A stretch of DNA of 37,851 nucleotides from a bacterium (lineage in GTDB: Bacteria > Patescibacteriota > CPR2 > UBA1875 > JAJYID01). This document shows positions 1 through 37,851 of this stretch, one piece after another. Position numbers and translations under genes: made by a program. Every line of letters starts with the position of its first letter. Position 1 is the stretch's first letter. Location: the NCBI GenBank assembly GCA_030647205.1, contig JAUSJO010000002.1, positions 75,261 through 113,111 of the forward strand, in the 5' to 3' direction. Below the pieces are notes generated by a model, which had not been told where the DNA came from, ran no database searches, and saw only the letters and a program-made list of their open reading frames with translations.

Positions 1-7
1 TAAGGAA

Positions 8-475
8 ATGTTAGGTATGCTAATGATGGCATTTTTCATGTGTGCGATGTTCATACCGGCAGGTATAGTTTTTGATAGCTATCCTCTATCCAAAGCGACT
101 GAAGTAAAGGACATGAAAAAGGAAGAATCGCGAACTGCGCTTTTGGAGTTTGATGATCCCAAGCTGAAAGGGGTATATCTTCTCAAGGAGGAGTTTCCCA
201 GGTATACGGAATATCGCTATAAAGATCAAGACGGCGCTCACAGTTTTGTGGTCTATCCTGAAGGGACGGCCAAAAGTATCACCACGGAAGAAGCGGCGTA
301 TGTAGACGGGTGTGGCGAGCAACCGGCACTGATCATTGAAGATGGCTATCGGCATCCAACAGACTGGGGCCCATGGGGTAAGAAAGTAGTTGAGGATGAA
401 TGGGAAAAGATGAATATTGAAGGCAAAAAGACATTATGTGTCCCAGCTGATAAAGTCATGAATGTAACCAACTAG
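8..475 (+). CDS. hypothetical membrane-anchored protein (155 aa)
   Basis: ORF with hydrophobic N-terminus (MLGMLMMAFFMCAMFIPAGIVF); close to the window edge, so the true start is uncertain. Confidence 0.5.
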   Translation: MLGMLMMAFFMCAMFIPAGIVFDSYPLSKATEVKDMKKEESRTALLEFDDPKLKGVYLLKEEFPRYTEYRYKDQDGAHSFVVYPEGTAKSITTEEAAYVDGCGEQPALIIEDGYRHPTDWGPWGKKVVEDEWEKMNIEGKKTLCVPADKVMNVTN

Positions 476-493
476 CCCTAGAAGGGGGTAACT

Positions 494-658
494 ATGAAAA
501 GGTTAGCGAAAACATTGTTCTTGGTAAGTCTCGGTACAGGCCTTGGTGGTGTGGCTGGCTTTGTGGGCGGCACTTTGTTCGCCAATCGCAAGTGGACGGA
601 AATGATGTTCGGTCATATGAAGTGGCTTGAACGAATGGTTGAGATTAGCGGGAAATAA
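494..658 (+). CDS. small membrane protein (54 aa), MKRLAKTLFLVSLGTGLGGVAGFVGGTLFANRKWTEMMFGHMKWLERMVEISGK
   Basis: ATG at 494 preceded by aagggggt RBS, stop taa 656-658; glycine-rich TM segment; not in the ORF track because of its length. Confidence 0.5.
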   Translation: MKRLAKTLFLVSLGTGLGGVAGFVGGTLFANRKWTEMMFGHMKWLERMVEISGK

Positions 659-687
659 TGACGTTCCTCTAAATAGAAGGAGATAGC

Positions 688-1293
688 ATGGGACCCGTGT
701 TTTGGCTTCTCGTTTTTGCAGGGATATTCATTGGGACAGGAAAGTTGATCAAAGGGAGAACAGATAAAGCCTCCTTTATGCTAGGCACAGTTCTTACTCG
801 GATAGGCGCTGTCTTTGGTCTCGGTTTTGGTCTTGGATTCACGATTCTGCTGCTGGGTATATTAGGCGGTGGGGTAGAAAGAGGAGATGATGAAGTTCAA
901 GTTGTTCCAACCCTAACCTCTGAGATTCCTCTGGAGGCAAAAGGAGCAGATCAGCCGGTTCTCATCATAATCCCCATCGACTGTGGTAGTAGAGCCCAAG
1001 ATGAGTGCACTAGCTATTACTATTCGATCAAGGATGGAGGCGAAGAATACTCTGATAACATTAGCCACGAAGAAGTTATTATAAATCCAGTGGCTGAAGG
1101 AGAAAAACCGACCCTAACGGTGGAATATGGCAAAAGAAGGCCTCTCAACTTTTTTTCTTTCGGTATAGAAATATTGCCGAGAAAATCAGAGGGTTGGGAA
1201 GAAGAAGTTACCTATGAGCGTCTAACCTTCAATGTGCCGGAGAGTAAACTGCACGACTTGAGCAAGGCTGACAAGAGGGTTTTTAGTCAATAA
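688..1293 (+). CDS. hypothetical membrane protein (201 aa)
   Basis: ORF with agaaggag RBS and N-terminal hydrophobic segments. Confidence 0.6.
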   Translation: MGPVFWLLVFAGIFIGTGKLIKGRTDKASFMLGTVLTRIGAVFGLGFGLGFTILLLGILGGGVERGDDEVQVVPTLTSEIPLEAKGADQPVLIIIPIDCGSRAQDECTSYYYSIKDGGEEYSDNISHEEVIINPVAEGEKPTLTVEYGKRRPLNFFSFGIEILPRKSEGWEEEVTYERLTFNVPESKLHDLSKADKRVFSQ

Positions 1294-1315
1294 ATCAGCT
1301 AGAAAGGATGACAAA

Positions 1316-1531
1316 GTGAAAAAAGTTATTTTTGGCTTTGGCCTTGGAATAGGATTTGCTTGTCTACTTGCCTATAAGCTTGGTGAGTTTCTTTTTGGCA
1401 GCGGTCTTGAGTCAATCCTTGAGAACATGGAGAGAGGTGTAAAAGCAACCAGGGAGCTACATGAAGAGTTGCAAGATATGACCATTAAGCTGGCTGAAGA
1501 GCGGCAAGGTCTTATCGAAAAAGATGTATAA
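1316..1531 (+). CDS. small membrane protein (71 aa), TM followed by amphipathic helix
   Basis: GTG start; architecture like the 494-658 ORF (N-terminal Gly-rich TM, charged tail). Confidence 0.5.
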   Translation: MKKVIFGFGLGIGFACLLAYKLGEFLFGSGLESILENMERGVKATRELHEELQDMTIKLAEERQGLIEKDV

Positions 1532-1545
1532 TCGTAAAAACAATG

Positions 1546-1573
1546 GCGGGAACCGTAAGGTTCCCGCTTTTTC
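1546..1573 (+). terminator. intrinsic terminator, GCGGGAACC-gtaa-GGTTCCCGC-TTTTT
   Basis: perfect 9-bp stem, 4-nt loop, T-tract; sits before convergent trpS. Confidence 0.85.
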
Positions 1574-1586
1574 TTTTCAAAATTAT

Positions 1587-2768
1587 TTATAAACCGAGGC
1601 CGACTGCTTTTTTGACTCGTTCGAGTGTCGCTTGAGCCCGTGGAGCGACTGCTTCTGCCCCGTCTTTTAGCACTTTTCGTACATAATCTTCGTTTTTGTC
1701 GTATTCGGCGAGCTTTTCTTGAAGAGGTTTTAGAAGTTCAATTACGCAATCAGCGACATCCTTCTTAAATTCGCCGTAGTTAGAATCAGCATATTTTTTC
1801 TCAAGTTCCGGAATCGGAGTTTCGGTAGCGACAGACATGATGTTCAAGAGATTTGAGATGCCGGGCTTTTTTTCTTTGTCGAATTTTATTACATTTTCAG
1901 AATCAGTAGTAGCACGAGCGAATTTTTTATAAATTGTATCGGCATTGTCTCGAAGTAGAACATAGCTGTTTTCACTGTCATCGCTCTTTGCCATTTTCTT
2001 TGTCGGATCAACGAGGCTCATGATTCTTGCCCCTTCTTTCTTTATGATCGGCTCGGGAACTGTGAATACTTTGCCGAATTTGTTGTTTACCCTTTTTGCA
2101 ATGTCGCGGGCTATCTCTACATGCTGTTTTTGGTCATCGCCAACCGGAACTTCATCTGTGTCATAAAGCAAAATGTCAGCCGCCATAAGAACCGGGTAGT
2201 CAAAAAGGCCAACAGTTGCATTGCTTGCAAAATAATTATCAATGGTTGCTTCAATTTCTTGATCAAATTGTTCTTTTTGAATTTCTAACATTACTGACTC
2301 AAACCACTCTTGTGTATTTGTTTTTGCGTCTTTAAGTTCATCTAGTCTTTTTTCTAGATATTTGGTTGTATATCCTTTTTGCTTTTTAAGGATTTTTTTC
2401 ATCTCAGTTCTTACTTTTGTTTGATTGCTCTTCTCTTTAAATTGAGTCATTCTATTCATTTCACCCATGTAGGTAAAGCAGTTCAAAATCCAAGCCAGTT
2501 CAGAGTGTTCCGGTCTGTCTGACTGGACAAAAAGAGTCGATTTTTTTGGATCAATACCTGCAGCTAGGTACATTTTTGCATTTTCGAGAATTCTCTTTTT
2601 TAGAATTTTGGGATCTTGAGGAACTGTGATGGCATGCAGATCAACGATACAAAAGACATTGTCATGCTCGCCCTGTCCCCTGACCCAGTTCACCATAGCT
2701 CCGAGGTAGTTGCCGATGTGCAGATCGCCGCTTGGTTGGATTCCTGAAAATACTCTTTTATTAGCCAT
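1587..2768 (-). CDS. trpS: tryptophanyl-tRNA synthetase with a ~65 aa internal insertion
   Basis: RVFSGIQPSGDLHIGNYLGAMVNWV, GLFDYPVLMAADILLYDTDEVPVGDDQKQHVEIARDIAKR, KKMAKS motif. Confidence 0.95.
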   Translation of the reverse strand: MANKRVFSGIQPSGDLHIGNYLGAMVNWVRGQGEHDNVFCIVDLHAITVPQDPKILKKRILENAKMYLAAGIDPKKSTLFVQSDRPEHSELAWILNCFTYMGEMNRMTQFKEKSNQTKVRTEMKKILKKQKGYTTKYLEKRLDELKDAKTNTQEWFESVMLEIQKEQFDQEIEATIDNYFASNATVGLFDYPVLMAADILLYDTDEVPVGDDQKQHVEIARDIAKRVNNKFGKVFTVPEPIIKKEGARIMSLVDPTKKMAKSDDSENSYVLLRDNADTIYKKFARATTDSENVIKFDKEKKPGISNLLNIMSVATETPIPELEKKYADSNYGEFKKDVADCVIELLKPLQEKLAEYDKNEDYVRKVLKDGAEAVAPRAQATLERVKKAVGLGL

Positions 2769-2793
2769 ATTTCTCCTAAATGATTTTTTATAT

Positions 2794-2808
2794 TATACTT
2801 AAAGTATA
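2794..2808. promoter_or_regulatory. 15-bp palindrome TATACTTAAAGTATA in the divergent trpS/chorismate mutase spacer; possible overlapping divergent -10 boxes
   Basis: exact palindrome; reads TATACT on both strands. Confidence 0.45.
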
Positions 2809-2826
2809 GTAATAATGAAAGTGGAT

Positions 2827-3084
2827 ATGGCGCTTGAAGATATAAGAAAACAGATTGATGAAATAGATAGGGAGCTTTTGGGTCTTGTCTACCGCCGTGT
2901 TGGACTAGCAAAAAGAGCCGGCGAGATAAAGAAGAAAAATGGGGATGAGATCTATGACCCCGTAAGAGAAAAGGAAATTATCGAGAGTAAATCTCAGGAA
3001 GCGGAAGAGTTAGGATTGGATCCTGTGTTTGCGACAGAACTATACAAAACGATTATCGGAGAGTGTCGAAGAGTACAGAAATAA
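2827..3084 (+). CDS. chorismate mutase, AroQ type (ORF may start at 2815)
   Basis: LEDIRKQIDEIDRELLGLVYRRVGLAKRAGEIKKKNGDEIYDPVREKEII...ELYKTIIGECRRVQ is the AroQ helical pattern. Confidence 0.85.
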   Translation: MALEDIRKQIDEIDRELLGLVYRRVGLAKRAGEIKKKNGDEIYDPVREKEIIESKSQEAEELGLDPVFATELYKTIIGECRRVQK

Positions 3085-3097
3085 CTCTTGAAAAATC

Positions 3098-3139
3098 TTG
3101 ACACAAAACGGGTTAGCAGTCTATACTGTAGAGTGCTAG
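3098..3139 (+). promoter_or_regulatory. groESL promoter (TTGACA 3098-3103, TATACT 3122-3127) with overlapping CIRCE operator (TTAGCAGTC-N9-GAGTGCTAG, 3113-3139)
   Basis: near-consensus CIRCE inverted repeat with 9-bp spacer containing the -10 box. Confidence 0.9.
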
Positions 3140-3155
3140 TTTTGAACTTGAAAAC

Positions 3156-3218
3156 TGTCATCCTGAACTTGATTCAGGATCCAGATTATATAGATTCCGG
3201 ATCAAGTCCGGAATGACA
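3156..3218. repeat. REP-like palindromic repeat (TGTCATCCTGAACTTGATTCAGGATCC...ATTCCGGATCAAGTCCGGAATGACA) in the groES 5' UTR
   Basis: two hairpins enclosed by terminal TGTCAT/ATGACA inverted repeats. Confidence 0.85.
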
Positions 3219-3245
3219 AATAGTATTAATAAAAAAGGAGATGAG

Positions 3246-3509
3246 ATGGCAAAGTTAAAACCACTAGGTTATAAGGTTGTTGTAGAGCGAACCCAGGCAG
3301 TTGAGAAAACGGCCGGGGGCATTGTGATTCCTGATACTGCGAAAGAGAAGCCGGAACAAGGCAAAGTTGTGGCTGTCGGCAAAGATGTAGAAGAGATAAA
3401 AGTGGGTGATGTAATAGTTTTTGGAAACTTTGCAGCGACAGAGATTAAAGTCGATGGCAAAGAATATTTAGTTGTAAGGCAAAAAGAAGTACTGGCTATT
3501 ATTAGCTAG
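3246..3509 (+). CDS. groES: co-chaperonin GroES
   Basis: MAKLKPLGYKVVVERTQAVEKTAGGIVIPDTAKEKPEQGKVVAVG; ATG at 3246 has RBS aaaaaaggag (the track start at 3213 lies in the repeat). Confidence 0.97.
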   Translation: MAKLKPLGYKVVVERTQAVEKTAGGIVIPDTAKEKPEQGKVVAVGKDVEEIKVGDVIVFGNFAATEIKVDGKEYLVVRQKEVLAIIS

Positions 3510-5150
<1,641 letters not shown>

Positions 5151-5183
5151 TTCAAAGCTACTAATTCACCATTCGAAAAAATA

Positions 5184-5217
5184 AAAAACTCACTCTTAAA
5201 AATAGGGTGAGTTTTTA
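5184..5217 (+). terminator. intrinsic terminator after groEL
   Basis: AAAAACTCAC ... GTGAGTTTTT. Confidence 0.75.
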
Positions 5218-5263
5218 TAGAAGAGTATTTATGGTAAGATATTTCTGATTAAAGGAGTAAGAA

Positions 5264-6436
5264 ATGATAAAGTTTGATTTCAATGGTTTAGAGCCGAAGA
5301 GTGATGAAGTAGAAGTTTTTAATGATGCTGATTTCGATTTTACGAAGATTCAGCCGGACATGGATAGGATGCTTGAAGTTGCCGGCAAACATGGCGACGT
5401 AAAAAACCTTATTATTTTGGCTCGGGGAGGCTCAGTAAGCACTTTCCGCGCTTTCTGGCACGGATATGGTAAATATATTTCCGATAAAAAAGTTTATTTC
5501 GTAGATACGGTCGATCCGGACTATATTTTTTATGTTAAAGACAAATGCAAACCTCAAGATTCGCTAGTTATTTCCATTTCCAAGTCAGGAACAACAGTGG
5601 ACGTAATAGAAAATGTGCTTAATTTTGATGGCTTTACTCAAGTTATTATTACAACTGACAGCGATAATCCTCTAAATGCTATCGCCAAAGAAAAAGGATA
5701 TGACACTCTTTCCCATCAGGAAGTCGGCGGAAGATTCTCCGGGTTGACCGAAGTGTCGCTCTTCCCTTCTGTTCTTTGCGGACTTGATATTTCGGAAATA
5801 AGAAAAGGCGGAGCTCAAGGGTATGTTGACTTTGCAAAGGATACAAATGATGCCAAAAATCTGGCGCTTATTATTAGAGAATTGTCCGAAAAGAAATATG
5901 ATCAAATATTCTGGCCGATCTACTCCAGAAAGCTTGTTGCTTTTTCAGGGTTGATCGCGCAACTCATTAACGAAACAGTAGCTAAAGAGGGAAAAGGAAT
6001 TTCTACGGTGATTGCTGAAGGGCCGGAGAGTCAGCACTTTCTAAACCAAAGATTTTTTGGCGGTCCGAAAAATATGATCGGTATTTTTACAACAGTGGCC
6101 GGATTTGACGAAGAAGAGACTGTAGCCGTCCCTGAAAACTTGAAAAGTGTGAAGTTGCGAGACGGAAATGTTGGAAATTTAGATGGGATGAAACTCTCTG
6201 ACAGTATGAGATTTGAGCTTCAAGGGACTTATGAAGAAGCTAAAAACTCAAAAATTCCCTCACTAAAAATGGAAATCGATAAAGTTGATGAGTTTAATCT
6301 CGGATACTTTACAGCATACTTACATGTTTTTGCCATATATCTCGCCCGGGCGTTTGAAGTTAACCCTTTTGATCAGCCGGAAGTGGAAGGTTCGAAGAAA
6401 ATTAGTTTCGAAGCGAGAAAGAACTATAAAAAATAG
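5264..6436 (+). CDS. pgi: glucose-6-phosphate isomerase family protein
   Basis: DSLVISISKSGTTVDVIENVL, GGRFSGLTEVSLFP, AEGPESQHFLNQRFFGGPKN motifs. Confidence 0.85.
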   Translation: MIKFDFNGLEPKSDEVEVFNDADFDFTKIQPDMDRMLEVAGKHGDVKNLIILARGGSVSTFRAFWHGYGKYISDKKVYFVDTVDPDYIFYVKDKCKPQDSLVISISKSGTTVDVIENVLNFDGFTQVIITTDSDNPLNAIAKEKGYDTLSHQEVGGRFSGLTEVSLFPSVLCGLDISEIRKGGAQGYVDFAKDTNDAKNLALIIRELSEKKYDQIFWPIYSRKLVAFSGLIAQLINETVAKEGKGISTVIAEGPESQHFLNQRFFGGPKNMIGIFTTVAGFDEEETVAVPENLKSVKLRDGNVGNLDGMKLSDSMRFELQGTYEEAKNSKIPSLKMEIDKVDEFNLGYFTAYLHVFAIYLARAFEVNPFDQPEVEGSKKISFEARKNYKK

Positions 6437-6513
6437 CCTTATTCTGCTATAATCACGAAACTAAGCGGAGATTTTATTTTTAATATCTTTCAACTTTTTA
6501 GCGGTAAAGATCA

Positions 6514-6680
6514 TTTTTCTACTTTTTTAGAAAAAGTAGAGCAAAAATCGCGACTAGACGGCTTCTTAAAGTGTCGTTCAAACCTCACTTCAAATTTGAA
6601 GAAGGACAACAAGCCGATTCCGGAAGCTCTTTTCCAAAAGTTCGTCTCGGTTTTCACTCGCTTTTTGAACAGATAGTCGC
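6514..6680. repeat. dispersed repeat family A: TTTTTCTACTTTTTTAGAAAAAGTAGAGCAAAAATCGCGACT ... GATAGTCGC
   Basis: same 5' palindromic motif and GATAGTCGC end recur at 28636-28801. Confidence 0.7.
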
Positions 6681-6724
6681 AAAACCATTTATTTATAAAT
6701 CAAATGTAAACATGAGAACTTATT

Positions 6725-8497
6725 ATGTCTAATGAAATTGAAGAAATAAAAGATAAGCTGGATATCGTCGACTATGTCGGCAAGGTAGTCCAGCTTAAAA
6801 AAACAGGCCAGAACTACAAAGGTTTATGCCCTTTTCACAGTGAGAAAACACCATCTTTTATAGTCAGCCAGGACAAACAGATATTTCATTGCTTTGGTTG
6901 CAACGAAGGCGGTGACATTTTTGCATGGGTTATGAAAACTGATGGGATGGAGTTTTCAGAAGCACTGAAAAAACTCGCTGCTGATGCCGGGGTGACATTA
7001 ACCAGAGAACATAATCCCGAAAGAAGCGATGCGCGGGAGAAACTTTTTGATATCAATGAGGAAGCTTGCGCATTTTTTGAGGGTAATTTGAAGAGCGATA
7101 CCGGGAAAACGGCGGCTGACTATTTCAAAAAAAGAAAACTAACCGACAAGACGATTAAAGAATTCAGGCTTGGATACGCGCCGGGGATGAACGCGCTAAT
7201 CAAAAAAATGACTGCTGAAGGATATGACAAAAAAGACATGGTAAGCGCCGGCGTGGCAAAGGAAAAAGAAGGCAAGCTAGTTGACCAGTTTCGGGCTCGT
7301 GTAACTTTTCCGATAATAAATACCGGTGGTAGACCGGTTGGTTTCTCGGCAAGGGTTTTGGGCGATGGAATACCGAAATATTTAAATACTCCGTCGACTG
7401 ATATTTATGACAAGTCAGGAATTTTATACGGGATTTATCAGGCAAAAGAGGCGATGCGCAAGCAAAATCATACAATTGTTGTCGAAGGAAATATGGATGT
7501 TATCGCTTCTCATCAGGCCGGCGTGAAAAACGTAGTCGCTTCAAGCGGAACGGCGCTGACAGAAAGGCAGCTCGATATTTTGAAGAAATTTAGCCCGAAT
7601 ATAAAGCTGGCTTTTGATATCGACCCTGCCGGTGACATGGCAACCCGGCGGGCGATCGAAATGGCATTTGCCAAAGGGATCAACCTTAAAATTATCGAGA
7701 TACCTGAAGGTAAGGATGCGGCGGATGTGGTTGCTAAAGATCCAAAGATTTGGATTGATGCCGTAAAGGAAGCGACCTATGTGATGGACTATTTATTTGA
7801 AAAGCTATTTACGGGCGACATAGAAAAAGATATTTTGAAAAAGAAAAAAGTAACTAGAGAGTTTATTTCCTTCATAGCAAAGCTTGAAGATATGATAGAA
7901 AGAGACCATTACATCAAAAAACTGGCTGAAAAAATAAATGTTGGCGAGGACGCAATAAGAAAGACACTTGACCGAACTTCGCCGAAAGCCTCACTCGACA
8001 AGTCAAAAGAAGCAAAATCGGATATTCAAAATGAGCCCATTAAAGTAGTCGTGGGGATGAGAGGGCAGATTGAGGAGAGGGTTTTGGGGATTGGTCTTGG
8101 AGTAGAAAAGTGCCATGGTTTTCTCTTTGAGAGCCTGGAACCGGAAGACTTCAACACTGATACAATGAATATGCTTTACAAAAAGGCGAAAAATCACTAT
8201 AATGCAAACAAAGTTTTTGATCTGAAAGAGTTTAACAAGCTTCTTAAACAGGAGGAAGCTAAAAGTTTCAATGTTTTGCTTGTAAAAAATGAGCTCGAGA
8301 CGGAAAATCTCAACGAAGAAGAGGTACAGGAGGAGATTTTCTATCTGGCTAAAAAAATTAAACAGCTAAACGTTGCAGACGAAAAGGCGGCCTTAAGTAG
8401 GGAAATTAAAGAAGCTGAAAAAAGAAAGGACGATAAATGCGCAAAGGATCTGATAAAAAAGATGCAGGAACTTCTAAAAAAGGAACAAAGTCTGTAG
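6725..8497 (+). CDS. dnaG: DNA primase DnaG
   Basis: CHC2-type zinc finger ([11 protein letters not shown]...[11 protein letters not shown]), TOPRIM ([31 protein letters not shown]). Confidence 0.97.
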
Positions 8498-9825
8498 CTC
8501 AAGATGTGAAGAAAAAGACCACGAAAAAAGCTATTTTGAAAAAAGTGGTAAAGAAAGTCGTGCCAAAAAAAGCGGCTAAAAAAGTAGTTGCTCCCAAAAA
8601 GACTGTAAAAAAAGTTGTAACGAAAAAAGACGTGAAGAAAGTGGTGCCGAAGAAGGTTGTTAAAAAAGCCGTGAAGGAAGTAAAGAAAGCTCCAAAAAAG
8701 GCAGAGGTTAAAAAAGCTGCGCCAAAAAAGACAGCTGCCGGCAAACCTTCTGATAAATCACCGGAAAAGAAAGAGAAGGAGCTTATTGCGAAAGGCAAGT
8801 CTCAGGGTTTTGTAACCCAAGACGAGATTATGGCAATATTCCCTGATGTTGAGGAAAGCGTAGAACAGCTTGACGAGATTTATGCTACTTTGAGCGAACA
8901 AAACATAGACGTTATCGACAGCCGGGAAAAGATGATATGGGGCGACGATAAGACTGATGTGGCAGATGAGAAGGATCTTGCTGCCGGAGTAAGCGACTTT
9001 GCCGATGACTCTGTCAGAATGTATTTGAGAGAAATCGGAAGAATTCCGCTTTTGACCCGTGAGGAAGAAGTATCACTTGCAAAGAGAGTTGTAGAAGGTG
9101 ACTTATCTGCCAAAAAAGCTCTAACAAAAGCAAACTTGAGGCTTGTGGTCTCTATCGCCAAAAAATTTATGGGACGCGGGCTTGATCTCCTGGACTTGAT
9201 AGAAGAGGGAAATACCGGGCTGATGCGCGCGGTTGAAAAGTTTGATTATACAAAAGGATTTAAGTTTTCAACCTATGCGACTTGGTGGATTAGACAGGCT
9301 ATAACTAGAGCGATTGCAGACCAAGCCAGAACTATCCGAATACCGGTACACATGGTTGAAACAATCAATAAATTACTCAGAACAAAGCGAAGATTGCTTC
9401 AAGATTTGGGCCGTGAACCTTTGCCTGAAGAGTTGGCGACAGAGATGGAAATGGATGTGGCGAAGATTAATCATATTCTAAAAATTTCCCAAGATACAGT
9501 ATCAATTGACGCCCAGATTGGTGAGGAAGAAGACTCTCGTCTTGCTGATTTCATTGAGGACCAAGAAGCGGTGACCCCCGCAGAAGCGGCAACATCAGAA
9601 TTACTCAAAGAAAACATCAAAAATGTTCTCGAATTCTTAACTCCGCGCGAGCAAAAAATTTTGAGGATGAGATTCGGCCTAGACGATGGCCACGGACATA
9701 CACTAGAAGAAACAGGTCAGGAGTTTGGCGTAACCCGTGAGAGAATCCGTCAGATTGAAGCCAAAGCTCTGATGAAACTCAGAAAACATCGAGAGAGCAA
9801 AAAGCTGCAAGATTACCTTCGATAA
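8437..9825 (+). CDS. rpoD: primary sigma factor RpoD with a long Lys/Val/Ala-rich N-terminal extension
   Basis: [60 protein letters not shown] and region 4 [29 protein letters not shown] aaagga; overlaps the dnaG 3' end by 61 bp. Confidence 0.96.
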
Positions 9826-9856
9826 TTTTTCGCCTCTGATTAAGTAAAAATTAAAA

Positions 9857-9888
9857 CAAACCTTAGTTTTTCTAGGGTTTGTTTTTTA
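9857..9888 (+). terminator. intrinsic terminator after rpoD
   Basis: ACAAACCTTAG-ttttt-CTAGGGTTTGTTTTTT. Confidence 0.8.
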
Positions 9889-9917
9889 GCTGCATTGTTC
9901 AAGAATGATATTTATGC

Positions 9918-9990
9918 TATAATTTAGTCAGTTCATAGACAATTAAAAGAGGGCAACCGTGCCCTCTTTTTGTAACTTGAAAGGGTGATA
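9918..9990 (+). promoter_or_regulatory. -10 TATAAT (9918-9923) and hairpin leader AAAAGAGGGC-aaccgt-GCCCTCTTTT-TGTAACTTGAAA upstream of the ACP operon
   Basis: perfect 10-bp hairpin; homologous leader at 12574-12630. Confidence 0.75.
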
Positions 9991-9994
9991 AACA

Positions 9995-10234
9995 TTGGAT
10001 AGGGATGAAATCTTCGGAAAGATAAAGGAGTCCGTTGTTAACCAGCTTGGAGTTGATGAAGCGGAGGTTACTGAAGAGTCTTCTTTTACAGATGATTTGG
10101 ATGCTGACTCTCTGGACCGAGTCGAACTAATCATGGAAATGGAGGACAACTTCGGCATAAAGATTCCCGATGAAGATGCAAAGGATCTGGCTACCGTTGC
10201 TGATGCGATTGAATATGTTCTCAAACATACGTAA
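9995..10234 (+). CDS. acpP: acyl carrier protein (TTG start)
   Basis: DDLDADSLDRVELIMEMEDNFGIKIPDEDA: phosphopantetheine-site DSL motif. Confidence 0.92.
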   Translation: MDRDEIFGKIKESVVNQLGVDEAEVTEESSFTDDLDADSLDRVELIMEMEDNFGIKIPDEDAKDLATVADAIEYVLKHT

Positions 10235-10275
10235 TCACAAGTACAAATCGGTTTAAAAACTCTCAAGGAGACGGA

Positions 10276-10596
10276 ATGAGCAATACCTCAGCTTCAGTCA
10301 CGGAAGATGCAACACCGGATATCGAGGAGATTGATCACGAACGGGTGAGACAGGAACTTTTATCCATGGGCCACTACCACGATCCGGGTGATATGGTGTG
10401 TCCTTCAACCGGCAAGATAGCACCGGAAGCTGCTATCTTTGTCATTAAAGAAAGACCGACACACAGACTGGGAGAAGAAGACCTTTGCAACGCTTGCTAT
10501 GGATGCATAACAGACGAACAGGCAATCGATAATGAGCGCTGGACCTTGGGGGAAATTCTAAAGTGGCGGGAAAGTGGTGAGAAGCCAAGCCGGTAG
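10276..10596 (+). CDS. hypothetical small protein with CxxCxxC (CNACYGC) motif
   Basis: ORF with aaggag RBS in the ACP operon. Confidence 0.6.
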   Translation: MSNTSASVTEDATPDIEEIDHERVRQELLSMGHYHDPGDMVCPSTGKIAPEAAIFVIKERPTHRLGEEDLCNACYGCITDEQAIDNERWTLGEILKWRESGEKPSR

Positions 10597-10619
10597 GAGG
10601 GGCAGGAAGGCGGATAATC

Positions 10620-10886
10620 ATGAAGAGAAAGCGAGGGAAGAGAAGAAGATGTAAAGTCTGTGGGAAACTTACAGATAACAAGCACCATTTCTGGATAGAT
10701 CGCTCGGTTAAGAAAATAAAGTTCGCAAGAAAGTTGAAGATGCATGTTTGCGAGCACCCGTGTCATCAAGGATTCCACGTGCACGTCAGAAATAATGGTT
10801 GTCCGGAAAACTGTTCCACACCTTGCAAATTTGAAAGAATCTGCTGTTGGTTATATGAGGCAGTTTCCCGTGGAAGTGCAGCTTAA
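10620..10886 (+). CDS. Cys/His-rich zinc-finger protein with HNH-like Cys/His spacing
   Basis: CKVCGKLTDNKHHFW...VCEHPCHQGFHVHVRNNGCPENC; basic N-terminus KRKRGKRRR. Confidence 0.55.
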   Translation: MKRKRGKRRRCKVCGKLTDNKHHFWIDRSVKKIKFARKLKMHVCEHPCHQGFHVHVRNNGCPENCSTPCKFERICCWLYEAVSRGSAA

Positions 10887-10904
10887 CTTGAGAGGATGGT
10901 GACC

Positions 10905-11060
10905 ATGAGCACAAAGATCAAAGTCGAAGAGAAATGTAAAACTTGTGGAAGCCACGGAGACTCTACAAGCGAGTGTCATAATGGCTCAAGCGAGTTTTTC
11001 CTGCAGAAAACAAGCCCGGAAGGTACATGCGGAGAGTGGAATGAGAAGAGAAAGGAGTGA
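10905..11060 (+). CDS. 51-aa four-Cys small protein MSTKIKVEEKCKTCGSHGDSTSECHNGSSEFFLQKTSPEGTCGEWNEKRKE
   Basis: ATG at 10905 with gaggatggt RBS, stop 11058-11060; four-Cys motif matches other ORFs at 12899 and 13300. Confidence 0.55.
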   Translation: MSTKIKVEEKCKTCGSHGDSTSECHNGSSEFFLQKTSPEGTCGEWNEKRKE

Positions 11061-11063
11061 GAG

Positions 11064-11333
11064 ATGACAGTTATTGATGATAGGCCTCTTGCCGAACTAT
11101 ATGCACTTCAAGGTGACTCTGACTTTACCGAAAAAATCTGCAGGACTATCGGAGATGCCGGATATCATGTTAGGGTACATATAATCAGGCAAGATGAGCT
11201 GGTCTATATTCAACGTAATCCGGGGATCAATGCAGTCCCGTCAGTTAGGGTTGGCGATGAGTTGCTCTCGGGCATGAGAGAGATTAACGACTTCTTTGAC
11301 AGTCAACCCGATCCGGTAGCTGTAGAAGCTTAA
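11064..11333 (+). CDS. glutaredoxin/thioredoxin-fold-like small protein lacking a CxxC
   Basis: pattern ...IQRNPGINAVPSVRVGDELLSGMREINDFF resembles the cis-Pro region of glutaredoxins. Confidence 0.45.
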   Translation: MTVIDDRPLAELYALQGDSDFTEKICRTIGDAGYHVRVHIIRQDELVYIQRNPGINAVPSVRVGDELLSGMREINDFFDSQPDPVAVEA

Positions 11334-11346
11334 CAATGCACTTTGG

Positions 11347-11387
11347 GGGCGGAACGAGATATAATCTCGGGCCGCCCTTTTTCTTTT
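11347..11387 (+). terminator. intrinsic terminator of the ACP operon
   Basis: GGGCGGaacGAGATataATCTCgggCCGCCCTTTTTCTTTTTT. Confidence 0.85.
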
Positions 11388-11428
11388 TTATACATAAAAG
11401 TTTGTCTATTTCATGCTAAAATGGGTAT

Positions 11429-11580
11429 ATGAAAAAGCAGAAATTTGTTGTTTTTGATGGCAATGCTATTGTCCATCGTGCATATCACGCTATGCCGCCG
11501 ATGACGACCAAAAAAGGCGAGCTGATAAATGCCGTTTACGGCTACTCTTCGATGATGCTCAAGGTTTTGACCGAGCTGAA
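11429..11580 (+). pseudogene. truncated duplicate of the polA 5' end (first 152 nt)
   Basis: 148/152 identical to 14380-14531 (read by eye), homology begins at the ATG; 4 differences, all third codon positions. Confidence 0.95.
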
Positions 11581-11772
11581 GCTGATGAGCGCTATCGCCT
11601 GAAGCATGGACTACCCAAGTTGGAAAAAGTAATCGTACAGAACCCTGATGGTAATGTTAAAACATACAATTTCTGACAAAAAGGCGATGCATGCCTTGTC
11701 GATCCCCAAGATGGCAATGATCCCTATCTTGTGGAGACGAAATACGTAAGATTGAATGACAGAGGACGTTAG
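11581..11772 (+). pseudogene. remnant 3' coding end of an unknown gene fused to the polA fragment: ADERYRLKHGLPKLEKVIVQNPDGNVKTYNF*QKGDACLVDPQDGNDPYLVETKYVRLNDRGR*
   Basis: protein-like reading frame +1 relative to polA, interrupted by one TGA at 11674-11676. Confidence 0.5.
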
Positions 11773-11815
11773 TGGTAATACTAGGTCATTCTTAGAATGA
11801 TGACTCAAACAAAGC

Positions 11816-11846
11816 AAAGCCCCGATTGAAAAATCGGGGCTTTTTC
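11816..11846. terminator. terminator hairpin AAAGCCCCGATT-gaaa-AATCGGGGCTTTTTCTT
   Basis: perfect 12-bp stem and T-tract on + strand; A-tract upstream weaker on minus strand. Confidence 0.8.
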
Positions 11847-11852
11847 TTATGC

Positions 11853-12440
11853 CTATGAAGCAAGCGGCGATTGACTGAATAGAGTAGGCTCTGTCAGGGG
11901 GTTACGCCCATAGAGCGGTACATGATACCTATCATCATTCCAGTCATCTGAATCGCCTTCGTATTGAAGAGTTCTGAAACCATCCATAAAGAAAATCCTG
12001 TTGTATCCCAGATGACTGTGATATCTTTTTACATCATCCGATTCAAACACGATATCTAGCCCGGTCGGAACTATGATCTGAAGATATCTGTTGGTTTCAT
12101 ATGGCAAAAAGAGATCTGCTGTTGCGACATAGAAGACGTGAGGTCCTCCCTCTGGCGAGAAGGCCAAGTCAAAATCCATAGCGCCAAGTTCTCTAGTGAC
12201 TGATCCTCCGTTTTCCAGGTGACCCTTGAGCCATGCATTATAATCATCTATAGTTGCGCGGCTCAGTCTGGTCATTACTTCATTATCTTCGAATTCCTTT
12301 TTGTAAAGATCAAACGGCTTATGAATTTCCATTAGGTCACCCGAAAAATCCAGAAAATCTTTTTGCGGCATTTTATTTCTAAGATCTTTCAGTCCATCCA
12401 GATACCTTTGCTTCAATGCTTGTGCTAATTCAAGGGACAA
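11853..12440 (-). CDS. hypothetical protein (195 aa)
   Basis: ORF with TTG start and aaggag RBS; coding-like, no family recognised. Confidence 0.6.
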   Translation of the reverse strand: MSLELAQALKQRYLDGLKDLRNKMPQKDFLDFSGDLMEIHKPFDLYKKEFEDNEVMTRLSRATIDDYNAWLKGHLENGGSVTRELGAMDFDLAFSPEGGPHVFYVATADLFLPYETNRYLQIIVPTGLDIVFESDDVKRYHSHLGYNRIFFMDGFRTLQYEGDSDDWNDDRYHVPLYGRNPLTEPTLFSQSPLAS

Positions 12441-12573
12441 CTAAATCACTCCTTAAAGTAGTGGTGTTTTTCTTGTGAAATAGGCAGGTCAACATGATAA
12501 TAGAAAACTTTTATGTTGTCAAATAACGATGCATTTTAATGACATAGGCATTGATTTTTTTGTCATTTCCTGG

Positions 12574-12642
12574 TAAAATCTACTTTAAATATTGAAAAGA
12601 GGGTCCTGAACCCTCTTTTTGCAACTTGAAAAAAGGAGCCCA
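12574..12642 (+). promoter_or_regulatory. -10 TAAAAT and hairpin leader AAAAGAGGGT-cctga-ACCCTCTTTT-TGCAACTTGAAA
   Basis: homologous to the leader at 9918-9990 with a compensatory C-G to T-A pair. Confidence 0.75.
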
Positions 12643-12644
12643 AA

Positions 12645-12878
12645 ATGGCTAGATATACATTTGAGGTGGAAGCAGGCCTTTTGCTAAGGAAAGCAGTGAG
12701 AGACTATGTTAAGCGCTACTGCTTCGAACGCGATCTATCTTTGGAAGTCGATGAGAGCAAGGGGCTTTTAGAATCTAACTTCATGTTCAAAATAAGCGGA
12801 GAGGAAGATACAATAAGCCGGGCGAGGAAAGACATCCCTAAATACATGAATTTTCTCCTTGAGTGTTCGGCTGAGTAA
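12645..12878 (+). CDS. hypothetical small protein (77 aa)
   Basis: aaaaaaggag RBS, ATG; first gene of the island operon. Confidence 0.6.
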   Translation: MARYTFEVEAGLLLRKAVRDYVKRYCFERDLSLEVDESKGLLESNFMFKISGEEDTISRARKDIPKYMNFLLECSAE

Positions 12879-12898
12879 TACAAAGAAAGGTGACGGTC

Positions 12899-13081
12899 AT
12901 GGCGACTAAGTGGCAGAGAGAGCATGGATACAAAAAAGTAGCTTGTTGCGGGAACTGCCATCTGTCTGGCAAAAAACCCAGACGTATGTTTGGCAGATCC
13001 AGGCAGCATATTTGTACAGGACCTAAAAAATCAGAGTCCGTGATGCCTGATGGCCACTGTGGTGAACACAGTTATGGATAA
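12899..13081 (+). CDS. four-Cys small protein (CCGNC...C...GHCGEH)
   Basis: MATKWQREHGYKKVACCGNCHLSGKKPRRMF...ICTGPKKSESVMPDGHCGEH; shares W(K/Q)R-xx-GYK-x(3-4)-CCGNC with 13300 ORF. Confidence 0.6.
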   Translation: MATKWQREHGYKKVACCGNCHLSGKKPRRMFGRSRQHICTGPKKSESVMPDGHCGEHSYG

Positions 13082-13120
13082 ATTATGGTTTTCTGACTAA
13101 TGTGTTGGGGAGTGAATTGT

Positions 13121-13303
13121 ATGCTGACTCAAGAAACAGATAAAGAAAACTGCTCTCGTTGTGGGGGCAGTGGCGAAGAACCTCATTTTAGATCAGTGTA
13201 TGGACGGTCATATCGTGACTGTGAAAAGTGCCACGGGAAGGGGCATGTTCCTAAGAGAGTACATCCTGTTCGACTTCGACGGAAAGAAGGTGAGAAGCGA
13301 TGA
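13121..13303 (+). CDS. DnaJ-type zinc-finger small protein (two CxxCxGxG motifs)
   Basis: CSRCGGSG ... CEKCHGKGHV; start at 13121 preferred (gggag RBS), ORF open from 13100. Confidence 0.65.
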   Translation: MLTQETDKENCSRCGGSGEEPHFRSVYGRSYRDCEKCHGKGHVPKRVHPVRLRRKEGEKR

Positions 13304-13863
13304 GCATGGACGAAATGGAAGAAATAGACAGTAGTGATGACGGCCGTATAAGAATATTCCGAGTGGGGCGGATAGGTAATGACGAGACACCGGATACACC
13401 AGAAATAATAGCTTGGAAGCGTCTCTATGGGTATAAGGTCAATGATCAATGCTGTGGTAACTGTAACTTCTGGGAGACAGACCATTGGAACGATGCCTGG
13501 TGCAACTCTATTGCGAAAGATTGTAATGTCAAACGTCCTTATAGCCCCAGTACGGGTTGGTGCGAGAAATGGGCACCGAATTGCACAACAGAGCAGTGGA
13601 AAAGAAAAAACCATTACAATGGTTATCAGATCAGTTATGTTATGGTGGGTGAAGCTAACCCCCATCCGAGACCTACTGAGAAATATAACTGCACAACTTG
13701 TCCATCGCATTATGATGAGCATGATCCGGAAAAATATCCGAGTCTAGCAGAATTCAAGGGATGTCGTGTTGCCGAAGAGGATACGGCCAGGCACTTTATG
13801 ACTACTGCGAAGGATGTCTGCGAACTGCACCCTGACACTGAGGAAATGAAAGGTGGTGAGTGA
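13300..13863 (+). CDS. Cys-rich protein with two four-Cys modules (187 aa)
   Basis: AWKRLYGYKVNDQCCGNCNFWETDHWNDAWCNSIAKDCNVKRPYSPSTGWCEKWAP, then YNCTTC...GC...VCE. Confidence 0.65.
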   Translation: MSMDEMEEIDSSDDGRIRIFRVGRIGNDETPDTPEIIAWKRLYGYKVNDQCCGNCNFWETDHWNDAWCNSIAKDCNVKRPYSPSTGWCEKWAPNCTTEQWKRKNHYNGYQISYVMVGEANPHPRPTEKYNCTTCPSHYDEHDPEKYPSLAEFKGCRVAEEDTARHFMTTAKDVCELHPDTEEMKGGE

Positions 13864-13865
13864 TA

Positions 13866-14111
13866 ATGGCCGACATGGCCGGAGGAGGAGCCGGTGGACA
13901 TAGACTACCTGAAGAAGATCCAATCATTCAAGTGAGGGAATCTGAGTGGGAGGGTATAACAAAACGCGTGGAAATGCTCGAAAGCCGCATGGATAACATG
14001 GTTAAGTCCCATGCCGCAATGAAGAAGACAGCTGATGCTGTAAGGACGCGTCAGATGATGGATGAACCGATCGGTGGACCTGGCAACTCGGTCACCGACC
14101 TCGAAGATTAA
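13866..14111 (+). CDS. hypothetical small coiled-coil-like protein
   Basis: ITKRVEMLESRMDNMVKSHAAMKK heptad-like; last gene before terminator. Confidence 0.5.
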   Translation: MADMAGGGAGGHRLPEEDPIIQVRESEWEGITKRVEMLESRMDNMVKSHAAMKKTADAVRTRQMMDEPIGGPGNSVTDLED

Positions 14112-14146
14112 TGTTTGACATTGGCGGGCGCAATCCGGTGTCCGCT

Positions 14147-14179
14147 TGAGACCTGAGAAATCAGGTCTCTATTTTTTTT
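14147..14179 (+). terminator. intrinsic terminator ending the island operon
   Basis: GAGACCTGA-gaaa-TCAGGTCTC-TATTTTTTTT. Confidence 0.85.
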
Positions 14180-14180
14180 A

Positions 14181-14367
14181 GATTCTGAATCGAGTTCAGA
14201 ATGACCCGCGCACTATTTCAAAGTGCGTGGCAAGCAAGGAGAGGAATGCCTCCGCTTTGGTCGGAATGACATGGTCGAGGGCTTCAAATAGTGCTAAAAT
14301 AGGAACTAGAAATTATTGGGTAAAACAAGTGATTAGAACATAGATTCTGGTCAAGCCAGAATGACGG
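14181..14367. repeat. cluster of REP-like palindromes upstream of intact polA (GATTCTGAATCGAGTTCAGAATGACC; CGCACTATTTCAAAGTGCG; GATTCTGGTCAAGCCAGAATGACGG)
   Basis: related by eye to the 3156-3218 repeat (ATTCYGG-N-YCRGAATGAC). Confidence 0.75.
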
Positions 14368-14379
14368 ATTAGAGAATTT

Positions 14380-17118
14380 ATGAAAAAGCAGAAATTTGTT
14401 GTTTTTGACGGCAACGCTATTGTCCATCGGGCATATCACGCTATGCCGCCGATGACGACCAAAAAAGGCGAGCTGATAAATGCCGTTTACGGCTATTCTT
14501 CGATGATGCTCAAGGTTTTGACCGAGCTGAAACCGGACTACGTGGCGGTGGCTTTTGACATGGCAGCGCCGACATTTAGGCACGTTGAGTTTAAAGATTA
14601 CAAAGCGACCCGGGTGAAGGGGCCGGACGATTTGTATGAGCAGTTCGAGCGGGTTCGCGAGGTGACGGAGGCGCTAAACATCCCTATTTTTGAGAAAAAA
14701 GGATTTGAAGCGGATGATGTTATCGGAACATTATCTTGCGAGGCGCCGAAAGACGTTGAAACGATTATCGTGACAGGTGATCTTGATGAGCTGCAGCTAG
14801 TTAACGACAAGACGAAAGTGTATACGATGAAACGGGGATTTTCAGATACGATTCTTTATGACGTGGCAGCGGTTGAGGAGAAGTACGGTTTCGGGCCTGA
14901 CAAATTCGTAGATTATAAAGCTTTGAAAGGCGATCCGTCAGATAACATCCCCGGGGTGGCCGGCGTTGGAGATGTTTCAGCTAAGAATTTAATTATAAAA
15001 TATGATTCTGTTGAAAATATCTATAAACATCTGGACGAGATAACCGGCTCTTTGAAAACAAAACTGGAAGAGGGGAAAGAAAGCGCGATTTTATCCAAAA
15101 GATTATCAAAAATAGTTTGCGATGTGCCGCTAAAGCTAGATTTGAGAGAGTGCTGCACTCATGACTTTGACCGGCAGAAAGTTTTCACTCTTTTTCAGGA
15201 GCTCGGATTTAAGTCCTTATTGAATAGACTACCGAAGGAACAGCTCCAGCAAGGTCTTTTTACAGAGGAAGAACCGAAAAAGGACAAAATTCATATAGAA
15301 AAAGCGGATTACAAGATTATTACCGAAGAGAAAGATTTGGAGAAGCTGGTTAAAGATTTCTCAAAAGAAAAACTTGTCTCGGTTGACACTGAAACGACCT
15401 CGCAAATCGCCATGGAAGCGGAACTGGTTGGCATTTCTATGAGCAAAAAAGAGGGTGAGGCATTTTATATACCGGTTGGTCACAGTGAAGGCAAACAACT
15501 TGATAAGAAATTAGTGCTGGAAAAACTACGCCCGATGCTTGAAAGCGAGTCGGTCAAAAAGGTCGGGCATAACCTCAAATATGATTACATTGTTTTCAAA
15601 AATGCCGGAGTAACTTTAAACGGGATTTACTTTGACACAATGATAGTTGCCTATCTTTTGAACCAAAATATCCGTTCGCCGAAACTCGACGACGTGGCTT
15701 TTGCCGAAATTGGCATCGAAATGATTCACATCCAGGAGATTATCGGAAAAGGCAAAGACGAGATCAACTTTAAAGACACAAAAATCGAGGATGCATACAA
15801 ATATGCCTGCGAAGATGCCGATGTGGCGCTTCGCCTGTACAACCATTTACGGGAAGAGCTGGGCGAGAAGAATCAAAAAGGTTTGTATGAGCAGATCGAG
15901 GCGCCCTTAATCCCAATCCTCGCCGAGATAGAGATGGCGGGGGTTTTGGTTGACGGAAAAGTTTTGGAAGATAGTTCTAAAAAAACAGGAACGAGAATTG
16001 ATAAGTTAGAAAAGGAAATTTATAAACTTGGCGGGGGCGAGTTTAACATCAACTCTCCTTCTCAGCTCCAAGTAATTCTTTTTGAGAAGTTGAATTTACA
16101 AGATAAAATCGAGGACAAGCGAGAACTAAAAAAGCTAAAAAGTGGCGGGTACTCAACGGGCGCCGGAGAACTTGATAAACTTGCCGGGACTCATAAAATC
16201 ATCGAGAAGATTTCCGAGTACCGCGAGCTTTCAAAGCTGAAATCCACTTATCTTGATTCGCTGCCAAAACTTATTAATCCAAAAACCGGCCGGATTCACA
16301 CTTCGTTTAATCAGGCGATAACGGCAACGGGACGGCTCTCATCCAGCGACCCAAATCTCCAAAACATCCCGGTCCGGACCGATGAGGGCAAAGAAATCAG
16401 GAAGGCTTTCATGGTGCCGGAGGGCAAAAAAATGTTGGCTGTCGACTACTCTCAAATAGAGTTGCGTGTGGTTGCGCATGTTTCCGGCGACAAAGTGATG
16501 ACGGAAACGTTCAAACGCGACGAAGACATCCATACGGCAACGGCGGCGAAAGTTTATGGCGTGAAAGAGAGCGAGGTAACTTCCGCGATGCGCCGGAATG
16601 CAAAAGCGGTGAACTTCGGGATTATTTACGGTGTTAGCCCGCATGGCTTGAAGCAAACAACGGGGATGAGCTATGAGGAGGCGCGCGACTTTATAAACAA
16701 ATATTTCAAAGTTCACACGGGGATTCAAAAATACACTGAGGAAATCGTCGAAGTAGCGAAAAAGGTCGGTTATGTCGATACGCTTTTTGGTAGACGCAGA
16801 TACCTGCCCGAGATTAGCTCTAGTAACTTTGCCGTTCGCGGACAAGCCGAGAGAATGGCTCTAAATATGCCAATCCAAGGAACGGCTGCGGACTTGATAA
16901 AACTTGCCATGATAGAGATAGCCAAAGATTTGCCGAAGATTTCCCCTGAAACGAAAATGATACTTCAGGTTCATGACGAACTCGTCTTTGAGGTGCCGGA
17001 AGCCGATGTCAAAAAAGTTTCTGGTTTTGTAACGGAAAAAATGGACAATGTCATCAAACTCTCGGTACCGATTACAGCAGTGGCTTCGACCGGCAACAAC
17101 TGGGCCGAGTGCAAGTAA
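14380..17118 (+). CDS. polA: DNA polymerase I (5' nuclease, 3'-5' exonuclease and polymerase domains)
   Basis: 5' nuclease FDGNAIVHRAYHAMP; exo VSVDTETTSQIAMEAELVGISMS; pol MLAVDYSQIELRVVAHVSGD, RRNAKAVNFGIIYGVSPHGL, LQVHDELVFEVP. Confidence 0.98.
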   Translation: MKKQKFVVFDGNAIVHRAYHAMPPMTTKKGELINAVYGYSSMMLKVLTELKPDYVAVAFDMAAPTFRHVEFKDYKATRVKGPDDLYEQFERVREVTEALNIPIFEKKGFEADDVIGTLSCEAPKDVETIIVTGDLDELQLVNDKTKVYTMKRGFSDTILYDVAAVEEKYGFGPDKFVDYKALKGDPSDNIPGVAGVGDVSAKNLIIKYDSVENIYKHLDEITGSLKTKLEEGKESAILSKRLSKIVCDVPLKLDLRECCTHDFDRQKVFTLFQELGFKSLLNRLPKEQLQQGLFTEEEPKKDKIHIEKADYKIITEEKDLEKLVKDFSKEKLVSVDTETTSQIAMEAELVGISMSKKEGEAFYIPVGHSEGKQLDKKLVLEKLRPMLESESVKKVGHNLKYDYIVFKNAGVTLNGIYFDTMIVAYLLNQNIRSPKLDDVAFAEIGIEMIHIQEIIGKGKDEINFKDTKIEDAYKYACEDADVALRLYNHLREELGEKNQKGLYEQIEAPLIPILAEIEMAGVLVDGKVLEDSSKKTGTRIDKLEKEIYKLGGGEFNINSPSQLQVILFEKLNLQDKIEDKRELKKLKSGGYSTGAGELDKLAGTHKIIEKISEYRELSKLKSTYLDSLPKLINPKTGRIHTSFNQAITATGRLSSSDPNLQNIPVRTDEGKEIRKAFMVPEGKKMLAVDYSQIELRVVAHVSGDKVMTETFKRDEDIHTATAAKVYGVKESEVTSAMRRNAKAVNFGIIYGVSPHGLKQTTGMSYEEARDFINKYFKVHTGIQKYTEEIVEVAKKVGYVDTLFGRRRYLPEISSSNFAVRGQAERMALNMPIQGTAADLIKLAMIEIAKDLPKISPETKMILQVHDELVFEVPEADVKKVSGFVTEKMDNVIKLSVPITAVASTGNNWAECK

Positions 17119-17120
17119 GT

Positions 17121-17951
17121 TTATTTTATCGAATGCGTTGACTTGAGGGCTTCCCCGGCTATTTTGTGAGCAAACTTGATAGCCTCTACGAGATCGCCGG
17201 TTTTTTGAAACTCATGAATCAAGGCGGCGCTAAAAGTATCTCCCGATCCGACCGAGTCTACTATTTCTTCCTCCGGGATCGGGGTTGTTTGTACGGGGGT
17301 GTACCCATCTTTAGTGATAAGAACTGCGCCATTTTTACCTTTTGTTACAACGATATTTATATTTAAATCTCTCGCCCATCTCTCTGAGAGCTTTTCAATA
17401 TCCGGATAATCTTCTTCCGAAAGTGTGACCAGGTCGAAATGTTTTAAAACTGTACCTGCTTCTTGAAAGTCTCTAAAGATTACGTTATGGTTTTCATCAA
17501 AATCCCTAAAGTACCCTTGAGGCAGGAGGACTTTCAGGCATTTTTTGTTTGCATATCTTATGACCTCCTCAATATGAACTGAGTCGTAGTTTGGTAGTAT
17601 TGGAGCAAAAACGATAACATCCGCGTCTTTAATTCTCTCTTTAAGTTTGCCATCCATCACAACGGGCTCTGAGAGTTCGCGGTACAGAGCTTTCTGGCTC
17701 CTTTGCTCTTTACGTGTGACATTTTGGTACACAAGAGTCTTCTTGCTTACCGCTTTCGGCGGGTGGATGTCGACATCTTTTAAATATTCCACAAAATCAT
17801 GGCCGTAGTTTGAAACGATTGCCACAGAGTTATCCGGAAATTTCCCAAAAACTTTATTCATAAACATAGCTGGAGAGCCCCAGTAGACGTACTCTGAGTT
17901 TTCCGATTTATTTTGGTCTATACAGACATGTCCGAAAATTAGAATATTCAT
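17121..17951 (-). CDS. PfkB/ribokinase-family carbohydrate kinase
   Basis: C-terminal EEIVDSVGSGDTFSAALIHEF signature; VVTKGKNGAVLIT. Confidence 0.85.
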   Translation of the reverse strand: MNILIFGHVCIDQNKSENSEYVYWGSPAMFMNKVFGKFPDNSVAIVSNYGHDFVEYLKDVDIHPPKAVSKKTLVYQNVTRKEQRSQKALYRELSEPVVMDGKLKERIKDADVIVFAPILPNYDSVHIEEVIRYANKKCLKVLLPQGYFRDFDENHNVIFRDFQEAGTVLKHFDLVTLSEEDYPDIEKLSERWARDLNINIVVTKGKNGAVLITKDGYTPVQTTPIPEEEIVDSVGSGDTFSAALIHEFQKTGDLVEAIKFAHKIAGEALKSTHSIK

Positions 17952-18096
17952 AGATTTACGATTATATCAGGAAGTATAGCTTTGTTAAAGTAATTATTTT
18001 TTGGAGAATCACTTCTTTCCTTTTTATTGTACGGAGGATGGATTGCTATTTAGTATGAAATCCGTTATAATCTGGTTTGCTATTTATGAGAGATTT

Positions 18097-18528
18097 ATGG
18101 GTAAAAAGATATTATATCGGACAGGGAAAAACAGAGTCGTTGCCGGCGTTTGCGGTGGAACGGCCGAATATTTTGACATAGATCCGGGAATAATTCGGGT
18201 TCTATGGCTTTTATCTGTACTGGCGGCTGGAGCAGGCATTTGGGCATACCTCGTAGCTTGGTTAATAGTTCCTGAAAGTCCCGAAGGAGGTAGGAAACAT
18301 TTCAGAATGAATAGTAAAATAGAAGTAAAAAAAGAGAAAAAGAATATGCCGGAAGGATTATCGTTGCACGGAAAGAGCTCTGTTTTTGGGCTTTCTCTAA
18401 TGATAATCGGCGTAATATTTCTGGCAAATAACTTTCTTCCTCAGCTTCGGCTTGATAAATATTGGCCGATTATACCTATAGCTCTCGGGCTAGTTTTAAT
18501 TTTCTCAAGTTATAATCATAAAAAATGA
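18097..18528 (+). CDS. PspC-domain membrane protein
   Basis: KKILYRTGKNRVVAGVCGGTAEYFDIDPGIIRVLWLLSVLAAGAGIWAYLVAWLIVPE; ORF open from 18001. Confidence 0.9.
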   Translation: MGKKILYRTGKNRVVAGVCGGTAEYFDIDPGIIRVLWLLSVLAAGAGIWAYLVAWLIVPESPEGGRKHFRMNSKIEVKKEKKNMPEGLSLHGKSSVFGLSLMIIGVIFLANNFLPQLRLDKYWPIIPIALGLVLIFSSYNHKK

Positions 18529-19463
18529 AAATACATCCTTTTAAAGCAGCGGTAGGGTTTTTGGTACTTTTTTTAAGTGTTATTTTGCTTTTGACTACCA
18601 GCGGTTTTGCAGCTTGGGGTCTCTGGCTTTTTGTTTGGCAGTTTTGGCCGATGCTTTTTGTTATATTCGGTATGGCATTTTTAATGAGACGTTGGGACAT
18701 GAATCTTTTTGTAGGTATGGCTTTCTTCCTTTTAGTTTTTGCGGGTATGGGGACAGGTTTGTGGCTGACATGGAAAGAGCAATACTTTAGCACTAACAAC
18801 TTTGCAGAAATGAATGTAAGGGGCATGACCCAAACTAAGTTGTCAAATGAAATGCCGAAGAAAACAGAAAAGGCAGATGTAAAAATAGCTTTTGGTTCTT
18901 CAAAAATAAAAGTGGATGCGCTTTCAGATATAAATAGCGGACTTCTTTATGAAGGGACACATGACTCAAACTTTTTTACACTTAATCAAAAAATGGAAGT
19001 TGTTGGCGAAAAAACAAAGCTCAGCTTTAAAAGCTCCCCTTTTATAAAGAAACCATTTAGCCCCAAAAGTGTTAACGAACTTAACTTAAACTTGTCGCAG
19101 AAACCAATTTATTCATTTAACATAGAGACTGGTGCATCAGATATTGATCTGAACCTTGATAAGCTGAAAGTGTCGAATCTTGATATTGACGCTGGCGCCT
19201 CAGAGTTGATGATAAAGCTTGGGGATAGTGATAGCACGGATGTTCATATAAAGTCGGGAGCGAGCTTGTTAAGGTTTTATCTACCGAAAGATGTGGCAGT
19301 TAGGGTTAATTCAAAATCTGCATTCTCGTCAAAAAATTTCGAAGATTTTGGACTTACTAAAAAAAATAAATCATGGGAGAGTCCTGGCTGGAATAGCTCA
19401 AAGAAAAAGATAACAGTTGATATTGACTCCGGAGTATCAAAAATAGAGTTTACAAACTACTAA
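18525..19463 (+). CDS. LiaF/toastrack-like membrane protein
   Basis: several N-terminal TMs then beta-repeat ADVKIAFGSSKIKVDAL...NIETGASDIDLNLDKLKVSNLDIDAGASELMIKLG...DIDSGVSKIEF; overlaps PspC ORF by 4 bp. Confidence 0.75.
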   Translation: MKIHPFKAAVGFLVLFLSVILLLTTSGFAAWGLWLFVWQFWPMLFVIFGMAFLMRRWDMNLFVGMAFFLLVFAGMGTGLWLTWKEQYFSTNNFAEMNVRGMTQTKLSNEMPKKTEKADVKIAFGSSKIKVDALSDINSGLLYEGTHDSNFFTLNQKMEVVGEKTKLSFKSSPFIKKPFSPKSVNELNLNLSQKPIYSFNIETGASDIDLNLDKLKVSNLDIDAGASELMIKLGDSDSTDVHIKSGASLLRFYLPKDVAVRVNSKSAFSSKNFEDFGLTKKNKSWESPGWNSSKKKITVDIDSGVSKIEFTNY

Positions 19464-19526
19464 TCTCTTTATTTAACTAACCGGTCAATTTCTGCTATAA
19501 TGCCACTAGTTAATTTAACTTATTTT

Positions 19527-20339
19527 ATGACTGCCAAAAAACTTAGAGCCCAACGGAATAAATTCCCGAATATTTCCAAAGCCGATCTCCATATGCACAC
19601 CAATATAAGCGATGGAAAGTCTTCGGTAGCGGATGTGCTTGACTATGTTGTTAAAAAAACCGACCTATCGGTTATAGCTATCACTGATCATGACGAGATA
19701 GAAGGTGGTTATGAGGCTAGAGAAATTGTAAAAGAGAAAGGCTATAAAATAGATGTAGTTATAGGTGAGGAAGTGACCGCTAAAGAAGGTCATATTGTAG
19801 CTCTTTTTATTAAAGAAAAAGTCGAACCTGGTATGAGCGCGAGGGAAACGATTAAGAAAATTCATGAACAGGGCGGTATAGCTGTGGCTGCCCACCCCTT
19901 CTACCACACAAGATTTAAAAGCCCCGAGTATGTCACTTTAGATGGGGTTGGTGCAGTGAGTTTGATGAAAGAGAAGTTTGATGCGATTGAAACTGTAAGC
20001 GCTTCACCAACATTGAATGAAGAAAATCTAAAGGCAAAATATATAAACCGTGCCCTGCTTTTTAAGTCAGAACTTGGGACATCAGACGCCCACATAAAGG
20101 AAGCAGTAGGTATGGGGTATACTCTTTTTGAAGGGAAAACGGCAAAAGATCTTGAGAAGGCTGTCAGAACAGGTCAGACTCAAGCTTACTTAAGAAAATG
20201 GAAGTGGAATGTTTGGGGGCTTTTCAAATATGGATATTTCTTTTTGCCTAAAACGTTTAGGAATATTGTCTGGGGCCTCCGGCATGGTTTTCTCCCCAGA
20301 GAACCTGATATTATTAGATTACCAAAGGATTTTAAATAA
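19527..20339 (+). CDS. PHP-domain phosphoesterase
   Basis: KADLHMHTNISDGKSSVADVLDYV, AITDHDEIEG, AAHPFY, GTSDAH motifs; ATG at 19527 preferred because TATAAT lies at ~19496. Confidence 0.9.
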   Translation: MTAKKLRAQRNKFPNISKADLHMHTNISDGKSSVADVLDYVVKKTDLSVIAITDHDEIEGGYEAREIVKEKGYKIDVVIGEEVTAKEGHIVALFIKEKVEPGMSARETIKKIHEQGGIAVAAHPFYHTRFKSPEYVTLDGVGAVSLMKEKFDAIETVSASPTLNEENLKAKYINRALLFKSELGTSDAHIKEAVGMGYTLFEGKTAKDLEKAVRTGQTQAYLRKWKWNVWGLFKYGYFFLPKTFRNIVWGLRHGFLPREPDIIRLPKDFK

Positions 20340-20885
20340 ATGAAAGCATTGTTTATACTTCCACATTACGACTTTGATGATGATGAATATTTCCAGACTA
20401 AAGAGGCCCTAGAGGCAGCCGGCATTAGAACTGAGGTTTGTTCTACACATCTGTCGGAAGCACAAGGGAGATTCAAAAAAATCGTAAAGCCTGATTTTTT
20501 GGTTGATGACGTGGAATCAGAAGATTTTGATGCATTTGTCTTTGTTGGAGGAAACGGAGCTACGGAGCTCTACCATAATATAGATATCCAAAATCTTGTG
20601 AATGATATTCTTCTAGACCACAAGGTTATTGCTCTGATCGGCGAAGCTGTACCGATCTTATATTATGCGAATGTGATAAAAGGACGTAATGTAACAACTC
20701 TTGAAAACTTAAGGCAAGAAGTTGAAGCTGGCGGCGCTTACTATACTGGTATGGGTATGGAACAGGATGGAGATCTGATCACCGGATTTGACAACCGTTC
20801 GTCCAAAGATATATCCGATGCCGTTATCCGCGCTTTGGATTGGGAGAAAGAACATGAAAAATCCAGCGAGATTGTTCGAGGATAA
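20340..20885 (+). CDS. DJ-1/PfpI-family protein
   Basis: KALFILPHYDFDDDEY..., FDAFVFVGGNGATELY, VIALIGEAVPIL; nucleophile-elbow Cys appears replaced. Confidence 0.7.
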   Translation: MKALFILPHYDFDDDEYFQTKEALEAAGIRTEVCSTHLSEAQGRFKKIVKPDFLVDDVESEDFDAFVFVGGNGATELYHNIDIQNLVNDILLDHKVIALIGEAVPILYYANVIKGRNVTTLENLRQEVEAGGAYYTGMGMEQDGDLITGFDNRSSKDISDAVIRALDWEKEHEKSSEIVRG

Positions 20886-20912
20886 TTTGAGAGATATAAG
20901 CGGAGAGATGTG

Positions 20913-21797
20913 ATGCCGGAACTACCGGAAGTGGAGACAATTAAAAACGACCTTCAAGATAAGATTATCGGGAAAAAGATAATCTCTATTTTTCCTTTGT
21001 GGAAGGAAATAGTAAAAGATATTCCATTTGATGCTTTTGCTGGGCAAGTAGAAGGGCAGAAAATTGCAGCCGTTGAAAGACGGGCAAAAAATTTGATCAT
21101 AAAACTTTCAGGTGGCTTGAGCCTGCTTATTCATCTCAAAATGACCGGGCATTTCCTGCTTTCTGAGGATTCGGCTGAAGTGTCACAAGATGGTCGATGG
21201 ATTAAAGCGGAGAACAAAAATCTCACCGATGACAAACAAAACCAATATGTCAGGATTATTTTCCGTCTTGATAATGGACAAATGCTGGCGATGAGCGATC
21301 TGAGAAAATTTGCATACATAAAGCTGGTTGACGATAAAGAACTGAAAACGTTTTTGGATAAATATGGTCCTGAACCTTTCGATAAGGACTTTACCGCTGA
21401 AAAGTTGGGAGAAATTCTATCCAAGAAGAAAACCGCTATCAAAAAAGTCCTGATGGACCAGTCGCAAATAGCCGGTATCGGTAATATTTATGCCGACGAG
21501 ATACTCTGGGCATCGCGAGTTCATCCGCTATCTCTTGCCAATAAATTGCCCAAAAAAGATGTAGAGGCTATTTATAAACACACTAAGAAAATTTTGTCAG
21601 AATCTTTGAAAAGACGTGGGACTTCGACCTCTGACTTTCGTGATACTTCAGGGCAGCCGGGAACATTTGGAGATTTTAGAAATGTTTATAGACGGACGGA
21701 CCTTCCCTGCCCGGTTTGCGGAGGGCCGATCAGAAGAATAAGTCTTGGCGGACGCGGTACGCACTTTTGTCCTACCTGTCAGAAGGAAACCAAATGA
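20913..21797 (+). CDS. mutM: formamidopyrimidine-DNA glycosylase
   Basis: MPELPEVETIKNDL; LLIHLKMTGHF; C-terminal CPVCGGPIRRISLGGRGTHFCPTCQ zinc finger. Confidence 0.96.
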   Translation: MPELPEVETIKNDLQDKIIGKKIISIFPLWKEIVKDIPFDAFAGQVEGQKIAAVERRAKNLIIKLSGGLSLLIHLKMTGHFLLSEDSAEVSQDGRWIKAENKNLTDDKQNQYVRIIFRLDNGQMLAMSDLRKFAYIKLVDDKELKTFLDKYGPEPFDKDFTAEKLGEILSKKKTAIKKVLMDQSQIAGIGNIYADEILWASRVHPLSLANKLPKKDVEAIYKHTKKILSESLKRRGTSTSDFRDTSGQPGTFGDFRNVYRRTDLPCPVCGGPIRRISLGGRGTHFCPTCQKETK

Positions 21798-22714
21798 TTT
21801 ACTTTGTCTACGGCAATGATACGTATCGTCTCAAAAAAACAGTTGATGCGATGAGGGAAAAATATGAGGATTCATCGGGCATGAACTCCTGCGTTTTTGA
21901 TGGCAACTATGATATTGAAAAAATTCGCTCTGATGTCATGTCGCTCCCCTTTCTGGCTGATAAACGGCTTGTAATTATCAAAAATATCCTTGGCGCAAAA
22001 GGTATTGACGGCAAAAAAATGATAGAGATCTTAGATAAGAAGCCGGACTCAACGGTAATGCTCTTTATTGAGGAAGGTGAACCGGACAAGAGGACGTCAC
22101 TTTTCAAAAGATTGATGAAGGAAAAGTCCAAAGAGCTAAATCTTTTGCAAGGCGGAGAACTTCTCAAATGGATTAAGGCGGAAGCAGAGAAAAATGGCGG
22201 AACTATTGAGACCAAAGAGGCAAATATGCTTGCCGGATACTATGGCGGAGACCTCTGGCAGCTGAAAAACGAAATCCAAAAGCTTATAAGTTACGACAAG
22301 AAAATTACCGAGGAGAGTATCGATAAACTCTCGGTTGCTAATGTGAACGTGAAAATCTTTGACCTGACGGATGCCATAACGGCGAAAAATCGGGAAAAAG
22401 CGTTCAAAATTTTGAGTGATCTTTTGGACTCTGGAGAAAATGAGATGTATATACTCTCGATGATTCAATGGCAGGTGCGAAATCTAGCCCTGGTATACGA
22501 TTTGAAAGATTCAAATGAAAGAGATATTGCGTCAAAAGCAAAGATGAACCCGTACATTGTGAAAAAGACTTTGTCTGCAACCAGGAAAATTGAAAGTCTA
22601 GACACCATCAAGGCTTATTATGGTCTAATTATTGGGGCTGAAAACGATATCAAAACCGGTGTCAAAGATCCTGATATATCGCTCGAACTTCTAGTCAATA
22701 AATTGACAGATTAA
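21794..22714 (+). CDS. holA: DNA polymerase III delta subunit
   Basis: MIYFVYGNDTYRLKKTVDAM...LPFLADKRLVIIKN...LKNEIQKLISY; ATGA overlap with mutM. Confidence 0.85.
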   Translation: MIYFVYGNDTYRLKKTVDAMREKYEDSSGMNSCVFDGNYDIEKIRSDVMSLPFLADKRLVIIKNILGAKGIDGKKMIEILDKKPDSTVMLFIEEGEPDKRTSLFKRLMKEKSKELNLLQGGELLKWIKAEAEKNGGTIETKEANMLAGYYGGDLWQLKNEIQKLISYDKKITEESIDKLSVANVNVKIFDLTDAITAKNREKAFKILSDLLDSGENEMYILSMIQWQVRNLALVYDLKDSNERDIASKAKMNPYIVKKTLSATRKIESLDTIKAYYGLIIGAENDIKTGVKDPDISLELLVNKLTD

Positions 22715-22735
22715 AAAAATAATGCAATAAAATCC

Positions 22736-22819
22736 TTGACCGTTTTAAAAACTAATGGTACAATTTATTACTGTTGTCCTTTAAGGTGCATTTTATAACA
22801 ATCTCGCACCTATTAAAGG
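22736..22819 (+). promoter_or_regulatory. promoter (TTGACC-17-TACAAT) and leader stem CCTTTAAGGTGC ... GCACC-ta-TTAAAGG upstream of SPFH gene
   Basis: 12-bp stem with 2-nt bulge immediately downstream of the promoter. Confidence 0.6.
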
Positions 22820-22914
22820 AAGAACTTTTAACAAAAAAAGATTTGCGAAAGGAGGACCGTTCGTAGTTTGAGTATTATTTTTGTTTCTGTAAAAAAGCAA
22901 CGAAGGAGCATCAA

Positions 22915-25002
22915 ATGCCTGACGTAGGCGGTTTAACATTTCTGATGCCGATTATCATAGGCGTTATTATGGTAGCGGTATTGGGAGCAATAGTCTACAA
23001 ACTCCTTGGTATCCGTGTTGTGAAGCCAGACCAGGTGGGTATTGTATCGAAGTGGTGGTCCCGTAAGGGATCGATCGAGAACGGTATCATTGCTCTCAAC
23101 GGAGAAGCAGGATGGCAGCCGGAAGTACTACGAGGTGGCGTTCACTTCAGAACACCACTGATGTATCGGGTTCATATGTATCCGTTGGTGACTATCCCTC
23201 AGGGACAGATAGGATATATCTTCGCTCGTGATGGTATTCCTCTTCCTCCCGATCAAACATTGGGCAAAGTAATCCCGGGTAACAACTTCCAGGACGTAAA
23301 GGTCTTTATGGAAAACGGTGGTCAGAAAGGACCCCAGAGGGCTATTCTACGTGAAGGTACCTATGCTTTCAACTTGGCACAGTTTATTATCCTCACCGAG
23401 GGTAATACTTACTATATGCCTATGGGTGATCAGCTTGAAGAGAATATGATACACAAGATGGCTGATACACTTGTGAATCGCGGAGGTTTCCGACCAGTTG
23501 TGATTGGTGCACAGGGAAGTTCGCGCAGCTCTGAGTACGGAGAGGTAGGAAGCGAGAACTCCGAAGGAGACAAGATGGGTATCGTAACCGTCCATGACGG
23601 ACCATCTCTCCATAGCGGTGATATCATTGCACCCGTCGTCGGTGAGGATGAGAAGAACGAAGAAACGTATCATAACAACTTCCAGGACCCTGAGAAGTTC
23701 CTTGCTGCCGGTGGCTTACGTGGTAAGCAGTACCAGGCTCTTACGGATGGTACGTATTTCATCAACCGTCTCTTTGCCACAGTAGAACTCCGTGACAAAA
23801 CGGTCGTACAGATGGGGAGTGTAGGTGTCGTAGTGTCTTATGTCGGTGAGAAGGGAGCAGATGTCTCAGGCGCTGACTATAGTCATGGCGAACTGGTTGC
23901 GAATGGTGAGCGTGGAGTCTGGCAGACTCCATACATGCCGGGTAAATATGCGTTCAACGAATACGCCGGCAAGATCAGGTCAGTGCCTACCACCAACATT
24001 ATCTTGAAATGGATTGAGGGCGAGGAGGGGGATCATAAGTTTGATTCCGGCTTGTCCGAAATCGAGCTCATCACGCAAGATGCTTTCGAGATACTCCTGC
24101 CTCTTACAGTAGTCATCCACATTGACTATAAGATGGCATCGCTCGTCATACAGAGGTTCGCCGAGATCGACAAGCTTGTCAACGACACGCTTGACCCGAT
24201 GGTGGCTTCTTACTTCAAGAACAAGGGCCAGCAGCAAACTCTGCTTGATCTGATCCAGAAGCGTACGGAGATCCAGACAGAGGCGACACAGGAGATGAAG
24301 GACAAATTCGCCGCCTATAACCTCGAGTTGCAGGAAGTACTGATTGGTACTCCCCGCGCGAAGATCGAGGGTGATGAGGGGGTTGAGACTATTCTCTCCC
24401 AGTTGAAAGACAGGCAGATTGCTGTTGAGCAGATCACAACCTACCAACAGCAGAAACTGGCTGCCGATGAGCAGAAAAATCTGACCGAAGCACAGGCAAC
24501 GGCTGAAAGGCAGAAGTCTCTTACCGAGTCTCTGATTGACATCACAGTCAAAGAGAACAAAGGTAAGGCTGACGCAGCCGCAGCCGAGCAGGAAGCAAAG
24601 AAGATCGAAGCCATAGCCAAAGCCGAAGGCACGAAAGCCCAAGTCATTGGTGACGGCGAGGCTCATGCAATCGAGGCTAAGGCTAAGGCCTTCCAACAGG
24701 GCGGCGCCCAGCGCCAGCTCTCCTTGCAGATTGCACAGATGTTCACTGACGCTATTGCTAGCGGCAACATTCCGCTTGTTCCCGAGACTCTAGTAACCAT
24801 GGGAGGCAGTGGGAATGGTAATGGCGGCGGCGATTTGCCGAACGGCCTCAGCCTGCTGACTACACTACTGAACCTCAAAGAACTCGGTATCGACATAAAG
24901 CCGGACGACAAGAAACCCGGCGACAATGGCGATGGCGACTCCAAGAAGGTGCCTGTAGATGCAGCAGGATCGCCCATGGTCTCTGATCAGGCTCCCGAAT
25001 AA
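22915..25002 (+). CDS. large flotillin-like SPFH protein with internal duplicated module (695 aa)
   Basis: N-terminal TM, VVKPDQVGIVSKWW; Ala/Glu/Lys-rich coiled coil; NNFQD-x(n)-GG-x(2)-G-x-Q-x(3)-L-x(2)-GTY-x(2)-N occurs twice. Confidence 0.85.
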   Translation: MPDVGGLTFLMPIIIGVIMVAVLGAIVYKLLGIRVVKPDQVGIVSKWWSRKGSIENGIIALNGEAGWQPEVLRGGVHFRTPLMYRVHMYPLVTIPQGQIGYIFARDGIPLPPDQTLGKVIPGNNFQDVKVFMENGGQKGPQRAILREGTYAFNLAQFIILTEGNTYYMPMGDQLEENMIHKMADTLVNRGGFRPVVIGAQGSSRSSEYGEVGSENSEGDKMGIVTVHDGPSLHSGDIIAPVVGEDEKNEETYHNNFQDPEKFLAAGGLRGKQYQALTDGTYFINRLFATVELRDKTVVQMGSVGVVVSYVGEKGADVSGADYSHGELVANGERGVWQTPYMPGKYAFNEYAGKIRSVPTTNIILKWIEGEEGDHKFDSGLSEIELITQDAFEILLPLTVVIHIDYKMASLVIQRFAEIDKLVNDTLDPMVASYFKNKGQQQTLLDLIQKRTEIQTEATQEMKDKFAAYNLELQEVLIGTPRAKIEGDEGVETILSQLKDRQIAVEQITTYQQQKLAADEQKNLTEAQATAERQKSLTESLIDITVKENKGKADAAAAEQEAKKIEAIAKAEGTKAQVIGDGEAHAIEAKAKAFQQGGAQRQLSLQIAQMFTDAIASGNIPLVPETLVTMGGSGNGNGGGDLPNGLSLLTTLLNLKELGIDIKPDDKKPGDNGDGDSKKVPVDAAGSPMVSDQAPE

Positions 25003-25029
25003 GGGAAAGCTGGCATCAGCAGATCACAA

Positions 25030-25058
25030 AGGCCCCACGTAAAGTGGGGCCTTTTCTT
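25030..25058 (+). terminator. intrinsic terminator AAAGGCCCCAC-gtaa-GTGGGGCCTTTTCTT
   Basis: perfect stem and T-tract. Confidence 0.85.
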
Positions 25059-25156
25059 ATGTCTATTTTGTTAAAAATTATTATTTCTGATAAATCATAT
25101 TGCAGCAAAAAGGAAAAGGATTTATTATTTTAACATAAGTAAAAAAGGAGGATTTG

Positions 25157-25924
25157 ATGGATGCGATAATAGGTTTGTTTTGGATTATTTTAGTTCCGGT
25201 TCTTTTGATACTAGTTTGGGCAATAAAAATCGTGAAACAGTATGAAAAAGGAGTAGTTTTCAGGCTTGGGCGAGTTATCGGCGAAAAAGAGCCCGGACTT
25301 AGATTTATTATTCCTATCGTCGACAGGATGATTAAAGTTTCGATGAGAATCGTAACTATGCCGGTACCGTCACAGAAGATTATTACAAAAGATAATGTTT
25401 CGATAGACGTTGCAGCCGTAGCCTACTACCATGTTATAAATGCTACTAACTCTCTTGTGGCTATCCAGAACGTTGACTCGGCCGTAAACCAGATTGCTCA
25501 AACTACAATCCGTAATATTGTCGGACAGTTCATGCTAGATGAAGTGCTTTCTGATACTGTCAAAATAAATCAGAAGATCAAGTCAATCATAGATACCCAC
25601 ACAGAAGCATGGGGTGTAATGGTCTCAACTGTAGAAATTAAAGACATTCAGCTTCCAGATACGATGCAAAGAGCAATGGCGAAACAAGCTGAGGCGGAAA
25701 GAGAAAAAAGAGCCAAGATTATTGCCGCAGAAGGTGAGTTTCAGGCAGCCGCAAAGCTTGGACAAGCAGCTGATATTATTACAAAGCATCCTATCGCTTT
25801 GCAGCTTAGAAATCTGCAGGTTCTAGGTGAAATAGCGGTTGAGAAAAACTCAACAATTATATTCCCGAACCAGTTTATGTCTACACTTCAAGATGTAAAG
25901 AAGTTTATTGCTTCAGAAACGTAG
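25157..25924 (+). CDS. slipin/stomatin-family SPFH protein
   Basis: [69 protein letters not shown]. Confidence 0.93.
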
Positions 25925-25940
25925 TCTAGATACCACTAAA

Positions 25941-25966
25941 AAACAGCCCCTCGGGGCTGTTTTTGA
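25941..25966. terminator. bidirectional terminator AAAACAGCCCC-tc-GGGGCTGTTTTT
   Basis: perfect hairpin between convergent genes. Confidence 0.85.
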
Positions 25967-26290
25967 TTATTTCTTTTTTGCTTTCGCTGTCGTTTTTTTC
26001 TTTGTGGCTTTCTTCTCTACCTTGACTGCTTTTCCTTCTTTGACCAGCTTTGCTATTTGAGATTTCTTTCTTGCTGCGTTATTCTTGTGGATTACGTTTC
26101 TCTTCGCTGCCTTATCGATTAGCTTATAGCTTTCAGATAGTTTTTCCTGCAGCTTCTTTGCGTCCAAAGTACCGATACCTTTTTTGACTTCCTTAATCTT
26201 AGCCTTGTAGGTATCTTTGATAACTCTGTTTCGCTCTGTTCTTGTGATTGTTTGGCGCATCTGTTTCTGCGCTGATTTGATTACTGGCAT
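25967..26290 (-). CDS. rpsT: 30S ribosomal protein S20
   Basis: MPVIKSAQKQMRQTITRTERNRVIKDTYKAKIKEV...NVIHKNNAARKKSQIAKLV with Lys-rich tail. Confidence 0.93.
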   Translation of the reverse strand: MPVIKSAQKQMRQTITRTERNRVIKDTYKAKIKEVKKGIGTLDAKKLQEKLSESYKLIDKAAKRNVIHKNNAARKKSQIAKLVKEGKAVKVEKKATKKKTTAKAKKK

Positions 26291-26426
26291 TTAAACTCCG
26301 TTGAAATTGTGTTAATTGTTTGTCTTTAAGATAACAAATGCCATTTTAGCAGAAAAATTATCAGTTGTAAAGAAAAATGCCCCGGATTTACCGGGGCATA
26401 AGAGTTTGCCATATGTAGGACGGTTT

Positions 26427-26765
26427 CTACTCGCTACTAGCCATTGCCTGTGTTCTTTGCTGATAAAGACGCTTATTCTGTCTCATATCCAATCGATCAT
26501 CTATGATAACGTAAATAAATGGAACTGAGACGAAGGTAATAAAGATTACTGCCACAGCCCACACTGCCAGGGAATCATAGTGGGAAGCAATCATTACTTC
26601 CAGCAAGGCAGACAGTGAAAATGCTGCGATAAAACAGCAGTCATTGATCACGGATGCAGTGCTTTTGCTGAGTTTGCCTAAACCTAAATCTATAACGTAG
26701 AGGAAGGACAAGAAGCATAATGCCGGCGGTCCGATTAGGGCCAAAAGAAGCAGAATCCATTGCAT
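26427..26765 (-). CDS. hypothetical polytopic membrane protein (112 aa)
   Basis: several hydrophobic segments, RBS ggtgg upstream. Confidence 0.5.
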   Translation of the reverse strand: MQWILLLLALIGPPALCFLSFLYVIDLGLGKLSKSTASVINDCCFIAAFSLSALLEVMIASHYDSLAVWAVAVIFITFVSVPFIYVIIDDRLDMRQNKRLYQQRTQAMASSE

Positions 26766-26947
26766 GGTTTTACCACCCTTCGGTTATATTTGGAAAGAAC
26801 GATAGTTAAAACACTAGAGTTTTTAGATTATACTGATTTTTGCCATATTTAACAAGGTTTTTCAACTAAAATCATTGACATTTGTTCTTATTTGGTATAA
26901 ACTCTTTTATTACCCCTAAGAACGGGAGGGCGGTAAGGATTATATAG

Positions 26948-28492
26948 ATGGAGCTTTCACCAAAGCAGCAAATAGTTGAGATAATCAAGAAGTCGGAAGA
27001 TATTCTGCTGATTTCTCATTCCAAACCGGGCGGAGACTCTGTTGGTTCGCTTTTAGCGTTAAAAAGAGTTTTGCAAGAAATAGGCAAAAAAGTTAGCGTT
27101 GTTGTCAGCGACCCAATCCCAAACTCTCTTACGTTCCTTCCCGACATTTCTGATATAAAAAAGACTGTTGATGGGTCAAACGACCTTGTTCTAAAAGTAA
27201 ATATCGAAAATATAGATATCGAGAAAATTTCTACGAATGCAGATGGGAAGACGCTCGATATTATTTTGACACCGCAGAATGGCAAACTTGATGCGGACAG
27301 CGTGAAGGTTGAGAGCGGAAAGCCGTCATATGACGCAATCATCGTTCTCGATACGCCGGATGTAGACAAGATTGACAAAATTTATGACGAGTTCACTGAG
27401 CTTTTCTTCGAAACGCCGGTGGTGAATATTGACCATCATGCCGGAAATGAATATTTTGGCACCATCAATTTGGTAGATTTGACGGCAACTTCGACCGCTG
27501 AGATATTAGTAGCCATCTTTGAGGCGCTCGGGAAAAGTAAGCCTGACGAAGATACGGCGACTTTGCTCCTTGCCGGCATCACGGCAGATACGGCTAGCTT
27601 TAAAAATACGAATACTACGCCTAAAACCCTAACTGTAGCGGCGCAGCTTCTGGCTGCCGGCGCTCATCAGCAGGAGATTATCCAGAACTTCTATAAAATG
27701 AAGACCCTAAAAACGCTGAAACTTTGGGGCAAAATACTCTCAAATGTCCAAAAGGATACAGAGTACAGAATTGTTTGGTCGAAGGTAAACAACGATGATT
27801 TTGTCCTCTCGGGCGTGACCATCGAAGGCGCGAAGGAGGTGATGGACGAGATGCTTGCCAACACACCAAACGCTGATGTGGTAGCGCTTCTTGTTGAGAC
27901 CGACAAAGGTATGGTCACAGTTCTCTTGAAGGGTATAAAGGGCACTGATGTTTTGAAAATTGCCGAAGTATTCGGTGGTTCAGGACAGGCATTGGCAGCT
28001 ACATTTGAAATGAAAAATATCCAGCTTAGTGCTGCCGAAGCAAAAGTTTTGGATGAAATTAAAAAAATCCGGGCAAAGAAGCTAGGAAGACCGATTACAG
28101 AAGAAACGGGAACGGTTCAGACTGATGTCCAAGTTGAAAAGGCGAAGGAAGTTGAGCCCGAGAAGGTTGTTGAAGAGTTAAAGGTAGAGGCTCCGGTTCA
28201 AAAAGAAGAAAAAGTTGAGGATGTTACCGAAGAGACGAAAGAAGAAGAAAAAAAATCTGAGGATTCCATCTCAAAAGCTATAGAATCTCTTGAAGCTTCC
28301 GGTGAAACAATAGAAGCCGAAGAAATACCGAAAGAAAAAATTATTCAGAAGGATCCAAACTCCATGACCCATGTGTCAGAGATATTGAAGAAGTTTAACC
28401 CGACCGACCAGCAAAAGTTAAATGAGCTTAGGAAGAAAAACGAAGAAGCAAGGCAAAAACTGAAACAAGAAAAAGAGCACGGCGGAAAGTAG
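26948..28492 (+). CDS. DHH/DHHA1-family phosphoesterase with acidic/charged C-terminal tail
   Basis: LLISHSKPGGDSVGS, VVNIDHHAGNEYFG, LLLAGITADTASFKN; tail EKVVEELKVEAPVQKEEKVEDVTEETKEEEKK. Confidence 0.85.
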   Translation: MELSPKQQIVEIIKKSEDILLISHSKPGGDSVGSLLALKRVLQEIGKKVSVVVSDPIPNSLTFLPDISDIKKTVDGSNDLVLKVNIENIDIEKISTNADGKTLDIILTPQNGKLDADSVKVESGKPSYDAIIVLDTPDVDKIDKIYDEFTELFFETPVVNIDHHAGNEYFGTINLVDLTATSTAEILVAIFEALGKSKPDEDTATLLLAGITADTASFKNTNTTPKTLTVAAQLLAAGAHQQEIIQNFYKMKTLKTLKLWGKILSNVQKDTEYRIVWSKVNNDDFVLSGVTIEGAKEVMDEMLANTPNADVVALLVETDKGMVTVLLKGIKGTDVLKIAEVFGGSGQALAATFEMKNIQLSAAEAKVLDEIKKIRAKKLGRPITEETGTVQTDVQVEKAKEVEPEKVVEELKVEAPVQKEEKVEDVTEETKEEEKKSEDSISKAIESLEASGETIEAEEIPKEKIIQKDPNSMTHVSEILKKFNPTDQQKLNELRKKNEEARQKLKQEKEHGGK

Positions 28493-28501
28493 CCAACCTT
28501 C

Positions 28502-28630
28502 TGTCATCCTCGAGCGGAACGAAGGATCTCTTTTTTTCTATCATTTCGACCGATACCACGCTAGTGAAAAGCGGAGAAATCCCTCTCCCCGTATGTCATT
28601 CCCGCGGAGGCGGGAATCCAGTCTTTAAAA
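28502..28630. repeat. composite REP-like repeats (TGTCATCCTCGAGCGGAACGAAGGATCTC; ATCATTTCGACCG...GCGGAGAAATCCCT; TGTCATTCCCGCGGAGGCGGGAATCCAG)
   Basis: palindromic hairpins; ATTTCGACCG/GCGGAGAAATCCCT recurs inverted at 29890-29955. Confidence 0.75.
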
Positions 28631-28635
28631 TAGTT

Positions 28636-28876
28636 TCCACTTTTTTAGAAAAAGTGGAGTAAAAATCGCGACTTATGGCGGCGACAAAGTATCGGATTTC
28701 AGTTCTCTCAGGTTTGAAAAAATGAACTCGCTAGATCGCTCAGACAACATTATTTTCAAAATCTTCGCTCACTTTATCCTCTCTTTGTCTTCGATAGTCG
28801 CAAGAGACCGTTTACCCCTAGACTCTCTTTGAAAAAATCATGCCGGGGAATATGATCTTCCCCTTTCGATAGTCGC
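28636..28876. repeat. dispersed repeat family A, second copy: CCACTTTTTTAGAAAAAGTGGAGTAAAAATCGCGACT ... GATAGTCGC (twice)
   Basis: same motif as 6514-6680; GATAGTCGC at 28793-28801 and 28868-28876. Confidence 0.7.
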
Positions 28877-28913
28877 ATTAGGAAAAAATACATTTTACGT
28901 TTACCATTGAAAT

Positions 28914-29558
28914 ATGAAAGAAGGAATTTATTTAATTGATAAGCAGGCCGGGTGGACGAGTTTCGACGTGGTTGCGAAGATGCGCGGTATTACCGGTATT
29001 CGCTCGATTGGCCATGCCGGGACTCTTGATCCTTTTGCGACAGGACTACTTATTGTACTGGTTGGAAAAGAGTTTACGAAACGGCAAGACGAATTTATGA
29101 AGCAGGATAAGGAGTACGAGGCCACCTTAAAATTAGGAGAGGAAAGTACGACCGGCGATCCTGAAGGAGAGATAAGGAAAATTGAAACTCGAGAATATTC
29201 AAAGGAAGAAGTTGAAGAGGCATTACAGAAGTTTATTGGCGAGATAGAACAGACACCTCCGGCGCATTCAGCTATAAAGATTAACGGGCAAAGAGCCTAC
29301 AAAAAGGCGCGAAAAGGCGAGAAGTTTGAGATTCCAAAAAGAAATGTAACGATCCACGAGCTAGACTTGACTGAATACAAATATCCGTTCGTGAAATTCC
29401 GCGTCAAATGCTCAAGCGGGACATATATTCGTACATTAGGGGTGGATATTGCCGAAAAATTAGGCACAAGAGGATACCTGACAGAGCTTAGAAGAACGAA
29501 GATTGGTGAGCATGACATTAAAGATGCAAAAGAGCTCTCTTCCTTAACAAACCCTTGA
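28914..29558 (+). CDS. truB: tRNA pseudouridine-55 synthase
   Basis: GIYLIDKQAGWTSFDVVAKMRGITGIRSIGHAGTLDPFATGLLIVLVGKEFTK. Confidence 0.95.
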   Translation: MKEGIYLIDKQAGWTSFDVVAKMRGITGIRSIGHAGTLDPFATGLLIVLVGKEFTKRQDEFMKQDKEYEATLKLGEESTTGDPEGEIRKIETREYSKEEVEEALQKFIGEIEQTPPAHSAIKINGQRAYKKARKGEKFEIPKRNVTIHELDLTEYKYPFVKFRVKCSSGTYIRTLGVDIAEKLGTRGYLTELRRTKIGEHDIKDAKELSSLTNP

Positions 29559-29610
29559 ACTGGAAGCTGATTTTTGGTATAATAGACAAGCGAATTAAAG
29601 AAAGGATGCT

Positions 29611-29880
29611 ATGGCTTTAAAGAAAGAAGAAAAGACAGAAGTGATAAAAGAAGTGAAGACTCATGACAAGGACACTGGTTCCCCGGAAGTTCAGATTGCC
29701 ATTTTTACTGAAAATATAAAGAAGCTGACAGATCACCTAAAGTCTCACAAAAAAGACAACCACTCTAGACGTGGGCTTTTAAAGATGGTTTCAAAAAGAC
29801 GAAAACTTCTTGATTATCTCATGAAGACAAACAAAAAAAGATATGATGAGGTAGTAAAGAAACTGGGTTTAAGAAAGTAA
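29611..29880 (+). CDS. rpsO: 30S ribosomal protein S15
   Basis: [50 protein letters not shown]. Confidence 0.97.
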
Positions 29881-29889
29881 TTTCTGTTA

Positions 29890-29955
29890 TTTTTGGGCGG
29901 AGCCGAAAATCCCTTTAGAGGGAAAGGGATTTCTCCACTGCGGTCGAAATGATCG
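29890..29955. repeat. REP-like repeat between rpsO and pnp (TTTAGAGGGAAAGGGATTTCTCCACTGCGGTCGAAATGATCG)
   Basis: inverse orientation of the 28540-28590 repeat. Confidence 0.7.
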
Positions 29956-30076
29956 ATAAAAGTACATTAAATAAATAATTGAGAAACCGGGAATTTTAGC
30001 CGAGTAAGATGAGTAAATAGTGTTACTATTAGCTCCTTGAACTCGTTTGAAATCTCTGTTCTCAGGAAGGAAAAAA

Positions 30077-32179
30077 ATGGAGAAATCAAAATCTCTAGGA
30101 AAAGTCGCTATACTTGCAAAGTCAGGCGGCAAGGAATTTAAGTTTGAAACAGGAAAGCTGAACAAACTAGCAACAGGATCGTGTGTTGTCTCAATGGGTG
30201 AGTCCATTGTTATGGCAACCGCGGTTGTATCAGAAGGCATGAAGGAAGGAATTGACTACTTTCCTCTTTCTGTTGATTTTCAGGACAAATGGTATGCAAC
30301 GGGTAAAATCTCCGGTTCTAGATTTGTAAAGCGTGAAGGCAGAGGTTCAGAACTGGGAATCTTGCGCTCAAGGATGATAGACAGATCTATCAGGCCAATG
30401 TTCCCAAAAGGGTACATGAATGAGCTTCAGGTAATAGTTACGCCGTTATCACTTGATGGTAACATAGACCCGGTTGTTTTGGGATTGAATGCCGCTTCGG
30501 CATCACTCATGCTTGCCGGTGTTCCTTTTGAAGGACCTCTCAGTGCGGCTCGAGTGGCACGCGTTGACGGAAAACTAATCTTAAATCCAACAAATGAAGA
30601 GGCGGAAGCTTCGGACATAGATATACTGGTTGCCGGAACAAAGGAAGCCATCACAATGATAGAAGGTGGCGGTAATGAAGTGCATGAAGACGTGGTTGCT
30701 GAAGCGCTTGAGTTCGCTCACAAAGGAATACAGCCGCTTATTGAAACGCAAGAAAAGCTTGTCAAAGAAATGAAGGTCAAAGAGCTAAAATATGAGCTTC
30801 ACAAACCAAATGAAGATGTATACAAAGCAGTATCAAAGTACCTTTCAGATAAACTTGGCAAAGCAACTCGCCACAACGATAAACTTGCCAGGGATTTGAT
30901 CATAAATGAACTTGAAGATATGGTTCATGAACAGTTTAAAGATGAGTTTGAAGAAGATGAGATCGGCATTGTCTTTGATAAAGTAATAAAAGAAGAAGTT
31001 AGAAAACAAATTCTCGAAGAAGGTATAAGACCAGACCATAGAAAAATGGATGAAGTCAGGGCACTATCTTGCGAAGTGGGACTTCTTCCCAGAACTCACG
31101 GCTCAGGTCTTTTCAACCGCGGAGAAACCCAAATACTCTCGACTGTTACACTCGGCTCACCATCAAAGGCTCAATATGTTGACTCAATGGATCAGGATTT
31201 TAACAAAAGATATATACATCACTATGTAGATACAGGGGCATCTTACGGTGACATCAAGCGTCTTGGTCCCGGCAGGCGCGCTATCGGTCACGGGTTCTTA
31301 GCAGAAAAAGCACTTGAACCGGTATTGCCACCAGAAGCAGAATTCCCATACACTATCAGAGTTGTTTCTGAAATCTTATCTGAAAATGGTTCTTCTTCAA
31401 TGGGTTCAATTAGCGGCTCTTCCCTATCACTTATGGATGCCGGCGTTCCGATAAAAACGCATATCGCAGGTATTGCTATGGGTCTTATGACTCAAGATGG
31501 TGATCTTTCAAAGAAACACGTCATCCTTACTGACATACAGGGCGCAGAAGATTTTGCAGGAGACATGGACTTCAAACTAGCAGGGTCAAGAACTGGTGTG
31601 ACTTCCGTTCAAATGGATATCAAGGTAAAGGGACTAACTCATGAGTTCTTGGTTGAAGTAATGAAAAGAGCAAAAGCTGCACGTTTGCAAATATTGGATA
31701 GCATGGATGAGGCAATCTCAGAGCCTAGAAAAGAAATGTCTAAGTACGCTCCACGACTTACAACTATGCAGATTAACCCAGAAAGAATCAGAGACGTCAT
31801 CGGTAAAGGCGGCGAAATGATTAACAAGATTATCGCTGAATGTGAAGTGGAAATAGATATAGATGATGAAGGGACGATCGTTATAGCCTCTACAAGCGGC
31901 GAAGCAGCAGACAAGGCAATTGACTGGATTAAATCCATCACAGCCGAGCCTGAAATCGGCAAGGTTTACAAAGGCAGGGTTGTAAAGATCATGGACTTCG
32001 GAGCATTTGTAGAGTTCATGCCGGGTAAAGAAGGCTTGGTTCATATCTCACAAATTAAAGATGAGAGAGTTGAGAAGGTTACCGATGAGCTCAAGGAAGG
32101 TCAGGAAGTAGACGTAAAGCTCATGGAAATAGACTCACAAGGACGAAACAACCTCTCGATGAAAGCCGCAAAGAAATAA
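30077..32179 (+). CDS. pnp: polyribonucleotide nucleotidyltransferase
   Basis: two RNase PH domains (GSGLFNRGETQILSTVTLG), KH (INPERIRDVIGKGGEMINKI), S1 (GKVYKGRVVKIMDFGAFVEFMPGKEGLVHISQI); start at 30077 has ggaagg RBS. Confidence 0.97.
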   Translation: MEKSKSLGKVAILAKSGGKEFKFETGKLNKLATGSCVVSMGESIVMATAVVSEGMKEGIDYFPLSVDFQDKWYATGKISGSRFVKREGRGSELGILRSRMIDRSIRPMFPKGYMNELQVIVTPLSLDGNIDPVVLGLNAASASLMLAGVPFEGPLSAARVARVDGKLILNPTNEEAEASDIDILVAGTKEAITMIEGGGNEVHEDVVAEALEFAHKGIQPLIETQEKLVKEMKVKELKYELHKPNEDVYKAVSKYLSDKLGKATRHNDKLARDLIINELEDMVHEQFKDEFEEDEIGIVFDKVIKEEVRKQILEEGIRPDHRKMDEVRALSCEVGLLPRTHGSGLFNRGETQILSTVTLGSPSKAQYVDSMDQDFNKRYIHHYVDTGASYGDIKRLGPGRRAIGHGFLAEKALEPVLPPEAEFPYTIRVVSEILSENGSSSMGSISGSSLSLMDAGVPIKTHIAGIAMGLMTQDGDLSKKHVILTDIQGAEDFAGDMDFKLAGSRTGVTSVQMDIKVKGLTHEFLVEVMKRAKAARLQILDSMDEAISEPRKEMSKYAPRLTTMQINPERIRDVIGKGGEMINKIIAECEVEIDIDDEGTIVIASTSGEAADKAIDWIKSITAEPEIGKVYKGRVVKIMDFGAFVEFMPGKEGLVHISQIKDERVEKVTDELKEGQEVDVKLMEIDSQGRNNLSMKAAKK

Positions 32180-32251
32180 GATTCTTAATAAAAAGACCCC
32201 CACAAGGGTCTTTTTTGATATAATATGTTTCTAAATAAGAGGAGAGATAAA

Positions 32252-32500
32252 ATGGCAGATAAAAGAGAAGAATTTAAGGTTTCCGGAAAAGATATAAAGA
32301 AAAAGGTTGAAGAGCTTGTAAAGGAAGGCAATGTCCGGAGGATTATTATAAAAGATGAAAAAGGTAAAACCATCATGGAGTTCCCTGTTACGGTTGGCGT
32401 GATAGGCGTAATCTTAGCCCCGATGCTAGCCGCGGTAGGCGCAGTTGCAACCCTTGCGGCAAACTGGACAATAGTCGTTGAGAGGAAAAAAATCAAATAG
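32252..32500 (+). CDS. DUF4342-like protein
   Basis: EEFKVSGKDIKKKVEELVKEGNVRRIIIKDEKGKTIMEFPVTVGVIGVILAPMLAAVGAVATLAANWTIVVE. Confidence 0.75.
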   Translation: MADKREEFKVSGKDIKKKVEELVKEGNVRRIIIKDEKGKTIMEFPVTVGVIGVILAPMLAAVGAVATLAANWTIVVERKKIK

Positions 32501-32503
32501 GCT

Positions 32504-32968
32504 ATGGAAATAAGAAAAGCTAAACTTGAAGATTTTGAAGAGATAAAAAAACTATCTTATAAGTTGATGGTTAATGAGACGAAGTTTGAGCCATCCTTTC
32601 AGCCTGAGTATGCTAAAACTGAGCATTCCGATAATTATTTAAAAGGCAAGATGGAATCAGAAAGTGCTCTTTTCCTAGTGGCTGAGCAAGAGGGAAAACT
32701 TATTGGTTTCCTGATTGGCACGGTTTATCCCAGTCCGAAAGCAAGACAGAGTGTTACCCCGGCCGTTTTGGACAATATTTATATTGATACCGCCCATAGA
32801 AATAAAGGTGTTGGTAAAGGGTTATTAGAAGGATTTCAAGCTTGGGCGAAGGGGAAGGGCTCAAACAAATTAAGACTTGGTGTTCATCACAAAAATGATG
32901 AGGCAATAAGGTTTTATAAGAATTTTGGTTTCTCAGATTTCTACTTAAAGTTAGAGAAGGATATATGA
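32504..32968 (+). CDS. GNAT-family N-acetyltransferase
   Basis: LDNIYIDTAHRNKGVGKGLLEGFQAWAKGKGSNKLRLGVHHKNDEAIRFYKNFGF. Confidence 0.9.
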   Translation: MEIRKAKLEDFEEIKKLSYKLMVNETKFEPSFQPEYAKTEHSDNYLKGKMESESALFLVAEQEGKLIGFLIGTVYPSPKARQSVTPAVLDNIYIDTAHRNKGVGKGLLEGFQAWAKGKGSNKLRLGVHHKNDEAIRFYKNFGFSDFYLKLEKDI

Positions 32969-33450
32969 AAGTAGCGGTTTTTAGTGATGTGCATGATAAT
33001 CTATTGCGTTGGCGAGAAGCGGCGGAGATTATTCGTGCTGAAAAAATAAAGGTTGGCTTTTGTTGTGGGGATATCGGTGACCTGCAGACTGTGGAAGAAG
33101 TCGCTAAATCCTTTGAAACTCTATATTTGGCGCTTGGAAATCTTGATTTTAAGATTAAAAATATGACAGGTCTCTTTCCTGAAAATGTGATTTTTGCCCG
33201 AGATTATGGTGAGATTGAGCTCAAAAAAGTGAAGATTGCCTATGTTCATAGCAAACACATTGCGAAACAACTGGCCGAGTCGGGTAAATATGACATAGTT
33301 TTTTATGGTCATACCCATACTCCATGGGAGGAAAAGGTTGGCAGCACAGTGCTCTTAAACCCCGGTGAGGTCGCCGGGCACTTCGGAAAAGCCTCTTTTG
33401 CTATATATGACCTAAGAAAAATGAAGGCGGAGCTCAAGCTCTTGACATGA
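32965..33450 (+). CDS. YfcE/MJ0936-family metallophosphoesterase
   Basis: MKVAVFSDVHDN, CGDIGD, LGNLD, FYGHTHTPWEEKVGSTVLLNPGEV; ATGA overlap with the GNAT gene. Confidence 0.92.
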   Translation: MKVAVFSDVHDNLLRWREAAEIIRAEKIKVGFCCGDIGDLQTVEEVAKSFETLYLALGNLDFKIKNMTGLFPENVIFARDYGEIELKKVKIAYVHSKHIAKQLAESGKYDIVFYGHTHTPWEEKVGSTVLLNPGEVAGHFGKASFAIYDLRKMKAELKLLT

Positions 33451-33480
33451 TCTCAGAAACAACATAAAAAATATTGACAA
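33409..33480 (+). repeat. 72-bp direct repeat, copy 1 (3' end of metallophosphoesterase gene plus -35 box)
   Basis: ~60/72 matches by eye to 34122-34193. Confidence 0.85.
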
Positions 33481-33502
33481 TCAATGGCTATTATGTTAAA
33501 GT
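33474..33502 (+). promoter_or_regulatory. promoter TTGACA-17-TAAAGT for the 33672 ORF
   Basis: consensus -35 with 17-bp spacer. Confidence 0.6.
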
Positions 33503-33671
33503 GTCTTAGTTAACTTTTATGGTTAACTTTTGTATCTTGAAGTTTTTACATTCTATATTGCCTCATTTAGAGTACATACTCTGAGTCCGGAGCGGGTGCA
33601 AGAAGTGCGCTCTAGATTTGTCTAAGTATGAACATATCAATAGAACAACTAGACAGAGGGAGGTGAATTAA

Positions 33672-34034
33672 TTGAGTATTCATCGTAACAGCACCGGAGG
33701 AGTCATTGAAGATGTGAATGGCCACGATATCAGTCAGGGGGAGCTTTTTACGGTCGAGAGTGGAAAGACCTACTGCACGGCTTGTCGTTCGCTCCCTTCA
33801 CATATCAGTGATAGGTCCTACGATAGCTCTGGCGACTCTGCTTTGGGCATCGACCCTATTATGACTCTGGTTATGCTGGATCTGATTCTTGACGACTCAC
33901 AGCCAGATATCTCGGACATTGATAATGATCCGAGTCCAGACAACAATGGCACGGATGGCTGTGATAGCGGCAACTTCGACGATGGTTCCAGCGACTTCGG
34001 TAGTGACTGTGGTGACAGCGGATCCGGTGACTGA
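33672..34034 (+). CDS. hypothetical small protein with CxxC and low-complexity Asp/Ser/Gly-rich acidic tail (TTG start)
   Basis: gggaggtg RBS; YCTACRS...; tail DDSQPDISDIDNDPSPDNNGTDGCDSGNFDDGSSDFGSDCGDSGSGD. Confidence 0.6.
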   Translation: MSIHRNSTGGVIEDVNGHDISQGELFTVESGKTYCTACRSLPSHISDRSYDSSGDSALGIDPIMTLVMLDLILDDSQPDISDIDNDPSPDNNGTDGCDSGNFDDGSSDFGSDCGDSGSGD

Positions 34035-34074
34035 TATCACCTCTCTGTTGGCAAAATCGATATAGATGTAAGGA

Positions 34075-34115
34075 AAAGGGCCCTGGCTTTTTATACAGGG
34101 CCCTTTATTTTTTTT
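34075..34115 (+). terminator. intrinsic terminator AAAGGGCCCTG ... CAGGGCCCTTTATTTTTTTT
   Basis: 11-bp stem plus T-tract. Confidence 0.88.
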
Positions 34116-34121
34116 AATACA

Positions 34122-34193
34122 GACTTAGCAAAAATGAAGGCAGAGCTTAAGCTCTTAATATAATCTCAAAAATAGCATAAAAAGTATTGACAA
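34122..34193 (+). repeat. 72-bp direct repeat, copy 2 (remnant ...AKMKAELKLLI* plus -35 box)
   Basis: matches 33409-33480; C-terminal coding end conserved. Confidence 0.85.
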
Positions 34194-34215
34194 ATTATCT
34201 TTTGTTTAGTATAAT
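34187..34215 (+). promoter_or_regulatory. consensus promoter TTGACA-17-TATAAT for the TelA operon
   Basis: perfect -35 and -10 with 17-bp spacing. Confidence 0.85.
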
Positions 34216-34264
34216 ATCTGATGGTCAAATTTTTTATGGCCAATCAACTGTAATAACTTAATAG

Positions 34265-34374
34265 ACTGATGACCCGAGGGATCCGGAGGGAGTGGATCAT
34301 CAGTTTATTATTAACTAATAAACTGCCTTTGCTCAAGGCACAAGAGCCTCACTGTGAGGAATAAGTATTATTCC
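34265..34374 (+). ncRNA. structured 5' leader: train of at least five hairpins upstream of the TelA operon
   Basis: ACTGATGA/TCATCAGT, CAGTTTATT/AATAAACTG, GCCTT/AAGGC, CCTCA/TGAGG, GGAATAA/TTATTCC. Confidence 0.6.
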
Positions 34375-34447
34375 AAAAGCAGCGGCCTTTGAAAAATATA
34401 TAGATACAGGAAAAATCCAAACACCAAACGAAGAGGAGGAGAAGAAA

Positions 34448-34987
34448 GTGAAATTGATTCTGTTAGTGGTGGTTTTATTGCTGGTTGTGGGGGTGACAAT
34501 AGTCATCCTTAGAGCACGAAGCAAGAAGGAAACGACCGTAGGTGAAGTGCCTCGGCCGGTAGCTGAAAAAAAGACAGAGGATTTGTCGGAGAAGATAAGC
34601 GGCCAGATTTCCAATCTGACTGACTTACTGCTCAAAATGAAGATCAAGAAGGTTGACCAGGAAGTCTGCGATATGGTTTCGGACATCGTAAGGAAACTTA
34701 TGATTGTCTTGCCGAAAGCGGCTTCCGGATACCCAGGGTCAGAAATGAGCTGGGTTACGGGGAGAGTGGCCGATGGCTATATCCCCGAGCTTGTCAATCC
34801 GTACGTCGATCTATCGCAGAGCGGACGGAGCGAAAAGAAGGAGGCCCTGGTAGGGACCCTCAAAGACATCGACGGGAAGCTGTCAGAAATAGGCAGCTCC
34901 CTTGATACTGGGGACGCCCTCAAGTTCGAAAGTCAAGTTGCATACCTGAAGAAAATGTTGTCAACGGCATCAATCGAAGCCATATAA
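34448..34987 (+). CDS. membrane-anchored hypothetical protein (179 aa, GTG start)
   Basis: gaggagga RBS; single N-terminal TM LILLVVVLLLVVGVTIVIL then soluble helical region. Confidence 0.65.
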   Translation: MKLILLVVVLLLVVGVTIVILRARSKKETTVGEVPRPVAEKKTEDLSEKISGQISNLTDLLLKMKIKKVDQEVCDMVSDIVRKLMIVLPKAASGYPGSEMSWVTGRVADGYIPELVNPYVDLSQSGRSEKKEALVGTLKDIDGKLSEIGSSLDTGDALKFESQVAYLKKMLSTASIEAI

Positions 34988-35003
34988 CCAGGAGGTTACC
35001 AAA

Positions 35004-36245
35004 ATGACCGAAGTAACAGCAGATACTCAGACAAGTACCGCTCTCGCAGTACCGCCCCTCGCAACCCAGGCCATGAATGTTTCGGCAGTGAAGGAAGTCC
35101 AGAAGCCGATGGGACAAACGATTGTTCCCGAGGTTCCGGATGGCATGACGCCCGAAATGGCGGCATCCCTGAAGGAACAGTCGGCCCAGTGGGTAGCGCA
35201 GATAATGGCGATGCCCGGAGATCAGGATCTTCTCGAGAAGGTAGCAACCCTCGGTATCGAGGCACAGCAGTCGGCCGGCCAGAGCATAGAGCTCTTAAAG
35301 GCCCCGATCAACAGCATCATCAATCCCCCGAAGCTTGGGGACCAGGAAGCCCCGGACTCTCTTATGGGTCTGAGGAAAATGGCAGATCGGCTTGATCCGG
35401 CGAAGATTGCCGAGCCTACCTTTTTCGAAAGGTTGATGGGCATATTCCCGCCGTTTGCACGCAAACAGCTGGAGCGGTCTATCACCCGAATCCAGGAGCA
35501 GACCAACTCGGCTGATGATGAGATCAACAGCATCCTCTACAGTTTGAGGAGTGCCGCTGAGACCATTATGAAGAGTAACACTGAGATCGACATAATCGTG
35601 AAAGATCTCAAGCCGAGTCTCGAGCGCGTCAAGGGCACCGGATATCTCTGCGAAGAGATGATGGCCTCCCTGGGACAGGAGTATGAGAAGCTGGCCGATG
35701 ATGATCCGAAGAAGGGGCAGCTGATTAACTTCAGTACCTATCTGTCGTCCAGATATCTCGACTTCAATAGTATGCGGGAGCTGTATAATCAGCTGCTGAT
35801 CGGCCTTTCGACGGCTAGGCAGAACAATGTTGTTCGTGCCATCAGTCTGAGAAGGACGATTGATGTAGCTGGTCCGGCGCTCCGCATCGGTACCGCCCTC
35901 CAGATCATTAACATGCAGCAGGAGCAGGCGGCCGCAATGGATCGGGCGACCCGTGACTTTGTTGCGGATCTTACAGTCCGTAACGCTGAGGCAGTTAGCG
36001 AAGGCCAGAGGAAGGCGATGCAAGACCTCTCCTCTGCTGCCCTCAACATCGAAAAGATGAAAGTGGCACATAACACGTTGATCCAGGCAATGGACGAGCG
36101 CGATCAGCTGCAGCTGCAGGTGATCCAGGTCGCAAGGGACAACGCGGTGGCCTTTAAGGCAATGGCTGAGGAACTGGAAGCAAGGCAGAACGCCGTAAAG
36201 CTTCCGGAGAAAGCAGCCTTAAACTCGATCGAAGCGAAGATCTGA
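35004..36245 (+). CDS. TelA-family (toxic anion resistance) protein
   Basis: long helical protein, IDIIVKDLKPSLERVKGTGYLCEEM...SISLRRTIDVAGPALRIGTALQII-type region and C-terminal helices match the TelA pattern. Confidence 0.8.
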   Translation: MTEVTADTQTSTALAVPPLATQAMNVSAVKEVQKPMGQTIVPEVPDGMTPEMAASLKEQSAQWVAQIMAMPGDQDLLEKVATLGIEAQQSAGQSIELLKAPINSIINPPKLGDQEAPDSLMGLRKMADRLDPAKIAEPTFFERLMGIFPPFARKQLERSITRIQEQTNSADDEINSILYSLRSAAETIMKSNTEIDIIVKDLKPSLERVKGTGYLCEEMMASLGQEYEKLADDDPKKGQLINFSTYLSSRYLDFNSMRELYNQLLIGLSTARQNNVVRAISLRRTIDVAGPALRIGTALQIINMQQEQAAAMDRATRDFVADLTVRNAEAVSEGQRKAMQDLSSAALNIEKMKVAHNTLIQAMDERDQLQLQVIQVARDNAVAFKAMAEELEARQNAVKLPEKAALNSIEAKI

Positions 36246-36246
36246 A

Positions 36247-36834
36247 ATGGAAACAGTAATCGATCCTGCAGTTGTGAAACGGTTTGAGGCCGTTTCGGCG
36301 CTGCCTCCACTTCTTCCCGAAGACCAGCGGCGAAACCACTCTATAACGGATGTTCGTCCCGGCGGTTGCATAACCGTCGGCGCGACTCCCTACAGGGTGT
36401 TGGAGCGCTACTGGTATACGGAAGACAGCTACGTTTGGTACGAGGTTCAGCTCTATAATCTCGCGACCGGCGAAATCACTTACCTCGAATGGGAGATAGA
36501 TGATGAGCTGGAAGTGTTCATAGAGAGCGAACGTCTGTCCAACCTCGCAGATGCGAACCTGACTCCGTCAAAACTGACGGAGATGGACGACGAAGAAACC
36601 GGTACAGTTACCTACAACGGTAACACCTACTCATACGATGACAGTGGCATAGCCACTTTCTATCGCAAAGAAGGTGATCCCGGGCAGGAGGTAAAGTACT
36701 GGGATCTTGTCGGACCCTCAGGAATGCTCATGGGTGTAGAGAAGTGGGATGACGGATATACGATTTCAATATCGATTCCCGTAAATCCCCTCTCCATCCA
36801 AGTCCTACTCGTAGGAGGAACTAATGCAAACTAG
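36247..36834 (+). CDS. DUF4178-like protein
   Basis: RPGGCITVGATPYRVLERYWYTEDSYVWYEVQLYNLATGEITYLEWEIDDELEVF...YWDLVGPSGMLMGVEKW. Confidence 0.65.
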   Translation: METVIDPAVVKRFEAVSALPPLLPEDQRRNHSITDVRPGGCITVGATPYRVLERYWYTEDSYVWYEVQLYNLATGEITYLEWEIDDELEVFIESERLSNLADANLTPSKLTEMDDEETGTVTYNGNTYSYDDSGIATFYRKEGDPGQEVKYWDLVGPSGMLMGVEKWDDGYTISISIPVNPLSIQVLLVGGTNAN

Positions 36835-37441
36835 CGAACTGTCCTATAAGGATCAGTCCGCCAGTGACCTTCGTTTGGGCGTAGTCGGTGGTGACATCGA
36901 CTGCGCCCAGTTTCAAATTGTTGGGCAAGAGACTTTTGAGGCAGACTCCGGTTTGCTAGTTGATGCCAAGATCATTGGTGCAAGCCATGTTCTGGCGTTT
37001 AACTATGCCGGTATCGCCGTTAATGAGGTCTTAGCCTGCATGGAAATACAGGAGACAGACAGAGCCTTTGGGGGACTCATGAAAGATTTAGAGGGTCCCA
37101 TTGAGCTTGAGTTCCAAGGAGGAGAAGACAAGTTGATGTACAAGTTTGTTTATCATCTTGTTGATACTCGGCTACATGCCGGGGATCTTTTTTCTTTCAA
37201 GGATGAGATAGTCTCCGGGCGAAGGCGCGGGTTGATCTTCGAGTTTCCGGATAAAAACCGCGAGAAAATAACAGCAATGACTCTCATTGCCGTTGACTGC
37301 CATGAAGGTATGGACGGAGTCAGTATTGAGACCGGACATATTTATCCGCAGGAATTTCTAGCGGTAATCACCCGGACAGTAATAAGACCATCAATCAGGA
37401 GGGAAAACAGATGCTTAAGCAGCGCTTGCTCCAAAAAGTAA
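36824..37441 (+). CDS. DUF2617-like protein
   Basis: SASDLRLGV...AKIIGASHVLAF...YKFVYHLVD...GLIFEFPDKNREKITAMTLIAVDCHEGMDGVSIETGHIYPQEFLAVITRTVI; overlaps previous gene by 11 bp, RBS ggaggaact. Confidence 0.55.
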   Translation: MQTSELSYKDQSASDLRLGVVGGDIDCAQFQIVGQETFEADSGLLVDAKIIGASHVLAFNYAGIAVNEVLACMEIQETDRAFGGLMKDLEGPIELEFQGGEDKLMYKFVYHLVDTRLHAGDLFSFKDEIVSGRRRGLIFEFPDKNREKITAMTLIAVDCHEGMDGVSIETGHIYPQEFLAVITRTVIRPSIRRENRCLSSACSKK

Positions 37442-37851
37442 TAGCGTTATCACTGCTGGTCGTCTTCTCTCTTCTCGCTGCCGGCTGTTCTAACATCCCA
37501 AAGGAAATCCAGAAGGATGCGGATCAGCTGTCTAAGAGGATTGAGGCAGCAAAGAAGAAGATCGGCGACAAGCAGTCCCAGTTCGAGGAGTTTAAAAACT
37601 CCGAGAGCTACGGCTTTCACAAGCCTTACTCCGAGAGGGAAAACTGGGCTGGTAAATTCGATGAGGCGAGAGCAAAGACAGACACCGCTCAAAGCCTATT
37701 CGATAACGAGCTCAAGCCCATACTCGATCGCGGCAAAGCGGAAGAAGCAGAAAATGCCAAAGCACAAATCAATCGCATCAATGCTACTCTCGACGAAGCC
37801 GACTACTTCGCTGACTATCCTGGCAACAGAGCTGAGTTTCTGAAGAAGGTA
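37411..37851 (+). CDS. lipoprotein, truncated by window end
   Basis: MLKQRLLQKVIALSLLVVFSLLAAGCSNIPKEIQKDADQLSKRIEAAKKKIG: lipobox LAAGC; RBS aggaggg; not in the track because it has no stop within the window. Confidence 0.75.
   Translation, partial: MLKQRLLQKVIALSLLVVFSLLAAGCSNIPKEIQKDADQLSKRIEAAKKKIGDKQSQFEEFKNSESYGFHKPYSERENWAGKFDEARAKTDTAQSLFDNELKPILDRGKAEEAENAKAQINRINATLDEADYFADYPGNRAEFLKKV

Follow-up and report, generated by a model that had tools for sequence, protein, structure and literature searches.

The window analysed here, a whole stretch of 37,851 nucleotides, lies in a contig of 428,588 bases from a Patescibacteria-type genome, assigned through relatives labelled Patescibacteria and Ca. 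Buchananbacteria, and the reading was extended past it in a 16-kb stretch (L027). Near its right-hand end, a metallophosphoesterase gene (MPE) is followed by a single small gene, by a second copy of the MPE 3' end and by an operon that includes a TelA family gene. These features are listed below; scores in bits come from a weight matrix built on MPE gene ends.

32965..33450, + strand: metallophosphoesterase gene (MPE, Metallophos_2; ORF list, Pfam 5e-27), the host gene, with the insertion point at its 3' end
33409..33480, + strand: copy 1, functional MPE 3' end and the 30 nt up to TTGACA (38.6 bits)
33474..33502, + strand: promoter-like site of cassette 1, TTGACA-17-TAAAGT (10/12 match)
33672..34034, + strand: cargo gene of cassette 1, 120 aa (ORF list)
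34075..34117, + strand: intrinsic terminator closing cassette 1, GGGCCCTG/CAGGGCCC stem and T tract (sequence, fold)
34122..34193, + strand: copy 2, relic MPE 3' end (LAKMKAELKLLI, then stop) and the shared 30 nt (36.6 bits)
34187..34215, + strand: consensus promoter of the TelA operon, TTGACA-17-TATAAT, supplied by copy 2 (12/12 match)
34448..34987, + strand: first gene of the TelA insert, 179 aa, with an N-terminal hydrophobic segment (ORF and family searches)
35004..36245, + strand: TelA family gene, second insert (Pfam 1.4e-23)
36247..36834, + strand: DUF4178 gene, second insert (Pfam)
36824..37441, + strand: DUF2617 gene, second insert (Pfam)

The left copy consists of the last 14 codons of MPE (DLRKMKAELKLLT, then stop) and of 30 nt ending in TTGACAA. 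The initial annotation had described 33409-33480 and 34122-34193 as repeats of about 60/72 identity, and an ungapped alignment gives exactly this value (83%). When a 101-nt repeat query is searched against the 1.02-Mb genome, only two places match, copy 2 with an E-value of 6.8e-16. The similarity of copy 2 to MPE sets in abruptly 42 nt before the stop and ends after TTGACAA; 17 of 21 positions match between -42 and -21, against 6 of 21 between -63 and -42.

It had also been proposed that the copies enclose one gene with its own leader and a strong terminator, and that the right copy provides a consensus promoter for the TelA operon; both proposals are borne out. The 120-aa ORF of cassette 1 has a TTG start preceded by GGAGG and lies downstream of the promoter-like site. 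Its terminator folds at -21.2 kcal/mol (z -3.5), with a T tract after the stem, and the promoter carried by copy 2 matches the consensus at all 12 positions. The 120-aa protein contains Cys residues and an acidic tail rich in D, S and G; searches of Pfam, NCBIfam, PHROGs, viral contigs and 379 genomes of the phylum gave neither a family nor a relative for it. An Rfam search of the region returned no RNA family.

The TelA insert runs beyond the window, with genes for a 513-aa protein, a DUF350 protein, a spermine-synthase-domain protein and a 104-aa protein. The only relative of its 179-aa protein in 286 genomes is encoded in the same genome, beside tRNA-Asp. This protein is absent from the plasmids searched, in which TelA itself is rare (one weak record), and no donor for the TelA insert was found.

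The interval between MPE and the uracil-DNA glycosylase gene (UDG) was compared across eight genomes, the relatives being of the same family and order. This site is variable, from 0.1 to 10.8 kb: it is near-empty in G003 (254 nt) and G012 (99 nt), measures 359 nt in G009 and about 0.95-1 kb in G001 and G005, and reaches 8.8 kb in G004, 9.9 kb in G002 and 10.8 kb in the window genome (G000). In G003, the UDG promoter (TTGACA...TATACT) directly follows the MPE stop, and the UDG upstream/promoter region of the window genome aligns to that of G001 over 131 nt without gaps. From these comparisons, the ancestral neighbour of MPE is UDG. As the site is vacant or almost vacant in several relatives and the UDG promoter is retained, the TelA operon is itself an insert, as foreign to the site as cassette 1, and the MPE-TelA junction is not ancestral. 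The initial annotation had taken this junction as the original one and suggested a search for its uninterrupted form in relatives; the search points instead to an ancestral MPE-UDG junction, to the TelA operon as another insert and to at least three stacked insertions.

The inserts have a foreign composition. Indeed, GC3 shifts at the third MPE end described below: relative to all genes of the genome, those of cassette 1 and of the TelA insert rank at the 89th-99.7th percentile, and those of an array of small paralogues further downstream at the 0-23rd. The alleles at the MPE locus are mosaic among relatives; for example, UDG of G002 and G004 are at 75%, though these genomes belong to the same genus. 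A swap of MPE itself in the window genome was checked with identity matrices, which give no clear case; the MPE of G001 is the outlier.

A weight matrix built from the last 39 nt of nine MPE genes was scanned over the 16-kb L027. The last ~40 nt of MPE recur two more times outside the window, 8.7 and 10.5 kb downstream:

L027:11410-11448: relic 3 (whole copy at L027:11396-11447), MKAEFKILK, then stop (34.9 bits)
L027:13138-13176: relic 4, MKAGLKILR, then stop (26.8 bits)

The four ends thus score 38.6 (MPE), 36.6 (copy 2, hereafter also relic 2), 34.9 and 26.8 bits; the best score was 18.9 bits in 100 simulated 16-kb sequences and also 18.9 bits at any unrelated position of 11 real loci. Relics 2, 3 and 4 each start about 39-42 nt before the stop, which makes them worn copies of the final 13-14 codons of MPE, and the relics are preceded by T tracts. 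Relic 3 sits after the terminator of the 104-aa gene, the last of the TelA insert, and relic 4 provides the 3' end of gene five in an array of small membrane-protein paralogues. An independent relic is present in the related genome G002; it scores 31.8 bits, lies 716 nt behind the MPE of that genome and has its boundary at -63.

The sequences that follow the older relics differ from that shared by copies 1 and 2. The 60 nt after relic 4 match those after the functional MPE of the sister genome G001 (score 50, shuffled maximum 27), in which a small gene of the array type begins directly after MPE. The post-stop sequence of relic 3 resembles that of G002, a match that is weak when taken alone (score 22, shuffled 95% level 19, maximum 23). 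From these alignments, the relics are best read as ends that MPE formerly had, each accompanied by what was then its neighbour. A dif half-site was also considered for the stretch that follows relic 3 (TTATGTTAAAT); this was dropped, as the stretch corresponds to the start of a coding sequence that has the same start in G002.

The array itself (L027:11451-13487) comprises six divergent small membrane-protein-like genes of 103-123 aa in tandem, and five of the six were tested against Pfam, without any family being found. Relatives of these genes are also located directly behind MPE in G001 and G002.

Read from MPE outwards, cassette 1 is separated by relic 2 from the TelA/polyamine-type operon and the 104-aa gene; relic 3 then leads to five small membrane-protein genes, and relic 4 to a last gene of this kind, which precedes UDG. 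This layout implies at least three serial additions, the newest, judging age from position, being nearest to MPE: the paralogue array (before relic 4), then the TelA insert (before relic 3), then cassette 1 (before relic 2).

The initial annotation had suggested that cassette insertion between gene-end repeats is recurrent and is mirrored at polA, and the polA locus of the window supports this:

11428..11580, + strand: truncated polA 5' end, 153 nt, adjoining native polA upstream sequence (sequence comparison)
14379..14531, + strand: intact polA 5' end with foreign upstream sequence, 97% identical to the truncated copy

The left copy is truncated after nucleotide 153 of the gene, and the native upstream region common to G003 is found only at this copy. 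About 2.8 kb of small unknown genes separate the two copies.

The genome-wide scan for other gene-end duplications that had been suggested was run on C3 and C4 1-393000 (~420 kb, about 40% of the genome) and yielded two more places, tRNA-Asp and tRNA-His. Both display serial copies of the gene end and of the terminator/promoter that follows it, with unrelated genes between them. The tRNA-Asp copies (C3:10592-10672, 16330-16408 and 18191-18231) are 79-83% identical; in the second, no more than the final 6 nt of the tRNA are included. The module that follows tRNA-Asp is native, being present once in G003. The tRNA-His copies are located at C4:199611, 200413 and 201748. The first and second tRNA-Asp copies enclose the paralogue of the 179-aa protein of the TelA insert, near a gene with a von Willebrand domain. 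This speaks for a common source of the inserts found at different gene ends, without proving it.

How did these layers arise? We favour, with a probability of about 0.5, a series of additive insertions in which the MPE 3' end is formed anew each time, the likeliest route being a single crossover with a circular DNA that carries an MPE end. The MPE 3' end would be an additive insertion site, used at least three times. Each incoming DNA, kin or foreign in origin and circular or recircularised, would bring its own MPE 3' end together with new genes and would recombine by a Campbell-type event through the short MPE-end homology. Each time, the new arrival would complete MPE with the end that it carried, and the end that MPE had until then would be pushed downstream as a relic. 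The length of the repeats would reflect the homology carried by the donor, no special enzyme would be needed, and the same process would operate at polA with homology at the 5' end of the gene. We infer all the steps of this insertion chemistry. MPE and the older cargo should remain expressible, since both cassette 1 and the TelA insert possess a promoter of their own and are closed by a terminator.

The truncation of copy 2 at -42 fits direct repeats with one truncated copy, as predicted by a single crossover, although other models predict the same. In Escherichia coli, recircularised linear plasmid DNA integrated by single crossover generated partial gene duplications of 109-950 bp at the insert (PMC3240628). 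Several points speak against the single crossover. Repeats of 40-72 bp at ~83% identity are short for RecA-mediated recombination, and neither a donor circle nor an excised form was seen. Furthermore, the starts of relics 2-4 nearly coincide, more closely than arbitrary breaks would lead one to expect. This speaks for a site-specific process; the boundary of the G002 relic (-63) departs, however, from these starts (-39 to -42). As the repeats have diverged, the events are old and the recombination chemistry is not directly readable.

A site-specific recombination is the possibility that competes best, although we lean against it. The MPE 3' end would serve as an attachment site for cassettes devoid of integrase, and a recombinase would act in trans, tentatively the single tyrosine recombinase of the genome or one provided by a phage or an integrative element. 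Besides the nearly constant start of relics 2-4, rebuilt gene 3' ends with displaced ends stacked downstream are a hallmark of tRNA and tmRNA islands. However, no integrase, recombinase or transposase was recognised among the Pfam matches of any insert, and the genome, which is 98.6% complete, encodes one tyrosine recombinase (C4:163500-164042, ~55 kb away from the array) and no resolvase that could be found. The different boundary of the G002 relic, a polA repeat that is 153 nt long and located at a 5' end, and relics without a demonstrated att core also fit this process poorly.

A homology-facilitated illegitimate recombination of linear DNA acquired by natural transformation appears distinctly unlikely. 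It would involve, on the left, a homologous crossover in MPE and, on the right, end joining inside the resident MPE end, probably at a T-rich microhomology between the terminator T tract of the cassette and a T-rich stretch of MPE. The T tracts that precede the relics, the same but inverted topology at polA and the mosaic alleles of the locus agree with such events, and competence via ComEC is described for Patescibacteria (PMC12455944). In the data of PMC3240628, however, true events of this type led to deletions and the duplications came from circles; moreover, a right-hand joint that recurs at a near-identical position is unexpected.

The initial annotation had also envisaged that the end was duplicated in tandem and its cargo then replaced, a local process without acquisition, which the 30 nt shared by copies 1 and 2 past the stop could recall. 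This is very improbable, since the older relics hold other MPE-end alleles with their own downstream sequences, that of relic 4 matching G001, and since the inserts differ in composition and relatives lack them at this site. Chance similarity, the background explanation that had been named as the refutation of the repeat, draws on nothing but the AT-richness of the flanks and is practically negligible given the genome-wide E-value of copy 2 (about 7e-16) and the weight-matrix controls.

The search for recombinases also bears on how the locus is classified. It displays the features of additive islands, that is a variable site and displaced gene ends. An integrase was looked for in the inserts and none was found; therefore, the locus is not called an integrase-type island. 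The features of a transposon with target-site duplication are also lacking, as no transposase appears among the Pfam matches and the flanks of the TelA insert differ after the stop.

In integron arrays, single genes are added beside a fixed site, the newest being nearest to it. The MPE locus resembles them in these respects. It differs by the cassettes having their own promoters, by the repeat being the end of a coding gene and by the absence of any integron integrase found beside the array, the sole tyrosine recombinase of the genome being ~55 kb off. A recombinase-free, gene-end-directed stacking of cassettes common to the MPE 3' end, the polA 5' end and the tRNA-Asp and tRNA-His 3' ends, with an integron-like outcome without integrase, is a rather doubtful extension of our reading. 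If true, such stacking would always rebuild its target gene and add self-contained promoter-gene-terminator units.

Arrangements similar to the MPE locus are found among genomic islands. In Dehalococcoides, tandem islands are bordered by 20-bp ssrA repeats (PMC3146451); as at MPE, they are stacked downstream of one gene, with displaced 3'-end copies as borders and a cargo that varies among strains. However, their target is a tmRNA gene rather than a protein gene, the MPE repeats are longer (40-72 nt) and diverged (83% and less), and the ssrA islands carry an integration module with the serine recombinase DsiB, whereas no integration module was found in the MPE inserts. Likewise, the additive flexible genomic islands of Alteromonas grow by addition of cassettes (PMC5217437) and fGI-2 of Methylophilaceae contains repeats of the last 20 nt of tRNA-Lys (PMC10872708). 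Growth by cassettes at one site, gene-end repeats and a mostly unknown cargo are common to these islands and to the MPE locus, which differs by its target, a protein-gene 3' end, by its Patescibacteria-type genome and by incoming DNA that would bring its own MPE end. According to the abstracts of the corresponding reports, islands also occur in protein genes, at the dusA 5' end (PMC4482086) and, for PAISt, at the bacA 3' end (PMC4057263), SGI1 at the trmE 3' end being named in PMC8409611. Such insertions at a 5' gene end (dusA) or at a 3' gene end are the counterparts of polA and MPE, respectively; however, as far as these abstracts go, such islands encode an integrase or move by site-specific recombination, neither of which was found at MPE. 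The MPE locus is therefore a variant of additive genomic islands or tandem accretion, on account of its protein-gene target in a Patescibacteria-type genome, its four legible layers and the absence of a recombinase.

How very small bacterial genomes gain genes is an open question, mobile elements being few in them. The MPE locus offers a layered record in which each scar tells what was acquired and at which stage, and partly also the type of relative that it came from. Furthermore, a gene-end relic beside an intact gene is a simple signature that can be looked for across genomes of this kind, no integrase being needed to guide the search.

Several minor observations concern other repeats. At C4:199540-205120, tRNA-His is followed by three to five similar terminator-promoter modules that separate small genes; two of these modules are preceded by a common motif of ~20 nt (CTGACATCGCTAACTA), and part of the arrangement is present in G004. 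A dispersed family of intergenic repeats of 150-225 nt is found at C4:122151, 136597, 164497, 167158 and 176272 and at C3:1 and 5759; its members contain CCACTTTTTTAGAAAAAGTGGAGTAAAAAT or its complement, and several adjoin short palindromes of the GTCATTCCCGC type. Finally, MPE of G002 (L032) and G004 (L033) carries, at about codon 66, an in-frame insertion of roughly 35-45 residues (in G002 LDSRLRSSSLSDEAQ...GNDKESGDDRN), which resembles a translated dispersed palindromic repeat.

Follow-up and report, generated by a model that had tools for sequence, protein, structure and literature searches.

What a TelA family protein does among DUF4178, DUF2617 and lipoprotein genes is the question raised by the right-hand end of the window, that is, the whole stretch of 37,851 nucleotides analysed here (bases 75261-113111 of contig C4, 428,588 bases). 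The host is a patescibacterium with a genome of 1.018 Mb (completeness 98.6%, contamination 0.17%). The contig was followed past the right edge of the window in a continuing locus, L002.

Composition and extent of the gene unit

The initial annotation described five tightly packed genes, and all five were found on the + strand, placed and packed as it had said. According to the ORF coordinates, a gap of 16 bases separates the genes for the TM protein (TMp) and TelA, a gap of 1 base separates those for TelA and the DUF4178 protein, and overlaps of 11 and 31 bases join the DUF4178 to the DUF2617 gene and the DUF2617 to the lipoprotein gene, respectively. The matches of TelA, DUF4178 and DUF2617 to their Pfam families all exceeded the curated cut-offs, which confirmed the three family assignments, and the calls of a TM protein and a lipoprotein were borne out by an N-terminal TM segment and the lipobox LLAAGC. 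The forecast that DUF350 and SpeE-like genes would follow beyond position 37851 proved correct, since both are present in L002 (Table 1).

Table 1. Features of the gene unit and of its borders (plain coordinates refer to the window)
Feature	Position	Strand	Remarks
Phosphoesterase 3' end and following bases, left direct-repeat copy	33409..33480 (L002 670-741)	+	
Second phosphoesterase 3'-end copy	34122..34193 (L002 1383-1454)	+	Left border of operon block; 60/72 identical
Promoter-like site TTGACA-17-TATAAT	34187..34215	+	12/12, consensus match only
Leader	34222..34447	+	~230 nt, stable hairpins; between promoter-like site and TMp
TMp	34448..34987	+	179 aa; one N-terminal TM segment
TelA family protein	35004..36245	+	413 aa; PF05816 E=1.4e-23
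DUF4178 protein	36247..36834	+	195 aa, beta-rich; PF13785 E=7.9e-21
DUF2617 protein	36824..37441	+	205 aa; PF10936 E=7.1e-13
Lipoprotein	37411..37851 (window edge), continuing to L002 6213	+	First 147 of 513 aa in window
DUF350 protein	L002 6235-7065		Beyond window, after lipoprotein; E=2.5e-41
TM-SpeE	L002 7113-8849		Beyond window, after DUF350; NF002956 E=2e-173
Terminator-like stem	L002 8871-8900		3' of TM-SpeE; 13 pairs
Further phosphoesterase 3'-end copies	L002 9409-9464, 11150-11201		Outside window

All seven reading frames of the unit are intact. A sigma70-type promoter match ends 232 bases 5' of the TMp gene, and a terminator-like stem follows the last gene; as the promoter and terminator scans report consensus matches, we consider it likely that the seven genes form one transcription unit. 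The leader between the promoter-like site and TMp folds more stably than shuffled copies (z-score -2.46), and no Rfam family was found in it above threshold.

The TelA match spans positions 14-328 of the 332 in profile PF05816 (84 bits, with a cut-off of 30). The protein is predicted to be helical; its AF2 model, built from two sequences, was poor (pLDDT 48), and no viral relatives were found. TMp had no Pfam match and showed weak sequence similarity to the gene at the corresponding place in two Pseudomonadota genomes, G184 and G146; the position itself is conserved, and by position TMp would be the partner of TelA. An identification of TMp as XpaC was rejected because PF10112 was absent among the matches of four TM partners, and a PF10112 search of the host genome gave nothing at E<=0.1.

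The AF2 model of the DUF4178 protein was beta-rich (pLDDT 71). Weak matches in a plausible register linked it to domain I of EF-P/eIF5A (Pfam EFP_N, E=0.097; Foldseek 5wxk_B, E=0.081; eIF5A, E=0.85). A relationship to that domain was not adopted, since hhalign scored barely above shuffled controls, and a polyamine-modified lysine was likewise set aside, no conserved lysine being seen in the aligned DUF4178 proteins; for these two reasons the likeness to EF-P remains a lead. In the DUF2617 protein, His55 and His172 are common to the host and G184. The full-length lipoprotein has homologues in G184, G146, an Alteromonas plasmid and genome G154, and its C-terminus resembles that of the lipoprotein in the PspA-containing unit of G154; no DUF4247 match was found in it. 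The DUF350 protein consists of two repeats with 8 predicted TM segments. The last protein, TM-SpeE (578 aa), combines an N-terminal TM region with a spermidine-synthase-like domain, and a simple hydropathy scan placed six TM segments before the catalytic domain.

TelA units and PspA units

Neighbourhoods of DUF4178 genes from Pseudomonadota, and of DUF4178 and TelA genes from relatives of the host, were compared using profiles built from the window proteins and a few relatives. A DUF350 profile search of the genome contigs yielded one useful locus (L006), and a Pseudomonas locus (L007) proved spurious, with no such operon among its ORFs. Three arrangements were found: units with TelA, units with PspA, and units with neither. 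TelA units occur in the host, in G184 (seven genes in the same order), in G146 (six genes in the same order, DUF2617 missing) and on Alteromonas mediterranea plasmid pAMCP48-600, where the unit, as annotated in the plasmid record, has the same gene set in rearranged form, joined by speD. Since the unit recurs in these three other replicons, the combination of genes is not due to chance. PspA units were present in five genomes (G153, G157, G161, G169 and G154). TelA and PspA occurred together in none of the four TelA and five PspA units of this small sample, and PspA (PF04012) was absent from the whole genomes of the host (G000), G146 and G184.

The two proteins also take the same place in most units. 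TelA lies immediately upstream of DUF4178 in 4/4 TelA units; PspA lies 20-30 bases upstream of DUF4178 in G153, G161 and G169 and is the next gene upstream in G154, and in G157 it is found about 3 kb away, not adjacent. As TelA occupies the PspA slot of related units, this arrangement suggests that TelA can do the job of PspA. A comparison of the two gave no support for homology (hhalign probability 14%, and no significant fold match with Foldseek for the TelA model of low pLDDT), so the parallel rests on position. The SpeE tree places the four TelA-type rows in a single group (support 97/96), which the PspA-type G154 row, a long branch, adjoins with support of 100/99; the DUF350 and DUF4178 trees were too weak to add to this result. 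An insert before the SpeE 'DA' motif is common to the host, G184 and G146 and missing in four other SpeE proteins, in an alignment that left out the Alteromonas protein. Because the TelA units are one SpeE clade, their non-overlap with PspA may go back to one ancestral event rather than many.

Other genomes in the phylum of the host hold some of these genes. In G110 (L063), a SpeE fusion and a DUF350 of half size are the neighbours of a TM-bearing DUF4178-like protein, with neither TelA nor PspA. In G141 (L065) and G013 (L066), TelA lies beside a membrane-protein ORF, without a SpeE module.

The initial annotation pointed out that DUF4178 and DUF2617 proteins co-occur with DUF350 and aminopropyltransferase-like genes. 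This co-occurrence was found here and in the literature, where the kind of unit had already been described in PspA-linked form. The second group of Ravi et al. 2024 (PMC11237479) comprises a CesT/Tir-PspA pair, 7TM-SpeE, YjfL/DUF350, a Ctha_1186 lipoprotein and DUF4178. The host unit likewise has a TM-fused SpeE, an 8TM DUF350, a lipoprotein and DUF4178, but TelA and a one-TM protein replace the CesT/Tir-PspA pair and a DUF2617 protein is added; as the pair is missing, we classified the host unit as a variant of this group, not as a member. The same authors report PspA-less variants with DUF4247, DUF2617, DUF350 and polyamine genes (for example, CCP45394-CCP45395). These resemble the host unit in having DUF2617 before the lipoprotein, in DUF350 and in the missing PspA; in contrast, the host lipoprotein lacks a DUF4247 match, TelA is present, and AdoMet decarboxylase and polyamine oxidase are not part of the host unit. 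The PspA-linked form and the PspA-less DUF2617 variant are therefore known, and what differs is TelA in the described module. The term 'TelA' is absent from the main text of Ravi et al. 2024, and no paper joining toxic anion resistance with DUF350 was found in the open-access literature, to which the search was confined, so the link has possibly been reported.

Insertion site and origin of the unit

Among 384 genomes of the host's phylum (those listed measure 0.5-1.1 Mb), DUF4178 was above the cut-off in one, the host itself. The genes of the unit have a GC content of 0.47-0.55 and a GC3 of 0.50-0.66, compared with 0.38-0.45 and 0.32-0.48 in neighbouring core genes. The interval from the phosphoesterase gene to the UDG gene, within which the unit lies, measures 10.8 kb in the host and 0.1-1.0 kb in G001, G003, G005, G009 and G012, with gene order otherwise shared. 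In G002 and G004, of the same family, other genes fill it over 9-10 kb, which marks the site as a hotspot. On these sequence features, the unit is a horizontally acquired import in the host's phylum. The neighbourhood comparison found the cluster in Pseudomonadota and on the Alteromonas plasmid, not as a conserved system of the host's own lineage.

The borders of the inserted blocks are marked by copies of the phosphoesterase 3' end (Table 1). The junction at this 3' end in the same-genus G001 recurs 10.4 kb downstream in the host (50/52 identities), and a G002-like junction recurs in the copy at L002 9409-9464 (48/56 identities). In the simplest interpretation, the 3' end of the phosphoesterase gene was the point of entry of the blocks, each of which presumably brought a fresh copy of that end; no obvious integrase was seen among the ORFs of the inserted blocks. 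Between the two window copies, a GC-rich block of its own contains a 120-aa ORF (33672-34034), for which no family was found; its product has a pair of Cys residues and a tail rich in Asp, Gly and Ser. At L002 9451-11487, six consecutive ORFs encode small membrane proteins with similar YGFP/YGWP-type motifs; relatives carry related small ORFs in the corresponding position. The inserts of G002 and G004 (L091 2802-11358 and L093 8810-17410) have several genes alike, and the conserved flank encodes a DUF4342 protein (32225-32500; PF14242 E=9.8e-26).

An imported block could be functionless cargo, caught in the hotspot and decaying in its new host. Its uniqueness in the phylum, its foreign composition and the missing SpeD and MetK (see below) would agree with such a fate, but the seven intact frames, the 12/12 promoter match and the strong terminator-like stem speak against decay, and we regard this explanation as quite unlikely.

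Substrate supply and candidate role

The motifs GGGDG, DE..YHE and D..DP do not vary among the seven SpeE proteins that were aligned, and they also align with solved enzymes. The SpeE fusion thus retains the motifs of active aminopropyltransferases, with a putative transfer from decarboxylated AdoMet to an amine. A gene for AdoMet decarboxylase, which the initial annotation had also proposed to look for, has no match anywhere in the host genome (SpeD), and MetK was found neither there nor in G001 and G003. With both missing, the SpeE donor must be imported or different, and the enzyme may be without its usual donor. The import of the module into a 1-Mb genome that lacks PspA, SpeD and MetK suggests that it travels as a package, and raises the question of what the membrane aminopropyltransferase's real substrate is.

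This supply problem bears on ordinary polyamine synthesis, by which the unit would make spermidine for general use and TelA would be incidental. The SpeE domain is intact, as that explanation expects, and speD lies within the Alteromonas unit; however, the host has neither SpeD nor MetK, and in all TelA units the SpeE is membrane-fused and kept with DUF350, the lipoprotein and DUF4178. We rate it as about as unlikely as functionless cargo.

TelA also occurs in Bacillus and Listeria, in the xpaC-yaaN (TelA) operon, where a membrane protein gene likewise lies directly before telA. That operon belongs to the sigmaW regulon, like pspA, and its envelope-stress regulation is the likeness drawn to the host unit as an envelope-stress candidate; in contrast, it has no polyamine or DUF genes, and the host TM protein lacks the XpaC match (PF10112). 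The mechanism of TelA is described as unknown in PMC12791056. Also quite unlikely is a toxic-anion resistance operon, in which TelA and its partners would confer protection from tellurite or comparable oxyanions and the SpeE-like enzyme would be an accessory: the family name and a 2-fold rise in tellurite sensitivity on telA disruption in Listeria, reported in work cited in PMC12791056, are in its favour, but the same mutant is reported there as 4-fold more sensitive to nisin, and the operon partners match PspA units rather than tellurite operons. Tellurite resistance is not our best guess for TelA here.

We conclude that the unit is probably a variant of the PSP-linked aminopropyltransferase module in which TelA and its one-TM partner stand in for PspA and, in the units of Ravi et al., its CesT/Tir-like partner, acting on envelope integrity. 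The earlier label of a candidate envelope-stress system fits the published context by analogy, namely the units of Ravi et al. 2024, the nisin and tellurite sensitivity linked to TelA/YaaN, and the sigmaW regulon. For a family named for tellurite, its occurrence where a known module otherwise has PspA provides a concrete, testable role as an envelope-stress membrane scaffold.

The detailed chemistry is put forward tentatively and with low confidence, and every biochemical step is one that we infer. TMp would anchor TelA under the membrane, where TelA might assemble as a helical scaffold upon membrane perturbation. The DUF4178 protein could act as a cytosolic adaptor linking scaffold and enzyme, and the membrane-fused SpeE would move an aminopropyl-type group onto a membrane-located acceptor. 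Handling of the SpeE product, at the membrane and outside, would fall to DUF350 and the lipoprotein, with DUF2617 as a putative auxiliary enzyme, and the cationic product or the scaffold would lower sensitivity to membrane-active agents. A bolder and rather doubtful proposal would make TelA the general counterpart of PspA in function, as a second family of membrane-guarding scaffold proteins, unrelated to the first, that fits into the same polyamine-linked module; the host SpeE would draw on a donor that is not decarboxylated AdoMet of the cell's own making, possibly one acquired from a neighbouring cell. Among viral proteins, relatives of the SpeE fusion amounted to one partial match (L098).
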